Positions 1 through 64,000 of a DNA stretch of 64,000 nt are shown here, one piece after another (the first letter of the stretch is position 1; every line of letters starts with the position of its first letter). Under the pieces are notes generated by a model. The model searched no databases. It was not told the origin of the DNA and saw only the letters and a list, made by a program, of their open reading frames with translations. This DNA is from Aureibaculum sp. 2308TA14-22 (GTDB taxonomy: Bacteria > Bacteroidota > Bacteroidia > Flavobacteriales > Flavobacteriaceae): positions 1,824,501 to 1,888,500 of the forward strand of contig NZ_JBEWXT010000001.1 of NCBI RefSeq assembly GCF_040538665.1, in the 5' to 3' direction. The position numbers and the translations under genes are program-made.

Positions 1-194
1 AAACTGTCTTTATATGTACTGTTATCACCCTCTTTGGCAATAATATCGTACATGCTTTTTTTGGCAACGTCAACATCAGCATAACGCAATGCTTGCTTTA
101 ACACCACTTTATCTAATGTGGTATCGGTAGTGTTCTGTGCATAAAAAGTAGCAACGGCTAAAAATGCACTTAGGGTAATGTAAAAATTTCTCAT
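1..194 (-). CDS. Start of a secreted hypothetical protein (partial)
   Basis: Reading the minus strand from an ATG at 194 gives an open frame of 64 codons that runs off the left edge. The protein begins MRNFYITLSAFLAVATFYAQ, a Sec signal peptide ending in a typical FYAQ-N site, so it is exported. The next residues (TTLDKVVLKQALRYADVDVA) look helical and could open a TPR or similar repeat protein, but too little is visible to name a family. The frame choice is secure because no stop interrupts it and the leader is typical of Flavobacteriia. Confidence 0.6.
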   Translation of the reverse strand, partial: MRNFYITLSAFLAVATFYAQNTTDTTLDKVVLKQALRYADVDVAKKSMYDIIAKEGDNSTYKDS

Positions 195-321
195 AGTTTA
201 CTTTTTTGAATGTTTGCAAATTTATTGAAATAAATCTTAATAAAATGCTAAAGTTTTGATAGTGGTTAGTCTATCGTCTTTAGTGGTTAGTTGGTAAATA
301 AATAACAATTAACTAATAACT

Positions 322-353
322 AAAAAAAGCTTCTCTTATCGAGAAGCTTTTTT
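322..353. terminator. Bidirectional hairpin terminator
   Basis: The hairpin AAGCTTCTC-TTATC-GAGAAGCTT is flanked by A-runs and T-runs, so it can work on both strands. On the minus strand it directly follows a tRNA-His 3'-end remnant at 356-373. This suggests it once terminated a second tRNA-His copy. Confidence 0.7.
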
Positions 354-355
354 CT

Positions 356-373
356 GGGTGGAAGATGGGGCTC
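356..373 (-). pseudogene. tRNA-His 3'-end fragment
   Basis: These 18 bases are identical to 504-521, the 3' acceptor and T-arm end of the nearby tRNA-His gene. Homology stops abruptly at CCCCGATAG, one arm of the palindromic repeat seen at 604-621. A terminator follows, as for the intact copy. It is therefore a remnant of a second tRNA-His copy and cannot fold on its own. Confidence 0.6.
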
Positions 374-470
374 CCCGATAGTTATTCTCTGCGTCATTTC
401 ATTTACTTAAAAATATACATCGGGACAGGCTTCTCGCCCCTTACATTTTCCATTTTTCAAACTTCTGAAA

Positions 471-503
471 AAAAAAAGAGCTGATTCTTTCAAATCAACT
501 CTT
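471..503 (-). terminator. Terminator downstream of tRNA-His
   Basis: On the minus strand, straight after the tRNA 3' end, AAGAGTTGAT and ATCAGCTCTT form an imperfect hairpin around TTGAAAGA, followed by a run of T. This is the expected intrinsic terminator of the tRNA transcript. Confidence 0.75.
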
Positions 504-579
504 GGGTGGAAGATGGGGCTCGAACCCACGACCCTCGGTACCACAAACCGATGCTCTAACCAACTGAGCTACAACCACC
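504..579 (-). tRNA. tRNA-His (anticodon GTG)
   Basis: The minus strand folds as a cloverleaf. The D-arm is GCTC-AGTTGGTTAGA-GC, the anticodon stem-loop is TCGGT-TTGTGGT-ACCGA with anticodon GTG, and the T-arm is GTGGG-TTCGAGC-CCCAT. An extra 5' G (the G-1 of histidine tRNAs) faces the discriminator C. The acceptor stem has two U-U oppositions (positions 5:68 and 6:67). The 3'-end remnant at 356-373 carries the same bases, so they are probably native and not damage. CCA is not encoded. Confidence 0.88.
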
Positions 580-593
580 ATTTACAATTTTGG

Positions 594-636
594 TGCTCTA
601 ACCTCCCGATAGCTATCGGGATGAGCTACAATCACC
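594..636 (-). pseudogene. tRNA-His 5' fragment with a palindrome in the D-loop
   Basis: Bases 594-603 and 622-636 match the 5' half of the tRNA-His gene (acceptor strand, D-arm). Between them, three D-loop bases are replaced by the perfect palindrome TCCCGATAGCTATCGGGA (604-621). Nothing resembling the anticodon, T-arm or 3' end is attached. The fragment lies 14 bp upstream of the intact tRNA gene in the same orientation. Confidence 0.65.
604..621. repeat. 18-bp palindrome, family member 1
   Basis: TCCCGATAGCTATCGGGA is a perfect 18-bp inverted repeat. Degenerate relatives are at 14402-14419 and 15012-15029, and separated arms are at 374-381 and 418-425. It behaves like a short REP/MITE-like repeat confined to intergenic DNA. 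Confidence 0.7.
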
Positions 637-779
637 ATTTTAATTATATCGCCAACCTTGCAGGCTTAGCGGATGCAAATATAATCTATTTGCAGTAGTG
701 TTCAAATAAAAATTAAAAAATTTGTAACTTTTTGGACAATTTAATCTACTAATTATATATCATAATAAAATTCATCAAA

Positions 780-1484
780 ATGAAGCAAAAAATTTTATCA
801 TTTACAATATTCTGTTTGTTAATTAGCTGTGCAAAACCTACCAACAGTGATGAGTTTATAGAAAATGCAACCGGACGTTATTTATATGCTTCCGATCAAG
901 TAGTAGAAGTATATTTTAGAGACAAAGTATTACTGATGACATGGAAAGGTATAAAAGATATTGAACCCATGAAATTAGATAATGATGTGTTTTTTGTAAA
1001 AGAAATGAACGAAAAAATAACATTTAAAACAGATCCTGATAATCAAGAACACTATTTGGTGTTGATACCAAAAGATGGTGAATCAGAAATACAATATAAA
1101 TTTAAAAAATTAGAAAAAGACGAATTGACGCCTGGTGAATATCTAGATAAAAATGAATATGAAAAGGCCCTAAAAGGCTATTTGGCTATAAAAGAAAAAG
1201 ATTCATTGGATCCTTCTATAAATGAACGAGAAATGAACAGATTGGGTTATTATCATCTACGTAATAATAATACTGAACAAGCTATAAATGTTTTAAAGAT
1301 TAATGCAGCTTTACATCCTTATAGCGACAACGTGTATGACAGTTTAGGTGAGGCCTATTTTAAAAGTGGAGATACTATACAGGCTATTGTTAATTATAAA
1401 AAATCATTGGCTATTGATTCTGGAAATAGACGTGCTAGAAATGTTGTTGAGAGATTTGAAAAAAAAATCGATACTATAAATTAA
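780..1484 (+). CDS. TPR-containing lipoprotein
   Basis: This 234-residue protein starts with a lipoprotein signal (FTIFCLLISC, lipid attachment at about Cys17). The N-terminal half is a beta-rich region of unknown family. The C-terminal half, from about residue 115, contains tetratricopeptide-like helices (EKALKGYLAIKEKD, then TEQAINVLKINAALHP, then GEAYFKSGDTIQAIVNYKKSLAID). The last TPR fits the consensus well. The 3' end overlaps the convergent bshB1 gene by 4 bp. The function is unknown; a scaffold in the periplasm or at the outer membrane is an inference from the TPRs. Confidence 0.8.
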   Translation: MKQKILSFTIFCLLISCAKPTNSDEFIENATGRYLYASDQVVEVYFRDKVLLMTWKGIKDIEPMKLDNDVFFVKEMNEKITFKTDPDNQEHYLVLIPKDGESEIQYKFKKLEKDELTPGEYLDKNEYEKALKGYLAIKEKDSLDPSINEREMNRLGYYHLRNNNTEQAINVLKINAALHPYSDNVYDSLGEAYFKSGDTIQAIVNYKKSLAIDSGNRRARNVVERFEKKIDTIN

Positions 1485-2197
1485 ATCAAATCATCTAATT
1501 TATGAACTGCCACATAACGTTCTGCTGTAAATCCTTCGCCATAATCCGTACCAATAAGCCTACCCAAATCTTTAGCTCTGTACTCTACACTTTCTAAAAA
1601 ATTTTTAGTGGCAATTGGCGAAATGGGCTCATCACTGTCCGGATTATAAAATTGTGACTTGTATGCTTTTATGGCTTTTATTTTTTTATCAATAAATCCA
1701 GTAACGTCAACAACAAAATCCGGTTCATGATTCTTCCATTGTATATAATGATAAACATGTTTTGGACGCCATGCTTCTTGTGCCTTACCATCCAATTCTG
1801 TTTCTATCTTTCGCAATCCCGATAAAAAACAGGCATCACTTACCAATTTGCTTCCTTTTCCATGATCTATATGCCTATCATCTATGGCATTGCACAACAC
1901 AATGTTGGGTTGGTATTTTCTGATGATTTTTATGACTTCTAATTGATATTTTTTATCATTTACAAAAAAAGCATCGGCAAAAGCAAGATTTTCACGGACT
2001 TTAACATTTAATATTTTAGCAGATTCAGACGCTTCTTTATCACGTATCTCGGCAGAACCTCTCGTTCCCAGTTCACCTCTAGTCAAGTCAAGAATCCCAA
2101 CTTTTTTTCCCAACGAAATTTCTTTCACCAAGGTTGCTCCACAGCCTAATTCTACATCATCAGGGTGTGCCCCAATAGCAAGTATATCTAATTTCAT
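1481..2197 (-). CDS. bshB1: Bacillithiol biosynthesis deacetylase BshB1
   Basis: This is a LmbE-family zinc deacetylase that removes acetyl from GlcNAc-malate during synthesis of bacillithiol, the thiol used by many Bacteroidota in place of glutathione. The zinc motif AHPDDVELGCG is near the N-terminus, the distal DDRHIDHGKG histidines are at about residue 115, and the C-terminal GTDYGEGF is typical of BshB1. Length (238 residues) fits the family. I start at the ATG at 2197 because the upstream in-frame start is a GTG and MKLDILAIGAHPDD is the normal family start. The other bacillithiol genes (bshA, bshC) are not in the window. Confidence 0.92.
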   Translation of the reverse strand: MKLDILAIGAHPDDVELGCGATLVKEISLGKKVGILDLTRGELGTRGSAEIRDKEASESAKILNVKVRENLAFADAFFVNDKKYQLEVIKIIRKYQPNIVLCNAIDDRHIDHGKGSKLVSDACFLSGLRKIETELDGKAQEAWRPKHVYHYIQWKNHEPDFVVDVTGFIDKKIKAIKAYKSQFYNPDSDEPISPIATKNFLESVEYRAKDLGRLIGTDYGEGFTAERYVAVHKLDDLI

Positions 2198-2329
2198 AAA
2201 CACCTATTTGAAGTCAAATATACTAAAGTATTTTTAACAAAATTTTAAATGGTTACATTAGCAGCTGCATCAATTTTAACATATTTTTGACATTTGATTG
2301 TTACGAATTGACTTAACTACTTATAAATC

Positions 2330-3460
2330 ATGAGGAAACTTTTACTTTCAGCTATTGGTATTGCCATTATTGTGCTTGCTTTAGTTGTATCTTATTATAT
2401 TGTTGAAAACAGTACAAAACCAAAACCTAAAGTAGAAAAAGTTGTCAAAACAGTTTTTAGTGAAGTTATAAAAAACACTACAGTACCAATTATTATTCCA
2501 GCTAATGGAACCTTGGTCGCAAAAAATAGATTAGAACTGTTTTCTGAAGTTCAAGGCGTTTTTCAAAGAAGTTCCAAAGATTTTAAAGCAGGTCAGACTT
2601 ATAAAAAAGGGCAAACCCTAATAAGTATCAACTCAAGTGAATATTATGCTTCTGTACAATCTGCAAAAAGTAATCTTTACAATACTATTACCGCCATTAT
2701 GCCCGATTTAAGATTGGATTACCCCTCTGTTTTTCCTGCATGGAATACCTATTTGAAAAATTTTGATATGACAAAAAGTGTAGCTCCCTTGCCCGAGACG
2801 ACCGAAGAAAAAGTAAATTATTTTATTACAGGAAGAGGTATTATCACTGCCTTTTATAATGTTAAAAATTTAGAGCAACGCTTGTCCAAATACAGTATTC
2901 GTGCACCTTTTAACGGTGTCTTAACCGAGGCCTTAGTAACCAAAGGTACTTTGATTAGACCGAGTCAAAAACTTGGAGAATTTATAGATACCTCTGTTTA
3001 CGAATTAGAATTATCTATTGGAAAAGCATTTAGCGATTTATTACAGATTGGTGAAAATGTCCAACTAAAAACACCCGAAGGCAATGCTACTTATACAGGC
3101 AAAGTAACACGTATCAACGGTAGGATAGATCAAGCAACACAAACAATAAAAGTATTTGTGGAAGTCCTTGGAAAGTCGCTAAAAGAAGGTATGTACTTAG
3201 AAGCTCAATTAGAAGCTAAAGAGGAGCAAAACGCTATAAAAATTTCTAGAAAATTATTAATTGATGAGTCGGAAATCTTTATTATAAGAGATAGTGTTTT
3301 AGATATAATTAAAGTTGACCCTGTTTACTTTTCGCCTAAAGAAGTGGTTGTTAAAGGAGTGCCTGATGGCACCAAGATTCTTTCAAAATCAGTTCCTGGA
3401 GCCTACGCAGGTATGTTGGTAAAAATATATGATGAATCTAACAATGAAACTGCAGAATAA
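2330..3460 (+). CDS. RND efflux periplasmic adaptor subunit
   Basis: This 376-residue membrane fusion protein has an N-terminal membrane anchor (residues about 5-25). A barrel-sandwich/lipoyl half follows (ANGTLVAKNRLELFSEVQGVF), then a short hairpin, the second lipoyl half (YSIRAPFNGVLTEALVTKGTLI) and a beta-barrel domain. It links the inner-membrane pump to the outer-membrane channel. The permease gene starts 3 bp after its stop, so the two are translated together. The substrate cannot be told from sequence. Confidence 0.9.
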   Translation: MRKLLLSAIGIAIIVLALVVSYYIVENSTKPKPKVEKVVKTVFSEVIKNTTVPIIIPANGTLVAKNRLELFSEVQGVFQRSSKDFKAGQTYKKGQTLISINSSEYYASVQSAKSNLYNTITAIMPDLRLDYPSVFPAWNTYLKNFDMTKSVAPLPETTEEKVNYFITGRGIITAFYNVKNLEQRLSKYSIRAPFNGVLTEALVTKGTLIRPSQKLGEFIDTSVYELELSIGKAFSDLLQIGENVQLKTPEGNATYTGKVTRINGRIDQATQTIKVFVEVLGKSLKEGMYLEAQLEAKEEQNAIKISRKLLIDESEIFIIRDSVLDIIKVDPVYFSPKEVVVKGVPDGTKILSKSVPGAYAGMLVKIYDESNNETAE

Positions 3461-3462
3461 TT

Positions 3463-6400
3463 ATGAGAAAAGTAATTAGCTATTTCATAAAATATGAAGT
3501 TGCAGTTAATGTAATTATCATAGCCTTTCTGATTTTTGGTGTGCTAGGAATGTTGCAATTAAAATCTTCGTTTTTTCCATTACAGGAAGCAGAAATTATA
3601 TCTATAAATGTTGCTTACCCAGGTGCAGCTCCTCAAGAAATTGAAGAAGGGGTCGTCTTAAAAATCGAGGACAATCTTAAAGGTCTTATTGGTGTAGAAC
3701 GCGTAACCTCTACCTCAAGAGAAAATGGAGGAAATATAACCGTTGAAATTGAAAGCAATCAAGATATCAATGATATGCTTGCCGAAGTTAAAAATGCGGT
3801 TGACCGTGTACCAAACTTCCCTACGGGCATGGAGCCCTTAGTAGTAGCCAAACAAGAACGGACACGCCAAACCATTGATTTTGCCATTAGCGGAGATAAT
3901 ATAGAGCTGGCAGCTCTAAAACAGATTGGCAGACAAATAGAAAACGATATCCGTACCATGGAAGGTATATCGCAAATCAATATTAGTGGATATCCTCAGG
4001 AAGAAATTGAAATTGCAGTACGAGAGAATGATTTGTTGGCCTATAATTTAACTTTTGCCGAAGTAGCAAGTGCGGTATCGCAAGCAAATATTTTAACTAC
4101 TGGAGGAAACATAAAAACAGATGCAGAAGACTATTTAATTAGAGCTAGCAATAGGTCTTATTACGGAAATGAACTGAATAACTTAACGGTTAGAGCTAGA
4201 GAAGACGGTACTTTAGTGCGTTTACAAGATGTGGCAACAGTGAAAGACAGGTTTTCCGAAACACCTAATGCTTCTTATTTTAACGGAAATGTTGCCGTAA
4301 ATGTTGAAATAACAAATACCAACAGTGAAGACCTCATGTCAACCGCTGAACAAGTAAATGCTTATATATCGGATTTCAATCAAAAACATACTGGAATTAA
4401 GATAGATGTGGTCAGCGACTCGTCAATTAGACTGGAACAACGTACACAGTTACTTTTAGAGAATGGTACTGTTGGTATACTGCTCGTACTTTTCTTTTTA
4501 TCGTTTTTTCTAAATATACGATTGGCATTTTGGGTAGCTCTAGGTTTACCAATTGCGTTTTTAGGGATGTTTATTTTTGCCCCGTTATTTAATGTTACCA
4601 TTAACGTATTATCACTTTTTGGGATGATTATCGTAATTGGTATTTTGGTTGATGATGCCATTGTAATTTCTGAAAATATTTATCAACATTACGAAAAAGG
4701 GAAACCACGGGTTCAAGCAGCCATTGATGGTACCATGGAAGTTATGCCTGCTATTTTATCTGCTATTATAACTACGGTGTTGGCATTTTCCACATTTTTG
4801 TTTCTTGAAGGAAGAATTGGTGCGTTTTTTAGTGAAGTGTCGGTCATCGTAATGCTTACACTTATTGTTTCACTAGTTGAGGCGTTGATAATTTTACCGG
4901 CACATATTGCACATTCCAAAGCATTGGTCAAACTTACCAAAACCGAAGAAGAAAAGAAAAAAGGAATTGCTAAATTCTTTCTTAAATTTCGAAAATTCAA
5001 TGAATGGGGAGATCGTTTTATGAATTATTGTAGAGATAGGTTGTATAGTCCAGCATTGCGGTTTGCACTTCGGCAACGTTTTATTACGTTTTCTATTTTA
5101 ATAGCTATAATGATTCTTACCGTTGGCTTTTTTAAGGCGGGAATCATAAGAAGTGCTTTTTTTCCAAATATTGCCAGCGATCGAATAAGTGTTAATCTAC
5201 TCATGCCCGAAGGCACCAACCCTAAACTTACCGATTCTATTATTACTTTAGTGGAGACGGCTGCATGGAAAGTAAATGAAGAATATACTGAAAAACAAAC
5301 TGGTAATACACAAGTAATAGAAAACATTATTAAGCGTGTGGGACCAGGAAATAATAAAGCAAGTTTAAGTATAAACTTACTACCTGGTGAAGCCCGCGAT
5401 TTTAGTTCGCGAGAGATTAATAACTCTATAAGGGATGAAGTTGGAGAAGTATATGGCGTTGAACGTTTAAACTTTGGTTCTGGCGGAAATTTTGGTGGCA
5501 GTCCAGTTTCGGTATCTTTATTAGGAAACAATACGGAAGAATTAAAATTGGCCAAAGAGGAATTGAGAACGGTATTGGAAAACAATACCCTTTTAACGGA
5601 TATTGCCGATACAGATCCTGAAGGCATAAAAGAAATCAATATCGAATTAAAGGAATCCGCTTATGCTCTTGGTCTTAATTTAAGAGAGGTAATGAGCCAA
5701 GTAAGAGCTGGATTTTTCGGGTTGCAAGCTCAGCGTTTTCAACGTGGCCAAGATGAAATTCGCGTTTGGGTGCGTTTTGATCGTTCAGATAGGGAATCTA
5801 TTAATGACCTTGACGAAATGCGAATTGTAACACCATCTGGACAACGTGTACCCTTTGGCGAAATTGCGGACTATACCATCAAAAGAGGAGACGAAAGTAT
5901 TAGCCATTTAAATGGTAGAAGGGAAATTCAAGTAAATGCCGATTTAAAAGACCCTAAAGGCAGTCCAACAGAAATAATGCAGGATATAAAGGATAATGTA
6001 ATGCCTCAAATTAGTTCTAAATACCCCACGGTAAGTGCTTCTTATGAAGGACAAAATAGAGAAGCGAACAAATTGACCAATTCCGCGAAAATAGTTGTAC
6101 CCGTAGTAATTTTCTTGATTTATATAGTCATAGCATTTACTTTTAGAAGTTACAGTCAGCCATTATTGCTCATTTTTATGATTCCTTTTAGCTTTATAGC
6201 TGTAGCTTGGGGGCATTGGTTTCATGATTTTCCCATTAACATATTATCGGCATTAGGTATTATTGCATTGATAGGTATTATGGTAAACGACGGTTTGGTA
6301 CTCATAGGTAAATTCAACTCCTTTTTAAAAGCGGGAATGAAATTCGATGATGCACTTTATGAAGCGGGAAGGGTTAGATTTAGGGCAATCTTTTTAACTT

Positions 6401-6654
6401 CATTAACAACCATTGCGGGTATCGCACCATTATTATTAGAAAAAAGTCGTCAAGCTCAATTTTTAAAACCAATGGCAATTTCTATTGCTTATGGTATTGG
6501 CATAGCTACGGTATTGACCTTATTGATTTTGCCTTTATTATTGTCAATAACCAATAGTTTTAAAACGAACAGCAAATGGTTGGCCACTGGCGATAAAGTT
6601 GAAAAAGAAGAAGTAGAACGTGCCATAAAAGAACAAAAAATAGATGAACATTAA
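3463..6654 (+). CDS. RND efflux transporter permease (AcrB/HAE1-like)
   Basis: This is a 1063-residue proton-driven RND pump. It has the two-fold repeat of the family: a first membrane helix, a large periplasmic loop, then six helices, twice over. The proton-relay acidic pair is visible in GILVDDAIVISENI (Asp at about 396 and 397). The second half has GIIALIGIMVNDGLVLIGKFN at the equivalent place. It sits between its adaptor and a TolC gene, so the tripartite pump is complete. The drug or metabolite exported is not predictable. Confidence 0.95.
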   Translation: MRKVISYFIKYEVAVNVIIIAFLIFGVLGMLQLKSSFFPLQEAEIISINVAYPGAAPQEIEEGVVLKIEDNLKGLIGVERVTSTSRENGGNITVEIESNQDINDMLAEVKNAVDRVPNFPTGMEPLVVAKQERTRQTIDFAISGDNIELAALKQIGRQIENDIRTMEGISQINISGYPQEEIEIAVRENDLLAYNLTFAEVASAVSQANILTTGGNIKTDAEDYLIRASNRSYYGNELNNLTVRAREDGTLVRLQDVATVKDRFSETPNASYFNGNVAVNVEITNTNSEDLMSTAEQVNAYISDFNQKHTGIKIDVVSDSSIRLEQRTQLLLENGTVGILLVLFFLSFFLNIRLAFWVALGLPIAFLGMFIFAPLFNVTINVLSLFGMIIVIGILVDDAIVISENIYQHYEKGKPRVQAAIDGTMEVMPAILSAIITTVLAFSTFLFLEGRIGAFFSEVSVIVMLTLIVSLVEALIILPAHIAHSKALVKLTKTEEEKKKGIAKFFLKFRKFNEWGDRFMNYCRDRLYSPALRFALRQRFITFSILIAIMILTVGFFKAGIIRSAFFPNIASDRISVNLLMPEGTNPKLTDSIITLVETAAWKVNEEYTEKQTGNTQVIENIIKRVGPGNNKASLSINLLPGEARDFSSREINNSIRDEVGEVYGVERLNFGSGGNFGGSPVSVSLLGNNTEELKLAKEELRTVLENNTLLTDIADTDPEGIKEINIELKESAYALGLNLREVMSQVRAGFFGLQAQRFQRGQDEIRVWVRFDRSDRESINDLDEMRIVTPSGQRVPFGEIADYTIKRGDESISHLNGRREIQVNADLKDPKGSPTEIMQDIKDNVMPQISSKYPTVSASYEGQNREANKLTNSAKIVVPVVIFLIYIVIAFTFRSYSQPLLLIFMIPFSFIAVAWGHWFHDFPINILSALGIIALIGIMVNDGLVLIGKFNSFLKAGMKFDDALYEAGRVRFRAIFLTSLTTIAGIAPLLLEKSRQAQFLKPMAISIAYGIGIATVLTLLILPLLLSITNSFKTNSKWLATGDKVEKEEVERAIKEQKIDEH

Positions 6655-7957
6655 AATTTTATACGGCATAATATTATTAATTTCTTTGCCAATTACCGCA
6701 CAACAATTGTTAACAAAACAAGAAGCCATAAGTGTAGCTCTTGATAATAATTATGGAATTAAAATAGCAGATAACAATTTAAAGATAGCCGAAAACAATA
6801 AGAGTATCTATAACTCAGGATATTTACCAACTTTAAGTGGAAATGCCGGGGCTACTTATAATTTGGATAAGACTTCAGCTACCTTTACCGACGGAAGGAT
6901 TACAAACTTAAGCAGTGCTGAAAGTAGTAGATACAATGCTGCACTAAACTTAAATTATGTACTGTTTGACGGTTTAGGAAGGTATTATGATTATCAAAGT
7001 CTAAAAGAACAATACAACCTGTCGGAATTACAAGCTAGGCAAACCATTGAAAATACTGTTTTACAGTTATTTTCGGTGTATTATAATGTGGCAAAATTGA
7101 CCGAAAACTATCATTTATTGCAGCAAAGCCTTGATATTTCTAAGGATAGGCTAGAGCGTGTACAATACCAGTTTGAATACGGACAAAACAACAAGTTAGC
7201 AGTGTTAAATGCTGAAGTTGATGTGAATAACGATAGTATTAATTTATTGAACAACAAACAACTGCTAATCAATGCCAAGCGTGATTTATATGTAGTATTG
7301 GGTAAAGATGAAACACCAAATTTTACCGTAGATACACTCGTCAATTTTTCCCTTGCCCCTAATAAGGAAGTATTGTTCGAAAAAGTTAAAACCAATAATG
7401 TAGTGTTACAACAATTGGAGAAAAATATTACCATTAGTGAATTTCAAATTAAAGCCAATAAATCTGGCTATTTGCCAACTTTGGGTTTAAACGGAACTTA
7501 TGGGTGGAACAAAAACAACAACAATGCGGCATCATTTTTAACAACCTCTACCAATACAGGGTTGTCAGGTAGTTTAAGTCTTTCATGGAATGTTTTTGAT
7601 GGGGGAAGAACAAAAACATTAGTAAATAATGCCAAAATAAATCTTGAAAACCAACAATTAATTAAGCAAGAAACAGAGCTTGATATTACCAGAACTTTTA
7701 ATAATGCCTATGAAGACTATTTGAACAAACTATTTATATTACAAACACAGGAAAAAAACGTACAAACCAATACCAATAACTTTAACAGAACCCAAGAACG
7801 TTTTAAACTAGGGCAAGTAACCTCCATAGAATTTAGGCAAGCACAATTGAATCTTATCAATGCCAAAAATGCTAAAAATAGTGCGAAATATGATGCTAAA
7901 TTGGCTGAGTTGCAAGTATTACAATTGAGTGGTGATTTGTTAGATACCGCTTTTTGA
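6644..7957 (+). CDS. TolC-family outer membrane channel
   Basis: This 437-residue protein has a Sec signal peptide (LLISLPITAQQ) and two TolC/OEP repeats rich in coiled-coil helices (LTKQEAISVALDNNYGIKIADNNL near the start, LKANKSGYLPTLGLN-like segments in the middle). It is the outer-membrane exit duct of the pump. Its ATG lies 11 bp inside the permease gene, which indicates translational coupling in one operon. Confidence 0.92.
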   Translation: MNIKILYGIILLISLPITAQQLLTKQEAISVALDNNYGIKIADNNLKIAENNKSIYNSGYLPTLSGNAGATYNLDKTSATFTDGRITNLSSAESSRYNAALNLNYVLFDGLGRYYDYQSLKEQYNLSELQARQTIENTVLQLFSVYYNVAKLTENYHLLQQSLDISKDRLERVQYQFEYGQNNKLAVLNAEVDVNNDSINLLNNKQLLINAKRDLYVVLGKDETPNFTVDTLVNFSLAPNKEVLFEKVKTNNVVLQQLEKNITISEFQIKANKSGYLPTLGLNGTYGWNKNNNNAASFLTTSTNTGLSGSLSLSWNVFDGGRTKTLVNNAKINLENQQLIKQETELDITRTFNNAYEDYLNKLFILQTQEKNVQTNTNNFNRTQERFKLGQVTSIEFRQAQLNLINAKNAKNSAKYDAKLAELQVLQLSGDLLDTAF

Positions 7958-7959
7958 AT

Positions 7960-8145
7960 ATGCTAGAACACTTTTTTCAATGCCCTTGCTGTTGGGAAGA
8001 AATATCAATACTATTAGATAATTCAATCTCAAATACAACTTATATTGAAGATTGCGAAGTGTGCTGCCGACCAATCGAAATCAACATAAGTTTTGATTTC
8101 GAACAAAATTTAGAAAATTTTTCAGCAGTGTATATTGAGCAATAA
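7960..8145 (+). CDS. CPXCG motif-containing cysteine-rich protein
   Basis: This 61-residue protein has two cysteine knuckles, CPCC at residues 8-11 and CEVCC near residue 35, followed by RPIEINISF. It belongs to the CPXCG family of small zinc-ribbon-like proteins of unknown function. The track frame could start at a TTG six bases upstream, but the ATG at 7960 gives the family's normal MLEHFFQCP start. It overlaps nothing and follows the TolC gene by 2 bp, so it is probably cotranscribed, though not obviously linked to efflux. Confidence 0.85.
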   Translation: MLEHFFQCPCCWEEISILLDNSISNTTYIEDCEVCCRPIEINISFDFEQNLENFSAVYIEQ

Positions 8146-9141
8146 CTAATTATTACCCTTATATTCTTTTAAATAATTACCTCTTACAATCCTAGCGGTA
8201 TTATGCTGACCTTCGTGATGCCAACCAGGAGGCATAATTATATAAAGCAACTTGTTTTTCAGTCCCGGTGCTTTAAAAACATCTTTGAACAATGCAACAA
8301 TTTCGCCAAAATAAACATCGAAGAAATTGCCTGAGTCCATTTGGCGGGTAATACCATATTCAATATCAATGCTTTTATCTTCATCCTGAAACGTACCAAA
8401 AACTTTATCCCATATATTCAGTAAATTACAAAAATTGGTATCCATATACAACGGATTCCTTGCATGGTGCACCCTATGATGTGAAGGTGTTAGTATAATT
8501 TTGTTTAAAAAACCGAGCCTTCCATCTTTCAGCAAATTTTCACCAATATGAATAAAAGCACCGTACGTACCATCAACAAACATAATTAAAAACAACAATT
8601 CTGGTTGAATGCCCAACAGGATACAAATGGTAGTTCTGATGGTGTCCGCGTAAGGTGCTTCTAAAAAAAAGTGGGCATGTGTAACAGAAAGATTCATATT
8701 TTCAGGTGCATGATGTGTAGAATGCAAACACCAAAAAAGTCGTACTTTATGCCCTAAATAATGATATATAAAATGGGCAAACTCCCAAATTATATAACCA
8801 TATATAAACCAATACCAAGTAAGACTTGTTTGAAAAGGGGCATATTTTTGAAAAAGTCCAATACATAAGGTTACCATTGCAATGGCTATGAACCTACCTA
8901 CAAAACGGTTAAAAACATAAATCAAAAAATTAACCTTATACACCTTTGTCTGTGGTTTTTTATAAACCATGCCCAAGATGAACTCTAAAATAAGCAATAG
9001 CGGTATAATTGGGTAAACCAAAGAAACAATTCCGTCATAGGTTTTAAATGCACTATAATCTCCTGTTTGCAAAATATCCCAAGCTTGACTAATACCCAAA
9101 AAGCCAATAATTTCGTCAAATAGTGTTTGAAGTATTTCCAT
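8146..9141 (-). CDS. Sterol desaturase / fatty acid hydroxylase family protein (copy 1)
   Basis: This 331-residue integral membrane di-iron enzyme has about four to five hydrophobic segments and the histidine clusters of the superfamily: HFIYHYLGHK, LHSTHHAPE, and SHHRVHHARNP near residue 230. The family hydroxylates or desaturates lipids such as sterols and fatty acids. The real substrate is unknown. The ATG at 9141 is preferred over an in-frame TTG at 9147. A related gene is at 59706-60620 with the same PSHHRVHHA core. Confidence 0.88.
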   Translation of the reverse strand: MEILQTLFDEIIGFLGISQAWDILQTGDYSAFKTYDGIVSLVYPIIPLLLILEFILGMVYKKPQTKVYKVNFLIYVFNRFVGRFIAIAMVTLCIGLFQKYAPFQTSLTWYWFIYGYIIWEFAHFIYHYLGHKVRLFWCLHSTHHAPENMNLSVTHAHFFLEAPYADTIRTTICILLGIQPELLFLIMFVDGTYGAFIHIGENLLKDGRLGFLNKIILTPSHHRVHHARNPLYMDTNFCNLLNIWDKVFGTFQDEDKSIDIEYGITRQMDSGNFFDVYFGEIVALFKDVFKAPGLKNKLLYIIMPPGWHHEGQHNTARIVRGNYLKEYKGNN

Positions 9142-9177
9142 AACCAATTGTTAATTAGCTATAAATTTAAAAAAATA

Positions 9178-9975
9178 TTATTCATTCAATAATTCTAACG
9201 TAACCAAATACGCACAATGATCTGAAGCCACGGTATCTTGAATTACTTTTGTCTCTAACACACGCCATCTGTTTTTGGGATAAAACATTATATAATCTAT
9301 CTTTTTTATTGGTTTATCAGACGGATAGGTATTCTTAATATTATTTTTATCATATGAGGCAGTCCATATTTCTTCGAGAATATTTATTGGTGTACTATTG
9401 GGTTCAGCATTTAAATCTCCAGCCAAAATGGTTGGATAGCTATTTTTAGAAAACACTTCATTTATTTTTTTGACCTGTGCCAAACGATCTTTTTCGTCTT
9501 TTAAATGATCTAAATGTGTGCCAATAAACGAAACAGTATCTTTTGATTTGAGTACAGTTGTTATTTCTAACGCAGCCCTAGGTTCATGATCGTCATAAAA
9601 AGGCAAAGGCACATTTCTAGTACTTAAAAACGTAGTTTTAGACAACACTCCTTCACCATATTCGCCACCATCATATTCCATTGCTTTACCAAATATGGGA
9701 CTCATTTTTGTTCTCCAACCTAATTCTGTAACTAAATCGTATTTTTTTGCCCTATTTGTTTTATTATCCACTTCTTGCAACGCCACAAAGTCGGGATTTG
9801 CCTCTATGATGGCATTGGCGATTACATCTAAATTAAATTCACCATTTGTGTTGGCTCCATGTAAGATATTAAATGACAGGACACGGACAATTTTTGTGCT
9901 GTCAATTTGGGATTGTGACCAGCCAAATGTTACTGTAAATAGTAAGACTAATAAAATTAAGGTTTTCTGTTTCAT
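9178..9975 (-). CDS. Secreted endonuclease/exonuclease/phosphatase family protein
   Basis: This 265-residue EEP-fold metal-dependent hydrolase has a Sec signal peptide (LLVLLFTVTFGWSQ). The catalytic landmarks are in order: SFNILHG, LQEVDNKT (metal-binding Glu), GTHLDHL, AGDLNAEP, KKIDYIMFYP and ASDHCAYLV (catalytic Asp-His). The family covers nucleases, sphingomyelinases and sugar-phosphate phosphatases. Export without a membrane anchor suggests extracellular phosphodiester or phosphate scavenging, but that is an inference. Confidence 0.88.
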   Translation of the reverse strand: MKQKTLILLVLLFTVTFGWSQSQIDSTKIVRVLSFNILHGANTNGEFNLDVIANAIIEANPDFVALQEVDNKTNRAKKYDLVTELGWRTKMSPIFGKAMEYDGGEYGEGVLSKTTFLSTRNVPLPFYDDHEPRAALEITTVLKSKDTVSFIGTHLDHLKDEKDRLAQVKKINEVFSKNSYPTILAGDLNAEPNSTPINILEEIWTASYDKNNIKNTYPSDKPIKKIDYIMFYPKNRWRVLETKVIQDTVASDHCAYLVTLELLNE

Positions 9976-9977
9976 TT

Positions 9978-10754
9978 CTATTTTTCTTTTTTAGTTCCCA
10001 ATAAATAGAGGACTACACCCGGTCCAGACTTTACTTTTCCAATTTCCCAATTAAACTTTTCATTTCCATCCAAACTTTTTACTATTTCATTCATCTCTTT
10101 TACAGAATAAGTTCTGAACGAAGATACAATTCCATCCCACAACACAAAAAGTGGTACAATAGGAATTAAATAAGTAAATATAATTCTTCCAATTTTAAAA
10201 GGGCGTATAAATGGCGTCGTAAAAAGTACACTCAGTGGTGAGAACACCATTGCCAAAATACTTGCTACACTTCTTTCTTGTGCTTCAAAAACTCCAATTT
10301 CACTATTAGAATCAATAGCATTTTGTAATATTTGGATTGCATCATTAGGTTTAAAATGATGTAAAGACAAGAATTGTGTGCGAAACCCTTTTAGTTCTTC
10401 AGGCACATTTCTTGCATCAACTGGCTTTGTTACATATTCAAAATTATCAGCCTTTATTTTAGTACGTTTAAAAGCTGGAATATTTGGATAAAAGTCAGTT
10501 AAAATTATCTTTAAATTTGGAATATCTTTTAATAATTCAGAGTTCAGCCAAATTAGACCTCCTCCACCCCCAGAGCCAAGGTCAATGATTTTATCGGTTT
10601 TACTTTTTTGCAACCCTTTTTTAAGTATCGGGATAATGGGTTTATAAAGTTTCGTTTTATTAGATAAAAATTGTAAAAAATCTGTTCCGTAATTTCTCAA
10701 AAAAGAAGGAAACCATTTTTGGTCTTCAAATTCAAATAGATGTATTCTTCCCAT
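9978..10754 (-). CDS. Class I SAM-dependent methyltransferase-like protein
   Basis: This 258-residue protein has a nucleotide-binding glycine motif, DLGSGGGGGLIWL, at about residue 57. A Rossmann pattern follows (LKIILTDFYPN, then NFEYVTKPVDARNVPEEL, then FRTQFLSLHHFKP), as in class I methyltransferases. A hydrophobic stretch near residues 165-205 may associate with membrane. It lies 2 bp from the nuclease gene and 20 bp from the DUF2911 gene, so the three probably form one minus-strand operon. The substrate is unknown. Confidence 0.78.
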   Translation of the reverse strand: MGRIHLFEFEDQKWFPSFLRNYGTDFLQFLSNKTKLYKPIIPILKKGLQKSKTDKIIDLGSGGGGGLIWLNSELLKDIPNLKIILTDFYPNIPAFKRTKIKADNFEYVTKPVDARNVPEELKGFRTQFLSLHHFKPNDAIQILQNAIDSNSEIGVFEAQERSVASILAMVFSPLSVLFTTPFIRPFKIGRIIFTYLIPIVPLFVLWDGIVSSFRTYSVKEMNEIVKSLDGNEKFNWEIGKVKSGPGVVLYLLGTKKEK

Positions 10755-10774
10755 ATTACTTTGATGTCTAATTT

Positions 10775-11653
10775 TTATTTCATCAAGTTACTTATTCTTA
10801 CGTGATCGGATCTTAACTCTCTCATTATATTTTCCTTCTCCTTTTCATTATCATACTTTCTGGATTGAATGTGCTTGATAAATATGTCAACCTCAGCAAG
10901 TGCTTCATCATATAATTTCAATTTTTCATAAATTTTAATTCTTAAGCTTCTGGCCCAACCATTATTTTTGTCTAATTCAATGGCAAAACCAGCCAATTTT
11001 AAGGCGTCTGAGAAATTACGATCTTGAAAGAGTAAATATTCAGAAGCACCTGCGTAAATACGCGAGTCTTTGCTCTTTTTGGTAAGTAAATCCGTTTCGA
11101 TAAGCTCTTCTATTTCACTATCAGTAGTTGTTTTTACATCAAAACTAAATTGAATATTTGCCCACGAAAAGAAAATTTTTGCATCATTTGGTAAAATTTC
11201 TATATCGAAATTCAATGCTTCATAAAATCGATCTGATTCATTGGGGATTACAATAAATCGAGCTACATCTTTTTTAGCATCATAATCATAACTTCCATAT
11301 AGTGATGTGTCTGAATTTAAGATTATTGTCCATTCTTTCTGGTTTGGTATTGTAAAAAGTGAATAACTTCCCGCTTCAATTTTTTGTCCTCCAACGATTA
11401 CACTTTTATCAAAACTTATTCTAGTGCATTTTCCTGCTCCAGTCCTCCAAACTTTATTCCAAGGAACTAAATGACCAAAAATTTGCCTCTTTCTGACTGA
11501 TGGTCTTTCATAATCAATAGTAATAACTGTATTTCCTACTGTTTGAGAAATAGTACCATTTGGGCTTAATGATGGATAAGGGTAATCACTATCTTGGGCA
11601 TTAACATAAAAAAATATTATTATTAAAATAAAAGTAAAAATGGTTTTTTTCAT
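10775..11653 (-). CDS. DUF2911 domain-containing secreted protein
   Basis: This 292-residue protein begins with a Sec signal peptide (FTFILIIIFFYVNAQ). The DUF2911 domain spans about residues 25-170 and is recognisable from PSLSPNGTISQTVG, the IDYERPSVRKRQIFG stretch, VPWNKVWRTGAGKCT and AGSYSLFTIP. The C-terminal part has TPR-like helices (YLLFQDRNFSDALKLAGFAIE). The domain is common in Bacteroidota and has no established function. Confidence 0.85.
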   Translation of the reverse strand: MKKTIFTFILIIIFFYVNAQDSDYPYPSLSPNGTISQTVGNTVITIDYERPSVRKRQIFGHLVPWNKVWRTGAGKCTRISFDKSVIVGGQKIEAGSYSLFTIPNQKEWTIILNSDTSLYGSYDYDAKKDVARFIVIPNESDRFYEALNFDIEILPNDAKIFFSWANIQFSFDVKTTTDSEIEELIETDLLTKKSKDSRIYAGASEYLLFQDRNFSDALKLAGFAIELDKNNGWARSLRIKIYEKLKLYDEALAEVDIFIKHIQSRKYDNEKEKENIMRELRSDHVRISNLMK

Positions 11654-11758
11654 TGGTATTGATTTTTATTATTCTTCCCAAACTTATTATGAAAATTTAT
11701 CTTAAAGTAATATCAATTGTAAAATTATGTCAAAAAAGTGTAAACATTTTTTTTCATG

Positions 11759-12904
11759 CTAATCTTTTAATCCCAATTCAATATCTTCAATAATATCCTT
11801 TATATCTTCAATACCCACAGAAAAACGCAATAAATTATCAGAAATACTTATTTCTTTTCGTTGTTCGGCCGTTAATAATCCGTGAGAGGTTAACGATGGT
11901 AATAAAATGGTAGACTCCACTCCTGCCAAACTCATACTAGGTTTAATTAGTTTCAACTTATTTTGAAAATCAACAGCATTATATTTTGACTTTAACTCAA
12001 AAGACAACATACCGCCAAAACCGTGCATTTGGTTTTTAGCGATAGCATGATTTGGATGTGATTTTAATCCAGGATAATAAACTCTTTCAATAGCATTATG
12101 GTTTTCTAGATATTCTGCAATGGTCTGTGCATTGGCATTGTGTCTATCAACACGTACGCCTAGTGTTTTAATGCTTCGCTCCAATAAATAAGCTATAAAA
12201 TCGCTCAAATGACCACCTAAATTTTTAGCCTTGTTCCAAATTTTATCGATATTCTCTTGCGTAGAAGCTACAGCTCCGGCTGAAATATCGGAATGACCAC
12301 CCAAGTATTTTGTGGCGGAATGAATAGAAATATCTATTCCCAATTCTAATGGTGTTTGATTAATGGGCGAAGCAAAGGTGTTATCGATCATCGTCAATAC
12401 ATCGTGTCTTTTAGCAACGTTGGCAACGGCTTCAATATCAGTAATACTCAGTAGTGGGTTTGAGGGCGTTTCTATATAAATTACTTTGGTATTTGATTTT
12501 AGTTGCTCTTCAAAATGTTGAGCTTCTATTCCTTTAGTAAAAGAATATTCGATACCCATTTTATCAAATTCTTCAACAATTAAGTTAAAAGTACCTCCAT
12601 ATATTTCATTTTGCAATACCACGTGGTCTCCGTGATTTAGAAAAGCAAATAAGGTTGTACTAATTGCTGCCATACCCGACCCAAAAAGCAAACCGGCTTC
12701 GGCATTTTCTAACGCCGCAATTTTACTAGCAACCGCTTGTTGATTTGGTGTGTTAAAATATCTAGGATAACGTTTGGAATCCACATCCATAAAGGGATAA
12801 GAAGTGGTCATATAAATCGGGGAAATCGCTCCGCCAAACTGCTTATCTTTTACTTCGCCTGTATGTGTGCAAATGGTATTTACGCCGTGTTTTTTGGTTT
12901 TCAT
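11759..12904 (-). CDS. PLP-dependent trans-sulfuration enzyme (cystathionine gamma-synthase/lyase family)
   Basis: This 381-residue protein is a complete Cys/Met metabolism PLP enzyme. The PLP lysine is in SATKYLGGHSD (about Lys199). Other landmarks are GSGMAAIS (phosphate-binding loop), YIETPSNP and DNTFASP. The family includes cystathionine gamma-synthase, cystathionine gamma-lyase, cystathionine beta-lyase and methionine gamma-lyase, and sequence inspection alone does not separate them. No metabolic partner sits beside it; the neighbour upstream is a MATE transporter. Confidence 0.9.
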   Translation of the reverse strand: MKTKKHGVNTICTHTGEVKDKQFGGAISPIYMTTSYPFMDVDSKRYPRYFNTPNQQAVASKIAALENAEAGLLFGSGMAAISTTLFAFLNHGDHVVLQNEIYGGTFNLIVEEFDKMGIEYSFTKGIEAQHFEEQLKSNTKVIYIETPSNPLLSITDIEAVANVAKRHDVLTMIDNTFASPINQTPLELGIDISIHSATKYLGGHSDISAGAVASTQENIDKIWNKAKNLGGHLSDFIAYLLERSIKTLGVRVDRHNANAQTIAEYLENHNAIERVYYPGLKSHPNHAIAKNQMHGFGGMLSFELKSKYNAVDFQNKLKLIKPSMSLAGVESTILLPSLTSHGLLTAEQRKEISISDNLLRFSVGIEDIKDIIEDIELGLKD

Positions 12905-12942
12905 TGTTATAAATTAAAATTAGTGTAATTTACGAAAGTAAT

Positions 12943-14352
12943 TTATACAACTGTACTCTTCCACTTTCCTTTTTTGAACAAAACAACACCAATAATGGCA
13001 ATCAAAGCTTCTGCCAACACTATTGCTAAAAATACACCCATAGGTCCAAAATCTAATGTGATTGCCATGAGGTAGGCAAAGGGCAATTGAAACAACCAAA
13101 AGCACACAAAATTAATATAAGTTGGTGTTTTGGTATCTCCAGCACCATTAAAGGATTGAATAACCACCATTCCATAGGCATAGAAAACATATCCCGCTGC
13201 TACAACCTGCAAACACAATGCTCCATATTTTATAACTTCCGATTCATCACTAAACCATTGTAGAATTTCATGTGCAAATACCAAATAGACAAAAGATACA
13301 ATTACCATAAAAATAGCATTGTATTTTCCTGTTTTCCAAACTGATTTTTCAGCTCGGTCGGGCTTTTTAGCTCCCAAATTTTGTCCAACTAGCGTTGCTG
13401 CCGCGTTGCTCATCCCCCAAGAAGGCATAAAGGTGAACATCATTACACGAATGGCAATAGTATAGCCCGCCAAGACTTCACTACCAAACTCGGATATAAT
13501 ACGTACTAAAAATACCCAACTGGAGGTTCCAATTAAAAACTGACCTATACCGCCCAGAGAAACTCTCATTAAGTTTAACATAATTGCCCATCGTAGTACA
13601 ATGTCTTTGACCCTAATTTTCAATTTTCCCCAACCATAAAAAAGTATAAATAGTTGGAATACAACGGCTGTGCCTCTACCAATGGTAGTAGCGATTGCGG
13701 CACCTTCAACTCCATATGCGGGAACGGGACCAAAACCAAAAATAAAAATAGGATCCAAAATTATGTTTAATCCGTTAGATAATACCAATGTCCACATAGC
13801 GATAGATGCATTACCAGCACCCCTAAAAATTGCATTAATCAAAAACAATAACATGATGGTAATATTACCACCCATTAAAATTTGCGTATATCCATAACCT
13901 TCGGCTATCAAATCAGGTTCGGCCCCCATTAATGCTAATATTTCTTTAGGATAAACCACTCCGATGATTCCAATAACAATAGCTACGAGAATTCCAAGGA
14001 TAATAACTTGTATCGCAGCTTGATTTGCTCCTATAACATCCTTTTCCCCTATTCTACGTGCTACCACGGCCGTTGCTGCCATACTCAAACCGATTGCGAC
14101 AGCATAAACCAATGTAATTACCGATTCGGTCAATCCAATAGTAGCAACGGCATTTACACTAACTTGAGATACAAATATGATGTCAACCAAAGCAAAGATA
14201 GATTCCATGAGCATTTCCAAGATCATGGGAATGGAAAGCATAAATATTGCTTTTCTGATACTACCGCTTGTAAAGTCCTGCTCTTTGCTAGAAAGCGATT
14301 GTTTAAAATAAAAAAATAATTTTTTGAATGAAGGTATTGTTGATGTTGGCAT
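12943..14352 (-). CDS. MATE family efflux transporter
   Basis: This 469-residue polytopic protein has about 12 membrane helices. The MATE signature follows a short N-terminal cytosolic segment: IRKAIFMLSIPMILEMLMES, then FVSQVSVNAVATIGLTESV. A repeated half is seen at about residue 240. The family exchanges cationic drugs or metabolites for Na+ or H+. It ends 38 bp before the trans-sulfuration enzyme, with no obvious terminator between them. The substrate is unknown. Confidence 0.93.
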   Translation of the reverse strand: MPTSTIPSFKKLFFYFKQSLSSKEQDFTSGSIRKAIFMLSIPMILEMLMESIFALVDIIFVSQVSVNAVATIGLTESVITLVYAVAIGLSMAATAVVARRIGEKDVIGANQAAIQVIILGILVAIVIGIIGVVYPKEILALMGAEPDLIAEGYGYTQILMGGNITIMLLFLINAIFRGAGNASIAMWTLVLSNGLNIILDPIFIFGFGPVPAYGVEGAAIATTIGRGTAVVFQLFILFYGWGKLKIRVKDIVLRWAIMLNLMRVSLGGIGQFLIGTSSWVFLVRIISEFGSEVLAGYTIAIRVMMFTFMPSWGMSNAAATLVGQNLGAKKPDRAEKSVWKTGKYNAIFMVIVSFVYLVFAHEILQWFSDESEVIKYGALCLQVVAAGYVFYAYGMVVIQSFNGAGDTKTPTYINFVCFWLFQLPFAYLMAITLDFGPMGVFLAIVLAEALIAIIGVVLFKKGKWKSTVV

Positions 14353-14401
14353 GTTGTTTCGTTTAAATAGATATTAATGAGATAAGAAGAAGTTCTGTCT
14401 C

Positions 14402-14419
14402 TCCCAATAGCTATCGGGA
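14402..14419. repeat. 18-bp palindrome, family member 2
   Basis: TCCCAATAGCTATCGGGA differs at one position from the perfect palindrome at 604-621. It lies in the 158-bp gap between the MATE and SRPBCC genes, where nothing else is recognisable. Confidence 0.65.
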
Positions 14420-14510
14420 TAAAAAGGTCAATAAATTCTTATCGACTAATCTGGAAAGTCTATTTAAATAATCATAAGAATGCAAATGTGCAAAAAAAAT
14501 TGAGATTAGT

Positions 14511-14966
14511 TTAACTTCTTTCTTCAAAAGGTAAAATGATTCCTTTTTCTAAATAATCCTTTAAACCGTTAAGCAACATTGCCCAACAAAATGAAGATAT
14601 GCGAAAATGCGAATTACACTCCTGCCAACCTGTGTGAGAAAAGCTAAGCAGGGTTTTATCGTTTTTTTCTTTTAAATCGAACCCAAAGGTTGTAGAATTC
14701 CAATCTGAATCAGACTTTGTCATTTCAATATGGAAACTTTTATTTGGGATTAATTTGCTCACTTTTCCGTACCAATCATATTCGGACGTAAAGTAAAAAT
14801 TACATTCATTACCAATTTCAGGAATTCCCTGACATTTTAAAGGCCACCAATTGATTAAATGTTCTGGCTCTGATACCGCCTCAAACACTTTTTCAATGGG
14901 AGTTTTTATAGTCAGGTCGTGGTAAATACCATAACTTTTATCTGAATTTGATTTGGTTGTGTTCAT
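14511..14966 (-). CDS. SRPBCC (AHSA1-like) domain protein
   Basis: This 151-residue single-domain protein of the START/Bet v1-like SRPBCC fold is recognisable from the opening HDLTIKTPIEKVFEAVSEPEHLINWWP and the C-terminal SFSHTGWQECNSHFRISSFCWAMLLNGLKDYLE. The family binds hydrophobic ligands or Hsp90 (AHSA1). Similar small proteins are common next to ArsR regulators, but none is here. The specific role is unknown. Confidence 0.85.
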   Translation of the reverse strand: MNTTKSNSDKSYGIYHDLTIKTPIEKVFEAVSEPEHLINWWPLKCQGIPEIGNECNFYFTSEYDWYGKVSKLIPNKSFHIEMTKSDSDWNSTTFGFDLKEKNDKTLLSFSHTGWQECNSHFRISSFCWAMLLNGLKDYLEKGIILPFEERS

Positions 14967-15011
14967 AAAAATAGTTTAACATCAGTTAAAACTTAACATA
15001 TTCTTTGCTTC

Positions 15012-15086
15012 TCCCGATAGTAATCGAGATTCACTCTGAATGACAAACAAATTCCCTTCCCTTTGGGAAGGGCTAGGGATGGGCTT
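15012..15086. repeat. Palindrome family member 3 plus GC-rich hairpin
   Basis: TCCCGATAGTAATCGAGA (15012-15029) is a degenerate copy of the 18-bp palindrome. It is followed by TCACTCTGAATGACA and a hairpin CCCTTCCC-TTT-GGGAAGGG. A similar CTCAGAATGACA tail occurs at 56652-56662. The whole looks like a composite intergenic repeat. On the minus strand the hairpin follows the glutathione peroxidase stop and might also stop transcription, though the T-run is weak. Confidence 0.55.
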
Positions 15087-15699
15087 ACCCTTTTATCCAA
15101 TTCACAATAACATCATCTGTTGGCAATGTTTTTGGGGAAATAACTTTAACAACATGACCGCTTTCGTCAATCAGGTATTTTTGGAAATTCCATGATACTT
15201 CTGAGTCTTCCAGTCCATTTTTTTCTTTTTGCGTTAAAAATTGATACACTGGATGCATATCATCGCCCTTTACAGAAATTTTTGACATCATCGGAAAAGA
15301 CACGCCATAGTTTTGTTGGCAAAACTCTGCAATTTCAGAATTTGTGCCAGGTTCTTGTTTCCCAAAGTTATTTGCAGGAAAACCTACAATGGTAAAATTA
15401 TCGTCTTTATAGGTTTCGTACAATTTTTGCAAGTGTTTGTACTGTGGCGTTAACCCACATTTGGAAGCGGTATTGACGACCAATATTTTTTTACCCTTTA
15501 GAGAAGAAAAATCAAAATCATCTTCTGTTAAGGTTTTTACTTTAAATTGATAAATATCTTCCATTTCTTGTTGGTTTACAGCCATTGCCGTATGGTCGGC
15601 AACAGAATCTTTTTCCGAATTATTTTCTTCTACGTCTTTTTTGGTGTCTTTACAACTTATCAGCATTAAAACTGATAATACTATTGCTAAATTTTTCAT
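15085..15699 (-). CDS. Glutathione peroxidase-family lipoprotein
   Basis: This 204-residue thiol peroxidase has a lipoprotein signal (LSVLMLISC). The catalytic motifs are NTASKCGLTPQYKHL (peroxidatic Cys), FPANNFGKQEPG (Gln of the catalytic tetrad) and SWNFQKYLID (Trp-Asn). Cysteine replaces selenocysteine, as in bacterial members that are usually thioredoxin-dependent. Its ATG overlaps the TGA of ccsA (ATGA), so the two are translationally coupled. Lipidation puts it outside the cytoplasm, next to cytochrome c assembly. Confidence 0.92.
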   Translation of the reverse strand: MKNLAIVLSVLMLISCKDTKKDVEENNSEKDSVADHTAMAVNQQEMEDIYQFKVKTLTEDDFDFSSLKGKKILVVNTASKCGLTPQYKHLQKLYETYKDDNFTIVGFPANNFGKQEPGTNSEIAEFCQQNYGVSFPMMSKISVKGDDMHPVYQFLTQKEKNGLEDSEVSWNFQKYLIDESGHVVKVISPKTLPTDDVIVNWIKG

Positions 15700-18600
15700 C
15701 CTTTAATTTTTTTTGATTTTTTATAGTGCTTTTTAAATTTGACATAGGCTAAAATACTGATTATTGCGGAAACGATCAACCAGCCCCATATTTCTTTAGG
15801 TATAGGTGCTGCATCACCCACCGCATAAGAGTGCAATCCTGACAGTAAATGATTTACTCCTAAATAGGTCATTAAAATAGAGGCAAACGAAAATACAGCT
15901 ACCATATTAAAAGTAAAACGGCTTCTTAAGCCTGGCACTAAACGCATATGCAGCACAAATGCATAGACCATAATACTTACCAAGGCCCAAGTTTCCTTAG
16001 GATCCCAGCCCCAATAACGGCCCCAACTTTCGTTGGCCCACATACCACCCAAAAAGTTTCCAATAGTTAGCATTACCAATCCAATGGTCAAAGACATTTC
16101 ATTGATAACTGTAATTTCTTTTATGGCCAAATCAAGTTTAGGTTTATTCTTTTTTGTGGTTACGGCAAATAAAATAAGTGCCAATAACCCTAATACCATT
16201 CCAATTGTTAAAGGCCCGTAACTACCCACAATAATCGCCACATGAATCATCAACCAATAAGAATCCAATACAGGTACTAATGTGCCAATAGACGGATCCA
16301 TCCAATTCCAATGGGCAATCATTAAAATCATAGAAACTACAAAAGTAGTTGCCGCAACAGTTAATGCGGATTTTTTACCGAATAACAACCCGAAAAGCAT
16401 GGTTGCCCAAGCTACGTATATCATAGATTCGTAACCATTACTCCAAGGTGCATGCCCAGAGATATACCAACGTACACCCAAACCAATAGTGTGGTAAATA
16501 AATAAGGCTGCAATAATAATTATACCCGCTTTTACCAACTTATTAACTAGTTTTGAGCTATTAAAAATTTGCACAATCACTACAATAAATAAGAACAATG
16601 CTGCATACATATAATACATATACAAACTTTTAAAAATATCGTATTTATTGTAAAATAGCTCTAATTCAATTTTTCTATCCGAGGGCATCACGGCTCCACC
16701 AAACTTGTGTTGGTATTTATGAATGCTTTCTAAAAATTCATCGGCTTTAGAATAATCTCCTTCGGTCGTTGCTAGTTTTAAACCATTGGCATATAATGGA
16801 ATAACATTGGCAACATATAATGAGTCCGTTCCTTTAAATCCTGCTAGTTTATGCTCTACATAAGAGAACCACTTGTTATTTTCATCGCCTTGTAAAGGAA
16901 AAAATTTAAAAATACTACTATTTATGATGGCCTGAAACAATAAAGTAACCCTACCATCTATATTCAGAACGCTTTCTTCAAATTTATTTTTAATCTTCTT
17001 TTTATAGGCCTTTTCAACTTCATCTCGCAATTTATATTCACCCTTATTCGTAAACATATCTGATAATCGCAAATATTCCTGATCTTCTGGAACACCTAAT
17101 AATCCACGAACCCTAGTATTTGCAGGCTTCACATAAATAAATGGAACGGACATCCAAATTCTAGGGTTGGTAACCATAGATACCGCAACTTGATTTGCAT
17201 CTAAACCGTTATACTCATCTTTCTTGCTAACCTTACGCAACAATTCAGAGGTAAAAGTATTAACGGGCTTCATTCTACCATTTTGATCTTGAATGACCAA
17301 ACTACCAAAGCGTTCAGCATGTTCAACCGAAACTGCTTGTGCGGTTAAAATAGAATCTATTTTTTCTTTAGAAAGCACATGGTTATTGTGATCGTTTTGA
17401 GCAAAAGCAATTCCACTAAAAAGCAAAACCAATACAGTAAGGGCCGCTTTTTTCTTTTTAATTTTATTCAACGCTCTACGTAAATCTGCAAAACGCGTAG
17501 TTTTAGAAAACAAAATCATTATTAAGCCAGTATATAGAAATGAGTACCCTATATAAGTAACCCATGTACCCACCGAATCATAATTTACAGATAAGTGTGT
17601 CTCTTCATATTCATCAGTAATCCTATAACTTGACTGAAAAAATTTGAACCCTTTATGGATTAAAATATTATTCATGAAAATTCTGAAATCGAAGTTTTCG
17701 CCATTATCCATTACAGTCACTTCACTAGCATACGATTTTGGACTGTTTGAACCAGGATATCTATCCAATTGAAAATCGTTCAGTTTAATAGAAAAAGGCA
17801 ATTGCAATTGATTGGCTCCGTATGAAATTCTAAAATTCAACCCATCCATGTTGAACATTTCAGGCGGCGTTGCAGCAAATTTATACCCATATAAATCAAC
17901 AATTTTTTTATCGTTTTCAGTAACCACTTCAACAGTTAGTTTATCGGCGGGATGTGCCTCTTTGTCATCAGAAGAAACTTCAACCAACTTACCTTTTATT
18001 CCTGGAGTTGGTACCACAAATTGAAGGCCAATAATATTATGCAAGGCTCTTAAATTAAAAGTTTGTACAGAATCTTTTACAATATTGCCTTTGGCCTGTG
18101 TGGCCATGACCATATAATCTCCAGCAAATGGTGATTGAATTTTTAAAGTATCATTCTCTGTAAAGATATTTACTGCACCTTCGGTTTTATTTTCAAAAGC
18201 CACCAAAGCATTATGTATATTGGCTACTTCTCCTTTTTTGATGTAGTGGTCATGCCTTTCGCCTCCACCCGATTCTACAAAATGTAAAAATTCTTCACCT
18301 GAGGCATCTTTCTCAAACTTTTCGTAAGCATTTGGCAAATAGCTTACGTAATTTACGGTTACAGGTTTATCTCTAAAATCAGCTTTTAATGAAAAATCAT
18401 TACCCCCTCTTAAAAAATTAAAAAACCTTGAGACCAACGGTATAAATCTGGTTTCTGACCCAATTTCAGGTGCAAAATAATATAGTTTATGTAACTCCCT
18501 TGCTTCTTTATTATCATCTACATGCACATTTAATGTTGTCTTTTCTGACAGCATTAAATTCGTAGTCTCACCTTCTTGTATTGGCATTATTGCTTCATAA

Positions 18601-18896
18601 CTTATATACCTTGTAATACCAGCACCAATCAAAATTAAAATGAAGGCTAAGTGAAACATTAAAACTGAAATTTTCTCTTTACGTAGTAATCTATATCTAA
18701 AAATATTACCAATAAAATTAACTACAAAAATGAGCATTATAAGTTCAAACCACCAAGTATTATATACCAGTGCTTTTGAAGCTTGTGTTCCATAGTCGTT
18801 TTCAATAAAAGTGGCAATACCCATAGCGGCACCAAATACGATAAACAAAATTGCGGTAAGACGTGTAGAGAAGAGAATATTATATAATTTTTTCAT
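15696..18896 (-). CDS. ccsA: Fused ResB-CcsA cytochrome c biogenesis protein (System II)
   Basis: This 1066-residue protein combines an N-terminal ResB-like region (helices from about residue 10 and a large periplasmic domain) with a C-terminal CcsA domain. The C-terminal domain carries the heme-handling WWD motif WGRYWGWDPKETW at about residue 945, with nearby histidines. It exports heme and attaches it to CxxCH motifs. The cytochromes in this window (31195, norC, ccoO domain, ccoP) depend on such a system. A central membrane segment (LTVLVLLFSGIAFAQ) marks the junction. A TANNTTCG-type promoter lies just upstream. Confidence 0.93.
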   Translation of the reverse strand: MKKLYNILFSTRLTAILFIVFGAAMGIATFIENDYGTQASKALVYNTWWFELIMLIFVVNFIGNIFRYRLLRKEKISVLMFHLAFILILIGAGITRYISYEAIMPIQEGETTNLMLSEKTTLNVHVDDNKEARELHKLYYFAPEIGSETRFIPLVSRFFNFLRGGNDFSLKADFRDKPVTVNYVSYLPNAYEKFEKDASGEEFLHFVESGGGERHDHYIKKGEVANIHNALVAFENKTEGAVNIFTENDTLKIQSPFAGDYMVMATQAKGNIVKDSVQTFNLRALHNIIGLQFVVPTPGIKGKLVEVSSDDKEAHPADKLTVEVVTENDKKIVDLYGYKFAATPPEMFNMDGLNFRISYGANQLQLPFSIKLNDFQLDRYPGSNSPKSYASEVTVMDNGENFDFRIFMNNILIHKGFKFFQSSYRITDEYEETHLSVNYDSVGTWVTYIGYSFLYTGLIMILFSKTTRFADLRRALNKIKKKKAALTVLVLLFSGIAFAQNDHNNHVLSKEKIDSILTAQAVSVEHAERFGSLVIQDQNGRMKPVNTFTSELLRKVSKKDEYNGLDANQVAVSMVTNPRIWMSVPFIYVKPANTRVRGLLGVPEDQEYLRLSDMFTNKGEYKLRDEVEKAYKKKIKNKFEESVLNIDGRVTLLFQAIINSSIFKFFPLQGDENNKWFSYVEHKLAGFKGTDSLYVANVIPLYANGLKLATTEGDYSKADEFLESIHKYQHKFGGAVMPSDRKIELELFYNKYDIFKSLYMYYMYAALFLFIVVIVQIFNSSKLVNKLVKAGIIIIAALFIYHTIGLGVRWYISGHAPWSNGYESMIYVAWATMLFGLLFGKKSALTVAATTFVVSMILMIAHWNWMDPSIGTLVPVLDSYWLMIHVAIIVGSYGPLTIGMVLGLLALILFAVTTKKNKPKLDLAIKEITVINEMSLTIGLVMLTIGNFLGGMWANESWGRYWGWDPKETWALVSIMVYAFVLHMRLVPGLRSRFTFNMVAVFSFASILMTYLGVNHLLSGLHSYAVGDAAPIPKEIWGWLIVSAIISILAYVKFKKHYKKSKKIKG

Positions 18897-18924
18897 ACGG
18901 ATATAAGATGCAAATAAACTCGTG

Positions 18925-18932
18925 CGAAGATA
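18925..18932 (-). promoter_or_regulatory. Probable -7 element of ccsA
   Basis: On the minus strand TATCTTCG, followed by CACG, matches the Bacteroidota -7 element TAnnTTTG except for one base. It lies 29 bp before the ccsA start codon. No clear -33 TTG could be placed. Confidence 0.45.
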
Positions 18933-19001
18933 CTTAATTTTGTGTTGAAATCACTACTTTTAACGTTTTATTGTTAACCTTAAATCTTGCAAAATTAAAT
19001 T

Positions 19002-19763
19002 ATGATTTCAGTTGTTATTCTTGGGTCGGGCAATGTTGCAAACCACCTAACCAAGGTTTTTTACAAGGCAGATGGAATTCATTTACAACAAGTCTATGCC
19101 CGCAATAAATCATCATTAAATTTACTTAACACTGAAATTGAAACAACTGATAATTTATCAAAATTAGCTGATGCAGATGTTTATATCATTGCTATTTCTG
19201 ACGATTCCATTTCAGAATTTTCCGCTCAACTTAATTTGAAAAATAAGTTAGTAGTACACACATCGGGCAGTGCATCTATAAGTGCATTAAAAGCAACAGC
19301 AAATAAAGGTGTTTTCTACCCTGTGCAAACCTTTTCCGTACTCCACAATGTTGATTTTAGTGAAGTCCCTGTTTGTATAGAAACTGAAAACAATGATGAT
19401 TTGTTATTGTTGGAAAAAGTTGCTAGCTCAATTACAAAGCATGTGTATTTTATTGACTCAGCACAGCGGAAGTATTTACATATTTCGGCAGTTTTCATCA
19501 ATAATTTCGTTAATCATATTTATAAAGCTGGTTATGATATTTGTGCCAAAAATTCAATACCCTTTCAAATTTTACATCCATTGATTATTGAAACCGCTGA
19601 AAAAATTACACATATAAATCCAAGTTCTGTGCAAACGGGTCCTGCAAAAAGAGGCGATAAAAAAACCATAAATAAACATCTTAAATTATTGGATGGTAAA
19701 GAAAAAGAAATTTATGACTTATTAACCCAATCTATACAAAAAACTTATGGAAAAAAGCTATAA
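19002..19763 (+). CDS. Rossmann-like and DUF2520 domain protein
   Basis: This 253-residue protein has an N-terminal NAD(P)-binding fold (VVILGSGNVANHLTKVF). A C-terminal DUF2520 helical domain follows from about residue 125 (FIDSAQRKYLHISAVFINNFVNHIY). It resembles pyrroline-5-carboxylate reductase or ketopantoate reductase in layout, but the reaction is not known. It overlaps the next gene (KdsC-like) by 17 bp, an arrangement typical of Bacteroidota. Confidence 0.88.
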   Translation: MISVVILGSGNVANHLTKVFYKADGIHLQQVYARNKSSLNLLNTEIETTDNLSKLADADVYIIAISDDSISEFSAQLNLKNKLVVHTSGSASISALKATANKGVFYPVQTFSVLHNVDFSEVPVCIETENNDDLLLLEKVASSITKHVYFIDSAQRKYLHISAVFINNFVNHIYKAGYDICAKNSIPFQILHPLIIETAEKITHINPSSVQTGPAKRGDKKTINKHLKLLDGKEKEIYDLLTQSIQKTYGKKL

Positions 19764-20274
19764 AGAATTGATGCCCCAGATTACCACTTTTATTTTTGAT
19801 GTGGACGGTGTTTTAACAGATGGGAAAGTGACAATATTCCCTGATGGGCAACTTATTAGATCCATGAACATTAAAGATGGATATGCCTTAAAAACTGCAG
19901 TGGAAAATGGTTATAACGTATGTATAATTTCTGGAGGAACCAATGAAGCCGTTAAATCGCGATTAAGAGGATTAGGAATTACCAATATTTATTTAGGAGC
20001 ACATCATAAAGTGGATCAATTAGAAGAATATTTAGATATTTACAATATTAAGCCAGAAAATGTATTATATATGGGCGATGATATTCCTGATTATCCCGTT
20101 ATGGAAATGATAGGTTTACCAACATGCCCAAAAGATGCCGTACAAGAAATTCAGAATATTTCGTTGTATATATCACAAAAAAAGGGCGGAAATGGATGTG
20201 TTAGAGACGTTATTGAACAAGTGATGAAGGTGCAGGATAAATGGAACATAAATTTTGATGCTAAGCTAGATTAG
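19747..20274 (+). CDS. KdsC-like HAD phosphatase (KDO 8-phosphate phosphatase)
   Basis: This 175-residue C0-type HAD phosphatase lacks a cap domain. The nucleophile motif is FDVDGVLTDGK (Asp18, Asp20), followed by IISGG and the metal-site MGDDIPDYPVM. It has the length and the KDGYALKTA and SRLRGLG signatures of KdsC, which dephosphorylates KDO 8-phosphate for lipopolysaccharide synthesis. It is placed after the DUF2520 gene and 6 bp before the YihY gene, in one operon. Substrate assignment rests on family resemblance. Confidence 0.88.
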   Translation: MEKSYKELMPQITTFIFDVDGVLTDGKVTIFPDGQLIRSMNIKDGYALKTAVENGYNVCIISGGTNEAVKSRLRGLGITNIYLGAHHKVDQLEEYLDIYNIKPENVLYMGDDIPDYPVMEMIGLPTCPKDAVQEIQNISLYISQKKGGNGCVRDVIEQVMKVQDKWNINFDAKLD

Positions 20275-20280
20275 CTAAAT

Positions 20281-21216
20281 ATGACCACAGAAGAGAAATT
20301 ATTGAAAATCCCGATAATAGGTTGGTTCGTTACACTTTTTAAAAAGATTAAAGTTCTAGGTTTAGAAGGCATGTCTTTATACAATGTGTTAGAAATGTAT
20401 GCTTTAGGAATTGTAAGAGGTGCATTAACAGCCAGAGCTGGCGGTATTGCTTTTAGTTTTTTTATGGCATTGTTCCCTTTTGCCCTATTTATTTTAACAC
20501 TTATTCCGTATATCTCTATTGAAGGGTTTCAAGAAGGGTTTGTAGATTTTATCCATCAAGCATTACCACCACAGACTTTTGAAGCGGTTGACTCCGTTCT
20601 AAAAGATATTACCAATAATAAATATGGAGGGTTGCTTTCTTTTGGATTTATTTTTTCTATAATTTTAATGACCAACGGTGTTAATGCCCTTTTTGGCGGA
20701 TTTGAATATAGCTATCACAAATTACAAACTCGTTCCATAATAAGACAGTTTTTAGTTTCAATGGCCATATCTATTATATTGGCATTATTGTTGTTTGTTA
20801 CAGTAGCAGTAATTATTTACTTTGAAATTGCAATTAGCAACTTTAAAGAAAAAGGATATGTTTCTGATGATTTATTTTGGATAGACATGGGCAGATATGT
20901 TATAGTACTGGCCATGATACTGATAACGGTGGCACTATTCTATTTTTTTGGCACCAAAGAAGGAAGACAAGTTTCTTTCTTTTCTCCAGGTGCTATTTTA
21001 ACCACCTTATTATTGCTGCTAAATTTTAAAATTTTTGGTATATATGTGCGTAAATTTGCCCAGTATAACGAACTCTATGGAGCGGTTGGAACAGTTTTAG
21101 TTTTAATGTTGTTTATATGGCTGAACTCCATTATACTCTTACTGGGTTTTGAACTAAACGCCGCTATTATCGGACTAAAAAGGAATATTAAAGCCAAAAA
21201 CAGTATTGAGAATTAA
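20281..21216 (+). CDS. YihY/BrkB-family inner membrane protein
   Basis: This 311-residue protein has about six membrane helices. The family's N-terminal RGALTARAGGIAFSFFMALFP stretch and the C-terminal YGAVGTVLVLMLFIWLNSIILLLGFELNA block are present. The family was once annotated as RNase BN, which is now known to be wrong. Its function is unknown. It follows KdsC and abuts the thioredoxin-like gene with no gap. Confidence 0.9.
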   Translation: MTTEEKLLKIPIIGWFVTLFKKIKVLGLEGMSLYNVLEMYALGIVRGALTARAGGIAFSFFMALFPFALFILTLIPYISIEGFQEGFVDFIHQALPPQTFEAVDSVLKDITNNKYGGLLSFGFIFSIILMTNGVNALFGGFEYSYHKLQTRSIIRQFLVSMAISIILALLLFVTVAVIIYFEIAISNFKEKGYVSDDLFWIDMGRYVIVLAMILITVALFYFFGTKEGRQVSFFSPGAILTTLLLLLNFKIFGIYVRKFAQYNELYGAVGTVLVLMLFIWLNSIILLLGFELNAAIIGLKRNIKAKNSIEN

Positions 21217-21681
21217 ATGAGAAAAATAGCCTACATAATAGTTTTAGTTTTAATCTGTTCTGTAACCTTAACTGCACAAAACAAAAAGTCAATTGATTTG
21301 AATTGGCAAACTGATTTTGAAAAAGCAAAAGAGTTGGCTACTTCAGAAGACAAGCATATACTCATTTATTTTACTGGATATGACAGGACAGATTCTTGTC
21401 AAATGTTAAATGAGGATTTTTTCTATACGGAAAAATTTCAAAAAATAGCAAAAGAACATTTGATATTGGTTAGGGTAAACGAACCTATGAGAGAAGATGC
21501 TATTTCTGACCAACAGAAAAAAAAGAACGCTATTTTAAGCAAACAGTATCATCAAAAAGTACACCCAACAGTTGTTTTAGCTGACGCTGAAGGAAAGTTA
21601 ATTGGAATGATTGAAAGTTACAATTATTTACGTGATACCAGTAAACATTATGGGTTGTTGGAAAAGGTTGTTGAGGAATAA
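21217..21681 (+). CDS. Secreted thioredoxin-like protein without a CxxC site
   Basis: This 154-residue protein has a Sec signal (IIVLVLICSVTLTAQ) and a thioredoxin-fold N-terminal region (WQTDFEKAKELATSEDKHILIYFTG). The position expected for the catalytic CxxC reads DSCQM, with only one cysteine. It therefore cannot work as a normal dithiol oxidoreductase; a monothiol or chaperone-like role is possible. It is the last gene of the 19002-21681 operon. Confidence 0.82.
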   Translation: MRKIAYIIVLVLICSVTLTAQNKKSIDLNWQTDFEKAKELATSEDKHILIYFTGYDRTDSCQMLNEDFFYTEKFQKIAKEHLILVRVNEPMREDAISDQQKKKNAILSKQYHQKVHPTVVLADAEGKLIGMIESYNYLRDTSKHYGLLEKVVEE

Positions 21682-21875
21682 AATCAGAAAAGAGGTTTAT
21701 ATGGGTTTTCTTTCCTAACGAAAGTGACTTATTCATTAATTTTAATTTCCCCTTTCATTTTTGGTATTATAAAGCTAAATAAGGAAATATATCCAAATCT
21801 GAAATCCTAATACCCATATCCAAACTCAATCATTTCATATTTAAACTTCTACTTAAGTATTTTTAAACCATAAAA

Positions 21876-21903
21876 AAACCGTCCTAATTGCTCAGGACGG
21901 TTT
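21876..21903 (-). terminator. Terminator of rpsA
   Basis: AAACCGTCCT and AGGACGGTTT form a perfect stem around AATTGCTC. On the minus strand the stem is followed by a run of T. It lies 23 bp after the rpsA stop codon. Confidence 0.9.
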
Positions 21904-21925
21904 AAATATTATAAGATGTTAATGA

Positions 21926-24214
21926 TTACTTTTTCTTAGCATCCATTTTATCTTTTAAATCAGCTAACGCAGAAATGTCTCCTAACGTAGCTTTTTCTAC
22001 ATTATCCTCCATTTTCTTTTTAGTTGCTCTTACTGTTTTCGCTTCTTGAGCTTTAAAGATAGACGTGTGAGACACTACCAATCTTCTATACTCTTTATTG
22101 AACTCTAACACTTTAAAATCAACCTTATCACCTTTGGCTATTTTAGAACCATCTTCTTTTTCCATATGACGTTGTGGCACAAAAGCCTCAACTCCATCAT
22201 CTCCAAAAGAAACCAACGCACCTTTATCGGTAACCGAAGTTACTTCACCAGGGTGAACTGAATCAATTTGAAACTTATCTTCATAAGCATCCCAAGGATT
22301 TTCAGTAGTTTGTTTATGGCCTAAGTTTAATTTACGTCCTTCTACATCTAATTCCAATACTTCAACAGCCAATTGGTCTCCAACTTTCACAAAATCTGAT
22401 GGATGTTTAACTTTGGTTGTCCAAGACAGATCAGAAATATAAACCAATCCGTCAATACCTTCTTCTAACTCAACAAACACACCAAAATTAGTGTAATTTC
22501 TAACTGTACCCGTGTGCTGAGATCCAACAGGGTATTTAGAAGTTACGTCCGTCCAAGGATCTGGATGTAACTGCTTCATCCCTAAAGACATTTTACGCTC
22601 TTCTCTATCCAAGGTTAAAATAACTGCTTCAACCTCATCACCTACATTTACAAAATCTTGTGCTGAACGTAAATGTGTTGACCATGACATTTCAGATACG
22701 TGAATCAACCCTTCAACGCCTTGGCTTACTTCGATAAACGCACCATAATCAGCAATTATAGCAACTTTACCTTTTACTTTGTCACCAACTTTAAGTTCGT
22801 TATCCAACGCTTCCCAAGGGTGTTTCTGTAATTGTTTTAATCCTAATTGAATTCTAGATTTATTATCGTCAAAATCAAGGATAACCACATTTATTTTCTC
22901 ATCTAGCTCCAATACCTCACTTGGGTGATTGATTCTACTCCAAGATAAGTCGGTAATATGCACTAATCCGTCAACACCACCTAAATCGACAAACACACCA
23001 TAAGAAGTAATGTTTTTAACAATACCTTCTAGTACTTGTCCTTTTTCTAATTGACCTATGATTTCTTTTTTCTGTTCTGCAAGATCAGCTTCAATCAATG
23101 CTTTATGAGAAACTACAACGTTTTTAAATTCGTGATTTACTTTAACCACTTTAAATTCCATTGTTTTATCTACATACTGGTCGTAATCTCTTATCGGCTT
23201 CACATCAATTTGAGAACCTGGTAAAAATGCTTCTATTCCAAAAACATCTACAATCATACCACCCTTAGTTCTGCATTTTATATAACCAGTAACCACTTCT
23301 TGAGTTTCATGTGCAGTATTAACACGTTCCCAAGCTTTAATTACTCTAGCTTTTTTGTGCGATAACACCAGTTGTCCGGTGCTATCTTCACGCTTGTCAA
23401 CCAATACCTCTACAGTATCACCAACTGCTAAACTTGGATTGTATCTAAATTCGTTTAAAGATATTACACCTTCAGATTTTGAATTAATATCGATAATAGC
23501 CTCTCTATCAGTTAATCTGATAACTTCACCATCAATAACTTGACGCTCCTCAACAAAACCAACAGTTCCTTTAAGGGCTTCGTCAAATTCTTCTAACTTC
23601 TTATCATCGACTGCCTCAATACCTTCTTCGTATTTATGCCAATCGAAATTGTCTAAAAACTCTTGCGTATTTTTTGGAGCAGGCTCAGCTTCTTTTTCTT
23701 CTTCAACTTCGGCAACAACTTCTTTTTCTTCTTTAGCAGAAACTTCTTCTACAACTTCTTCTTTCTTTTCTTCCTTTTTCGGAGCTTCTTTCTTCTCTGC
23801 TTTTGGAGTCTCTTTTGCTACTTCCTCCTCTTTCTTTTCAGCTTTTGGAGCTTCTTTTTCCTCTTCTTTAGTATCTTCGGCATAAACAGCTTGTGCTCCT
23901 AATTCTTCAACCAAAATGGTATAGAAAATTGCTCTGTACTTATTTCTGTTTGAAGAACCAATAATTTCAATAGCTTTTTTGATAGCTTCATCCAATTTTT
24001 CAGAATTTTCTAATCCTAATTTTTTGATTAAAAAATTCTTCTTTACAGTCTCTAATTCCTTCGAATCAGAACTTGATACTTTTTCAGCATCTGTTTTGTA
24101 AATTGATGGACCTAATCCTTTGGTTACACTTGCTAATAAATCAGTATCTAGTTTTAATCCTAATTTGTTAACCTCTTCGGTGTATTGGTCAATTTTTTCT
24201 TGTAGTTTAGACAT
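21926..24214 (-). CDS. rpsA: 30S ribosomal protein S1 with an N-terminal DUF2853-like domain
   Basis: This 762-residue protein has three parts. Residues 1 to about 113 (VTKGLGPSIY, NFLIKKLGLE, SSNRNKYRAIFYTILVEE) match my memory of free-standing DUF2853 proteins. Residues about 114-185 are a low-complexity Lys/Glu/Ala linker. From about residue 210 there are six S1 RNA-binding domains, the middle ones with the GVFVDL, GLVHITDLSW and DEEKMSLG-type signatures. S1 holds mRNA on the ribosome. In bacteria with weak Shine-Dalgarno use, such as Bacteroidota, it matters for initiation. The fusion is continuous in frame with no start-like ATG before the S1 part. Confidence 0.93.
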   Translation of the reverse strand: MSKLQEKIDQYTEEVNKLGLKLDTDLLASVTKGLGPSIYKTDAEKVSSSDSKELETVKKNFLIKKLGLENSEKLDEAIKKAIEIIGSSNRNKYRAIFYTILVEELGAQAVYAEDTKEEEKEAPKAEKKEEEVAKETPKAEKKEAPKKEEKKEEVVEEVSAKEEKEVVAEVEEEKEAEPAPKNTQEFLDNFDWHKYEEGIEAVDDKKLEEFDEALKGTVGFVEERQVIDGEVIRLTDREAIIDINSKSEGVISLNEFRYNPSLAVGDTVEVLVDKREDSTGQLVLSHKKARVIKAWERVNTAHETQEVVTGYIKCRTKGGMIVDVFGIEAFLPGSQIDVKPIRDYDQYVDKTMEFKVVKVNHEFKNVVVSHKALIEADLAEQKKEIIGQLEKGQVLEGIVKNITSYGVFVDLGGVDGLVHITDLSWSRINHPSEVLELDEKINVVILDFDDNKSRIQLGLKQLQKHPWEALDNELKVGDKVKGKVAIIADYGAFIEVSQGVEGLIHVSEMSWSTHLRSAQDFVNVGDEVEAVILTLDREERKMSLGMKQLHPDPWTDVTSKYPVGSQHTGTVRNYTNFGVFVELEEGIDGLVYISDLSWTTKVKHPSDFVKVGDQLAVEVLELDVEGRKLNLGHKQTTENPWDAYEDKFQIDSVHPGEVTSVTDKGALVSFGDDGVEAFVPQRHMEKEDGSKIAKGDKVDFKVLEFNKEYRRLVVSHTSIFKAQEAKTVRATKKKMEDNVEKATLGDISALADLKDKMDAKKK

Positions 24215-24336
24215 GTGGTCTAATTGAGTTTGTATTTTATTGAAATTCAGATTATTAACGATAATTTCAATAAAAGAGTTTATATTATTTTTTTCTTTAA
24301 AATCCCTTTCTAAATCTGTACTCGTAAAAAGGAGTG

Positions 24337-24367
24337 CAAAAGTATTGATTTTTTCTTAATCTAACAA
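24337..24367 (-). promoter_or_regulatory. Probable rpsA promoter
   Basis: On the minus strand a -33-like TTG (24365-24367) is followed after 20 bp by TACTTTTG (24337-24344), which fits TAnnTTTG. The resulting leader is about 115 nt, long for this genome. Autogenous control of S1 through its leader is possible, but no specific fold was identified. Confidence 0.55.
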
Positions 24368-24459
24368 TAAGAAAGTCAAATAAATATGAGTGATATGTAA
24401 AGGATTTAGCCAACAATTGCCCAAATTAATTAATTTACAAATTTTTTATACTAATTTCT

Positions 24460-24503
24460 ATGACAAATATCATTGTATAATTATAGTTTGATTTCTAAAT
24501 TTA
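24460..24503 (+). promoter_or_regulatory. Fnr-type box and -7 element of usp1
   Basis: ATGACAAATATCAT (24460-24473) is a palindrome whose centre lies 36.5 bp before the last base of TAAATTTA (24496-24503). That element matches TAnnTTTG except at the last position. The same geometry is seen at hemN, nos, ccoS, ccoI and ccoG. The predicted leader is about 22 nt. Confidence 0.7.
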
Positions 24504-24530
24504 TGGACATAATTTTTAAGTCAAACTGTC

Positions 24531-25388
24531 ATGAGAAATATACTTTATGCTACTGATTATTCAAAAAATTCCATTACCGCGTTAAAATACGCTTATCAAT
24601 TAAGTACTAAAATTAATGCCCAGTTGACGGTAATTCATGTATTTCATTATCCAACCACATTAATTGATATGGTTAGTAATGCTGAACCCAACTTTGGTGT
24701 AAACTATTACAAAAAACACACCTCAAAATTACAGCAATTCTGTAATGATTATTTAGGTTATGAACTGAAAAATGTAAACGTAGAAGCCATTGAAAATAAT
24801 TCAGTACTAAATGCCATTATTACAAAGGCTAAAGAATTAGATCCATTATTTATAGTAGTTGGGACTAAAGGTCAAAGTTCATTAAAAGATTTAATTATGG
24901 GTAATACCACAAAAAATTTGATTGAAAATGGTTTATTTCCAGTGCTATCTATACCTAACAAAAAAAGAATCTCAAGTTTTAAAACAATTGTTTATGCTAC
25001 TGCCTTTGAAGAAGATGATATAAATGCAATTTGCAAATTAGCAGAAATTGCTAAACCTCTAAACGCTGAAATAAAAGTAGTACACGTCTCTTCGGAAAAA
25101 GATTATTCTGGTAAGGTTCAAATGGAATGGTTTAAAGAAATGTTAAACAATAAAATAGATTATAAAAATATAAGTTTTGACATTGATATTTCAAATGATA
25201 TTTTTAATTCACTAAGGTTATACGCAGATAATACTGAAGCAGATTTAATTGCAATGTTAGACCGTAAAAAAGGCGGATTTCTTAAAAATCTTTTGAATAA
25301 AGATACGGTACAAAAAATGAATGATTACGGAAAATATCCGCTTATCAGTTTTAACGTAAGTAATTGCTTAAAGTTAAACTTTTATTGA
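24531..25388 (+). CDS. Tandem universal stress protein (usp1)
   Basis: This 285-residue protein has two UspA domains. The first (MRNILYATDYSKNSITALKYAYQLS) ends in the nucleotide-binding GTKGQSSLKDLIMGNTTKNLIE, with the G-2X-G-9X-G(S/T) pattern. The second (FKTIVYATAFEEDDINAICKLAEIA) has lost that motif. It is the first of four such genes in 4 kb and has an Fnr-type promoter. It probably belongs to the low-oxygen response; its exact role is unknown. Confidence 0.9.
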   Translation: MRNILYATDYSKNSITALKYAYQLSTKINAQLTVIHVFHYPTTLIDMVSNAEPNFGVNYYKKHTSKLQQFCNDYLGYELKNVNVEAIENNSVLNAIITKAKELDPLFIVVGTKGQSSLKDLIMGNTTKNLIENGLFPVLSIPNKKRISSFKTIVYATAFEEDDINAICKLAEIAKPLNAEIKVVHVSSEKDYSGKVQMEWFKEMLNNKIDYKNISFDIDISNDIFNSLRLYADNTEADLIAMLDRKKGGFLKNLLNKDTVQKMNDYGKYPLISFNVSNCLKLNFY

Positions 25389-25403
25389 TACACAAACAAT
25401 TAG

Positions 25404-25447
25404 CCGATATATATCATTTGATTTACGAATCTATTATGGTTATTTTA
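25404..25447 (+). promoter_or_regulatory. Possible degenerate Fnr-type box upstream of usp2
   Basis: CCGATATATATCAT (25404-25417) keeps the right half (TATCAT) and 10 of 14 positions of the box. A TTATTTTA sequence ends at 25447, exactly 36.5 bp from its centre. Both parts are weak. The constant spacing is the only reason to list it. Confidence 0.35.
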
Positions 25448-25471
25448 TAGTATCGAAAAAAATAAGACATC

Positions 25472-26317
25472 ATGAAAAATATACTCTTACCTACCGACTT
25501 TTCTGAAAACTCTAAAAACGCTATAAATTATGCGTTAGAACTGTTTAAAGACTCTACTTGCACTTTTTACATTTTAAACACATATACACCGGTTATATAT
25601 AATTATGACTACCAGATGAATACTGGTGGATATTTAGGCGATGTAGTTGATGTGATAAGAAATAATTCACAAGAAAATCTTGAGGAGCTAAAAAAATCCA
25701 TAAAAGAAAAAAACAAAAACCCTAAACACCAGTTTGAATTAATCTCGTCTTTTAGCACACTAACTGATGAAATAGATTTATTGGTTGCCAAGTACAATAT
25801 AGATTTAATAATTATGGGTACAAAAGGAGCATCAGGTGTCAAAGAAGTTTTATTTGGCACAAATACCATTCATACTATCAAAAAGGTAAAATGCCCAGTT
25901 TTGGCAATACCTGATGGCTTTTTCTTTGAACAACCAAAAGATATTCTTTTCCCGACAGATTATAAGATTGATTTTACGCCTGGGCATATAGACATTCTTG
26001 ACACAATAAGTAGCCTCTTTAATTCTAAAGTTCACATACTACATGTCTCATCAAACAGAGCATTAAATGAAACAGAAAATACTCATAAAGAGAAATTAAA
26101 TAATTTATTAAGTGACACAAACAAGGAATTTTATAATGTTAAAGATCAGGAAATTACACAAGCCATAAACGAGTTTCAAAAAACTACATACGTACACTTG
26201 TTAATGATGATAAAAAACAAACACACGTTTTTAGAAAACCTGTTCTTTAAAAAAGTGATTCATCAAATCGGATTCCATCTAACAATACCCTTTTTAGTAG
26301 TGCCCTCAGAATTTTAA
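25472..26317 (+). CDS. Tandem universal stress protein (usp2)
   Basis: This 281-residue two-domain UspA protein has domain 1 from MKNILLPTDFSENSKNAINYALELF to MGTKGASGVKEVLFGTNTIHTI, which keeps the ATP-binding glycine pattern. Domain 2 starts at DILFPTDYKIDF and is degenerate. The gene is 10 bp upstream of usp3, so they form an operon. It is more similar in layout to usp3 and usp4 (ILLPTDFSENA) than to usp1, suggesting successive local duplications. Confidence 0.9.
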   Translation: MKNILLPTDFSENSKNAINYALELFKDSTCTFYILNTYTPVIYNYDYQMNTGGYLGDVVDVIRNNSQENLEELKKSIKEKNKNPKHQFELISSFSTLTDEIDLLVAKYNIDLIIMGTKGASGVKEVLFGTNTIHTIKKVKCPVLAIPDGFFFEQPKDILFPTDYKIDFTPGHIDILDTISSLFNSKVHILHVSSNRALNETENTHKEKLNNLLSDTNKEFYNVKDQEITQAINEFQKTTYVHLLMMIKNKHTFLENLFFKKVIHQIGFHLTIPFLVVPSEF

Positions 26318-26327
26318 AGTAATTTAT

Positions 26328-27173
26328 ATGAAAAATATCTTAATACCTACCGATTTTTCTGATAATGCTTGGGATGCTTTGCTTTATGCTATAAGACTAT
26401 ACGATAACGTTCCCTCCCGCTTTTATATATTAAATACCTTCCAGATTGGTACTTCAAGGACAACTAATAGAATGTCTAGTAAAAGAGGTACAAAACTTTT
26501 TCGTGTACTTCAAGAAGAATCTGAAAAAGGATTACAAAAAATTCAAAATTATTTGAATGAAAATTTATTAAATGACAATCATGAATATAAGACCCTATCG
26601 AAAACAGGTGATTTATATATTAATTTAAAGCAAATAGTCTCTCAAAATAACATTGATATAATTATAATGGGAACCACTGGTGCTACCGGTGCTAAAGAGA
26701 TATTTATGGGAAGTAATGCTGTCAAAGTAATCAACAATATTGACCTTTGTCCAGTATTGACTGTACCTAAAAATTATGACTTTAATGAATTGAAAAATAT
26801 TGCTTTTGCTACAGATTTAAAAAAGAAATTCAGTGCTTTGGAACTATCTAGTTTAATCGAATTACAAACTATTTATCAGTGTGAAATTAGTATTTTACAC
26901 GTAAAAGAATATGATAATTTAGATGAAAATCAGCTCATAGAATTGGCACATATAAAATCGCTATTCCACAATGAATCATTAACCCATTATAAAGAAATAG
27001 GTCTAAATGGTAATGTTGCCAAAACAATCATTGAATTTAGCGAAAAACACAATGTTGATTTAGTTTGTTTAGTAAATCACGAAAAAAAATTCTTGCAAAA
27101 ATTAATGCAAGAAGCCGTGGTTAAAAAAGTTAATTTCAGAAGTGAAATACCAATATTGACTATACCAATGTGA
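26328..27173 (+). CDS. Tandem universal stress protein (usp3)
   Basis: This 281-residue two-domain UspA protein begins MKNILIPTDFSDNAWDALLYAIRLY. Its first domain has the nucleotide-binding loop MGTTGATGAKEIFMGSNAVKVI; the second domain lacks it. It is cotranscribed with usp2. It is followed by a convergent FMN-binding protein gene, with a 59-bp gap that holds nothing recognisable. Confidence 0.9.
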   Translation: MKNILIPTDFSDNAWDALLYAIRLYDNVPSRFYILNTFQIGTSRTTNRMSSKRGTKLFRVLQEESEKGLQKIQNYLNENLLNDNHEYKTLSKTGDLYINLKQIVSQNNIDIIIMGTTGATGAKEIFMGSNAVKVINNIDLCPVLTVPKNYDFNELKNIAFATDLKKKFSALELSSLIELQTIYQCEISILHVKEYDNLDENQLIELAHIKSLFHNESLTHYKEIGLNGNVAKTIIEFSEKHNVDLVCLVNHEKKFLQKLMQEAVVKKVNFRSEIPILTIPM

Positions 27174-27232
27174 TTTTAAAAATTGAACAATATAAACTCT
27201 AGCAGAGGACTAATTTATTTGGTAACAAGATA

Positions 27233-27688
27233 CTACGTTCTTCGTTTTCTACCAGTAATTTCAATATCTTTAACTTGATACACAATAGGCGTTTTTCCTT
27301 GATAGGCTTTGCTCGAAAATTCGTTGATGAAATCCATTTTTTTATGTTCTTTTATCCTGATTAGTTCTTTTACACCTCTGGAAAAATCGTGAAGCTTAGC
27401 TTTAGAATTAATCCCTTCCAATTCATTAAACCTCCCGTGTACTAAAACTGAATTCCAATCATTTACAGACCTTATTTCAGTAACTAACATTGATACCCAA
27501 TAATAGTTTCGCATCGCTTTTATTTTATGACCATCGGCCGAGTAAAAAAGTAAATTATTACTATTTCTATCAAAAAAATAAGTAACAGGTACTACATAAG
27601 GAGTGTTTTGTGCTATATATGACAAATAACCTATATAGTTATTCTCTAGAATAATAATTGATTCTTTTGTGCCTATTTTTTTTATCAT
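27233..27688 (-). CDS. Pyridoxamine 5'-phosphate oxidase-like FMN-binding protein
   Basis: This 151-residue split-barrel flavin-binding family protein is recognisable from YIGYLSYIAQNTPYVVPVTYFFDRNSN, FYSADGHKIKAMR and VLVHGRFNELEG. It resembles the pyridoxamine 5'-phosphate oxidase/NimA-like group, which reduces or binds flavins, heme or nitro compounds. It lies 18 bp downstream of usp4 on the same strand, so it probably shares that gene's Fnr-controlled promoter. The reaction is unknown. Confidence 0.83.
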   Translation of the reverse strand: MIKKIGTKESIIILENNYIGYLSYIAQNTPYVVPVTYFFDRNSNNLLFYSADGHKIKAMRNYYWVSMLVTEIRSVNDWNSVLVHGRFNELEGINSKAKLHDFSRGVKELIRIKEHKKMDFINEFSSKAYQGKTPIVYQVKDIEITGRKRRT

Positions 27689-27706
27689 AACCTTTTTTTA
27701 AAATTC

Positions 27707-28504
27707 TTATAAGAACAGTATAGGAGCTTTACTTATGTAAGTTATTTTTGGCGTTGAAGAAGAAGAAAAAATTCTCTCAAAAAATGATTTTATATGTACA
27801 ACTTTCGCAACTAAATCAATCTTGTTTTCCTTAACAAAATTCTCAATCGTATTTTCAATACGGTCACCCCCTACTTCAAAATAATTTGGTTTTACGCTCT
27901 TAAACCAATCGTTACTATTTTTGTTCTTTTTATTTATCGACAATACATATAACTGGGAGTTATATTTTTCTATTAAGTAATTTAATGGTAAAGAAATATT
28001 GCTGGCAATTGTACTATCAGTTTCATTAATGAATAAAATTTTATCAGGGATATTAAACTCGTAATTTTCTGGAACGACCAAAATAGGTAAGTCAATAATT
28101 CTGACGACCTGAATGGTGTTAGAACCAAAAACTACTTCTTTTACTCCTGAGATACCGTTTGTTCCCATAACAACAAAGTCAATATTTTTTATTTCAATTA
28201 CCTGTTTTACAGCACTTATAAAACTATCATAATCACATATTCCTTCAAAATAAAAATCTTCTTTATCATACCTCTTTGCTAAATTTTTAACTAAAATATT
28301 TATTTGTTCTTTGGGGTTTTTAATAACTGAATCATAAACAGATTTTTTTGGAGTCATTATTAAATCGCTTGTAATGTATCGCGATGCTTTTTGAACATTT
28401 AACACATAAAAATTCGTAGCTTCTCCTTTTAACAACTGCGTGGCATATTCAATAGCATTATTAGCATTTTCAGAAAAATCGGTAAGTAAAAGTATATTTT
28501 GCAT
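27707..28504 (-). CDS. Tandem universal stress protein (usp4)
   Basis: I start at the ATG at 28504, giving 265 residues with the family opening MQNILLLTDFSENANNAIEYATQLL. A longer frame starting at 28621 would run through the Fnr-type box and into the divergent hemN start, so it is rejected. Domain 1 has MGTNGISGVKEVVFGSNTIQVV. Domain 2 (DKILFINETDSTIASNI) is degenerate. The gene is divergent from hemN and shares its control region. Confidence 0.88.
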   Translation of the reverse strand: MQNILLLTDFSENANNAIEYATQLLKGEATNFYVLNVQKASRYITSDLIMTPKKSVYDSVIKNPKEQINILVKNLAKRYDKEDFYFEGICDYDSFISAVKQVIEIKNIDFVVMGTNGISGVKEVVFGSNTIQVVRIIDLPILVVPENYEFNIPDKILFINETDSTIASNISLPLNYLIEKYNSQLYVLSINKKNKNSNDWFKSVKPNYFEVGGDRIENTIENFVKENKIDLVAKVVHIKSFFERIFSSSSTPKITYISKAPILFL

Positions 28505-28523
28505 TGCTACTAGCTTTCTTTTA

Positions 28524-28596
28524 TAAAGATACAAAGTACGTGGGATAGAAATATGACAAATGTCATTGTATTGATAATTTAACAGTTCTACTTTTG
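28524..28596. promoter_or_regulatory. Divergent Fnr-type promoter region, usp4 and hemN
   Basis: The box ATGACAAATGTCAT (28553-28566) is a near-perfect palindrome. Toward hemN, TACTTTTG (28589-28596) matches TAnnTTTG and ends 36.5 bp from the box centre. Toward usp4, TATCTTTA on the minus strand ends at 28524, 35.5 bp from the centre. One box can therefore serve both genes. The predicted leaders are about 18 and 14 nt. Confidence 0.72.
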
Positions 28597-28619
28597 GAAA
28601 TTGAAAATAAACGATATCC

Positions 28620-29987
28620 ATGTCAACATCAACATTAATTCAAAAGTATAATGTACCTGGACCCAGATACACTAGTTATCCAACGGTACCCTATTGGGAA
28701 GAACAGAGTATTGATGCAAATAAGTGGATACAAACCGTAAAAAATTCTTTTTCTGAAAGTAATTCTTCAAAAGGAATAAGTATATATGTTCATCTACCCT
28801 TTTGTGAGAGTTTGTGTACATTTTGTGCTTGCCATAAATACATTACCAAAAGGCATGAGGTAGAAGTGCCTTATATTAATACTTTATTGAAGGAATGGGA
28901 AATTTATTTGCAACAATTTGAAAAAAAACCAATACTTAGAGAACTACATCTGGGTGGAGGTACACCTACATTTTTTAAAGTTGAAAATCTAGAATATTTC
29001 ATCAAATCTATTTTAAACACTGTTGATTTGCACAATGATTTTGAATTTAGCTTTGAAGGACATCCGAATAACACAACTCAAGAGCATTTGCAAACACTCT
29101 ATAATTTAGGTTTCACAAGAGTTAGTTTTGGCGTACAAGATTATTCGGATAAAGTGCAGAAAGCAATTAATAGAGTACAACCCTTTGAAAACGTAAAAAA
29201 TGTTACCGAATGGGCCAGAGATATTGGCTATACCTCCGTTGGTCATGATTTGATTTTTGGTTTGCCCTTCCAAACCATAAGCGATGTTATCGATACCATA
29301 AAAAAGACAATGGTATTTAAGCCCGAAAGAATTTCATTTTACAGTTATGCCCACGTACCATGGGTCAAAGGCGTTGGGCAGAGAGGTTTCAAAGATTCAG
29401 ACATTCCAAAAGGTGACGAGAAAAGAAAATTATACGAAATAGGTAAATATATGCTGCTCCGTTTAGGGTATGTAGAAACAGGTATGGATCATTTTGCACT
29501 ACCATCAGACACACTTTACAAAGCTTTTAATAATGCCGATATGCACAGAAATTTTATGGGATATACCACAAATCCTACACAATTGATGATTGGCTTAGGC
29601 ATGTCTGCCATTAGCGATTCTTGGTACAGTTTTGCACAGAACAAAAAATCGCTCAAAGGTTATCAAGAGCAAATAGAAAAAGGTGAAATTCCGTTGTTAA
29701 AAGGTCACTTATTAACTGAAGAAGATTTAATTATCAGGCAACATATTTTAAATATTATGTGTCATTTTAAAACCTCTTGGAAAAACGATAGTTTAAAATT
29801 TAAAGCTTTACCAGAAACGCTAAATCGTTTACAAGAACTAGAAAAAGACGGACTTGTGGTTGTTGTAGACAACGAACTTATTGTACCTAAAAAAGCGAGA
29901 GCTTTTGTAAGAAATATTTGCATGGCTTTTGATTTGAGAATGGTAAGAAATAAGCCTGAAACACAACTGTTTTCGATGACAGTATAA
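28620..29987 (+). CDS. hemN: Oxygen-independent coproporphyrinogen III oxidase
   Basis: This 455-residue radical-SAM enzyme decarboxylates coproporphyrinogen III to protoporphyrinogen IX without oxygen. The iron-sulfur motif CESLCTFCACH (CxxxCxxC) is at about residue 61. It is followed by LHLGGGTPTFF and GHDLIFGLPFQT. The HemN C-terminal domain is present. Heme for the nor, nos and cbb3 cytochromes of this region has to be made under low oxygen, and the gene has an Fnr-type promoter. Confidence 0.96.
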   Translation: MSTSTLIQKYNVPGPRYTSYPTVPYWEEQSIDANKWIQTVKNSFSESNSSKGISIYVHLPFCESLCTFCACHKYITKRHEVEVPYINTLLKEWEIYLQQFEKKPILRELHLGGGTPTFFKVENLEYFIKSILNTVDLHNDFEFSFEGHPNNTTQEHLQTLYNLGFTRVSFGVQDYSDKVQKAINRVQPFENVKNVTEWARDIGYTSVGHDLIFGLPFQTISDVIDTIKKTMVFKPERISFYSYAHVPWVKGVGQRGFKDSDIPKGDEKRKLYEIGKYMLLRLGYVETGMDHFALPSDTLYKAFNNADMHRNFMGYTTNPTQLMIGLGMSAISDSWYSFAQNKKSLKGYQEQIEKGEIPLLKGHLLTEEDLIIRQHILNIMCHFKTSWKNDSLKFKALPETLNRLQELEKDGLVVVVDNELIVPKKARAFVRNICMAFDLRMVRNKPETQLFSMTV

Positions 29988-30005
29988 TCTTATTAATGGC
30001 TAATT

Positions 30006-30434
30006 TCAAAAAAGATGTGTTCTACCCTGGTCTATTTCTTTAGCAAAATTTGCTATGCTTTTATTTGATAATTCATCTATTAATTGTTTTCTTAATGGAT
30101 ATATTAAATGATGTACTGGACAGGGATTCTCGTCACCACATTCTGGCAAACCTAATGAACATGCATTGAACTTTTCCAAACCGTCAATAACATCAACAAT
30201 TGTTATTAAAGGGTACCCTCTATTTACATCAGTTAGGTAAAAACCACCACTTCTTCCCTTAGTCGAAGAAATTATATTTCGTTTGGTAAGCTGTTGTAAT
30301 GTCTTCGCTAAAAAAGGAGCTGGTATATTAATAACATCCGCAATTGATTTTGGGCTATATTTTTTTTCCTCGCTAGAATTAGCAGATAAAAACAGGACAG
30401 CTCTAATGGCGTATGTACTTGATTTTGATAACAT
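30006..30434 (-). CDS. Rrf2-family, NsrR-like transcriptional regulator
   Basis: This 142-residue protein has an N-terminal winged helix (MLSKSSTYAIRAVLFLSAN to LTKRNIISSTKGRSGGFYL). Three cysteines follow with spacing C-X6-C-X5-C in the CSLGLPECGDENPCPVHH region. The family uses such cysteines to bind an iron-sulfur cluster that senses NO (NsrR) or redox/iron state (RsrR, IscR). A location between hemN and the nos/nor genes favours an NO sensor. IscR-type function is the alternative, but no isc or suf genes are near. It is divergent from the nos operon. Confidence 0.85.
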   Translation of the reverse strand: MLSKSSTYAIRAVLFLSANSSEEKKYSPKSIADVINIPAPFLAKTLQQLTKRNIISSTKGRSGGFYLTDVNRGYPLITIVDVIDGLEKFNACSLGLPECGDENPCPVHHLIYPLRKQLIDELSNKSIANFAKEIDQGRTHLF

Positions 30435-30462
30435 TTTTTATTATGTTTGCATCGCTTTAATA

Positions 30463-30484
30463 AAAAAGATAAAAATATCTTTTT
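30463..30484. promoter_or_regulatory. Candidate NsrR-like operator upstream of rrf2
   Basis: AAAGAT (30465-30470) and ATCTTT (30477-30482) form an inverted repeat around six bases, and the symmetry extends two further bases on each side. It lies 29 bp upstream of the rrf2 start. It is just downstream of a GATATTTG (minus strand, ending 30491) that could be the rrf2 -7 element. The only other copy seen is in the norC leader at 37979-37998. Confidence 0.55.
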
Positions 30485-30486
30485 AT

Positions 30487-30530
30487 ATGACAAATATCAT
30501 ATTCTTTAAAGAACAGCAGTACTAATTTTG
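30487..30530 (+). promoter_or_regulatory. Fnr-type box and -7 element of the nos operon
   Basis: The box ATGACAAATATCAT (30487-30500) is identical to the usp1 box. TAATTTTG (30523-30530) is a perfect TAnnTTTG and ends 36.5 bp from the box centre. The leader to the fasciclin ATG is about 17 nt. The box begins 3 bp after the candidate NsrR operator, so the two regulators could interfere. Confidence 0.75.
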
Positions 30531-30552
30531 TACCAAATATAAATCAACAAAT

Positions 30553-31137
30553 ATGAAATCAAAAATTTTAATGTCAATTTTACTCTTAGCCATTGTTTTT
30601 TCATGTAAAAAGGAAACTAAGACAAATAATGAATCAAGCACAACAACTGAAGAAACTTCAGCACAACCAACAGAGAATAAAGGTCAAGCATCGGTAACGG
30701 ATGATGTGTCTGCGGCTAATGCCTTACAGGTAGCAAAATCTTTACCTGATTTTACAACGTTGGTTACAGCTATTGAAGCTGCAGGTGTTGAAAACGCAGT
30801 GGTAAATGTTGGACCATTAACCATTTTCGCTCCAACAAACGAAGCTTTTGGAAAATTGCCAGAAGGCACTGTAGAAACATTGGTTAAACCTGAAAACAAA
30901 GGGAAGCTAGCATTTATTTTAACAAATCATGTTGCACCTGCCAACTATCCTGATACACAATTAGAGAAAGAAGCTAAAAAAGGTCGGAAATTATATATGG
31001 CTTCTGGTGAGTACCTAGAGGTAGTTAAAAAAGAAGATGGACTTTATGTTGGCGGTACCAAAATTTTAAAAACGGTACAGGTAAGTAATGGATGGATACA
31101 TGTTGTTGGCGATGTAATTGTGCCAGCTGAAAAGTAA
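30553..31137 (+). CDS. Fasciclin-domain lipoprotein, first gene of the nos operon
   Basis: This 194-residue protein has a lipoprotein signal (ILLLAIVFSC, Cys at about residue 17) and a Ser/Thr/Glu-rich spacer. One fasciclin (FAS1) domain follows, from about residue 58: LPDFTTLVTAIEAAG, then LTIFAPTNEAFGKLPEG, then LKTVQVSNGWIHVVGDVIVP. FAS1 domains mediate adhesion or hold small ligands. It lies directly behind the Fnr-type promoter and 57 bp before the cytochrome c gene, so it is transcribed with nosZ. Why a FAS1 lipoprotein would be part of N2O reduction is not known. Confidence 0.92.
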   Translation: MKSKILMSILLLAIVFSCKKETKTNNESSTTTEETSAQPTENKGQASVTDDVSAANALQVAKSLPDFTTLVTAIEAAGVENAVVNVGPLTIFAPTNEAFGKLPEGTVETLVKPENKGKLAFILTNHVAPANYPDTQLEKEAKKGRKLYMASGEYLEVVKKEDGLYVGGTKILKTVQVSNGWIHVVGDVIVPAEK

Positions 31138-31194
31138 GTAGTGTTCAATGCTCAAAATAATCAATTGAAACAAATAATAATCAAAACTAAAATA

Positions 31195-31662
31195 ATGAAA
31201 AAAGTAATTTTAAGTGTATTGGTATTGTCCCTCACGTTATTTGTGAGTTGTGGTGATAAAGCCAAAAAGGATAGTTCTGAAAAAGAGAAAGTAAAAGAGG
31301 AAGTCGTTGAAGAGGTGGCAGAAGTTGATCCAATGCAAAATAAAGGAATTGGACCAATTAAAAGTGTAACCCTTGCCGCTGAAGTTGATAAAGATTTAGC
31401 AGCAAAAGGTAAAGAGGTGTATGATCAAATGTGTTCTGCTTGTCATAAAACCGATAAGAAATTTATTGGCCCAGCACCTAAGGATATTTTAGAAAGACGT
31501 ACACCAGAGTGGGTAATGAATATGATACTGAATCCTGACGAAATGGTAAAAAAAGATCCAATAGCTAAAGCATTATTAGCAGAATATTTATCGCCAATGT
31601 CTAATCAGAATTTGACTGAAGAGCAAGCTAGAGCCATTTTAGAATATTTTAGAACTTTATAA
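31195..31662 (+). CDS. Cytochrome c lipoprotein of the nos operon
   Basis: I start at the ATG at 31195 (155 residues), because it gives a proper lipoprotein signal (VLVLSLTLFVSC). The frame upstream begins at a GTG and has no signal. An acidic/lysine spacer is followed by a class I cytochrome c domain with CSACHK at about residues 80-85 and a downstream methionine (SPMSNQNLTEE) as the likely sixth ligand. It lies 26 bp upstream of nosZ. It is the natural candidate electron donor to the lipidated NosZ, by inference from position and topology. Confidence 0.9.
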   Translation: MKKVILSVLVLSLTLFVSCGDKAKKDSSEKEKVKEEVVEEVAEVDPMQNKGIGPIKSVTLAAEVDKDLAAKGKEVYDQMCSACHKTDKKFIGPAPKDILERRTPEWVMNMILNPDEMVKKDPIAKALLAEYLSPMSNQNLTEEQARAILEYFRTL

Positions 31663-31688
31663 TAAATCAAACTTTAAATAATAAACTA

Positions 31689-33656
31689 ATGAAAACAACT
31701 TTTAAATCAATAGTGCTATTATTATCTGCTACTTTTATATTAAGTGGTTGTGGTAATAACAATAGCAAGTCAGCTGGAAACGACGGTGCTTTAAGAAGCA
31801 GTAAAGCTGAAAAAGTATATGTAGCACCAGGCGAGCATGATTCGCATTATGCTTTTATCTCTGGAGGTTATAGTGGTAACGTAACGGTTTACGGCTTACC
31901 TTCTGGTAGATTGTTTAAAGAAATCCCTGTTTTTTCTCAATTCCCAACTTCGGGTTATGGATATTCTGAAGAAACGAAACCAATGTTAAACACTTCTTTT
32001 GGAGAAATTCCTTGGGATGATGCCCATCACCCAGATATTTCTCAGACAAATGGAGTATTAGACGGACGTTGGATTTTTATCAATGGTAACAACACACCAC
32101 GTATTGCAAGAATTAGTCTTAAAACTTTTGAGACTGAAGAAATTATTGAAGTACCAAATAGTGCAGGTAACCATAGTTCTTCATTCATTACCGAAAATAC
32201 GGAGTATGTTGTTGCTGGTACACGTTTTTCAGTTCCCGTACCTCAAAAGGACATGCCCATAGCTGAATATAAAGGAAACTTTAAAGGAGCTTTATCATTT
32301 ATTAAGGTTGATCCTGAAACAGGTAGAATGGGTATTAAATTCCAAATAATGATGCCTGGTTTCAACTATGACCTTTCGCATCCTGGTAGAGATAAATCTC
32401 ACGGATGGTTCTTTTTTACTACGTACAATACTGAAGAAGCAAACTCATTGTTAGAAGTAAACGCATCACAAAATGATAAAGATTTTATTGCAGCTATTAA
32501 CTGGAAAAAAATTGAAGAATATGTAGATAATGGTGGTGGTACCAAAATGCCAGCAAATTATGCACATAACGTTTATGATGAGCATACGCATACGGCTACA
32601 TCAACTATGAAAAAAGAAGTATTAACCGTAAATCCAGCAGATATACCTGGTGCTATTTATTTATTGCCAACACCAAAATCTCCCCATGGTTGTGATGTTG
32701 ACCCAACGGGAGAGTATATTATTGGTAATGGTAAATTATCAGCTGATTTAACTATACATTCTTTCACAAAAATGTTAGACGCTATTGAAAACAAAAAATT
32801 TGATGGTGACGCTTATGGAATTCCAATTTTAAACTATGAAGATGTATTAGCTGGTGCTGTAAAATCTGGTGGTTTAGGCCCTTTACATACCGAGTTTGAT
32901 GACAAAGGCAATGCCTACACAACTTTCTTTATCTCTTCAGAGGTAGTAAAATGGAAAGTAGGTACTTGGGAAGTAATAGATAGAAAACCAACGTATTATT
33001 CAGTAGGTCACTTAACAATTCCTGGAGGTAACTCTAGAAAACCTTTTGGTAAATACATGTTCGCAATGAACAAAATTACTAAAGATCGTTATTTACCAAC
33101 TGGGCCAGAATTAGAACACTCAGCACAATTATATGACATTAGCGGTGATAAAATGGAATTACTTTTAGATTTTCCAACACATGGAGAACCTCACTATGCA
33201 GCTGCAATTCCAGCAGATATTGTTAAAGGTAATTCTCAAAAAATATACAGATTAGATGAGAACAAACACCCATATGCTGTTACAAATCAAGCAGATGCTA
33301 AAGTTACACGTAACGGAAACGAAGTTCATATTTCTATGTCTATGATAAGAAGTCACTTTACACCTGATAATATTGAAGGTATAAAAGTTGGTGACAAAGT
33401 ATATTTCCATATTACAAACTTAGAGCAAGATTTTGATGTGCCTCATGGATTTGCTATGATTGGTCAAAACACATCTGAGTTATTGATTATGCCAGGACAA
33501 ACTAAAACTTCAGTATGGGAACCAAAACAGGTAGGTGTTTGGCCATTCTATTGTACAGATTTCTGTTCTGCATTACACCAAGAAATGCAAGGTTATATTA
33601 GAGTATCACCGAAAAATTCTAATATAGAATTATCTTGGACTTTGGACGGTGAATAA
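31689..33656 (+). CDS. nosZ: Nitrous-oxide reductase, clade II (Sec-type)
   Basis: This 655-residue enzyme reduces N2O to N2. The leader is a Sec lipoprotein signal (LLLSATFILSGC), not the twin-arginine leader of clade I. It therefore belongs to the clade II type and is probably membrane-anchored outside the cytoplasm. The seven-bladed propeller carries CuZ-site histidines (DDAHHPDIS, HPGRDKSHG, TPKSPHGCDVDPTGEYI). The C-terminal cupredoxin has the CuA ligands in CTDFCSALHQEM (Cys622, Cys626, His630, Met633). All the expected motifs are intact. Confidence 0.97.
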   Translation: MKTTFKSIVLLLSATFILSGCGNNNSKSAGNDGALRSSKAEKVYVAPGEHDSHYAFISGGYSGNVTVYGLPSGRLFKEIPVFSQFPTSGYGYSEETKPMLNTSFGEIPWDDAHHPDISQTNGVLDGRWIFINGNNTPRIARISLKTFETEEIIEVPNSAGNHSSSFITENTEYVVAGTRFSVPVPQKDMPIAEYKGNFKGALSFIKVDPETGRMGIKFQIMMPGFNYDLSHPGRDKSHGWFFFTTYNTEEANSLLEVNASQNDKDFIAAINWKKIEEYVDNGGGTKMPANYAHNVYDEHTHTATSTMKKEVLTVNPADIPGAIYLLPTPKSPHGCDVDPTGEYIIGNGKLSADLTIHSFTKMLDAIENKKFDGDAYGIPILNYEDVLAGAVKSGGLGPLHTEFDDKGNAYTTFFISSEVVKWKVGTWEVIDRKPTYYSVGHLTIPGGNSRKPFGKYMFAMNKITKDRYLPTGPELEHSAQLYDISGDKMELLLDFPTHGEPHYAAAIPADIVKGNSQKIYRLDENKHPYAVTNQADAKVTRNGNEVHISMSMIRSHFTPDNIEGIKVGDKVYFHITNLEQDFDVPHGFAMIGQNTSELLIMPGQTKTSVWEPKQVGVWPFYCTDFCSALHQEMQGYIRVSPKNSNIELSWTLDGE

Positions 33657-33673
33657 TTGATTATTTTAGTTTG

Positions 33674-33722
33674 AAAAGGCTGTATTGAAAATTTCAATCC
33701 TTTAGTTTCGTACAGCCTTTTT
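33674..33722 (+). terminator. Terminator after nosZ
   Basis: AAAAGGCTGTA pairs with TACAGCCTTTT across a loop that itself holds a small TTGAAA/TTTCAA hairpin, and a T-run follows. It starts 18 bp after the nosZ stop, so nosZ is probably the end of the strongly expressed part of the operon. Confidence 0.8.
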
Positions 33723-33788
33723 GTTTTACTTCAACTGGAATTATTTGAATTAATTCCTTCTCCTAGTAAGAGATAAAATTAGAAAAAA

Positions 33789-34400
33789 ATGAAAAAGGCA
33801 GGTATTATTATGATTATCGGCTCTTTATTACTATTGGGTCTATTCAAATTCCCTTTGTGGAATATTATGTTAGGAGCTCCTCAATATCCTGAACCTTTAG
33901 GTTTAGATATTTATATTAACGGCATACAAGGTGCCTCTGAATTTGATTTACAAAATATTGATGGTTTGAACCACTACATTGGTATGAAAACCCTTCCAAA
34001 ACCAGAAGATATGTGGGAGTTCTCCATTTTTCCGAAAGTAATTGGTGGTATGGTTGCCATAGGTGTATTAATAGGCATTTTAGGGTTTATAGGTAAAGTT
34101 TCCTATAAATGGTTTATTGGTTGGTTTATCTTAATGTCCATTTTGGGTATTTTAGGTATGTATGATTTTCATTTATGGTTAATAGATTATGGAAGTAATT
34201 TAGACCCAAAAGCTATTTTAAAATTAGTAGATGAGCAGGGGAACCCCATGAAATATGACCCACCACTTATCGGACATAAAATATTATTGAATTTTGATGC
34301 CTTTTCATATCCGCATACGGGTGCTTATATGATGTTTGTAGGAATGATGCTTACCATTGTAGCATTTTTTGTTGGTAAAAAAGAATATAAAAAATCATGA
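33789..34400 (+). CDS. Membrane protein of the nos cluster (NosB-like candidate)
   Basis: This 203-residue protein has four predicted membrane helices (residues about 4-21, 85-105, 108-128, 180-197). A conserved-looking extracytoplasmic region (FPLWNIMLGAPQYPEPLGLDI, then GLNHYIGMKTLPKPEDMWEF) lies between the first two. Clade II nos clusters often carry a membrane protein of unknown function next to nosZ, called NosB, and this gene is in that place. I cannot confirm homology by eye. Its stop overlaps the nosL start by 4 bp. The His and Met residues in the loop could bind copper. Confidence 0.7.
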   Translation: MKKAGIIMIIGSLLLLGLFKFPLWNIMLGAPQYPEPLGLDIYINGIQGASEFDLQNIDGLNHYIGMKTLPKPEDMWEFSIFPKVIGGMVAIGVLIGILGFIGKVSYKWFIGWFILMSILGILGMYDFHLWLIDYGSNLDPKAILKLVDEQGNPMKYDPPLIGHKILLNFDAFSYPHTGAYMMFVGMMLTIVAFFVGKKEYKKS

Positions 34401-34831
34401 AGAAGTTAATTGTACTTTTTTTTATGACCTCTTTAGTATTTGCGTGTTCCATCGAACCATCAAAAATTGAATATGGTAAAGATGCCTGTCATTTTTGTAA
34501 AATGGCTATTGTTGAGAAAACACATGCCACTCAAATAGTAACCAAAAAAGGAAAACCCTTTAAGTATGATGCCATTGAGTGCATGGTAAATGATTTACTT
34601 AAAAGAGATATTAACGAAATAGAATTGTTTTTAGTTACGGACTACCTAAAGCCTGCAACATTAATTGATGCAAAAACAGCAACTTATTTAATCAGTCCTA
34701 CCATTCAAAGTCCAATGGGAGCAAATTTATCAGCATTTGCTGCAAAAGAGGATGCTCAAAAATTTGTTAAAACAGATATTGATAAATTATACAATTGGGC
34801 AAAAATTCAGAAAGTAAATTTTAAAGAATAA
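34397..34831 (+). CDS. nosL: NosL copper-binding lipoprotein
   Basis: This 144-residue protein has a lipoprotein signal (MTSLVFAC) and the NosL signature CHFCKMAIVEKTHATQ near residue 32. DAIECMVNDLL and SPMGANLSAFAAKEDA follow. NosL is a Cu(I)-binding chaperone needed to assemble the copper sites of NosZ together with NosDFY. It is translationally coupled to the preceding membrane protein gene. Confidence 0.93.
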   Translation: MKKLIVLFFMTSLVFACSIEPSKIEYGKDACHFCKMAIVEKTHATQIVTKKGKPFKYDAIECMVNDLLKRDINEIELFLVTDYLKPATLIDAKTATYLISPTIQSPMGANLSAFAAKEDAQKFVKTDIDKLYNWAKIQKVNFKE

Positions 34832-34848
34832 ACTAACTCAAATTAGCT

Positions 34849-34890
34849 AAAGCTGTCTTATGTTTAATTCTAATCTAGGGCAGCTTTTTT
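34849..34890 (+). terminator. Hairpin terminator after nosL
   Basis: AAAGCTGTC and GGCAGCTTT form a nine-pair stem (one G-T pair) with a 21-nt loop, then T-residues. It starts 18 bp after nosL. The cupin-nosDFY genes beyond it are therefore expressed by read-through or by a promoter I could not identify. Confidence 0.65.
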
Positions 34891-34905
34891 ACGTAAATAA
34901 CAATT

Positions 34906-35193
34906 ATGAATAAAAATATAATCTTAGAAACAGAAATAAAAGGCTTAAAAGCCTCAAAAATATTTACTACTGACAGTACGGAAACATTATTAATAACCTT
35001 AGAAAAAGACAAGCTCTTTCCTACACATACTTCGCCCAAAACAACATTATTGGTTGTTTTAAAAGGTAAAATTGATTTCCATATTGAAAATAAAACCATT
35101 ATTTTAGCAAAACATCAAACTTATACCTTTGAAAAGAATGTTGAACATCAAGTTACAGCTCATAAGGATTCTAAATTTTTGATTATTAGATAA
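34906..35193 (+). CDS. Small cupin-like protein in the nos cluster
   Basis: This 95-residue cytosolic single-domain beta-rich protein (no signal peptide) fits a small cupin: FPTHTSPKTTLLVVLKGKIDFHIENK, then LAKHQTYTFEKNVEHQVTAHKDSKFLIIR. Candidate metal ligands are His in FPTH and His in EHQV. It starts after the nosL terminator and ends 4 bp before nosD, so it is cotranscribed with nosDFY. It may be a metal or ligand sensor for the cluster; nothing in the sequence proves this. Confidence 0.8.
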   Translation: MNKNIILETEIKGLKASKIFTTDSTETLLITLEKDKLFPTHTSPKTTLLVVLKGKIDFHIENKTIILAKHQTYTFEKNVEHQVTAHKDSKFLIIR

Positions 35194-35197
35194 TAAA

Positions 35198-36433
35198 ATG
35201 CTAAGGGTTACTTTTCAACTTTTATTTTTTTTCTGTGTTATTTCTAGTGGTTATTCTCAATCCATTGAAGTATGTACTACTTGCGAAGTAAAAACGCTAA
35301 CTGAGGCCATCGCTAAGTCAAAATCACATGATAAGATAATTGTACAAAACGGCACGTATTTAGAAAGCGATATTATTATTGATAAACCATTACAAATAAT
35401 TGGAAAAAACAACCCAATTGTTAATGGTGAAAAAAAAGGCTATGTTTTTATTATAAAATCGGATAGTGTTTCTATTACAGGGTTAACTGTCAAAAACCCT
35501 GGACAAAGCTATACTAAAGACTATGCTGCAATTTATATTTCTAAAAGCAATAACTTTTTATTTGAAAATAACACATTAGAAAATGTATTTTTTGGATTTT
35601 TATTAGAGAAATCACATCATGGTAAACTTATTGGCAACCATGTTTCTAGTAACGCTGTTGACCAATCTTCTTCTGGAAATGGCATCCATTTATGGAATTG
35701 TTCAAATATGCGTATTGAAGACAATGAAGTAAATGATTTACGAGATGGTATTTATTTAGAATTTACAAAAAAGAGTAAGGTCATTAATAATAGAAGTCAT
35801 AATAATATGCGTTATGGTCTGCATTTTATGTTTTCTAACGAGAATGAGTATCATGATAATATATTCAGAAATAACGGTGCTGGAGTAGCCGTAATGTTTT
35901 CCAAATTTATAAAGATGACTGGGAATACATTTAAGAAAAATTGGGGTACTGCCTCTTACGGGTTATTATTAAAAGAAATTTACGATGCTGAAATTGAAAA
36001 TAATACTTTTGAGGAAAATACCATTGGTATTAATGTTGAAGGGTCTACAAGAATCAATTATTTTAAAAATAATTTTATCAGTAACGGATGGTCCGTTAAA
36101 ATTGCGGGAGCATGTTATACCAATATCTTTAAAGAAAATAATTTTTTAAATAATTCTTTTGATATTTCTTATAACAGCAAGATGAACGACAACAAATTTG
36201 ATAATAACTATTGGAGTTCTTATACAGGTTATGACCTGGACAAAAACGGTATTGGCGACATTCCTTACCGACCCGTAAAATTGTTTTCTTACATTGTTAA
36301 CAAAACTCCTGAAACCATTATATTATTGAGAAGCCTATTTGTAGATATTATTAATTTTTCAGAAAAAGTATCGCCAGTTTTTACACCCAACGAATTGGTA
36401 GACAATACCCCATTAATGAAACCCTTTAAATGA
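35198..36433 (+). CDS. nosD: NosD, periplasmic copper-site maturation protein
   Basis: This 411-residue protein has a Sec signal peptide (LLFFFCVISSGYSQ) and a right-handed beta-helix made of many NosD/PbH1 repeats (IEDNEVNDLRDGIYLEFTKK, NNRSHNNMRYGLHFMFSNEN). It ends with the typical NYWSSYTGYDLDKNGIGDIPYRP and a C-terminal segment. It works with the NosFY ABC transporter in building the CuZ site. It overlaps nosF by 4 bp. Confidence 0.95.
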   Translation: MLRVTFQLLFFFCVISSGYSQSIEVCTTCEVKTLTEAIAKSKSHDKIIVQNGTYLESDIIIDKPLQIIGKNNPIVNGEKKGYVFIIKSDSVSITGLTVKNPGQSYTKDYAAIYISKSNNFLFENNTLENVFFGFLLEKSHHGKLIGNHVSSNAVDQSSSGNGIHLWNCSNMRIEDNEVNDLRDGIYLEFTKKSKVINNRSHNNMRYGLHFMFSNENEYHDNIFRNNGAGVAVMFSKFIKMTGNTFKKNWGTASYGLLLKEIYDAEIENNTFEENTIGINVEGSTRINYFKNNFISNGWSVKIAGACYTNIFKENNFLNNSFDISYNSKMNDNKFDNNYWSSYTGYDLDKNGIGDIPYRPVKLFSYIVNKTPETIILLRSLFVDIINFSEKVSPVFTPNELVDNTPLMKPFK

Positions 36434-37149
36434 TTGAAGTACAGAACATATATAAAAAATTCGGAAAAGTTGAAGTCTTAAAAGGTTTGGATTTATCCAT
36501 TAACGCTAATACCTCTGAAGGAGGTATTTTTGCAATTCTTGGCCCAAATGGATCAGGTAAAACTACACTTATAAAAAGTATATTAGGGATGGTGATTCCT
36601 AATAAAGGAGAAATAAAAATTAAGGACAAAAGTGTTTTAAAAAAACATCAGTACCGAAACAACATCAATTACCTACCACAAATAGCAAACTTCCCAAGCA
36701 ATTTAAGTGTAAAAGAATTGATAAAAATGGTTAAAAACTTAAGGCCAAAACCAGCTGAAGATCAGGACTTGATTAATTTATTTGGCTTAGAACCTTTTTT
36801 GGACAAAAAATTAGGCAACCTATCTGGTGGCACCAAGCAAAAAGTAAACATTCTGCTGACTTTTATGTTTGATAGTGAGTTGATTATTTTAGACGAACCA
36901 ACCACAGGTTTAGATCCTATTTCGTTACTTAATCTTAAAAAAATAATTTTAACTGAAAAGAAAAAGGGTAAAACTATTTTAATCACCTCTCACATTATGA
37001 GCTTTGTAGAAGAAATGGCTGATGAGATAGTGTTCTTATTAGATGGAAAAATATATTTTAAAGGAACGCTAACTGCCATAAAAGAGCAAACAGACCAAAC
37101 CGATTTAGAACATGCCATTGCGGCAATTTTAACCAAAGAAAATGCTTAA
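36430..37149 (+). CDS. nosF: NosF, ABC transporter ATPase
   Basis: This 239-residue ATP-binding cassette protein has Walker A GPNGSGKTT (about residue 38), the signature LSGGTKQKVNI, Walker B LIILDEPTTGLDP and the H-loop TSHI. It pairs with NosY, the next gene, which overlaps by 8 bp. The complex supplies a sulfur compound or does conformational work for NosZ copper-site assembly. Confidence 0.95.
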   Translation: MIEVQNIYKKFGKVEVLKGLDLSINANTSEGGIFAILGPNGSGKTTLIKSILGMVIPNKGEIKIKDKSVLKKHQYRNNINYLPQIANFPSNLSVKELIKMVKNLRPKPAEDQDLINLFGLEPFLDKKLGNLSGGTKQKVNILLTFMFDSELIILDEPTTGLDPISLLNLKKIILTEKKKGKTILITSHIMSFVEEMADEIVFLLDGKIYFKGTLTAIKEQTDQTDLEHAIAAILTKENA

Positions 37150-37924
37150 AATATTAAAATACAGTTTTTACGATCTTATGCGTAGCAGTTGGAGCTACGT
37201 GTATTTTGCATTTTACCTAGCTTTGGGTTTTGTACTCTTGTTTCTAAACAACGACGTATCAAAAGCAGTCATTACTTTAATGAATATTATTGTGGTACTT
37301 ACACCATTGATAGGTACCATTTTTGGGGTTATGTACTATTATAATTCTCGCGAATTTACAGAACTGCTCTTGGCACAACCGTTAAAAAGATCAACTATTT
37401 TTATCGGTCAATATTTAGGTGTGGCTATATCGTTATCTTTAAGTTTGGTAATTGGGTTGGGAATTCCGTTTTTGGCTTATGGTATTTTGCAATCCTCTGA
37501 TATTTTTAATTTTGCTTCCCTCCTACTTGTTGGTGCTTTTTTGACCTTTATTTTTGTAGCATTGGCTTTTAATATTGCCCTATCTAATGAAAACAAAATC
37601 AAAGGCTTTGGCTATGCCATTTTGGTTTGGCTATTCCTAGCAGTAATTTATGATGGCTTGTTTTTGATTTCGTTAGTAATGTTGCAAGAATATCCGCTAG
37701 ATAAATTTTCGTTGGTTACAACCATGCTTAATCCTATAGATTTATCACGTATTTTAATTTTATTAAAATTAGATATTTCCGCCCTACTTGGTTATACAGG
37801 TGCCGTTTTTCAAAAATTCTTCGGCACAAGTATAGGTATGATTATTTCCTTTTTTGTACTTTCACTTTGGGTTGTATTACCTGTATTACGTATCGTGTAC
37901 AAATCAAAAAGAAAAGATTTTTAA
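37142..37924 (+). CDS. nosY: NosY, ABC transporter permease
   Basis: This 260-residue protein has six hydrophobic segments and the family features LKYSFYDLMRSSWSYVYFAFY at the start and YYNSREFTELLLAQPLKRSTIF. It forms the membrane part of the NosFY complex. It is the last gene of the nos cluster; the norC promoter follows within 100 bp. Confidence 0.93.
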   Translation: MLKILKYSFYDLMRSSWSYVYFAFYLALGFVLLFLNNDVSKAVITLMNIIVVLTPLIGTIFGVMYYYNSREFTELLLAQPLKRSTIFIGQYLGVAISLSLSLVIGLGIPFLAYGILQSSDIFNFASLLLVGAFLTFIFVALAFNIALSNENKIKGFGYAILVWLFLAVIYDGLFLISLVMLQEYPLDKFSLVTTMLNPIDLSRILILLKLDISALLGYTGAVFQKFFGTSIGMIISFFVLSLWVVLPVLRIVYKSKRKDF

Positions 37925-37963
37925 CTTTTCTTTAACTTTTATACCATGGATACTTTTTTTTTG

Positions 37964-37998
37964 TAACTTCGTCAATATAAAGATAAAAACATCTTTTT
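37964..37998 (+). promoter_or_regulatory. norC promoter with a candidate NsrR-like operator
   Basis: TAACTTCG (37964-37971) is one base from TAnnTTTG. Eight bases later AAAGAT (37979-37984) and ATCTTT (37991-37996) form the same N6-spaced inverted repeat as the one in front of rrf2. The operator would lie at about +2 to +20, ideal for repression. No Fnr-type box was found here, unlike at the nos promoter. Confidence 0.55.
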
Positions 37999-38025
37999 AT
38001 TTTATAATCTATTAAATCAACTATT

Positions 38026-38466
38026 ATGTTATCAAAAAAACAAGCACGTGCTTTTTTTCTTGGTGGAACAGTAGTTACATTCCTTGTTTTCATCGGATTA
38101 ACTATTTTTTCTTTCAGTAAAGCACAAGATCAAAGTAACTACGGAGCAATTACTGAAGAAGTAGTTCGTGGAAAAGCCATATGGGAAGCCAATAATTGCA
38201 TGGGCTGCCATACTATTTTAGGAGAAGGAGCTTATTATGCCCCAGAATTAACAAAGGTTATTGACCGAAGAGGGGAAGGCTATATTAAAGCCATATTAAT
38301 GTCACCCGTTGCTTGGCAACCTAACGGGAGGAAGATGGTGGCCTATGGGTTTTCTGAAAAAGAGGCAGAAGACTTAATTGCCTTTTTTGATTGGATTGAT
38401 GACATAGACCTAAATGGTTTTGAACGAGTAGTATCTCCGCTAGCGAAAGATAAAATTAACAACTAA
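38026..38466 (+). CDS. norC: Nitric oxide reductase subunit C
   Basis: This 146-residue membrane-anchored cytochrome c has one N-terminal helix (residues about 8-30). The heme motif CMGCH is at residues 58-62, followed by the NorC hallmark ILGEGAYYAPEL, and MVAYGFSEKEAEDL carries the methionine ligand. It feeds electrons to NorB, which starts 10 bp downstream. Confidence 0.95.
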   Translation: MLSKKQARAFFLGGTVVTFLVFIGLTIFSFSKAQDQSNYGAITEEVVRGKAIWEANNCMGCHTILGEGAYYAPELTKVIDRRGEGYIKAILMSPVAWQPNGRKMVAYGFSEKEAEDLIAFFDWIDDIDLNGFERVVSPLAKDKINN

Positions 38467-38476
38467 CTAAAACATT

Positions 38477-39817
38477 ATGAAATACAAATCGCAAAAAGTA
38501 GCCTATTGGTTTTTCGCATTATCGATGCTATTATTAGTATTACAAATTACCTACGGGTTTATTATGGGTTTTGCCAGAATCGGTATGGATGGCTTACATG
38601 AATTTATTCCTTTTAACACAGCAAGAGCAGTTCATACAAATTTATTAGTAGTATGGTTGTTGTCAGGTTTCATGGGTGCTGCCTATTATATAATACCAGA
38701 AGAAGCACAACGAGAATTGGTCAATGTAAAATTGGCTTATGTACAGTTAATTAGTTTAGCAGTAGTTGGAGTTATTGCTATTATAGGATATCATTTTAAC
38801 TATTGGGAAGGAAGAAAGTTTTTAGAAATACCCAGACCATTAGATTACCTTGTTGTTGTAAATGTTCTACTATTTTTAGGCCTTATACTAACTACATTAT
38901 TTAAAGGTAAAAGAAAAACAACCACTGCTTTGGTACTGTCTATGGGGCTTTTATTTGCTGCCCTACTCTACTTACCGGGTATGTTACCATTTGATAGTCA
39001 AGTAATGGATTCTTTTTTCAGATGGTGGGTAGTTCACTTATGGGTAGAAGGAGTTTGGGAATTAATTATGGGTGGTATTTTATCATTTTTATTAATCAAA
39101 TTAACTGGTGTTGATAGAGAGGTTATTGAAAAATGGCTTTATGTAATTGTTGGGCTGACTTTTCTTTCTGGCGTATTAGGTACAGGTCACCATTATTATT
39201 ATATAGGAGTTAACAAAATTTGGTTAATTGTTGGTGGCATTTTTTCAGCATTAGAACCATTGGCTTTCTTAGCAATGGCTTTATTTGCTGTAAATATGTA
39301 TAGAAAAGGTGAGAAAAAACATCCAAATACACTGGCTTTATATTGGACCTTAGGTTCAGCCATAGTATCATTTGTTGGTGCAGGTTTATTAGGATTTGCT
39401 CATACTTTGCCACAAACAAACCTCTATACTCATGGAACTTTAGTAACCGCAATGCATGGGCATTTAGCATTTTGGGGAGCTTATGCAATGATTGTACTGG
39501 CTATTATAAGTTATGCATTACCTAATTTAACAGGTAGAAAATTATATGAAAGCACGAGAGGTAGAGCTGCTTTTTGGCTTTCAAACATTGGCATGATTGG
39601 TATGACTATAGCTTTTGGGGTCGCTGGTGTTGCTCAAGTTTACTTAGAACGAAAAATGAAAATGGAATTTATGGAAGTACAAAATGAGATTAGTATTCAT
39701 TTTGTAGTATTAATACTTTGTGCTTCACTTTTTACTTTCGGAATAGTACTTTATATAATTGACTTCTATAAGCATGGTAAACCTAACGATGAAGCGTTAG
39801 AAATAGAAGCTAATTAA
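38477..39817 (+). CDS. norB: Nitric oxide reductase subunit B (cNOR)
   Basis: This 446-residue heme-copper-superfamily subunit has about 12 helices and reduces 2 NO to N2O. It lacks the N-terminal cytochrome-like extension of qNOR, and with NorC next door it is the cytochrome c-dependent type. Heme and FeB ligands can be seen in RAVHTNLLVVW, VVHLWVEGVWELIMGG (with the conserved Glu), GTGHHYYYIG and MHGHLAFWGAYAM. The gene ends just before a strong terminator-like hairpin. Confidence 0.96.
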   Translation: MKYKSQKVAYWFFALSMLLLVLQITYGFIMGFARIGMDGLHEFIPFNTARAVHTNLLVVWLLSGFMGAAYYIIPEEAQRELVNVKLAYVQLISLAVVGVIAIIGYHFNYWEGRKFLEIPRPLDYLVVVNVLLFLGLILTTLFKGKRKTTTALVLSMGLLFAALLYLPGMLPFDSQVMDSFFRWWVVHLWVEGVWELIMGGILSFLLIKLTGVDREVIEKWLYVIVGLTFLSGVLGTGHHYYYIGVNKIWLIVGGIFSALEPLAFLAMALFAVNMYRKGEKKHPNTLALYWTLGSAIVSFVGAGLLGFAHTLPQTNLYTHGTLVTAMHGHLAFWGAYAMIVLAIISYALPNLTGRKLYESTRGRAAFWLSNIGMIGMTIAFGVAGVAQVYLERKMKMEFMEVQNEISIHFVVLILCASLFTFGIVLYIIDFYKHGKPNDEALEIEAN

Positions 39818-39837
39818 CAATTTTTTTGGTTAATTTT

Positions 39838-39895
39838 AAAAAATTCTGAAGCGTATGATTGATTTAAAATATAATCATTGCTTCGGAATTTTTTT
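39838..39895 (+). terminator. Long hairpin between norB and norQ
   Basis: AATTC-TGAAGC and GCTTC-GGAATT, extended by ATGATT/AATCAT, form a stem of about 17 pairs ending in a T-run. It should stop most transcription after norCB. The downstream norQ, norD, norE and norF are then expressed at lower level, which suits their role as accessory factors. Confidence 0.75.
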
Positions 39896-39909
39896 AAAAC
39901 AGAAAATGA

Positions 39910-40689
39910 ATGATTGAAAAAAAACCATATTATCATCAAATAGGAAAAGAAGTAGAGGTTTTTGAACATTCCTATAAAAATAAAATACCTTTTCTATTAA
40001 AAGGGCCAACAGGAACAGGTAAATCCAGATTTATCGAGTATATGGCACACAAATTAGAAAAGAAACTAATTACAATAGCCTGTCACGAAGAAACTTCTTC
40101 AACCGATTTAATAGGTCGTTACATCATAAAAGGAGCTGAAACCATTTGGTTAGATGGCCCTTTGACTACAGCCGTCAAAGAAGGTGCGATTATTTATTTA
40201 GATGAAATTGTAGAGGCACGTCCAGATGTTATTGTATCAATACACTCACTAACCGATCACAGAAGAGAATTATTTATAGATAAGTTAGGAACTACTATTA
40301 AAGCTCATGAAGATTTTATCCTAGTCGCTTCTTTTAATCCCGGATATCAACGTGGTTTTAAAGAATTGAAACCATCTACCCGTCAGCGTTTTATTGCCAT
40401 GTCTTTTGATTATCCTGAGGCTAAAACAGAACAAGAAATTTTGGTCAATGAAACCCAAGTTGATCAAAGTATTGCTAAAAAATTAGTGAATATTGCCAAT
40501 AAGATTAGGAATTTGACAGAACTCGGTTTAACAGAAACTGTATCAACAAGATTATTGGTAGATGCAGGAAAACTAATCAAAAGTGGTTTGCCAAAAAGGC
40601 TATCAGTAAAAGTAGCCATAGTAGAACCACTAACAGATGATAATGAAATTATTGACGCCTTAACGGATTTATGTAATTTAATGATTTAA
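39910..40689 (+). CDS. norQ: NorQ/CbbQ-type MoxR AAA+ ATPase
   Basis: This 259-residue AAA+ ATPase has Walker A GPTGTGKSR (about residue 37), Walker B IIYLDEIVEARPDV, sensor-1 ASFNPGYQRGFKELKPSTRQRF and a C-terminal helical domain. NorQ acts with NorD to insert the non-heme iron FeB into NorB. It starts 14 bp after the preceding hairpin and precedes norD by 13 bp. Confidence 0.94.
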   Translation: MIEKKPYYHQIGKEVEVFEHSYKNKIPFLLKGPTGTGKSRFIEYMAHKLEKKLITIACHEETSSTDLIGRYIIKGAETIWLDGPLTTAVKEGAIIYLDEIVEARPDVIVSIHSLTDHRRELFIDKLGTTIKAHEDFILVASFNPGYQRGFKELKPSTRQRFIAMSFDYPEAKTEQEILVNETQVDQSIAKKLVNIANKIRNLTELGLTETVSTRLLVDAGKLIKSGLPKRLSVKVAIVEPLTDDNEIIDALTDLCNLMI

Positions 40690-40702
40690 TTATTAAAATA
40701 CG

Positions 40703-42478
40703 ATGTTCGAATTTGAACCTGATGAGTACCTGTTTACCAAATTTGCATTCTACTTTAAACGTCGCAAGCGTAAAAAAGAAGAAAGCATGGCCAATGCCGT
40801 TAATTTAAGTGATATAAAACCTAAGTTGACCATTTTTGCAAGAGCTATTACAGGTGAATCTATTGAAATTTTTGAAGCCGAAAGAGAAGGCGGTTATAAA
40901 AATAACAATTTTTTTATTCCATCAAGATTCTCAGATTTCTCTAATTATGAAGAAAATGTTTCCTTCTATTTATTCAGAGTATTGTACTTGTCCATTCAAA
41001 AAAATTTAGGTTTAAACTGGAATAATAGTCAAGAATATGATTTACAAACATCACAACAAAAAGCGGTTGAAAGTGCTCAAAAAGTTCTGGATCAACTCTT
41101 TGAACAATTTCCTATAACAGAAAAATATCACCAACAATTCATTCAATTTTATCAAAAAAAAGCAAAAGATAAAAACAAAGTAGATTATTCATTCATTTAT
41201 GGAAAATGGATGCGGAACAATACCGAAATATCAAATGGAGATATATTAAAAAACTTTTCCGACAAGACAAAAAAAGCTAATGAAGAAAATACTGAAACCA
41301 TCTTAAAAGCCAATGCTGTAGAAGAAATTATTTCTGTACAAGTTGATCTCAAACAACAAGAAGATGCTGTTTTGCAACACCAATTCGAAAAAGTGGAAAC
41401 TGCTGAAGAGTTTGGAGGTAACTTTCGTGATTTTGATGGTGACGACGACTTAGACGACCATAGTAATGCCCTAGATGAAATTAACATGAAATATACTGTG
41501 CGAGTTGATGATACTGCACATTCTGTATATCAAGCTGAATTTACAGAAAATACAACTGTTAATGAAAGTGCCGAAGCAGAAACCAATGCATATTTTATAA
41601 ATTATGACGAATGGGACTATACCAAAAGAAAATACAAAGAGAACTTCTGTAAAATATATCCTAAATCTATCCTAGAGAAAGATGTTGCCTATTATAAAAA
41701 AACAATTGCTGAAAATAATTCTACATTAATGGGGTTACGAAAAATGTTAACCACCGTTAACAACAAATACCAACAACAACGCAGACAGACCGAAGGTGAT
41801 TCTTTTGACTTAGACGCCATAACCGATTTGTTTGTTGATATAAATTCTGGTCATACACCCTCTGAAAACATCTATTTATCAAAACGAAAAAAAGAAAAAG
41901 ACTTATCCATTTTATTATTACTGGACATCAGTTTATCCAGTGATGGTTATGCTGCAGGCAACAGAGTAATTGATGTAGAAAAGCAAGTATCAATTTTATT
42001 TGGTGAAATTTTAAATGAATTTAATATCGATTTTTCGATAGATTGTTTTTATTCCAAAACCAGAAACCATGCTAGTTATTTAACCCTAAAAGGTTTTGAT
42101 GAAGACTGGCATAAAGCCAAGTTCAAGGTAGGTGCTGTGGAGCCAAGTGGTTATACAAGAATTGGAGTAGCCTTACGTCATTCTGGTGCTTTACTTGATA
42201 AACGGAATACCAAAAACAAGTGGGTAATACTTATTTCTGACGGTAAACCTAATGATTATGACAAATATGAAGGGAAGTATGGTATTAATGACGTAAAACA
42301 GGCCTTACGTGAACTCAATCAAAGACGAATCAATTCTTATGCCTTGGCCATAGAAGCTCAAGCAAAATATTATTTACCACAAATGTTTGGGCAAAATCAT
42401 TATCAAATTCTTACTACTCCTGTCGAATTACTAGAATCTTTGGTAAAATTATATGAAAAAATAAAACACCAAAGCTAA
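40703..42478 (+). CDS. norD: NorD, von Willebrand factor A domain protein
   Basis: This 591-residue cytosolic protein has a long helical and partly acidic N-terminal region (an Asp-rich GDDDLDDHSN around residue 249). The C-terminal VWA domain starts at about residue 400, with the metal-ion site DISLSSDG at about residue 408 and the downstream ISDGKPNDYD. It is the partner of NorQ in maturation of NO reductase. Length is as expected for NorD. It is 1 bp from the next gene. Confidence 0.93.
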   Translation: MFEFEPDEYLFTKFAFYFKRRKRKKEESMANAVNLSDIKPKLTIFARAITGESIEIFEAEREGGYKNNNFFIPSRFSDFSNYEENVSFYLFRVLYLSIQKNLGLNWNNSQEYDLQTSQQKAVESAQKVLDQLFEQFPITEKYHQQFIQFYQKKAKDKNKVDYSFIYGKWMRNNTEISNGDILKNFSDKTKKANEENTETILKANAVEEIISVQVDLKQQEDAVLQHQFEKVETAEEFGGNFRDFDGDDDLDDHSNALDEINMKYTVRVDDTAHSVYQAEFTENTTVNESAEAETNAYFINYDEWDYTKRKYKENFCKIYPKSILEKDVAYYKKTIAENNSTLMGLRKMLTTVNNKYQQQRRQTEGDSFDLDAITDLFVDINSGHTPSENIYLSKRKKEKDLSILLLLDISLSSDGYAAGNRVIDVEKQVSILFGEILNEFNIDFSIDCFYSKTRNHASYLTLKGFDEDWHKAKFKVGAVEPSGYTRIGVALRHSGALLDKRNTKNKWVILISDGKPNDYDKYEGKYGINDVKQALRELNQRRINSYALAIEAQAKYYLPQMFGQNHYQILTTPVELLESLVKLYEKIKHQS

Positions 42479-42479
42479 A

Positions 42480-43061
42480 ATGGGGTCTGGACAAATTGAT
42501 TATAAAAATGTTTATTATCCACCCGGAGGTATCTTAATGTGGCTACTTATTTTTTTAGAACTATTTACCTTCGGTGCCGTCTTAATTGCATTAGTAATCA
42601 GCAGCAAAGAGAATCCAGAAGTTTATCATCAATCGAGATTACATCTTAACACTACATTTGGAACAATTAATACTATATTTTTATTGGTAAGCGGATTTTT
42701 TATGGCAACTACGGTTCATTTGTTTAAGGCTAATAATATCTCAAAAACGTTATTCTATTTAAAACTGACCATGTTGGGCGGTCTTTTATTTTTAATACTA
42801 AAAGGCATAGAGTACTATTTAAAAATACAAAGCGGTTTTACCATGGGTTATGATTCCTTTTTTACCTATTACTGGTTGTTAACTGGTTTTCATGTTATTC
42901 ATGTAATTGTTGGTTTGGTAATTTTACTATTTATGTTTTATGGTATTAAAAAATTAAATAAACAAACCAAACTTGAAGATTTAGAAGCTAGTGCAGCATT
43001 CTGGCACATGTGTGATTTAATTTGGTTGCTGCTCTTTCCAACTCTTTATTTGATTTTATAA
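42480..43061 (+). CDS. norE: NorE-like heme-copper oxidase subunit III family protein
   Basis: This 193-residue protein has five predicted helices. The cytochrome oxidase subunit III pattern appears in QSRLHLNTTFGTINTIFLLVSGFFMA, YWLLTGFHVIHVIVGL and AAFWHMCDLIWLLLFPTLYL. NorE is an accessory protein in many nor clusters and is thought to help NorCB activity or assembly. It follows norD immediately and precedes a NorF-like gene by 2 bp. Confidence 0.88.
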   Translation: MGSGQIDYKNVYYPPGGILMWLLIFLELFTFGAVLIALVISSKENPEVYHQSRLHLNTTFGTINTIFLLVSGFFMATTVHLFKANNISKTLFYLKLTMLGGLLFLILKGIEYYLKIQSGFTMGYDSFFTYYWLLTGFHVIHVIVGLVILLFMFYGIKKLNKQTKLEDLEASAAFWHMCDLIWLLLFPTLYLIL

Positions 43062-43063
43062 TT

Positions 43064-43315
43064 ATGGAGAAAAAAAATATCTTTACATTAGGTTTTCTTA
43101 TTCTATTGACCTTATTAACAGCATTTTTCTCTAACAATAATAGCAACCTTTTTTATATTGCAACTATCATTTTAGTATTGTCAACTATTAAGTTTTTGTT
43201 AGTAGCTTTTAATTTTATGGAATTGGCAAAAGCAAATATCTTTTGGAAAGTTATACTGGGTGTATTTTTAGCTTTTTTTATGATAATAATTTCAATAGTC
43301 AATTTTCATCAATAA
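43064..43315 (+). CDS. NorF-like / cytochrome c oxidase subunit IV-like small membrane protein
   Basis: This 83-residue protein starts at the ATG 43064, 2 bp after norE. A longer frame beginning inside norE is rejected. It has three predicted helices (LGFLILLTLLTAFF, LFYIATIILVLSTIKFLLVAF, FWKVILGVFLAFFMIII). The segment STIKFLLVAFNFMELAKAN is typical of prokaryotic subunit IV/NorF. It completes the norCBQDEF set. A single short region of similarity makes the assignment moderate. Confidence 0.78.
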   Translation: MEKKNIFTLGFLILLTLLTAFFSNNNSNLFYIATIILVLSTIKFLLVAFNFMELAKANIFWKVILGVFLAFFMIIISIVNFHQ

Positions 43316-43453
43316 ACTCTATTAAAATTTCGACAAAACAGATGTGATTTTAGCCTTAAAGAGTTACTAATTATTACCTATCTCTTATTGCTTTTTAATA
43401 AATTTGTAATATTCATCATTTTCGTTGAAAACAATTAAAATAGTGAGCAAATA

Positions 43454-44917
43454 ATGCATAAAAATATACTAAACACCAAAGATCTGCCTTTAACCTTATC
43501 AAAAGAAGAAATGCAGCAATATGGCTATAAAATAGTTGATTTATTAGCCTCTCATTTTGAGAATTTGAATTCAGAAAAATTAGTAAGTTTAGCTGACAGA
43601 AAACAAATGGATGCTATATTTCAGCAACCCATTCCAACAGAACCTAACTCACCTAACGATGTACTACAAGATGTTATTGAAAATGTATTGACAAATGTAG
43701 ATTTTCTTACACATCCAAAATTTTATTCGTTTGTGCCAAGCCCTAGTAATTTTATTAGTGCCATGGCAGATGCCATTGCATCGGGATTTAATATTTTCTC
43801 AGGTGGATGGTCAACTTCTCCAGCTGCAGCTGAATTAGAAATTGTGGTTATTAACTGGCTCTTAGAAATGTTTGAGTTCCCTATCCAAGAAGGTGGTGGT
43901 ATTTTAACCAGTGGTGGGTCTATGGCAAATTTAACTGCCCTAACAACAGCAAGACGCATAAAATGTAAAGATGATTATTCTAAAGGGATAATTTATTTAT
44001 CAGATCAAGCTCATTCCTCAAATATAAAAGCCATAAGAGTATTGGGTTTTAAAAAGCGTCAAGTACGGATAATTCCCACAGACATAGAATTTAAGATGTC
44101 TTTAAACAAGCTAAAAAATGTTATTGCAAAAGATAAGTTAGAAGGCTACCAACCTTTTTGTGTAGTTGCCTCAGCGGGAACAACAAATACAGGAACGGTT
44201 GATCCTTTAGAGGAAATTGCAGCTATTTGCAGCAAAGAAAATTTATGGATGCACGTTGATGGTGCTTATGGCGGAGCGGCCATTTTATCCGATAGAGGAA
44301 AAAACTATTTAAAAGGTATTGAAAAAGCAGATTCCCTAACGGTTGATCCCCATAAGTGGTTTTTTCAACCTTATGAAATTGGTTGTTTATTGGTGAAAAA
44401 TCACAAATGGTTAAGCAAAACCTTTAGTGAAAAACCTGTTTATTTAAGGGACATTGAAGGAAACGAATCTGAAATCAATTTTTATGACCACGGCATTCAG
44501 CTCACCCGTGGTTTCAGAGCCTTAAAACTGTATATGTCTATCAAAACATTTGGCCTTAATGCCTTTAAAGAAGCTGTACAATCTGGAATTTCACTAACCG
44601 AAAATGTAGAGGAACTATTGCGAAAGAGTCCAAAATGGGAAGTAGTTTCACCAGCTACTTTAGCAATTATCAATTTCAGATACAATCCGATAAAGCATAA
44701 TTTGACTGAAAAAGAACTGGATAAAATAAACCAATATATCTCAAAACAAATTATAACTTCTAGAAGTGCGGTATTGGTTACTACTATTTTGCAAGATCAA
44801 GTAGTAATTAGAATGTGCTTAATAAACCCAAGAACCACATTAGACGACATAAAAAGCACCTTGGCATTATGTGAAAAATTTGCGGCTTCATATTTAAAGA
44901 AAAATGAAAACAAATAA
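43454..44917 (+). CDS. Pyridoxal-dependent aromatic-L-amino-acid decarboxylase family protein
   Basis: This 487-residue group II PLP decarboxylase shows substrate-site FYSFVPSPSNF, GGILTSGGSMANLTAL, MHVDGAYGGAAIL and the PLP lysine motif DPHKWFFQPYEIGCLLV. The family makes amines from Trp, Tyr, Phe or Dopa; the residues that would fix the substrate cannot be judged by eye. It follows norF after 138 bp that contain a TAAATTTG (43399-43406), a probable -7 element of its own promoter. Confidence 0.88.
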   Translation: MHKNILNTKDLPLTLSKEEMQQYGYKIVDLLASHFENLNSEKLVSLADRKQMDAIFQQPIPTEPNSPNDVLQDVIENVLTNVDFLTHPKFYSFVPSPSNFISAMADAIASGFNIFSGGWSTSPAAAELEIVVINWLLEMFEFPIQEGGGILTSGGSMANLTALTTARRIKCKDDYSKGIIYLSDQAHSSNIKAIRVLGFKKRQVRIIPTDIEFKMSLNKLKNVIAKDKLEGYQPFCVVASAGTTNTGTVDPLEEIAAICSKENLWMHVDGAYGGAAILSDRGKNYLKGIEKADSLTVDPHKWFFQPYEIGCLLVKNHKWLSKTFSEKPVYLRDIEGNESEINFYDHGIQLTRGFRALKLYMSIKTFGLNAFKEAVQSGISLTENVEELLRKSPKWEVVSPATLAIINFRYNPIKHNLTEKELDKINQYISKQIITSRSAVLVTTILQDQVVIRMCLINPRTTLDDIKSTLALCEKFAASYLKKNENK

Positions 44918-45560
44918 ATTTTTAATATTACTTTTAGTTATTGCAATTGGCTGTACAAAAAAAACAGTACAAATTCCTGTACTTAACGTAGCAGGAATTC
45001 AAGATACTATTTACGACAATTCTCAAATTTGGATTTTTTTGGAAGTCAAAGATAGCGACACTTTAGCTACCTTAAACCGAAAAAACAGTATTGCCACTAC
45101 CAATTGGATCTACAATATTGATAAAAACCTACCGATGCGTTTGGTTGTACCTCATTTACAAAAATTAATAGAAAAAAGAGAGCAACCAACTATGCATCCT
45201 AAGGATGAAGATGATTTTAATTATTTCTCTTATGTAGATTCCAAATCTAATTTACTCTCAATGGTACAATTTGATGTTATTTATTTTACGGACAAACCTT
45301 TTACTACTGCTCAATTTAAAAATGATACGCTTGCTAAACATATTGTTATAGATTACAAAAACAACCGACTCCTTATAAACGATAGCCTAATACTACAAAA
45401 CGAATTGAATAACTATCTGGATGACCTACCCGTAGAAAAAAAAATAAATTTGCATTTGAATTTTGACAAGAATATAAAATATCAAAATTATTTAGAGTTA
45501 AAGGCACAATTACAGAATGTAAAGCATATTGCGTTGGACACTACCGAATATGTAAACTAA
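44904..45560 (+). CDS. Hypothetical lipoprotein
   Basis: This 218-residue protein has a lipoprotein signal (FLILLLVIAIGC, Cys at about residue 17). It overlaps the decarboxylase gene by 14 bp, so the two are coupled. The mature part has no family I recognise. It contains RLVVPHLQKLIEKR, DFNYFSYVDSKSNLLS and a C-terminal helix-rich stretch. Coupling to the decarboxylase is the only functional hint. Confidence 0.75.
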   Translation: MKTNKFLILLLVIAIGCTKKTVQIPVLNVAGIQDTIYDNSQIWIFLEVKDSDTLATLNRKNSIATTNWIYNIDKNLPMRLVVPHLQKLIEKREQPTMHPKDEDDFNYFSYVDSKSNLLSMVQFDVIYFTDKPFTTAQFKNDTLAKHIVIDYKNNRLLINDSLILQNELNNYLDDLPVEKKINLHLNFDKNIKYQNYLELKAQLQNVKHIALDTTEYVN

Positions 45561-45595
45561 AAATAGTTATATTTATAGGCATTAAGTATATAAAT

Positions 45596-45611
45596 ACAAT
45601 TGTTGTAACCA
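45596..45611. repeat. Left copy of a 16-bp inverted repeat
   Basis: ACAATTGTTGTAACCA is the exact reverse complement of 46116-46131. It begins 36 bp after the preceding stop and ends 2 bp before the ATG of the hypothetical gene 45614-46108. The ACAATTGT core is itself a palindrome. Confidence 0.65.
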
Positions 45612-45613
45612 AT

Positions 45614-46108
45614 ATGAAAAAAACTGTAACAAAAAGAAAATGGAGGATTAATTTGGTTGTTTCTTACCAAAATCAAAAAATTGCTGAAATTAACAGAAAT
45701 AGTGTTTCTGGATTTTTAAAAAACTTATCCTCGATTTACAAGCTTGACTATGCAATCTCTGAAAATCATCAATTCAATTATGATAAAGAATTTGAAATTG
45801 AGCATAGTAAAACAAAATGTGATATTTTCTACTTTCGCTCAAATAAAAATACTCGGATTAATGTAAAGGAATTGAGAACGACAATAAACAGTTTGTTTCC
45901 TTACACTTATGGAGCTTATTATGATAGAGTGGAATTTTTCACGCAAATGACAAAGGCTTTAAAGAAATTTCCTTTTCCAAAAGACTATTATAGACCTTTA
46001 AAATATCCTTATGTGGAGTTTTACAATGGTTCTGAAATGAAGCTGATGGTGCCACATGAAGAAATGATGAAAGTTATTGAAAAGGAGCAGGATTTTACAA
46101 TGAATTAA
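45614..46108 (+). CDS. Hypothetical protein flanked by inverted repeats
   Basis: This 164-residue basic protein has no signal peptide and no family I recognise. It has a short beta-type start (KWRINLVVSYQNQKIAEINR) and an aromatic-rich C-terminal half (FPYTYGAYYDRVEFFTQMTKAL, YYRPLKYPYVEFYNGSEMKLMVPHEEMM). The gene is enclosed by a perfect 16-bp inverted repeat (45596-45611 and 46116-46131), so it may have arrived as a cassette. Confidence 0.75.
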   Translation: MKKTVTKRKWRINLVVSYQNQKIAEINRNSVSGFLKNLSSIYKLDYAISENHQFNYDKEFEIEHSKTKCDIFYFRSNKNTRINVKELRTTINSLFPYTYGAYYDRVEFFTQMTKALKKFPFPKDYYRPLKYPYVEFYNGSEMKLMVPHEEMMKVIEKEQDFTMN

Positions 46109-46115
46109 AAAATAC

Positions 46116-46131
46116 TGGTTACAACAATTGT
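46116..46131. repeat. Right copy of the 16-bp inverted repeat
   Basis: TGGTTACAACAATTGT lies 7 bp after the stop of the hypothetical gene and matches 45596-45611 in reverse complement. The next gene (DUF2200) begins 39 bp later, after TTAGCACC. Confidence 0.65.
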
Positions 46132-46170
46132 TAATACAAGACCATTAGCACCAATTTAAAATCACAAAAA

Positions 46171-46542
46171 ATGAAAGTTACAACTAAAAAAAATGAACAA
46201 GTTGCTAATATGGTTTTTGCATCTATTTATCCCCATTACTGGAATAGATTGGAAAAACATGGTAGAACAAAAGAAGAATTTCATCAAGTAATAGAATGGT
46301 TTACTGGTTTTGATGAAACTAAATTACAGTCACTTATTGATGAAAAAGCAACGTTTAGAACGTTTTTTGAGGAAGCTAAAATCCATCCTAATGCACACCT
46401 AATTAAAGGTGTTGTTTGTGGGTATCGCATTGAAGAAATTGAAGATGAATTCGAATTGTATAAACAATGCAGACAAATGGAAAAGCTTATTGATGAATTG
46501 GCAAGAGGTCGTAAAATGGAGAAAATAGTAAGAGAAGCTTAG
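46171..46542 (+). CDS. DUF2200 domain-containing protein
   Basis: This 123-residue protein fits DUF2200 over its whole length: VFASIYPHYWNRLEKHGRTKEEFHQVIEWFTGF, then EEAKIHPNAHLIKGVVCGYRIEEIEDE. It is small, alpha-helical and cytosolic, and its function is unknown. It follows the right inverted repeat and runs convergently toward the cbb3 accessory operon. Confidence 0.85.
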   Translation: MKVTTKKNEQVANMVFASIYPHYWNRLEKHGRTKEEFHQVIEWFTGFDETKLQSLIDEKATFRTFFEEAKIHPNAHLIKGVVCGYRIEEIEDEFELYKQCRQMEKLIDELARGRKMEKIVREA

Positions 46543-46554
46543 TCAATTAAAAAA

Positions 46555-47259
46555 TCACTCACAAACCTCAGTAGTGTTAGTAACTTGTAATTTGACATCA
46601 GAAGGTGAAACGTAAGGGATTCCTAAGCCTAAACCTCGAAGAATAAATAACAAACCAATAATAACGACAAATACAGGAATTGCTTTTTGAATTTTAGTTC
46701 TAAGCGTTCCTTTTAAAAAATTTCCCGTCAATACAGCCGCACTCATCATGGGTACGGTACCCAGTCCGAACAAAGACATATAGATTGCCCCTTCAAATGC
46801 TCCTGAAGCGGCAATAGAACCCACCAAAGCCATATAAACCAGTCCACAAGGTAAAAAACCGTTAAAAAAACCAATAGTAAAAAAAGTACTATTGGTACGC
46901 TTTTTTAAATAATATCCCAATTTAGATTTTACATAAGATATGCCCTTATATATTGGTTTAGAAAAATTGTGTTTGTTAAAAACATGTACGGGAATCAATA
47001 CCATAGCAATCATTAACACACCTATTAGGATAGATAAACGTTGCTGAAAACCCGCTAAATACAAACCTCTACCAACCAAACCAAAGACAAGACCAATCAG
47101 CGAGTAAGTAAATAATCGTCCAAAATGATAGAGCATGGTCTGGAATACCATTTTAGATTTACTGGTTCTATCCACGGGTAAAGCAAATGCAATTGGCCCG
47201 CACATACCTATGCAATGAAAACTACCTAATAAGCCAAGTATAAATGCAGTATAAAGCAT
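46555..47259 (-). CDS. SafE/TauE-like membrane protein of the cbb3 accessory operon
   Basis: This 234-residue protein has about six helices and the family start LGLLGSFHCIGMCGPIAFALP, with the cysteine-containing MCGP motif. Helices in the middle carry FFNGFLPCGLVYMALVG. This subgroup of the sulfite exporter TauE/SafE family recurs next to ccoGH and is suspected to move copper. It follows fixH by 8 bp on the same strand. Confidence 0.86.
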   Translation of the reverse strand: MLYTAFILGLLGSFHCIGMCGPIAFALPVDRTSKSKMVFQTMLYHFGRLFTYSLIGLVFGLVGRGLYLAGFQQRLSILIGVLMIAMVLIPVHVFNKHNFSKPIYKGISYVKSKLGYYLKKRTNSTFFTIGFFNGFLPCGLVYMALVGSIAASGAFEGAIYMSLFGLGTVPMMSAAVLTGNFLKGTLRTKIQKAIPVFVVIIGLLFILRGLGLGIPYVSPSDVKLQVTNTTEVCE

Positions 47260-47267
47260 ATTTAAAC

Positions 47268-47720
47268 CTAATAAAATATATCCTTTTTAAATAAATATTC
47301 CTCATCCTCAAATTTCCAATCAATTTTAATATTCCATCTACCGTTAATTAGTTTATCATCTTCAATCAACATCGTATTTTCATTTAAAACAATTTCTCTT
47401 TTAAAATCAATTCTTTTATCGGATGGTCTTTGAAAATAAATGGTTCCTTTTATTTTTTCAAGATCCATAGTGTCGGGAAAAGTAACTAACATGCCCCTAC
47501 CCGCCTTCTCAACTTTTACATTTTGAGAAAGCTTACTGGCATTGTTCATTTTATCAATTTCTTGTTGATAGTATAATTCATCTTTATAATAATCTTCTGA
47601 AACCAAATGATGTTCTAATGTATCGTCTGCTAAACTTCTATAGACAAACTGTAATATAAAAATCATAAATGCCGCCATAACGATTACCATTGCCCATCCC
47701 CAGTTTATTTTAATTCGCAT
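47268..47720 (-). CDS. FixH/CcoH-like protein
   Basis: This 150-residue protein has one N-terminal helix (WGWAMVIVMAAFMIFILQFVYRS) and a periplasmic beta-domain. FixH-like residues are LVSEDYYKDELYYQQEIDK and NGRWNIKIDWKFEDEEY. FixH/CcoH is required for assembly of cbb3 oxidases. It sits between ccoG and safE with gaps of only 5 and 8 bp. Confidence 0.88.
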   Translation of the reverse strand: MRIKINWGWAMVIVMAAFMIFILQFVYRSLADDTLEHHLVSEDYYKDELYYQQEIDKMNNASKLSQNVKVEKAGRGMLVTFPDTMDLEKIKGTIYFQRPSDKRIDFKREIVLNENTMLIEDDKLINGRWNIKIDWKFEDEEYLFKKDIFY

Positions 47721-47725
47721 AATTT

Positions 47726-49141
47726 CTAATTTATTTTCATTGGTCCCATAAAATTGGTCGATGTAGTCTCAATCAATTCTCCATCTGCATAAATACCTAT
47801 TTTTAGCTTTTCCTTAGCTGATTCTAAATCTTTTTTATCGATGTCAATGAATAAGGTTCCTTCTGTTAAATCGCCTTTAGGTACATGGCTTGTACCACCG
47901 ACAATTCTGACTTCTCCAGCATGTGAAATCAGTTTAATCTCAACGTTATCCAGATTTTTCACGGTTTTGTTTATCAACTTAAAAGTGTAAATGTTACTAA
48001 CCGCTGTTTCAGTACTGGTAAACGTTTGCCCCGGCAACCTCAAAATTGTGGCTTCAATATCTGATCTTAAAAACAGTAATGTTATCAATACTGCAACTAA
48101 GATAGTCAAAACGGCAGAATAGGCTTTTATTCTTGCATTGAATTTAAACTTTTCTCCTTGCGTAATGTTATCTTCTGAAGCATAACGAATTAAGCCTGGC
48201 TCAAAGCCTGTTTTGGTCATAATCTCATCACAAGCATCAATACATGCCGTGCAGTTTACACATTCTAATTGTGTACCGTTTCTAATATCAATTCCTGTGG
48301 GACAAACCACTACACATTGATTACAATCTATGCAATCACCATGACCCATTTCCGTTCTATCTTCATTTTTTCTGAATTTCTTTCTACCATTTTCATTTTC
48401 GCCTCTTTTATGGTCATAAGCAACCACTATTGATTTTCTGTCTAATAAAACCCCTTGTAACCTACCATAAGGGCAAACAATAATGCATACCTGCTCTCTA
48501 AACCAAGCAAACACAAAGAAAAATACCAAGGTAAAAACCAATAGTTTAATCAACGTTCCAATATGATCCAATGGATTGCCTGTAATATATTCCAGCAGCA
48601 CATCACTACCTATAAAATAGGCCAAGAAAACATTGGCGATAATAAAAGAAATCAAGAAAAAGATAGTCCATTTAATCGCTTTCTTACGTATTTTCTCAGC
48701 TGTCCAAGGTTGTTTGTTTAGTCTTATCTGTTTACCTCTGTCTCCTTCTATCCAATATTCAATTTTACGAAATACCATTTCCATAAAAATAGTTTGTGGG
48801 CAAACCCAGCCACAAAATATTCTACCAAAAATTACAGTAAATAAAATAACAAAGACAATACCCACTAACATGGATAGTACTAGTAAATAAAAATCTTGAG
48901 GCCAAAAGGGTTGTCCAAATATATTGTATTTACCTTCTAATATGTTAAATAATAAAAACTGATTTCCGTTAATTTTAATAAATGGAGAAATTATCAATAC
49001 AGCAAGTAAAAACCAACTTAAATAAGTTCTGTAATTAGTAAACTTACCTGATGGCTTTTTAGGAAAAATATAGTTACGCTTACCATCTTTAGTAATTGTG
49101 CCTATGGAATCTCTAAAATTTTCTTGTTCTTCTACTGCCAT
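47726..49141 (-). CDS. ccoG: CcoG, cbb3 oxidase accessory ferredoxin-like protein
   Basis: This 471-residue protein has several membrane helices and 4Fe-4S ligands near residue 260-300 (CIDCNQCVVVCPTGIDIRNG, CVNCTACIDACDEI). Upstream are FGRIFCGWVCPQTIFMEM and CIIVCPYGRLQGVL. The C-terminal domain is Ig-like. CcoG helps cbb3 assembly, probably by reducing Cu(II). It is the first gene of ccoG-fixH-safE, with a promoter carrying a half-degenerate Fnr-type box. Confidence 0.94.
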   Translation of the reverse strand: MAVEEQENFRDSIGTITKDGKRNYIFPKKPSGKFTNYRTYLSWFLLAVLIISPFIKINGNQFLLFNILEGKYNIFGQPFWPQDFYLLVLSMLVGIVFVILFTVIFGRIFCGWVCPQTIFMEMVFRKIEYWIEGDRGKQIRLNKQPWTAEKIRKKAIKWTIFFLISFIIANVFLAYFIGSDVLLEYITGNPLDHIGTLIKLLVFTLVFFFVFAWFREQVCIIVCPYGRLQGVLLDRKSIVVAYDHKRGENENGRKKFRKNEDRTEMGHGDCIDCNQCVVVCPTGIDIRNGTQLECVNCTACIDACDEIMTKTGFEPGLIRYASEDNITQGEKFKFNARIKAYSAVLTILVAVLITLLFLRSDIEATILRLPGQTFTSTETAVSNIYTFKLINKTVKNLDNVEIKLISHAGEVRIVGGTSHVPKGDLTEGTLFIDIDKKDLESAKEKLKIGIYADGELIETTSTNFMGPMKIN

Positions 49142-49176
49142 TGAAATAACTATAAAAAATACTTCTATTTAAACTA

Positions 49177-49220
49177 CAAAGTTAAATTTAATAAATGAAC
49201 ATGAACGAAACATTTATCAC
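49177..49220 (-). promoter_or_regulatory. Fnr-type box and -7 element of ccoG
   Basis: On the minus strand GTGATAAATGTTTC (49207-49220) keeps one perfect half-site and a degenerate second half. A perfect TAACTTTG ends at 49177, exactly 36.5 bp from the box centre. The leader to the ccoG ATG is about 30 nt. The half-degenerate site alone would not be convincing; the spacing is what supports it. Confidence 0.6.
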
Positions 49221-49289
49221 ATAACTATTAGCGTAAATAGAAGTATTAAAGCCGAACTAAAAAGTTCTAAAAAATTGAGTTAGCATTTT

Positions 49290-49919
49290 TTACTTATCTC
49301 CTTCTTTCCAAATTTCTCCTTCTGGATCTTTAGGATTAGCTGGTGTTGTACCTTGCATAGACAAAATATAACTTGCCAGTTGTTGTCTCTCCTCTAAACT
49401 AATCGTTGACTCCCAAGCAATCATACCTTTACCGGGTCTACCCCCTTTTGCAAGCGTATTCATAATACCTTGAAAATCGCCATCTAAAATCCAATACTCA
49501 TCCGTTAAATTTGGACCTATACTACCACCAAGATCATCTAAATGACATGCTGTACATGTTTTTGAAGCAAACAATTCTTTTCCTTTTTGAATACTAGCAG
49601 CATCAGTCAATGCCACTAAATTGGCAGCATCATATAATTCGGGATTATCTTTTTTATACTGAGCAACGGCAGCATCACCTTCAGCAACAGCACGTTCAAA
49701 CTCGGCATGCTGATCATATCTGTCGGTAAAAAATACCATAATATAATAGAATATACCTACTGCAATGGTAATATAAAAACCGGCCAACCACCAAGGTGGC
49801 AATACATTATCTAATTCTTTAATACCGTCATAATCATGATCGGTCATAATATCTTCCTCATTTTCAATTGGCCTAGCTCCTGTTAATTTGCTCCAAAAAG
49901 ATTTTTCTTTATTACTCAT
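49290..49919 (-). CDS. ccoP: CcoP, cbb3 oxidase subunit III with a single heme c
   Basis: This 209-residue protein has the CcoP N-terminal domain (MTDHDYDGIKELDNVLPPWW followed by one helix) and a C-terminal cytochrome c domain. Only one CxxCH motif is present (CTACH, at about residue 120), although classical CcoP has two hemes. The Met ligand is in GKGMIAWE. It is the last gene of the ccoS-ccoNO-ccoQ-ccoP operon and starts within the end of ccoQ (8-bp overlap). Confidence 0.9.
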   Translation of the reverse strand: MSNKEKSFWSKLTGARPIENEEDIMTDHDYDGIKELDNVLPPWWLAGFYITIAVGIFYYIMVFFTDRYDQHAEFERAVAEGDAAVAQYKKDNPELYDAANLVALTDAASIQKGKELFASKTCTACHLDDLGGSIGPNLTDEYWILDGDFQGIMNTLAKGGRPGKGMIAWESTISLEERQQLASYILSMQGTTPANPKDPEGEIWKEGDK

Positions 49920-50103
49920 AATCGTTTATGTTTTCGTCCTCTTCAAGAGGTAAATTACTAATGTTTTCGATACTCTTTTTTGGAATTCTCATCACATGAA
50001 TTAACATGGTAATAAAAACCGCAAAAAATAATAGTAATGATATGATGGGATATATTTCCACATCGTTCATTGAATCTAAATGGTGTTTAATATATTTTAA
50101 CAT
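49912..50103 (-). CDS. ccoQ: CcoQ-like small membrane protein
   Basis: This 63-residue protein has one helix (ISLLLFFAVFITMLIHVMRIP) and an acidic tail (PLEEDENINDYE). Its position between ccoNO and ccoP is that of CcoQ, the small cbb3 subunit that stabilises the complex. Sequence conservation of CcoQ is low, so the assignment rests on size, topology and context. Confidence 0.82.
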   Translation of the reverse strand: MLKYIKHHLDSMNDVEIYPIISLLLFFAVFITMLIHVMRIPKKSIENISNLPLEEDENINDYE

Positions 50104-50108
50104 CTTAA

Positions 50109-52259
50109 TTAGTTTTGAGCGGTTTCACCTTTTTTAATATCCGTACCTAAACGCTGTAAATAAGCAATTAAGGCCACAATCTCTTTATCCTGCATATTAC
50201 TATCACCATAGTTTTTAACATACTCAGGGTCTTGTCTTAAGTTCTTTTCAACTTGTTCTGCCTGATTTCTCAATAAAAACAATCCTTTATCCACTTCAGA
50301 TTGTGTATACGGCACACCTAATTTAACCATAGCTTCCATTTTACCTTGAGTATTTGAAGTATTCAAGTCATTTGTAAATAACCAAGTATATTTAGGCATA
50401 ATTGAACCCGGAGATGTTGAACTAGGATCTAACATATGATTGAAATGCCAGTTATCATTATACTTACCTCCTATTCTATGCACATCAGGACCCGTTCTAC
50501 GTGAACCCCAAAGGAATGGAAAGTCATAAACAAACTCACCCGCCTTAGAATATTCTCCATAACGTTCTACTTCTGAACGAAATGGCCTAATCATCTGCGA
50601 ATGACAGTTATTACAACCTTCTCTAATATAAATATCTCTACCTTCCAACTCTAATGGAGTATAAGGTTTGACACTCGTAATTTTTGGGATATTTGAGTCT
50701 ACAGTTAATAAAGGTACTATCTCTACAGCTCCACCAATAACAATAGCTACTGTTGTTAACACTGTAAATAAAATTGTTTTTCTTTCTAACCAAGAATGTA
50801 CTTTTTCACCAGCCATTCTTCTACCAGTTATTTTTTTCAATGGTACTGCTTCGGCTAATTCATCTTCTACTTTAGAGCCTGCTTTAGCCGTTTTTATAAT
50901 GTTATATGCTAACAAAATAAAACCAACTAAATACAATGTACCTCCAAAAGCACGCATGGCATACATTGGCAAAATCTGTGTTACAGTCTCTAAGAAGTTA
51001 CCATAAACCAACGTTCCATCGGGGTTAAATTGTTTCCACATAGAGGCTTGCGTAAACCCTGCTACGTATAAAGGTATGGCATAAAACAAAATACCTAAGG
51101 TTCCAATCCAAAAATGGATGTTAGCCAGTTTTTTTGAGTAGAGTTCAGTTTTCCACAAACGTCCAGCCAACCAATAAATAATACCAGCAGCCATAAATCC
51201 GTTCCAAGCTAATGCACCAACGTGTACGTGAGCTACAATCCAATCCGTATAATGCCCAATGGCGTTTAAGTTTTTAAAGGATAACAATGGTCCTTCAAAA
51301 GTAGCCATACCATAACCTGTAATTGCAACAACAAAAAACTTCAACACTGGACTTTCTCTAACTTTATCCCAAGCACCGCGTAAGGTTAATAAACCGTTTA
51401 TCATACCACCCCATGATGGGAAAATTAGCATAACAGAAAACACAGTACCTAAATTTTGAGCCCAACCAGGTAATGCTGTATACAATAAATGGTGAGGGCC
51501 TGCCCAGATATAGATAAAAATTAATGACCAAAAGTGAACTATAGATAGTCTGTAAGAATAGACAGGTCTATTTGCCGCCTTAGGCACAAAATAATACATA
51601 AGACCCAATACTGGTGTTGTTAAGAAGAAGGCAACCGCATTATGTCCATACCACCATTGTACTAATGCATCTTGCACTCCTGCATAAATCGAATAGCTCT
51701 TAAAAGCACTTACCGGTAATTCTAAGTTATTAAAAATATGCAACACGGCAATTGTAACCAAAGATGCTAAATAGAACCAAATGGCAACATAGATATGGCG
51801 TTGGCGTCTTTTGAGAATGGTACCAATCATATTAATACCCATTATTACCCAAACAATAGTTATGGCAATATCTATAGGCCATTCTAACTCAGCATATTCT
51901 TTTGAAGAAGTTATACCTAATGGCAAGGTAATGGCGGCAGCGACGATTATTAATTGCCATCCCCAAAAATGTATTTTGCTTAATGCATCGCTGAACATAC
52001 GTGTTTTTAACAAACGCTGCATAGAATAATACATACCCATAAAAATACTATTTCCCACAAAAGCAAAAATCACGGCGTTTGTGTGTAACGGTCTTAAACG
52101 ACCAAAACTAAGCCATGAAATGCCTTCCATATAATTTGGGAAGATAAAAAGAAGAGCAACCAGCAAACCTACCAGCATACCCACAATTCCCCAAAGTACT
52201 GTTGCGATGAGGAACATCTTTACAATTTTGTTGTCGTAATAAAATTGTTCTTTTTCCAT
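50109..52259 (-). CDS. ccoN: Fused cbb3 oxidase subunits I and II (CcoN-CcoO)
   Basis: This 716-residue protein joins CcoN (residues about 1-490) to CcoO (about 515-716) in one chain. CcoN has about 12 helices with heme-copper ligands (RPLHTNAVIFAFVGN, QWWYGHNAVAFFLT, GPHHLLYTALP, VAHVHVGALAWNG). CcoO has a helix, then REGCNNCHSQMIRPF, the heme c site. The fusion is common in Bacteroidota. It is the catalytic core of a high-affinity oxygen reductase. Confidence 0.95.
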   Translation of the reverse strand: MEKEQFYYDNKIVKMFLIATVLWGIVGMLVGLLVALLFIFPNYMEGISWLSFGRLRPLHTNAVIFAFVGNSIFMGMYYSMQRLLKTRMFSDALSKIHFWGWQLIIVAAAITLPLGITSSKEYAELEWPIDIAITIVWVIMGINMIGTILKRRQRHIYVAIWFYLASLVTIAVLHIFNNLELPVSAFKSYSIYAGVQDALVQWWYGHNAVAFFLTTPVLGLMYYFVPKAANRPVYSYRLSIVHFWSLIFIYIWAGPHHLLYTALPGWAQNLGTVFSVMLIFPSWGGMINGLLTLRGAWDKVRESPVLKFFVVAITGYGMATFEGPLLSFKNLNAIGHYTDWIVAHVHVGALAWNGFMAAGIIYWLAGRLWKTELYSKKLANIHFWIGTLGILFYAIPLYVAGFTQASMWKQFNPDGTLVYGNFLETVTQILPMYAMRAFGGTLYLVGFILLAYNIIKTAKAGSKVEDELAEAVPLKKITGRRMAGEKVHSWLERKTILFTVLTTVAIVIGGAVEIVPLLTVDSNIPKITSVKPYTPLELEGRDIYIREGCNNCHSQMIRPFRSEVERYGEYSKAGEFVYDFPFLWGSRRTGPDVHRIGGKYNDNWHFNHMLDPSSTSPGSIMPKYTWLFTNDLNTSNTQGKMEAMVKLGVPYTQSEVDKGLFLLRNQAEQVEKNLRQDPEYVKNYGDSNMQDKEIVALIAYLQRLGTDIKKGETAQN

Positions 52260-52265
52260 TGTTAC

Positions 52266-52460
52266 TTATTGATTTTGATTAATTGATTTTGATTTTTTAG
52301 TTTTTGAAGCTTTGTCTACAAATTCATCTTCAAACAACATTCTAACTGAAGGTGTATATACATCGTCATACTGTCCTGATTTAACGGATTTAATAAAAAG
52401 TATAAAAAAAACTACAGCGATAACAATACTAACTGCAATCATTAAAAAGATAATATCCAT
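52266..52460 (-). CDS. ccoS: CcoS, cbb3 oxidase maturation protein
   Basis: This 64-residue protein has one N-terminal helix (FLMIAVSIVIAVVFFILFIKSV) followed by GQYDDVYTPSVRMLFED, the CcoS consensus with its FED ending. CcoS is needed to insert heme b and copper into CcoN. It opens the ccoS-ccoNO-ccoQ-ccoP operon with a leader of only about 10 nt after the predicted promoter. Confidence 0.93.
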   Translation of the reverse strand: MDIIFLMIAVSIVIAVVFFILFIKSVKSGQYDDVYTPSVRMLFEDEFVDKASKTKKSKSINQNQ

Positions 52461-52476
52461 AGAAAAAAATTACACA

Positions 52477-52520
52477 CAAAGAAAGTGAGATTTGTAAATT
52501 AAAAATATGACATTTATCAT
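52477..52520 (-). promoter_or_regulatory. Fnr-type box and -7 element of ccoS
   Basis: ATGACATTTATCAT (52507-52520) is palindromic. On the minus strand TTTCTTTG ends at 52477, 36.5 bp from the box centre, and fits TAnnTTTG at all but the second position. The activator would bind near -42, as at the other low-oxygen genes. Confidence 0.68.
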
Positions 52521-52548
52521 ATTTGTAATAAAAAGTAAAGTTATAAAA

Positions 52549-54915
52549 TTATCTTTTACTTGACAATAAATTTGTGCTAATTGTAACAAAAATAACTATA
52601 CTAATTGAGCTTAAAGGCATTAAAATAGCAGCTACTATAGGCGATAAATTGCCTGAAACAGCAAATAACATCCCAATAAAATTGTAGAGTATTGAAATTA
52701 CAAAGCTCATTTTTATTACCTTAAGTGTTTGTTTAGATAGCTTTAAAAGTTTAGGCAGAAAGTTAAATTTTGAAGCATCAAGAATACCATCAGAAGCTGG
52801 TGAAAAAACATTAATATCTTCAGCTACAACCAAACCAACATTACTCTGTGCTAAAGCCCCTGCATCATTTAAACCGTCGCCAATCATTAAAACATTTTTG
52901 CCTGAATCTTGTAAGTGTTTTATGTATTCTAATTTATCTGCTGGTTTTTTATTGAATATTAAGTCCGTATTTTTTGGAAGCATTGTTTCTAATTGCATTT
53001 TTTCGCCATCATTGTCTCCAGATAAAATTCCCAGCTGATAGTCGTTTTTTAATTCATCAAAAATAGTAGTCAGTCCGCTTCGATACGAATTTTCAAAGAT
53101 ATATTTTCCTTTAACTGCTTCGTTTATATTGATGTAAGACTGTGTTTGTAAAATATGTTCAGTCTTGGCATTTACAAATTGAGCCGAACCGATTTTAATA
53201 ATTAAATCATTAACTTTTCCTTCAATTCCTTTTCCCAACACTTCTTTAAAGTCCGATACTTCTAAAATGTTTTCTTCATCAATTTTATCATATAACATTC
53301 TGCTTAATGGATGATTTGAAGCTCTTAATACACTTTTAATAGCAATAGTTTCATCAACCAAAAGTGGCGTACCTTGATAAGAAATTTTGGATTTGTTATT
53401 GGTAATTGTTCCTGTTTTATCAAAAATTAGGGTATCTACTTTAGAGAGATTCTCAATAACATCCGTATTTTTTAAGTACACTTTCTTTCTTCCTAAAATT
53501 CGTAGCATATTTCCCAAAGCAAATGGTGCAGATAGTGCCAATGCACACGGACAAGCAACTATTAATACCGCTGTAACTACATTAGCAACCATTTTTACAT
53601 CTACAAAATACCAATACAAGCCTGCTAAAAAGGCAATCATTAGAACAATGATAGTAAATCGTTTGCTTATAGAATCTGTTACATTTTTTATACCACTGAT
53701 TTTGGTATTGTTAAACACATCATTGCTCCAAAGCTGAGTCAAATAACTTTGTGAAACCGTTTGTAAAATTTCCATTTCAATAGCCCCTGAAAGTTGTTTG
53801 CCACCAGCAAAAAGTTTATCACCTGATTTTTTTGTGACGGGCAAAGACTCACCAGTAACAAAACTATAGTCAATTTGAGCATTACCAGCAATTAAAATCC
53901 CATCAGCGGGTATTAATTCTTTATCTCTAATCAATAGCCTATCCCCTTTTTTAACATCGTAAATAGCAATATTTTTTTCAGTTTTATCATTGTTTATTTT
54001 TGTAACCGCTACAGGAAAATACGATTTGTAATCACGTTCAAAAGATAAAAAACTATACGTTTGTTGTTGAAATATTTTACCGAGCAGCAGAAAGAAAACA
54101 AATCCAGCCAAGCTATCAAAATAGCCTTGACCCAAATTAAAAAATATTTCATAAGAACTACGTAAAAACAGCACAATAATACCTAAAACAATAGGTACAT
54201 CTATATTCAGGATTTTGTGCTTTAGCCCTTTGTAGGCTGAAATAAAATATTCTGTGGCTGAATAAAATACCACAGGCAAAATCATTATAAAAATTAACAA
54301 TCTGAAAAGTGGTTTGTAACGCTCTAGCCAATACTCATCAGATTGAAAGTACTCTGGAAAGGATAATAACATGATATTACCAAAAGCAAAACCGGTAACG
54401 CCTAATTTGTAGATTAACGAGCGGTCAATTTTACGTTTACTCACTGTTGCATCTTCAAGGCTAATCAATGGTTCATAACCAATAGAACTTAATAATTCTA
54501 CTATTTGTCTCAAAGAGGTAGTTGAATTATTAAAAGTAATTCTAACTTCTTTTTTAGGAAAATTAACCTGTGAAGAATTAATTGATGGAAGCAACTTATT
54601 CAAATTTTCTAATATCCAAATACAAGAACTACAATGTACATGTGGTATATAAAAGGTTATGACACTTGTTTCACCATCTTTAAAATCATACAATTTTTCT
54701 ATAATGTTGTCATCATCCAGATAATTGTATTTACCTTTTATATCTTCAGGTATTTTACCTGGTGCGTTTTCTAGATCGTAATAGCAGGTTAAATCATTAT
54801 CGCTAAAAATCTCGTAAACTGTTTTACATCCGTTACAGCAAAAACTCTTAGCATCGTAAACTACTGGTTTAGAGCCATTATCATTACCACAGTGAAAACA
54901 CTTTTCTTTTGGCAT
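52549..54915 (-). CDS. ccoI: CcoI, copper-translocating P-type ATPase
   Basis: This 788-residue P1B ATPase begins with a cysteine-rich domain (CFHCGND, CCNGCKTVYEIF) and a degenerate heavy-metal domain (HCSSCIWILENLN). Membrane helices follow, with the copper motif ACPCALALS, the phosphorylation site DKTGTITNNKS and the hinge MIGDGLNDAGALAQS. It supplies copper for cbb3 assembly. The start at 54915 is preferred: a longer frame begins at 54978, inside the Fnr-type box and upstream of the predicted promoter. Confidence 0.94.
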   Translation of the reverse strand: MPKEKCFHCGNDNGSKPVVYDAKSFCCNGCKTVYEIFSDNDLTCYYDLENAPGKIPEDIKGKYNYLDDDNIIEKLYDFKDGETSVITFYIPHVHCSSCIWILENLNKLLPSINSSQVNFPKKEVRITFNNSTTSLRQIVELLSSIGYEPLISLEDATVSKRKIDRSLIYKLGVTGFAFGNIMLLSFPEYFQSDEYWLERYKPLFRLLIFIMILPVVFYSATEYFISAYKGLKHKILNIDVPIVLGIIVLFLRSSYEIFFNLGQGYFDSLAGFVFFLLLGKIFQQQTYSFLSFERDYKSYFPVAVTKINNDKTEKNIAIYDVKKGDRLLIRDKELIPADGILIAGNAQIDYSFVTGESLPVTKKSGDKLFAGGKQLSGAIEMEILQTVSQSYLTQLWSNDVFNNTKISGIKNVTDSISKRFTIIVLMIAFLAGLYWYFVDVKMVANVVTAVLIVACPCALALSAPFALGNMLRILGRKKVYLKNTDVIENLSKVDTLIFDKTGTITNNKSKISYQGTPLLVDETIAIKSVLRASNHPLSRMLYDKIDEENILEVSDFKEVLGKGIEGKVNDLIIKIGSAQFVNAKTEHILQTQSYININEAVKGKYIFENSYRSGLTTIFDELKNDYQLGILSGDNDGEKMQLETMLPKNTDLIFNKKPADKLEYIKHLQDSGKNVLMIGDGLNDAGALAQSNVGLVVAEDINVFSPASDGILDASKFNFLPKLLKLSKQTLKVIKMSFVISILYNFIGMLFAVSGNLSPIVAAILMPLSSISIVIFVTISTNLLSSKR

Positions 54916-54934
54916 TTCTAATTCTGTTAACTTA

Positions 54935-54996
54935 CAAATATCAAGTGCAAACTTAGACAAGTCTATGATAAATGTCACAAAATTTCGGTATATTTG
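54935..54996. promoter_or_regulatory. Divergent Fnr-type promoter region, ccoI and fnr
   Basis: The box ATGATAAATGTCAC (54965-54978) has a minus-strand -7 element GATATTTG ending at 54935, 36.5 bp from the centre, pointing to ccoI. For the fnr gene, TATATTTG (54989-54996) ends only 24.5 bp from the box centre, so the box overlaps the -33 region. The first arrangement predicts activation and the second repression. Confidence 0.65.
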
Positions 54997-55019
54997 TTTT
55001 CAAATTCTACTATATCTAA

Positions 55020-55706
55020 ATGAGTAAGTGCCAACAATGTCTTATTAGAGAATTTAACTCACTAAAGTCGTTATCTGCAGATGAGCTGAAAACAATGTCT
55101 GAAGAAAAGGACGTTTTAGCTTTTAAAAAAGGTGATGTTATTTTTGAAGAAGGCAATACTATAAATGGTGTGTATTGTGTAAAACATGGTATTTGTAAGT
55201 TATCTAAATTAAATGCTAACGGGAAAGAACAAATAGTCAGATTTATAAAGGGTGGCGATATGCTGGGCTACCGTTCGGTTTTAAGTGAAGAGCCTGTAAC
55301 CCTAACAGTTACCGCATTAAAAGATATGGAAGCTTGTTTTATACCTAAAAGAGAGATATTAGATGCCATCAAAGAAAATCCAAAATTTTCATTAGACATG
55401 ATGAAAACAGTTTGTCACGACTTACGTGATGCAAATATGTCTCTTTCTAATATGGCTCAAAAAAACGTAAAGGAACGATTGGCGGATATGCTTATTTTCT
55501 TAAAAGAAACTTTTGATGAGGACGAAGATGGTTATTTGGATATTATATTGACTAGAGAAGAAATATCAAGTGTTATAGGTACTGCAACAGAATCTGCCAT
55601 CAGATTACTCTCCGAATTTAAAAAGAAAGGATTTATCGCTTTAGATGGTAAAAAAGTAAAAATTTTAGATGAAGTCGGATTGTTAAGATTGTCTCAGGGG
55701 TTTTAA
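55020..55706 (+). CDS. Crp/Fnr-family transcriptional regulator
   Basis: This 228-residue protein has a cyclic-nucleotide-binding-like beta-roll (about residues 10-130: FKKGDVIFEEGNTINGVYCVKHGICKLSK) and a C-terminal winged helix (LTREEISSVIGTATESAIRLLSEFKKKGFIALDG). The N-terminus has cysteines in MSKCQQCLIREF. The recognition helix residues (E-S-A-I-R) are typical of Fnr-type regulators. Bound between ccoI and a palindrome, it is the likely regulator of the six promoters listed in this window. Whether it senses oxygen, NO or another signal is not shown. Confidence 0.9.
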   Translation: MSKCQQCLIREFNSLKSLSADELKTMSEEKDVLAFKKGDVIFEEGNTINGVYCVKHGICKLSKLNANGKEQIVRFIKGGDMLGYRSVLSEEPVTLTVTALKDMEACFIPKREILDAIKENPKFSLDMMKTVCHDLRDANMSLSNMAQKNVKERLADMLIFLKETFDEDEDGYLDIILTREEISSVIGTATESAIRLLSEFKKKGFIALDGKKVKILDEVGLLRLSQGF

Positions 55707-55858
55707 TTAGTGGTTAGTGGAAAATAAATATTTTCAACTTTTAATGGATTCGATTAACAGAAAATTAAAATTATGAATGAGGTAAGGTTTACATTTGAAG
55801 AATGATGATCAGACTTAAAAAATAGTTGTTGTAAAAACCAATCACTAAACTCTACCCT

Positions 55859-56542
55859 CTAATTACTCATTTTCCACCTCTCAATAATTTCCTCCACATG
55901 ATTAATTGTCTTTTTTGTCCAATCCAATCTTTTTTCATCTTTTTCTTCTTCCGATAATTGCCAATCTATTTCAGACACTCTTAATCGTTGTGTTATTGAT
56001 TGTAGTATAATGGCAGCAGCCACCGAAATATTAAGGCTTTCCGTAAAACCGTACATTGGAATTTTTAAATAGCCATCAGCTTCATCTAAAATATAATCTG
56101 AAACTCCCTCTTTTTCTACCCCAAAAACAAAAGCAGATTTTTTAGAAATATCAAAATCGGGCAATAGGCAGTCCCGATAGCCATCCAGATCGCTATGCGG
56201 TGTTGTTGCAATAATCTGATAACCATTTTTTCGCAGTGTTTTTATACAGTTTTCCGTATTGTTTTCCTGTTGATTATACTCATGAAAATCTATCCATTTT
56301 TGAGCTCCTTTTGCCACTTGGTTAGATACATAACTGTTGTATTTATTTTCAATAATATGGATATCTTGAATACCAAAAATATCACAACTACGCACAACGG
56401 CACTTGTATTATGCTTTTGGTAAATATCTTCTAAAACCACTGTAAAATGACGGGTTCTATCTTTTAAAATTTTCTCAAAGAGGGTTTTTCGGTTATCCGT
56501 AATCAAGTCTTGTAAATAAGCTAACAATTGTTTATCAACCAT
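55859..56542 (-). CDS. TrmH-family tRNA/rRNA 2'-O-methyltransferase (SpoU)
   Basis: This 227-residue SPOUT methyltransferase has the knot motifs VFGVEKEGVSDYIL, then IPMYGFTESLNISVAAAIILQSI. The N-terminal part (RTRHFTVVLEDIYQKHNTSAVVRSCDIFG) is as in TrmH, which methylates G18 of tRNA. The start at 56542 (MVDKQLLAYL) is preferred over a frame beginning 69 bp upstream in AT-rich DNA. It is divergent from the sirtuin gene. Confidence 0.9.
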   Translation of the reverse strand: MVDKQLLAYLQDLITDNRKTLFEKILKDRTRHFTVVLEDIYQKHNTSAVVRSCDIFGIQDIHIIENKYNSYVSNQVAKGAQKWIDFHEYNQQENNTENCIKTLRKNGYQIIATTPHSDLDGYRDCLLPDFDISKKSAFVFGVEKEGVSDYILDEADGYLKIPMYGFTESLNISVAAAIILQSITQRLRVSEIDWQLSEEEKDEKRLDWTKKTINHVEEIIERWKMSN

Positions 56543-56671
56543 ATTTTTTTGTTCTTGTAAATAAGTTTTAAATTTAAGGCAAATTATCAAAATAGTATAA
56601 AAGCAGAACATAAATAAATCTGGAGGTAGCGATTAAAAAATTCCTCGTACCTCAGAATGACAATTTTAAAA

Positions 56672-57352
56672 ATGAAGAAAATAGTTGTGTTGACCGGAGC
56701 GGGAATGAGTGCTGAAAGTGGAATTAATACTTTTAGGGATGCAGATGGTCTTTGGGAAGGACATGATGTTATAGAAGTGGCATCTCCTGAAGGTTTTAGA
56801 AAAAATCCTGAATTGGTATTGGATTTTTACAACCAACGAAGACGGCAACTGTTTACGGTAAAACCTAACGCTGCACACAATGCTTTGGCTGATTTAGAAC
56901 AGCAATATAATGTTACCATTATAACTCAAAATGTGGATGATTTACATGAGCGTGCAGGTAGTACTGATATAATTCATTTACATGGAGAATTACTAAAAGC
57001 TAGAAGTATAGAAAATGACACTATAGTTTATGACTGTACGGATGATATTTACATTGGTGATTTATGTCCAAAAGGCACACAGTTAAGACCCCATATTGTT
57101 TGGTTTGGCGAAGCTGTACCTATGTTAGAAAAAGCTGCGGAAATTACTATACTAGCCGATGTTTTAATTATTATTGGCACTTCCATGCAGGTATATCCCG
57201 CAGCGAGTTTAATTAATTATGCAAAGCCAGGAATTCCAATCTATTTTATTGACCCAAAACCTGCTGTAAATGCTAATGATTTTGAGAACCTAACAGTTAT
57301 TGCAAAAAAAGCTACCGTGGGCGTTCAACACCTTATTGAAAATTATTTGTAA
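56672..57352 (+). CDS. cobB: NAD-dependent protein deacylase (sirtuin)
   Basis: This 226-residue protein starts MKKIVVLTGAGMSAESGI. The NAD-binding GAGMSAESG, the catalytic TQNVDDLHERAG and LHGEL, and the adenine-side GTSMQVYPAASL are present. FYNQRRRQL contains the Tyr-x-x-Arg pattern of class III sirtuins, which prefer succinyl and malonyl lysine. The zinc module is degenerate: only two cysteines (YDC and DLCPKG) are visible in place of four. The start at 56672 is chosen over one 15 bp upstream. Confidence 0.92.
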   Translation: MKKIVVLTGAGMSAESGINTFRDADGLWEGHDVIEVASPEGFRKNPELVLDFYNQRRRQLFTVKPNAAHNALADLEQQYNVTIITQNVDDLHERAGSTDIIHLHGELLKARSIENDTIVYDCTDDIYIGDLCPKGTQLRPHIVWFGEAVPMLEKAAEITILADVLIIIGTSMQVYPAASLINYAKPGIPIYFIDPKPAVNANDFENLTVIAKKATVGVQHLIENYL

Positions 57353-57922
57353 ATGAACCTATCTACTTTCACATCTGTTCTAGAAAACGACAAAGAAAGA
57401 TTAAAGTATCGTGATGAACTTGTATTGGCTACGTTAAATAATCCACAATATATTGAAGTTCTTTTAACAAACATGGAAGCTATTGAAGATGAAAATTCGA
57501 ATTTTTCGTCACGCACTTTAGAATTGGCTTGTAAAGAAAAATTAGGGCTTATTATTCCTTATTTGGATAAATTCTGTGAATTATTGCCCAAGGTAAAGCA
57601 AGGTGCGGTAATTAGAGCTTGTGCTAAAATATGTGAATTATTAATTGTTAATTATTTTAATAATCATCCCACCGTATTGAAGGAAAACCATCTCGAAAAA
57701 ATTATAGAAGCAGGTTTTGATTGGATGATTACCAATCAAAAAACAGCTGTAAAAGCATATACAATGCAGATCCTCTATTTATTAGGCACAAAATACGATT
57801 GGATTCACCCAGAGTTGGTATTGAATATAGAAAAGGATATTCCCACAGCAACAATTGGTTACGTAAACCGAGGTAGAAAAGTGATTAAAGCCATTGAGAC
57901 CAAAACAAAATTGAAACTATGA
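57353..57922 (+). CDS. Hypothetical helical (HEAT-like) protein
   Basis: This 189-residue all-alpha protein is built of repeating amphipathic helices (TLELACKEKLGLIIPYLDKFCELLPKV, then GAVIRACAKICELLIVNYF, then KAYTMQILYLLGTKYDWIH). It resembles HEAT repeats and is sometimes seen annotated as a regulatory or adenylosuccinate-lyase-like protein in Bacteroidota, but no enzyme motif is present. It follows the sirtuin directly, with no gap between the two. Confidence 0.75.
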   Translation: MNLSTFTSVLENDKERLKYRDELVLATLNNPQYIEVLLTNMEAIEDENSNFSSRTLELACKEKLGLIIPYLDKFCELLPKVKQGAVIRACAKICELLIVNYFNNHPTVLKENHLEKIIEAGFDWMITNQKTAVKAYTMQILYLLGTKYDWIHPELVLNIEKDIPTATIGYVNRGRKVIKAIETKTKLKL

Positions 57923-57925
57923 TTG

Positions 57926-58396
57926 CTAGGATATCAATTTATATAGCCCATCATATAATTTACCATCTGCAATTACACTTCCTTTTTGTATTAAATCAAA
58001 AATTTCGGCATTTCTATCCTTCTCATACTTTTTTACCCCTTTATAAAAAGTAATTGATCCGTCTCTGGTATTATCGATAAACCATTTATAATCATCATCA
58101 TTAAAAAAACTAAAATCCGTTTTATTTATTTGAACCACAATTCTAGAAATCTCTTTTTCCTCACACCTAAATAAATTGATACTTTTTTCAGAAAAGTGCT
58201 CTAAATAATTCGTTTTGTTCAAAACATCGTCCCAAACCATATCACTAAACAAATTCAATTCTTGTTCGGCAACTTTAGGTTTATCTTTTTTTATGGCATT
58301 CCATTCTTTTACATCAATCTGCTGACTTGCTAAAAACTGAGCAAATTCTTTATGCAATGCTTCAAATTGTTCTCTTGTTAATTGTTTGTACTTCAT
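57926..58396 (-). CDS. DUF6495 family protein
   Basis: This 156-residue cytosolic protein opens MKYKQLTREQFEALHKEFAQFLASQQIDVKEW and ends in a beta-rich stretch. To my knowledge this family is restricted to Bacteroidota and has no function assigned. It lies downstream of the rpsF-rpsR-rplI operon, behind that operon's terminator, and is convergent with the HEAT-like gene. Confidence 0.75.
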   Translation of the reverse strand: MKYKQLTREQFEALHKEFAQFLASQQIDVKEWNAIKKDKPKVAEQELNLFSDMVWDDVLNKTNYLEHFSEKSINLFRCEEKEISRIVVQINKTDFSFFNDDDYKWFIDNTRDGSITFYKGVKKYEKDRNAEIFDLIQKGSVIADGKLYDGLYKLIS

Positions 58397-58436
58397 TCTT
58401 AATCATTATTCAATCTAACTAACCTACAAAATTAAA

Positions 58437-58464
58437 AAAACCGCTCATAAAAATGAGCGGTTTT
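58437..58464 (-). terminator. Terminator after rplI
   Basis: AAACCGCTCAT and ATGAGCGGTTT form a perfect stem around AAAA, with T-runs on the minus strand. It ends the ribosomal protein operon 21 bp after the rplI stop. Confidence 0.9.
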
Positions 58465-58484
58465 AACTTTAAGTTGAGTTTGTA

Positions 58485-58937
58485 TTATTTTGCTTCCGCA
58501 ACTACGTCAAAAGGAAAATCTACAATTACCTCTCTATGTAAACGAATTTTAGCATTATAAGTACCTAATCTTTTTACTAAACCACCAAGTACAGTAATGT
58601 ATTTTCTATCTATTTCTACACCAGCTTTGTTAATTGCATCAGCAACATCAGCATTACTTACAGAACCAAAAAGCTTATCGCCAGCACCTACTTTTGCAGG
58701 TATCTTAATTTCCAGTTCTTGTAATTTTTTAGCTGAAGACTCAGCATCTTTTATAACACTAGCTTCTTTGTAAGCTCTTTGTTTTAATGTTTCAGCTAAT
58801 ACTTTCTTAGCAGAAGGCGTAGCTAACATTGCATATCCTTGTGGAATTAAAAAATTGCGACCATAACCGTTCTTTACAGTTACCACATCGTCTGTAAATC
58901 CTAAATTAGCTACGTCTTGTTTTAATATAAGTTCCAT
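58485..58937 (-). CDS. rplI: 50S ribosomal protein L9
   Basis: This 150-residue L9 begins MELILKQDVANLGFTDDVVTVKNGYGRNFLIPQGYA, the N-terminal rRNA-binding domain. A long connecting helix (residues about 40-80) and the C-terminal domain (GSVSNADVADAI to LGTYNAKIRLHREV) follow. It is the third gene of the rpsF-rpsR-rplI operon. Confidence 0.97.
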   Translation of the reverse strand: MELILKQDVANLGFTDDVVTVKNGYGRNFLIPQGYAMLATPSAKKVLAETLKQRAYKEASVIKDAESSAKKLQELEIKIPAKVGAGDKLFGSVSNADVADAINKAGVEIDRKYITVLGGLVKRLGTYNAKIRLHREVIVDFPFDVVAEAK

Positions 58938-58955
58938 AATAGTTCTTAATTTAGA

Positions 58956-59255
58956 TTATTTTAACATATCACCTACATAAGGCAATAATGCCAAATGACG
59001 TGCTCTTTTAATTGCTTGCGATACTTTACGTTGGTATTTTAACGAAGTACCTGTTAAACGACGTGGTAAAATTTTACCTTGTTCATTTACCAAATACATT
59101 AAAAAATCTGCATCCTTATAATCTATATATTTAATACCGTTTTTCTTAAAACGACAATATTTTACCTTCTGTTTCGTATCAATATCTAACGGTGTTAAAT
59201 ATCTGATTTCGGCTTTGTTTCCGCCTTTTGCTTGTTGTTCTATTGTTGATGACAT
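58956..59255 (-). CDS. rpsR: 30S ribosomal protein S18
   Basis: This 99-residue S18 has the core [63 protein letters not shown]. It binds S6 on the platform of the small subunit. The gene lies 3 bp from rpsF and 18 bp from rplI. Confidence 0.97.
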
Positions 59256-59258
59256 AAC

Positions 59259-59600
59259 TTAGTTTTTAGCAGCTTTATTACGTTCTTTTCTTTTTACAGC
59301 CCATTCAGCAGCATGCTTATCTAACTTAACGGTTAAATAACGCATAATACTATCGTCTCTTCTAAACTCTAGTTCAAAAGGGCTAATAATCTCCCCGGCA
59401 ACCTTATACTCAAATAAGTGATAAAATCCGGTTTTTTTCTTTTGGATTGGGTATGCTAATTTCTTTAAGCCCCAATCTTCTTTGTGGATCATTTCGGCAC
59501 CTTTAGAAACCAAGTAGTCGTCAAACTTCTTTACTGTTTCCTTTACCTGAACATCAGATAAAACGGGATTCAAAATGAAAACAGTTTCGTAATGATTCAT
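59259..59600 (-). CDS. rpsF: 30S ribosomal protein S6
   Basis: This 113-residue S6 begins MNHYETVFILNPVLSDVQVKETVKKFDDYL. Its GLKKLAYPIQKKKTGFYHLFEY motif is intact, and the C-terminus is lysine-rich. A longer frame starting at 59660 would include the promoter and is rejected. It opens the operon. Confidence 0.97.
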   Translation of the reverse strand: MNHYETVFILNPVLSDVQVKETVKKFDDYLVSKGAEMIHKEDWGLKKLAYPIQKKKTGFYHLFEYKVAGEIISPFELEFRRDDSIMRYLTVKLDKHAAEWAVKRKERNKAAKN

Positions 59601-59632
59601 AATTAATTGTTTTGTGTTTATTTTTAAGCGTG

Positions 59633-59661
59633 CAAATATACGTATTTTCATTAGAATCAAA
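59633..59661 (-). promoter_or_regulatory. Promoter of rpsF-rpsR-rplI
   Basis: On the minus strand TTTG (59658-59661) and a perfect TATATTTG (59633-59640) are separated by 17 bp, a textbook Bacteroidota primary-sigma promoter. The leader to the rpsF ATG is about 27 nt. It also serves as an internal reference for the TAnnTTTG elements elsewhere. Confidence 0.85.
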
Positions 59662-59705
59662 AGCTTAAAACAATTAAAAATTAAATAATTTAATTACTTT
59701 TGAGA

Positions 59706-60620
59706 ATGACATTTGTACAATCTATGGAAATTCCAGAAATACCCAACTTAATCCATTACGCTATTCCGTTTTTTGCAATTACCTTGTTTATAGAAGTTAT
59801 TGTTGATGCTCGTGAAAAATCAAATAGCTATGAAACTAAAGATGCCATCACTTCCATTACTATGGGATTGGGAAATGTTTTTTTAGGACTGTTCAGTAAA
59901 GTGTTAGTTTTTGCTGCCTTTATATTTATTTACAACAATTTTAGATTATTTACCATTCCGTTTACATGGTGGGCGTGGGTATTAATTTTATTTACCGAGG
60001 ATTTTTCCTATTATTGGATGCACCGTGTAAGTCATACCAATCGTTTCTTTTGGGCAAGCCACGTGATACACCATTCCTCTCAACGCTATAATTTAAGTAC
60101 AGCACTAAGACAATCTTGGACAGGCGGATTTATGACCTTTGTTTTTTGGATGTGGTTACCCTTACTCGGGTTTCATCCCGTGATGATCTTAGCTCAAATG
60201 TCTATTAGCCTAATTTATCAATATTGGATACATACCGAACTCATTAAAAAAATGCCCAATTGGTTTGAGGCTGTTTTTAATACACCTTCGCACCATAGGG
60301 TACACCATGCTACCAATCCACAATATTTGGATAGAAACCATGCTGGAATTTTTATTATTTGGGATAAATTATTTGGTACTTACGAGCCCGAAATTGAAAA
60401 ACCAATTTACGGATTGGTAAAAAATATCAGCTCCTTTAACCCATTATATGTAGCATTTCACGAATGGATCAGTCTATTTAAAGATGTGTTTACTTCTAAG
60501 ACTTCGTTAAGAAAGCGAATTAATTACTTAATAAAGCCACCAGGATGGAGGCATGATGATGAAGGTGTTATTTCATCTGATTTGAGGAAGGAGTGGGAAA
60601 AATCAAATTCTAAAAGTTAA
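59706..60620 (+). CDS. Sterol desaturase / fatty acid hydroxylase family protein (copy 2)
   Basis: This 304-residue membrane di-iron enzyme has histidine clusters DFSYYWMHRVSHTNRFFWASHVIHHSSQ and PSHHRVHHATNP. The latter is almost the same as in the copy at 8146-9141. The two share the C-terminal RxxYLIKPPGWRHD-type ending. An ATG at 59724 is an alternative start. The substrate is unknown. It is transcribed alone, away from the rpsF promoter. Confidence 0.87.
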   Translation: MTFVQSMEIPEIPNLIHYAIPFFAITLFIEVIVDAREKSNSYETKDAITSITMGLGNVFLGLFSKVLVFAAFIFIYNNFRLFTIPFTWWAWVLILFTEDFSYYWMHRVSHTNRFFWASHVIHHSSQRYNLSTALRQSWTGGFMTFVFWMWLPLLGFHPVMILAQMSISLIYQYWIHTELIKKMPNWFEAVFNTPSHHRVHHATNPQYLDRNHAGIFIIWDKLFGTYEPEIEKPIYGLVKNISSFNPLYVAFHEWISLFKDVFTSKTSLRKRINYLIKPPGWRHDDEGVISSDLRKEWEKSNSKS

Positions 60621-60654
60621 AATTTGACTTTCTCGATAAAAAAGATAACCTTTG
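60617..60654 (+). repeat. Shared upstream element, copy A (flavoprotein gene)
   Basis: This 38-bp stretch matches 62668-62704 at 33 of 37 aligned bases, including the invariant ATAAAAAAGATAACCTT. It begins at the stop of the sterol desaturase gene and ends 75 bp before the flavoprotein ATG. The matching copy lies 57 bp before the AraC gene. Confidence 0.6.
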
Positions 60655-60728
60655 AGTGGATGGTTACACTATCAAACATTATTTATCTTGTAACAAGATA
60701 AAATTAGTAAAACAAAAATCATTTATAC

Positions 60729-62651
60729 ATGGAAAGAAGACAGTTTATCGGAGTAATAGGTAGCTCAAGCCTATTCATCCTAGCTGGAGGAGTAACTTCG
60801 TGCAATACTACAAAAACAGAAGAGTTTGTTTTTTTAGAAGCTGAACAGTTTGCTGAACATGGCGGATGGGATTTAGACCAACAAGTAATGGATCAAATGG
60901 GCTCTCCTTATTTACTTGCACATGGCTTGGGTATTCCTGTTAAAGATGCAAAAACTGAAGTAGAATTTCCTTCACCTGGAAAGTATCGTGTTTGGGTTCG
61001 CACACGTGATTGGGTAGCTCCGTGGAAAGCTCCTGGTGCACCTGGAAAATTTCAAGTCCTAATAAATGATAAACCCTTAAATGAAACATTTGGCACCAAA
61101 GGAGCTGAATGGCATTGGCATAAAGGTGATGTAATTGAAGTGGATAAACAGACAAGTGTTGCCTTGCACGATTTAACCGGATTTGAGGGAAGATGTGATT
61201 CCATCCTCTTTTGTAAAGACTTAGATTTTGAACCCACAAATGATATTGAAGCTTTAACTAAATTCAGAAGGAATTTATTAGGGTTAAATGAAGAACCCAA
61301 AGATGGGGGTAGTTTTGACTTTGCAGTTATAGGTGGTGGTTTTGCAGGTACATGTGCGGCATTATCGGCTGCACGAAATGGATTAAATGTTGTATTAATA
61401 CAAGACCGACCTGTATTGGGAGGTAATGGCAGTTCTGAGGTTCGTGTTTGGCCAGAAGGGAAAACAAAACAAGAGCCTTTCCCTCATATAGGAGATATTG
61501 TTGAAGAAATAGCTCCCAAATTCGCAGAACCAAAATACGGATCAAGAAATGCAATAAATGGAGCATCATACAACGATGCTTTAAAACTAAAAATAGTAAA
61601 TGAAGAACCCCGAATAACGTTGTTATTAGAAGAACGTAGCATAAAAACAGAACATGATAATGGAAAAATTAACGCGGTAATCATTCAGAATACTAGAACA
61701 GGAATACGAAAACGTATAAAAGCAAATTACTTTGCAGATTGTACTGGAGATGCTGTGATAGGTCATTTAGCTGGTGCTGATTATGAAATTGCCAGTTCAG
61801 GAATTATGGGAATGTCTAATTTGTGGAACGTTCTTGATGCTTCAGATAAAGAAGAAGTGCTTAAATGTGAGTGTAAAGACAAGGCGGCTCTTACACTGTC
61901 TTGTGAAATTGGAGAAGTTGAACAACCATTTCCTCGCTGTCCTTGGGCAATTGATTTAAGTGATAAACCATTCCCTGGTAGAAAAAATTATAAAGGGCAA
62001 TGGGGTTCAGAAGATCCTTTAGGTAATTTAGGCGGATGGTTTTGGGAAAGTGGTTTTGATAAAAATCCAATTACCGATATAGAAAAAATAAGAGACCTTA
62101 ACTTTAGAGCAATGTATGGTGCATGGGACGCATTAAAAAATGTGGACAAACTTTATCCAAATCACCGATTGGGTTGGTGTGCTTTTATTGCAGGGAAACG
62201 AGAATCACGAAGACTTTTAGGTGATGTTATACTTGATGCCGACGACTTTAGAGAGCAGAAAGAATATGATGACCCAGCATTTCCTTGTTCTTGGCATATC
62301 GACATTCACAATCCACATGAAAGTTTTGATGATGATTTGAAAGGACAAGAATTTATTTCTAAAGCAACTACTGGAAAAGAATATATATATGAAGGTACGT
62401 ATTGGGCTCCATATAGAACCTTATATAGTAGAAATATAAGCAACTTGTTTATGGCTGGTAGAGATATTAGCGTCACAAAGGAAGGTCTAGGGCCTATCCG
62501 TGTAATGCGTACCTGTGGCATGATGGGTGAGGTAGTAGGTAAAGCTGCTTCAATATGTGTTAAACACAAAGCTTCTCCAAGAGAGGTTTATGATAAACAT
62601 CTCGACAAATTAAAAACACTGATGCATAAACCGGGTAGGGAACGTGTATGA
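60729..62651 (+). CDS. FAD-dependent oxidoreductase with an N-terminal carbohydrate-binding-like domain, Tat lipoprotein
   Basis: This 640-residue protein starts MERRQFIGVIGSSS with a twin-arginine motif and a lipobox ending in VTSC, so it is likely exported folded and lipidated. Residues about 35-160 form a beta-sandwich (YRVWVRTRDWVAPW, DLTGFEGRCDSILFCK) typical of carbohydrate-binding modules on such enzymes. From about residue 190 there is a GG-type FAD-binding domain (FAVIGGGFAGTCAALSAARNGLNVVLI, DRPVLGGNGSSEV). The substrate is unknown; related proteins occur in polysaccharide utilisation loci. Confidence 0.88.
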   Translation: MERRQFIGVIGSSSLFILAGGVTSCNTTKTEEFVFLEAEQFAEHGGWDLDQQVMDQMGSPYLLAHGLGIPVKDAKTEVEFPSPGKYRVWVRTRDWVAPWKAPGAPGKFQVLINDKPLNETFGTKGAEWHWHKGDVIEVDKQTSVALHDLTGFEGRCDSILFCKDLDFEPTNDIEALTKFRRNLLGLNEEPKDGGSFDFAVIGGGFAGTCAALSAARNGLNVVLIQDRPVLGGNGSSEVRVWPEGKTKQEPFPHIGDIVEEIAPKFAEPKYGSRNAINGASYNDALKLKIVNEEPRITLLLEERSIKTEHDNGKINAVIIQNTRTGIRKRIKANYFADCTGDAVIGHLAGADYEIASSGIMGMSNLWNVLDASDKEEVLKCECKDKAALTLSCEIGEVEQPFPRCPWAIDLSDKPFPGRKNYKGQWGSEDPLGNLGGWFWESGFDKNPITDIEKIRDLNFRAMYGAWDALKNVDKLYPNHRLGWCAFIAGKRESRRLLGDVILDADDFREQKEYDDPAFPCSWHIDIHNPHESFDDDLKGQEFISKATTGKEYIYEGTYWAPYRTLYSRNISNLFMAGRDISVTKEGLGPIRVMRTCGMMGEVVGKAASICVKHKASPREVYDKHLDKLKTLMHKPGRERV

Positions 62652-62667
62652 ATTGATAACTATTAAA

Positions 62668-62704
62668 TTAAAACTTGATTTTATCAATAAAAAAGATAAC
62701 CTTG
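62668..62704 (+). repeat. Shared upstream element, copy B (AraC gene)
   Basis: This copy of the element at 60617-60654 contains a perfect TTGAT-TTT-ATCAA inverted repeat followed by ATAAAAAAGATAACCTT. It starts 17 bp after the flavoprotein stop and ends 57 bp before the AraC ATG. It may be the binding site of the AraC protein itself. Confidence 0.6.
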
Positions 62705-62760
62705 CAATTACTTTTTTTAAAAATCAAAGTGCTATAAATAAAGTTGGAAACCAAATTAGA

Positions 62761-63519
62761 ATGACCAAAAAAAGCACATATAAAGAATTAAAACCTTCAT
62801 CTGAATTGCAGGAATTTGTTCATTCCTTCTGGATGCACAAAAATAACTCTGATAAATATGTACCTGCAACTATATCTCCTGATAGTTTTTTTAAGATAAT
62901 TTTTATTGTTAGCAATTCCGAAATTATAAATTATTTTATGACGGGGCTTTGGACAGAACAAAAAGATTTTTCCTTTCCTCCAAATGCAACCGTGTACGGA
63001 TGTAGATTGAAGCTGTTAGCTCCTGAATTTTTATTGGGAAATGAGATTGCATCTATCCGAAATAAGTTGAAACAACTTAATTTGTCTTACCTAAATATTG
63101 AAAATTTTAATCTTTCAGAATTCGAAACCGCAGTAAAACAATGGGAGGTTGAACTACTAAAAACAAAACCTGAAAAAGCGATTCCGGGAAATAAAATAAG
63201 GTTGTCTCAATTACTTTACAAAGTAAATGGTGGCATTTCCGTATCTGAAGTTTCCGAACAAATATATTGGGCAAGTCGTCAAATAAACAGGTATCTTAAC
63301 AAGTACCTTGGGGTATCATTAAAAACTTACCTTAGTATACAAAGGTGTTATGATTCTTACATTCATATAAGAGAGGGAAGGCTTTACCCCGAAAAAAATT
63401 ATTATGATCAAGCACATTTTATCAGAGAGGTGAAAAAACATACTGGAAAAACTCCTAGAGTTCTAAACGAACTTCAAAACGACCAATTTATACAATTAAA
63501 AAATATACAGAAGAAATAG
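62761..63519 (+). CDS. AraC-family transcriptional regulator with an N-terminal DUF6597 domain
   Basis: This 252-residue protein has an N-terminal sensor-like domain (YKELKPSSELQEFVHSFWMHKNN) and a C-terminal AraC DNA-binding domain with two helix-turn-helix motifs (SVSEVSEQIYWASRQINRYLNKYLGVSLKTYL, then YDQAHFIREVKKHTGKTPR). The start at 62761 (MTKKSTYKEL) is chosen over a frame beginning at 62644, which would run through the shared upstream element. It lies downstream of the flavoprotein gene. Confidence 0.88.
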   Translation: MTKKSTYKELKPSSELQEFVHSFWMHKNNSDKYVPATISPDSFFKIIFIVSNSEIINYFMTGLWTEQKDFSFPPNATVYGCRLKLLAPEFLLGNEIASIRNKLKQLNLSYLNIENFNLSEFETAVKQWEVELLKTKPEKAIPGNKIRLSQLLYKVNGGISVSEVSEQIYWASRQINRYLNKYLGVSLKTYLSIQRCYDSYIHIREGRLYPEKNYYDQAHFIREVKKHTGKTPRVLNELQNDQFIQLKNIQKK

Positions 63520-63541
63520 TTTTGTCAAAAAATTATTTCTA

Positions 63542-64000
63542 ATGAAACAATCAATACTTTATTTAGCATTATGTTTTCTTATCATAAGTTGTGGGAAAGA
63601 AACCAAAAAAGAACAAACTGAAGAAAAATCTAAATCAGAAACAACCTCAATTAAATCTTCTGAATTTGGTAAAACCAATTATGCCATTGTTTGGAATTGG
63701 GCAACAAAAGATACTCAATTGGTGTCTGATAATTCGGTTCAGATATCAAGTGAACTTACAGATTTATGGAAAAAAGACGTAGTAGAAAATATCTATTACA
63801 ATAGTGAAGGAACTTCTGACAAACTAGCCAATTTCCCTAATATTTCATTCCTCTTAAATGCACAATCCGAACAAGAAGCCAAAACAATTTTAAACAAATT
63901 GACGGTAGTGGAAAAAGGGATTGCCAAATATACTGTTCATAAAGTTGGCACCAAATGGTTAGGTAGAAACAAAGAAGCCATAGACAAAAATGGATTAAAA
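63542..64000 (+). CDS. Lipoprotein of unknown function (partial)
   Basis: This open frame of 153 codons runs off the right edge. The start is a lipoprotein signal (LALCFLIISC, Cys at about residue 17), followed by a Lys/Glu/Ser/Thr-rich spacer. A domain then begins FGKTNYAIVWNWATKDTQLVSDNSVQISSEL. No family is recognised in the visible part. It starts 22 bp after the AraC gene on the same strand. Confidence 0.8.
   Translation, partial: MKQSILYLALCFLIISCGKETKKEQTEEKSKSETTSIKSSEFGKTNYAIVWNWATKDTQLVSDNSVQISSELTDLWKKDVVENIYYNSEGTSDKLANFPNISFLLNAQSEQEAKTILNKLTVVEKGIAKYTVHKVGTKWLGRNKEAIDKNGLK

Follow-up and report, generated by a model that had tools for sequence, protein, structure and literature searches.

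A tRNA-His gene within the split remains of its older copy, and its probable kinship with GIY-YIG nuclease cassettes at tRNA genes of Bacteroidota

How does a bacterium come to carry its tRNA-His gene between two pieces of that same gene, one of them interrupted in the D-loop by a perfect palindrome? An initial annotation had pointed out this arrangement near the start of a 64,000-nucleotide stretch of Aureibaculum sp. 2308TA14-22 (contig NZ_JBEWXT010000001.1, positions 1,824,501 to 1,888,500; the whole stretch is called the window here) and had suggested that the palindrome is involved in breaking or duplicating tRNA genes. ARAGORN found a single tRNA gene in the window, tRNA-His(gtg) on the minus strand, with its end at 578 instead of the annotated 579, and of the 36 tRNA genes found genome-wide this complete copy is the sole tRNA-His. 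Both fragments were recovered as well. The 3' piece, described as identical to the gene over 18 bp, aligns with tRNA nt 58-75 at a score of 18.0 (maximum of 50 shuffles, 10.0), and the 5' piece scores 12.6 (shuffle maximum 9.0), although it ends at 635 and not at 636. The parts of the locus are as follows.

322-353, minus strand: terminator-like hairpin of the old tRNA-His gene, by sequence; aligns with the tRNA-His terminator of the empty locus
356-373, minus strand: 3' piece of the old tRNA-His, nt 58-75; 18/18 identical to 504-521 and collinear with the empty locus
373-425, minus strand: long hairpin closed by CCCGAT/ATCGGGG, immediately before the 3' piece; sequence and predicted fold
467-503, minus strand: terminator-like hairpin of the complete tRNA-His, by sequence; resembles, by eye, the tRNA-His terminator of locus L011
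504-578, minus strand: complete tRNA-His(gtg), by ARAGORN
579-593, minus strand: 15-bp spacer from the 5' piece to the complete tRNA, without an ORF
594-603, minus strand: tRNA-His nt 18-27, the rest of the D arm beyond the palindrome; sequence and alignment
604-621, strandless: palindrome TCCCGATAGCTATCGGGA in place of tRNA nt 15-17 (GTT); an equal form lies beside tRNA-Asn in the same genome
622-635, minus strand: 5' piece of the old tRNA-His, nt 1-14, with one mismatch; collinear with the empty locus to nt 14
675-707, minus strand: putative tRNA promoter (TTTG ... TATATTTG) upstream of the 5' piece, by sequence; kept in the empty locus

The minus-strand order is promoter, nt 1-14, palindrome, nt 18-27, spacer, complete tRNA-His, terminator, hairpin, 3' piece and terminator, with separate terminator-like hairpins for the full tRNA and for the 3' piece. 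The palindrome does take the place of three D-loop bases, as had been noted, and the remark that both fragments break at palindrome arms also holds: the 3' piece borders a half palindrome, CCCCGATAG (373-381), which closes the longer predicted hairpin at 373-425. By eye, a resembling arrangement occurs at locus L019. The putative promoter, judged from a consensus motif, is upstream of the 5' piece, and the 5' piece would therefore be in the pre-tRNA leader.

The annotation had set store by a comparison with close relatives for an empty tRNA copy, and such a copy exists. In three genomes of the same genus (G001, G002 and G003), the orthologous locus consists of nothing but a single tRNA-His gene, to which the window aligns collinearly up to nt 14 of the gene (window 622) and again from nt 58 (window 373), the old terminator included. 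Since collinearity with the empty locus holds on both sides, a resident gene was split and now encloses a complete gene that has a different terminator. The tRNA-His of the window thus lies between the remnants of its own older copy. By eye, G012 (L019) and G011 (L023) have hairpin-bearing tRNA-His pieces of their own, and G005 (L011) keeps a degenerate 3' piece of tRNA-His.

Whether the palindrome could be the cause was judged from where else it occurs. Allowing up to three mismatches, the window holds four matches, one of them exact, against none in 100 shuffles. The near-palindromes at 14402-14419, 15012-15029 and 56172-56189 (1-3 mismatches) lie far from tRNA-His, the only tRNA gene of the window. 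The form AGCTCA-palindrome-GG occurs at 11 places in 9 of 249 family genomes, beside tRNA-Asn, Met, Trp and His, one of these places (L112) having no tRNA in the stretch examined; a variant with two changed bases adjoins tRNA-Val in the genome of the window. The exact D-loop-palindrome form, sought across the order, matched only this genome among 395 and is hence local. Within this genome there are 9 exact palindromes, 7 of which have neither a tRNA gene nor, by eye, a tRNA piece. The looser pattern TCCCGAN2-10TCGGGA is found at 27 places (reversed control, 0), so the motif is not confined to the nuclease cassettes described below. At about 1501-1518 of three further loci of this genome (L003, L008 and L009), the palindrome seems by eye to replace the loops of the common intergenic palindromes CACCCTG..CAGGGT and CCGCC..CGGC, and it may insert into hairpin loops in general. 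The proposed tie between palindrome and tRNA breakage is thus sound insofar as the palindrome marks broken copies; it is probably not the agent, because most exact copies in this genome lack a tRNA piece and broken copies of this kind, with the palindrome or with other hairpins, belong to GIY-YIG nuclease units across the phylum. A nuclease cassette is the likelier agent, and the hairpin would be its mark at the scar.

Such a cassette is present in the same genome. At tRNA-Asn, a window-type 5' piece with the D-loop palindrome (G000:C1:432512-432546) is followed by a 96-aa GIY-YIG ORF (G000:C1:432193-432480), which lies between this piece and the full tRNA and ends next to the latter. Genus-wide, such ORFs directly adjoin tRNA genes for Asn, Asp, Leu, Phe, Met, Pro, Ala and Arg. 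The protein of the tRNA-Asn unit has matches in 31 of 249 family genomes, many with tandem copies; at 23 of the 30 family loci examined (L121-L150), the neighbour of an ORF is a tRNA gene for Asn, Met, Arg, Phe, Pro or Val. Searching named genomes with 17 proteins of this kind as queries gave at least 486 relatives, and the best 79 loci, all from Bacteroidota, were analysed. A same-strand tRNA lies within 200 bp of the ORF at 57 of these best 79 loci, and an opposite-strand tRNA was not found near the ORF among the matches listed; several of the other 22 loci have a contig end or a broken ORF. We also sampled the phylum evenly, using genomes at least 90% complete, and obtained matches in 82 of 296. 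We took 30 of these 82 genomes, one locus per genome and best scores first, and found a same-strand tRNA at 24 loci and an opposite-strand tRNA at 0. No relatives were found in viral contigs, phages or plasmids, and one family protein gave no match in 50,697 phage records (tblastn, E 1e-3). A phage or plasmid vehicle was accordingly set aside, and the lack of such a vehicle between cells counts against the homing reading proposed below. The idea that other small GIY-YIG ORFs are tied to structured RNA was also dropped, with one Rfam match (trp leader) in 20 loci.

All three cassette-family proteins tested match PF01541 at 44-49 bits (cutoff 22.6), and no NCBIfam model scored above its cutoff for the cassette protein. 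Profile searches matched UPF0213, SLX1 and, weakly, the I-TevI catalytic domain. The structure model is confident (pLDDT 95.4), and its nearest structures are SLX1-type, UPF0213 and again the I-TevI catalytic domain, all with E >0.005. Matches to homing endonucleases in PHROGs are weak, as are the best PADLOC matches (about 20 bits). Y, Y-x-G, R, H, E and K are invariant or nearly so in the cassette-family proteins, two of which were trimmed to a later Met for this comparison, and we presume catalytic roles for the conserved Tyr, Tyr, Arg and Glu.

The full cassette consists of the gene for this nuclease of about 95 aa, tRNA sequence that completes the tRNA gene at one junction, and a hairpin-interrupted fragment at the other. 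It comes in two orders. The U-type has a promoter, a 5' fragment with hairpin, the ORF and the full tRNA, and the D-type has the full tRNA, a terminator, the ORF, a 3' fragment with hairpin and a terminator. We counted 83 distinct units, 28 U-type and 55 D-type; L148 rows called tRNA-Stop, L208 and repeated proteins were left out of the tree, hairpin, dN/dS, covariation and leader counts. The fragment matches the adjacent tRNA beyond shuffles (a score at least 2 above the largest of 20) in 77 of the 83 units and not in 6. With only the two best hairpins per flank classed, the fragment-bearing flank has a CCGA..TCGG hairpin in 67 units, another GC-rich hairpin in 10 and none in 6; the hairpin shown for L071 is that of the terminator. 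The CCGA..TCGG motif, a pattern that can also hit tRNA stems or terminators, occurs within 150 bp of the ORF at 72 of the 79 named loci versus 3 of 36 control GIY-YIG ORFs, which were chosen for the absence of a nearby tRNA. The strict core CCGATAGCTATCGG is found in the same range at 49 of the 79, and the motif density is 2.2 per kb within 150 bp of the ORF versus 0.24 per kb elsewhere.

The window locus shows the same combination, that is, an intact tRNA (504-578) with its own fragment (594-635) broken by a CCGA..TCGG hairpin (604-621). Between fragment and full tRNA-His there is no GIY-YIG ORF, neither in the 15 bp on the 5' side nor in the 130 bp on the 3' side, and the latter also leave no room for an integrase gene. 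A remnant GIY-YIG frame was considered in 374-503, a stretch too short to claim one. Among the loci examined, no tRNA-His unit with a GIY-YIG ORF was found. Because the window locus has no such ORF, its link to the cassettes rests on anatomy, and it is probably an ORF-less, decayed relative of them. A living parallel of this two-sided locus is the tRNA-Arg gene of L174, which has an ORF on either side, one U-type and the other D-type.

The position of the hairpin differs between the two types. It interrupts U-type Asn units at nt 14 or 15 and D-type units roughly at nt 22-69 (nt 44-64 in tRNA-Asn). As its place varies in D-type units, the hairpin need not mark one cut site, and a fixed cut site deduced from it was rejected. 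Among 40 distinct sequences, drawn from the 58 units that have CCGAN6TCGG, Watson-Crick pairing reaches 95% and 97% at the two pairs adjoining the core versus 50% and 68% when shuffled (0/500, with shuffles that ignore relatedness), whereas the innermost AGCT pairs show no covariation (75% vs 74% and 80% vs 76% shuffled). Covariation confined to the outer pairs favours a stem-loop and disfavours a purely double-stranded palindrome. GTTCTTT or GCTCTTT, which we take to be boxA, is found in 15 of 28 U-type leaders and 0 of 55 D-type leaders (background 1.5%), and such a boxA-like leader would assist transcription through the ORF into the tRNA. Hairpins also turn over, as the units of one array at L259 (1720-2620) carry GATAACTATC, GAAAGCTTTC or a fusion of the two.

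Gain and loss of units can be followed at one orthologous site. At tRNA-Phe, G001 has 4 units, G002 has 2 and G003 has 0; the upstream flank and tRNA-Phe of G002 and G003 are 96% identical to G001, and the empty tRNA-Phe runs uninterrupted through the place of the hairpin. G005 and G012 show, by eye, an apparent decayed GIY-YIG start behind the tRNA-Phe terminator. Elsewhere, arrays of 4.1, 5.1 and 6.9 units consist of units 97-99% alike. The ORF is under purifying selection: over 56 pairs more than 60% identical, dN/dS has a maximum of 0.35 and a median of 0.16, the median being taken from pairs with dS >0.15. On a tree of 77 proteins (those longer than 112 aa cut to their last 100 residues), in which many forks are unresolved, the tRNA isotype changes 23 times versus 40.4 times when shuffled, with 0 of 200 shuffles as low, and the U/D type changes 8 times. 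This clustering indicates that lineages keep to one tRNA and switch at times.

ORF-less forms are also found beyond tRNA-His. In this genome, fragments of the same gene lie close to 7 of the 36 tRNA genes (Asn, Val, His, Leu, Ser, Ala and, weakly, Pro); a GIY-YIG ORF was found only at the Asn unit. Forms without an ORF and with the same D-loop hairpin occur beside Trp (in three genera), Met, Asn and His, with a changed copy beside Val, and L119 keeps both the hairpin and the GTTCTTTAA leader without an ORF. The palindrome fragments beside tRNA-Trp (L113, L114 and L118) end about 15 bp before the gene in all three genera, a near-constant spacing. In the genome of the window, 3' pieces of tRNA-Leu-taa, Ser-tga and Ala-ggc (L234, L241 and L253) lie 126-166 bp downstream, start in the T-loop region and each follow a different hairpin. 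In G172, an Asn-fragment array and a Phe-fragment array (L259 and L260) have their first GIY-YIG ORF interrupted at the same point by the same foreign sequence, transposase-like by eye, which seems to cut both arrays off from their tRNA.

We think it somewhat probable that the window locus belongs, as a degraded form without an ORF, to a family of homing cassettes, which would cut tRNA genes, rebuild them and leave a scar blocked by a hairpin. The comparisons establish the anatomy, the splitting of the old gene, the varying presence of units in relatives, their arrays, the association of nuclease gene and tRNA, and selection on the ORF; cutting, homing and the part played by the hairpin are inferred. 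The nuclease would cut an intact tRNA gene, and recombination with an occupied copy would insert the cassette, which would supply the lost tRNA half so that the cell keeps its tRNA. The hairpin would block re-cutting of the scar, which in U-type units lies before the ORF and might serve as a silent binding site, as the I-TevI operator is portrayed in the source on it (PMC2988022). Repeated rounds of insertion would give tandem arrays, and loss of the ORF would leave hairpin-marked fragments like those around tRNA-His. The full tRNA in the cassette retains the presumed target, so self-cutting must be avoided somehow. For the broader proposal, the scales are about level: Bacteroidota would have previously undescribed tRNA-gene homing cassettes of about 0.4 kb per unit, a conserved phylum-wide CCGAU stem-loop would tag the disabled tRNA copy and provide both immunity to cutting and autoregulation, and decayed cassettes would have left most of the tRNA fragments seen in these genomes.

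Selfishness is not the only way to read a conserved nuclease beside a tRNA gene. The cassettes might be resident modules whose nuclease protects the tRNA gene from integrating elements or is aimed at the tRNA genes of incoming phages, with the hairpin-bearing fragment as regulator or decoy. Purifying selection on the ORF, clusters within genera and the lack of matches in phages, plasmids and viral contigs would all suit this reading, and the boxA-like U-type leaders could be an adaptation to read-through into the tRNA. We consider it unlikely, as the patchy presence (31 of 249 family genomes and 82 of 296 in the phylum sample) looks like selfish DNA, the 4, 2 and 0 units in relatives together with ORF-less remnants resemble selfish gain and decay, and the PADLOC matches are weak.

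Two other explanations would detach the window from the nuclease. tRNA genes are landing sites of large integrase-carrying elements, and the att sites of integrases similarly start in the T-loop region. The window fragments might therefore be remnants of integrase-driven integration, or of plain tandem tRNA duplication, with the GIY-YIG family a separate matter; the missing ORF fits this, as do the T-loop-region starts of the 3' pieces at Leu, Ser, Ala and His. This account appears a little less likely still, because it leaves unexplained the 5' piece with the D-loop palindrome, whose form recurs in the ORF-bearing tRNA-Asn unit. By eye, a hairpin precedes each 3' piece as in ORF-bearing units, and both the ORF-less L119 and the apparent decayed ORF starts at tRNA-Phe speak against it. 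The idea that the palindrome itself breaks or duplicates tRNA genes, through hairpin-induced breakage or template switching, we regard as improbable. It would account for palindromes at the junctions, for their presence (by eye) in the loops of other intergenic palindromes and for differing hairpins among units of one array, but it explains neither the same-strand nuclease gene (57 of 79 and 24 of 30 loci) nor the selection on that gene, nor the exact palindromes of this genome that have no tRNA piece. Rickettsia palindromic elements are short palindromes within genes, longer than the palindrome here, and to our knowledge they have no link to a nuclease gene at tRNA genes.

For the homing cassettes that we favour, no description of chromosomal GIY-YIG/tRNA cassettes in bacteria was found in the open-licence PMC literature. 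The closest known system is SegB of phages T4 and T6, a free-standing GIY-YIG homing endonuclease that cuts inside tRNA genes (PMC13096335; PMC2988022). As outlined in the first of these sources, it amplifies tRNA and its own gene in tandem by recombination, often lies near tRNAs in phages and has the motif RAWTSGAAC (PMC13096335), which to our own reading would be the reverse complement of a T-loop-like sequence. SegB and the cassettes share a GIY-YIG enzyme adjoining tRNA genes. Going by these accounts, SegB is a phage gene, whereas the cassettes are chromosomal, encode about 95 aa, abut and rebuild one tRNA gene and leave a hairpin-interrupted fragment; by sequence they were not placed in the SegB family, and one cassette protein had no tblastn phage match at E 1e-3. 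I-TevI, whose GIY-YIG catalytic domain the cassette protein shares by weak profile and fold matches, is described as binding an operator that resembles its homing site and cutting it about 100 times less well (PMC2988022), which offers a model for the hairpin-blocked fragment. As portrayed there, I-TevI is intron-encoded with a long DNA-binding domain, whereas the cassettes have no intron and the small domain only. A 2012 archaeal paper put forward, according to its abstract, a recombinase-bearing mobile element as the cause of tRNA disruption (PMC3293823). At the Caldiarchaeum tRNA-Thr, as in the cassettes, a 5' tRNA fragment and a complete tRNA flank an enzyme-encoding sequence; that case is archaeal, 1.8 kb long, involves a recombinase rather than a GIY-YIG enzyme and intron gain, and its abstract mentions no hairpin (PMC3293823).

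If the proposed homing cassettes are real, they would explain the hairpin-marked tRNA fragments and the nuclease-tRNA tandem arrays across the phylum, and they would raise the testable question of how the nuclease spares the adjoining intact tRNA gene. The CCGA..TCGG stem-loop, common to several orders at various tRNA positions, calls for an explanation of its own. The story of SegB and tRNA would be extended from phages to chromosomes, and a cassette of about 0.4 kb with one nuclease, invading and restoring tRNA genes, would rank with the smallest autonomous mobile units of bacteria.
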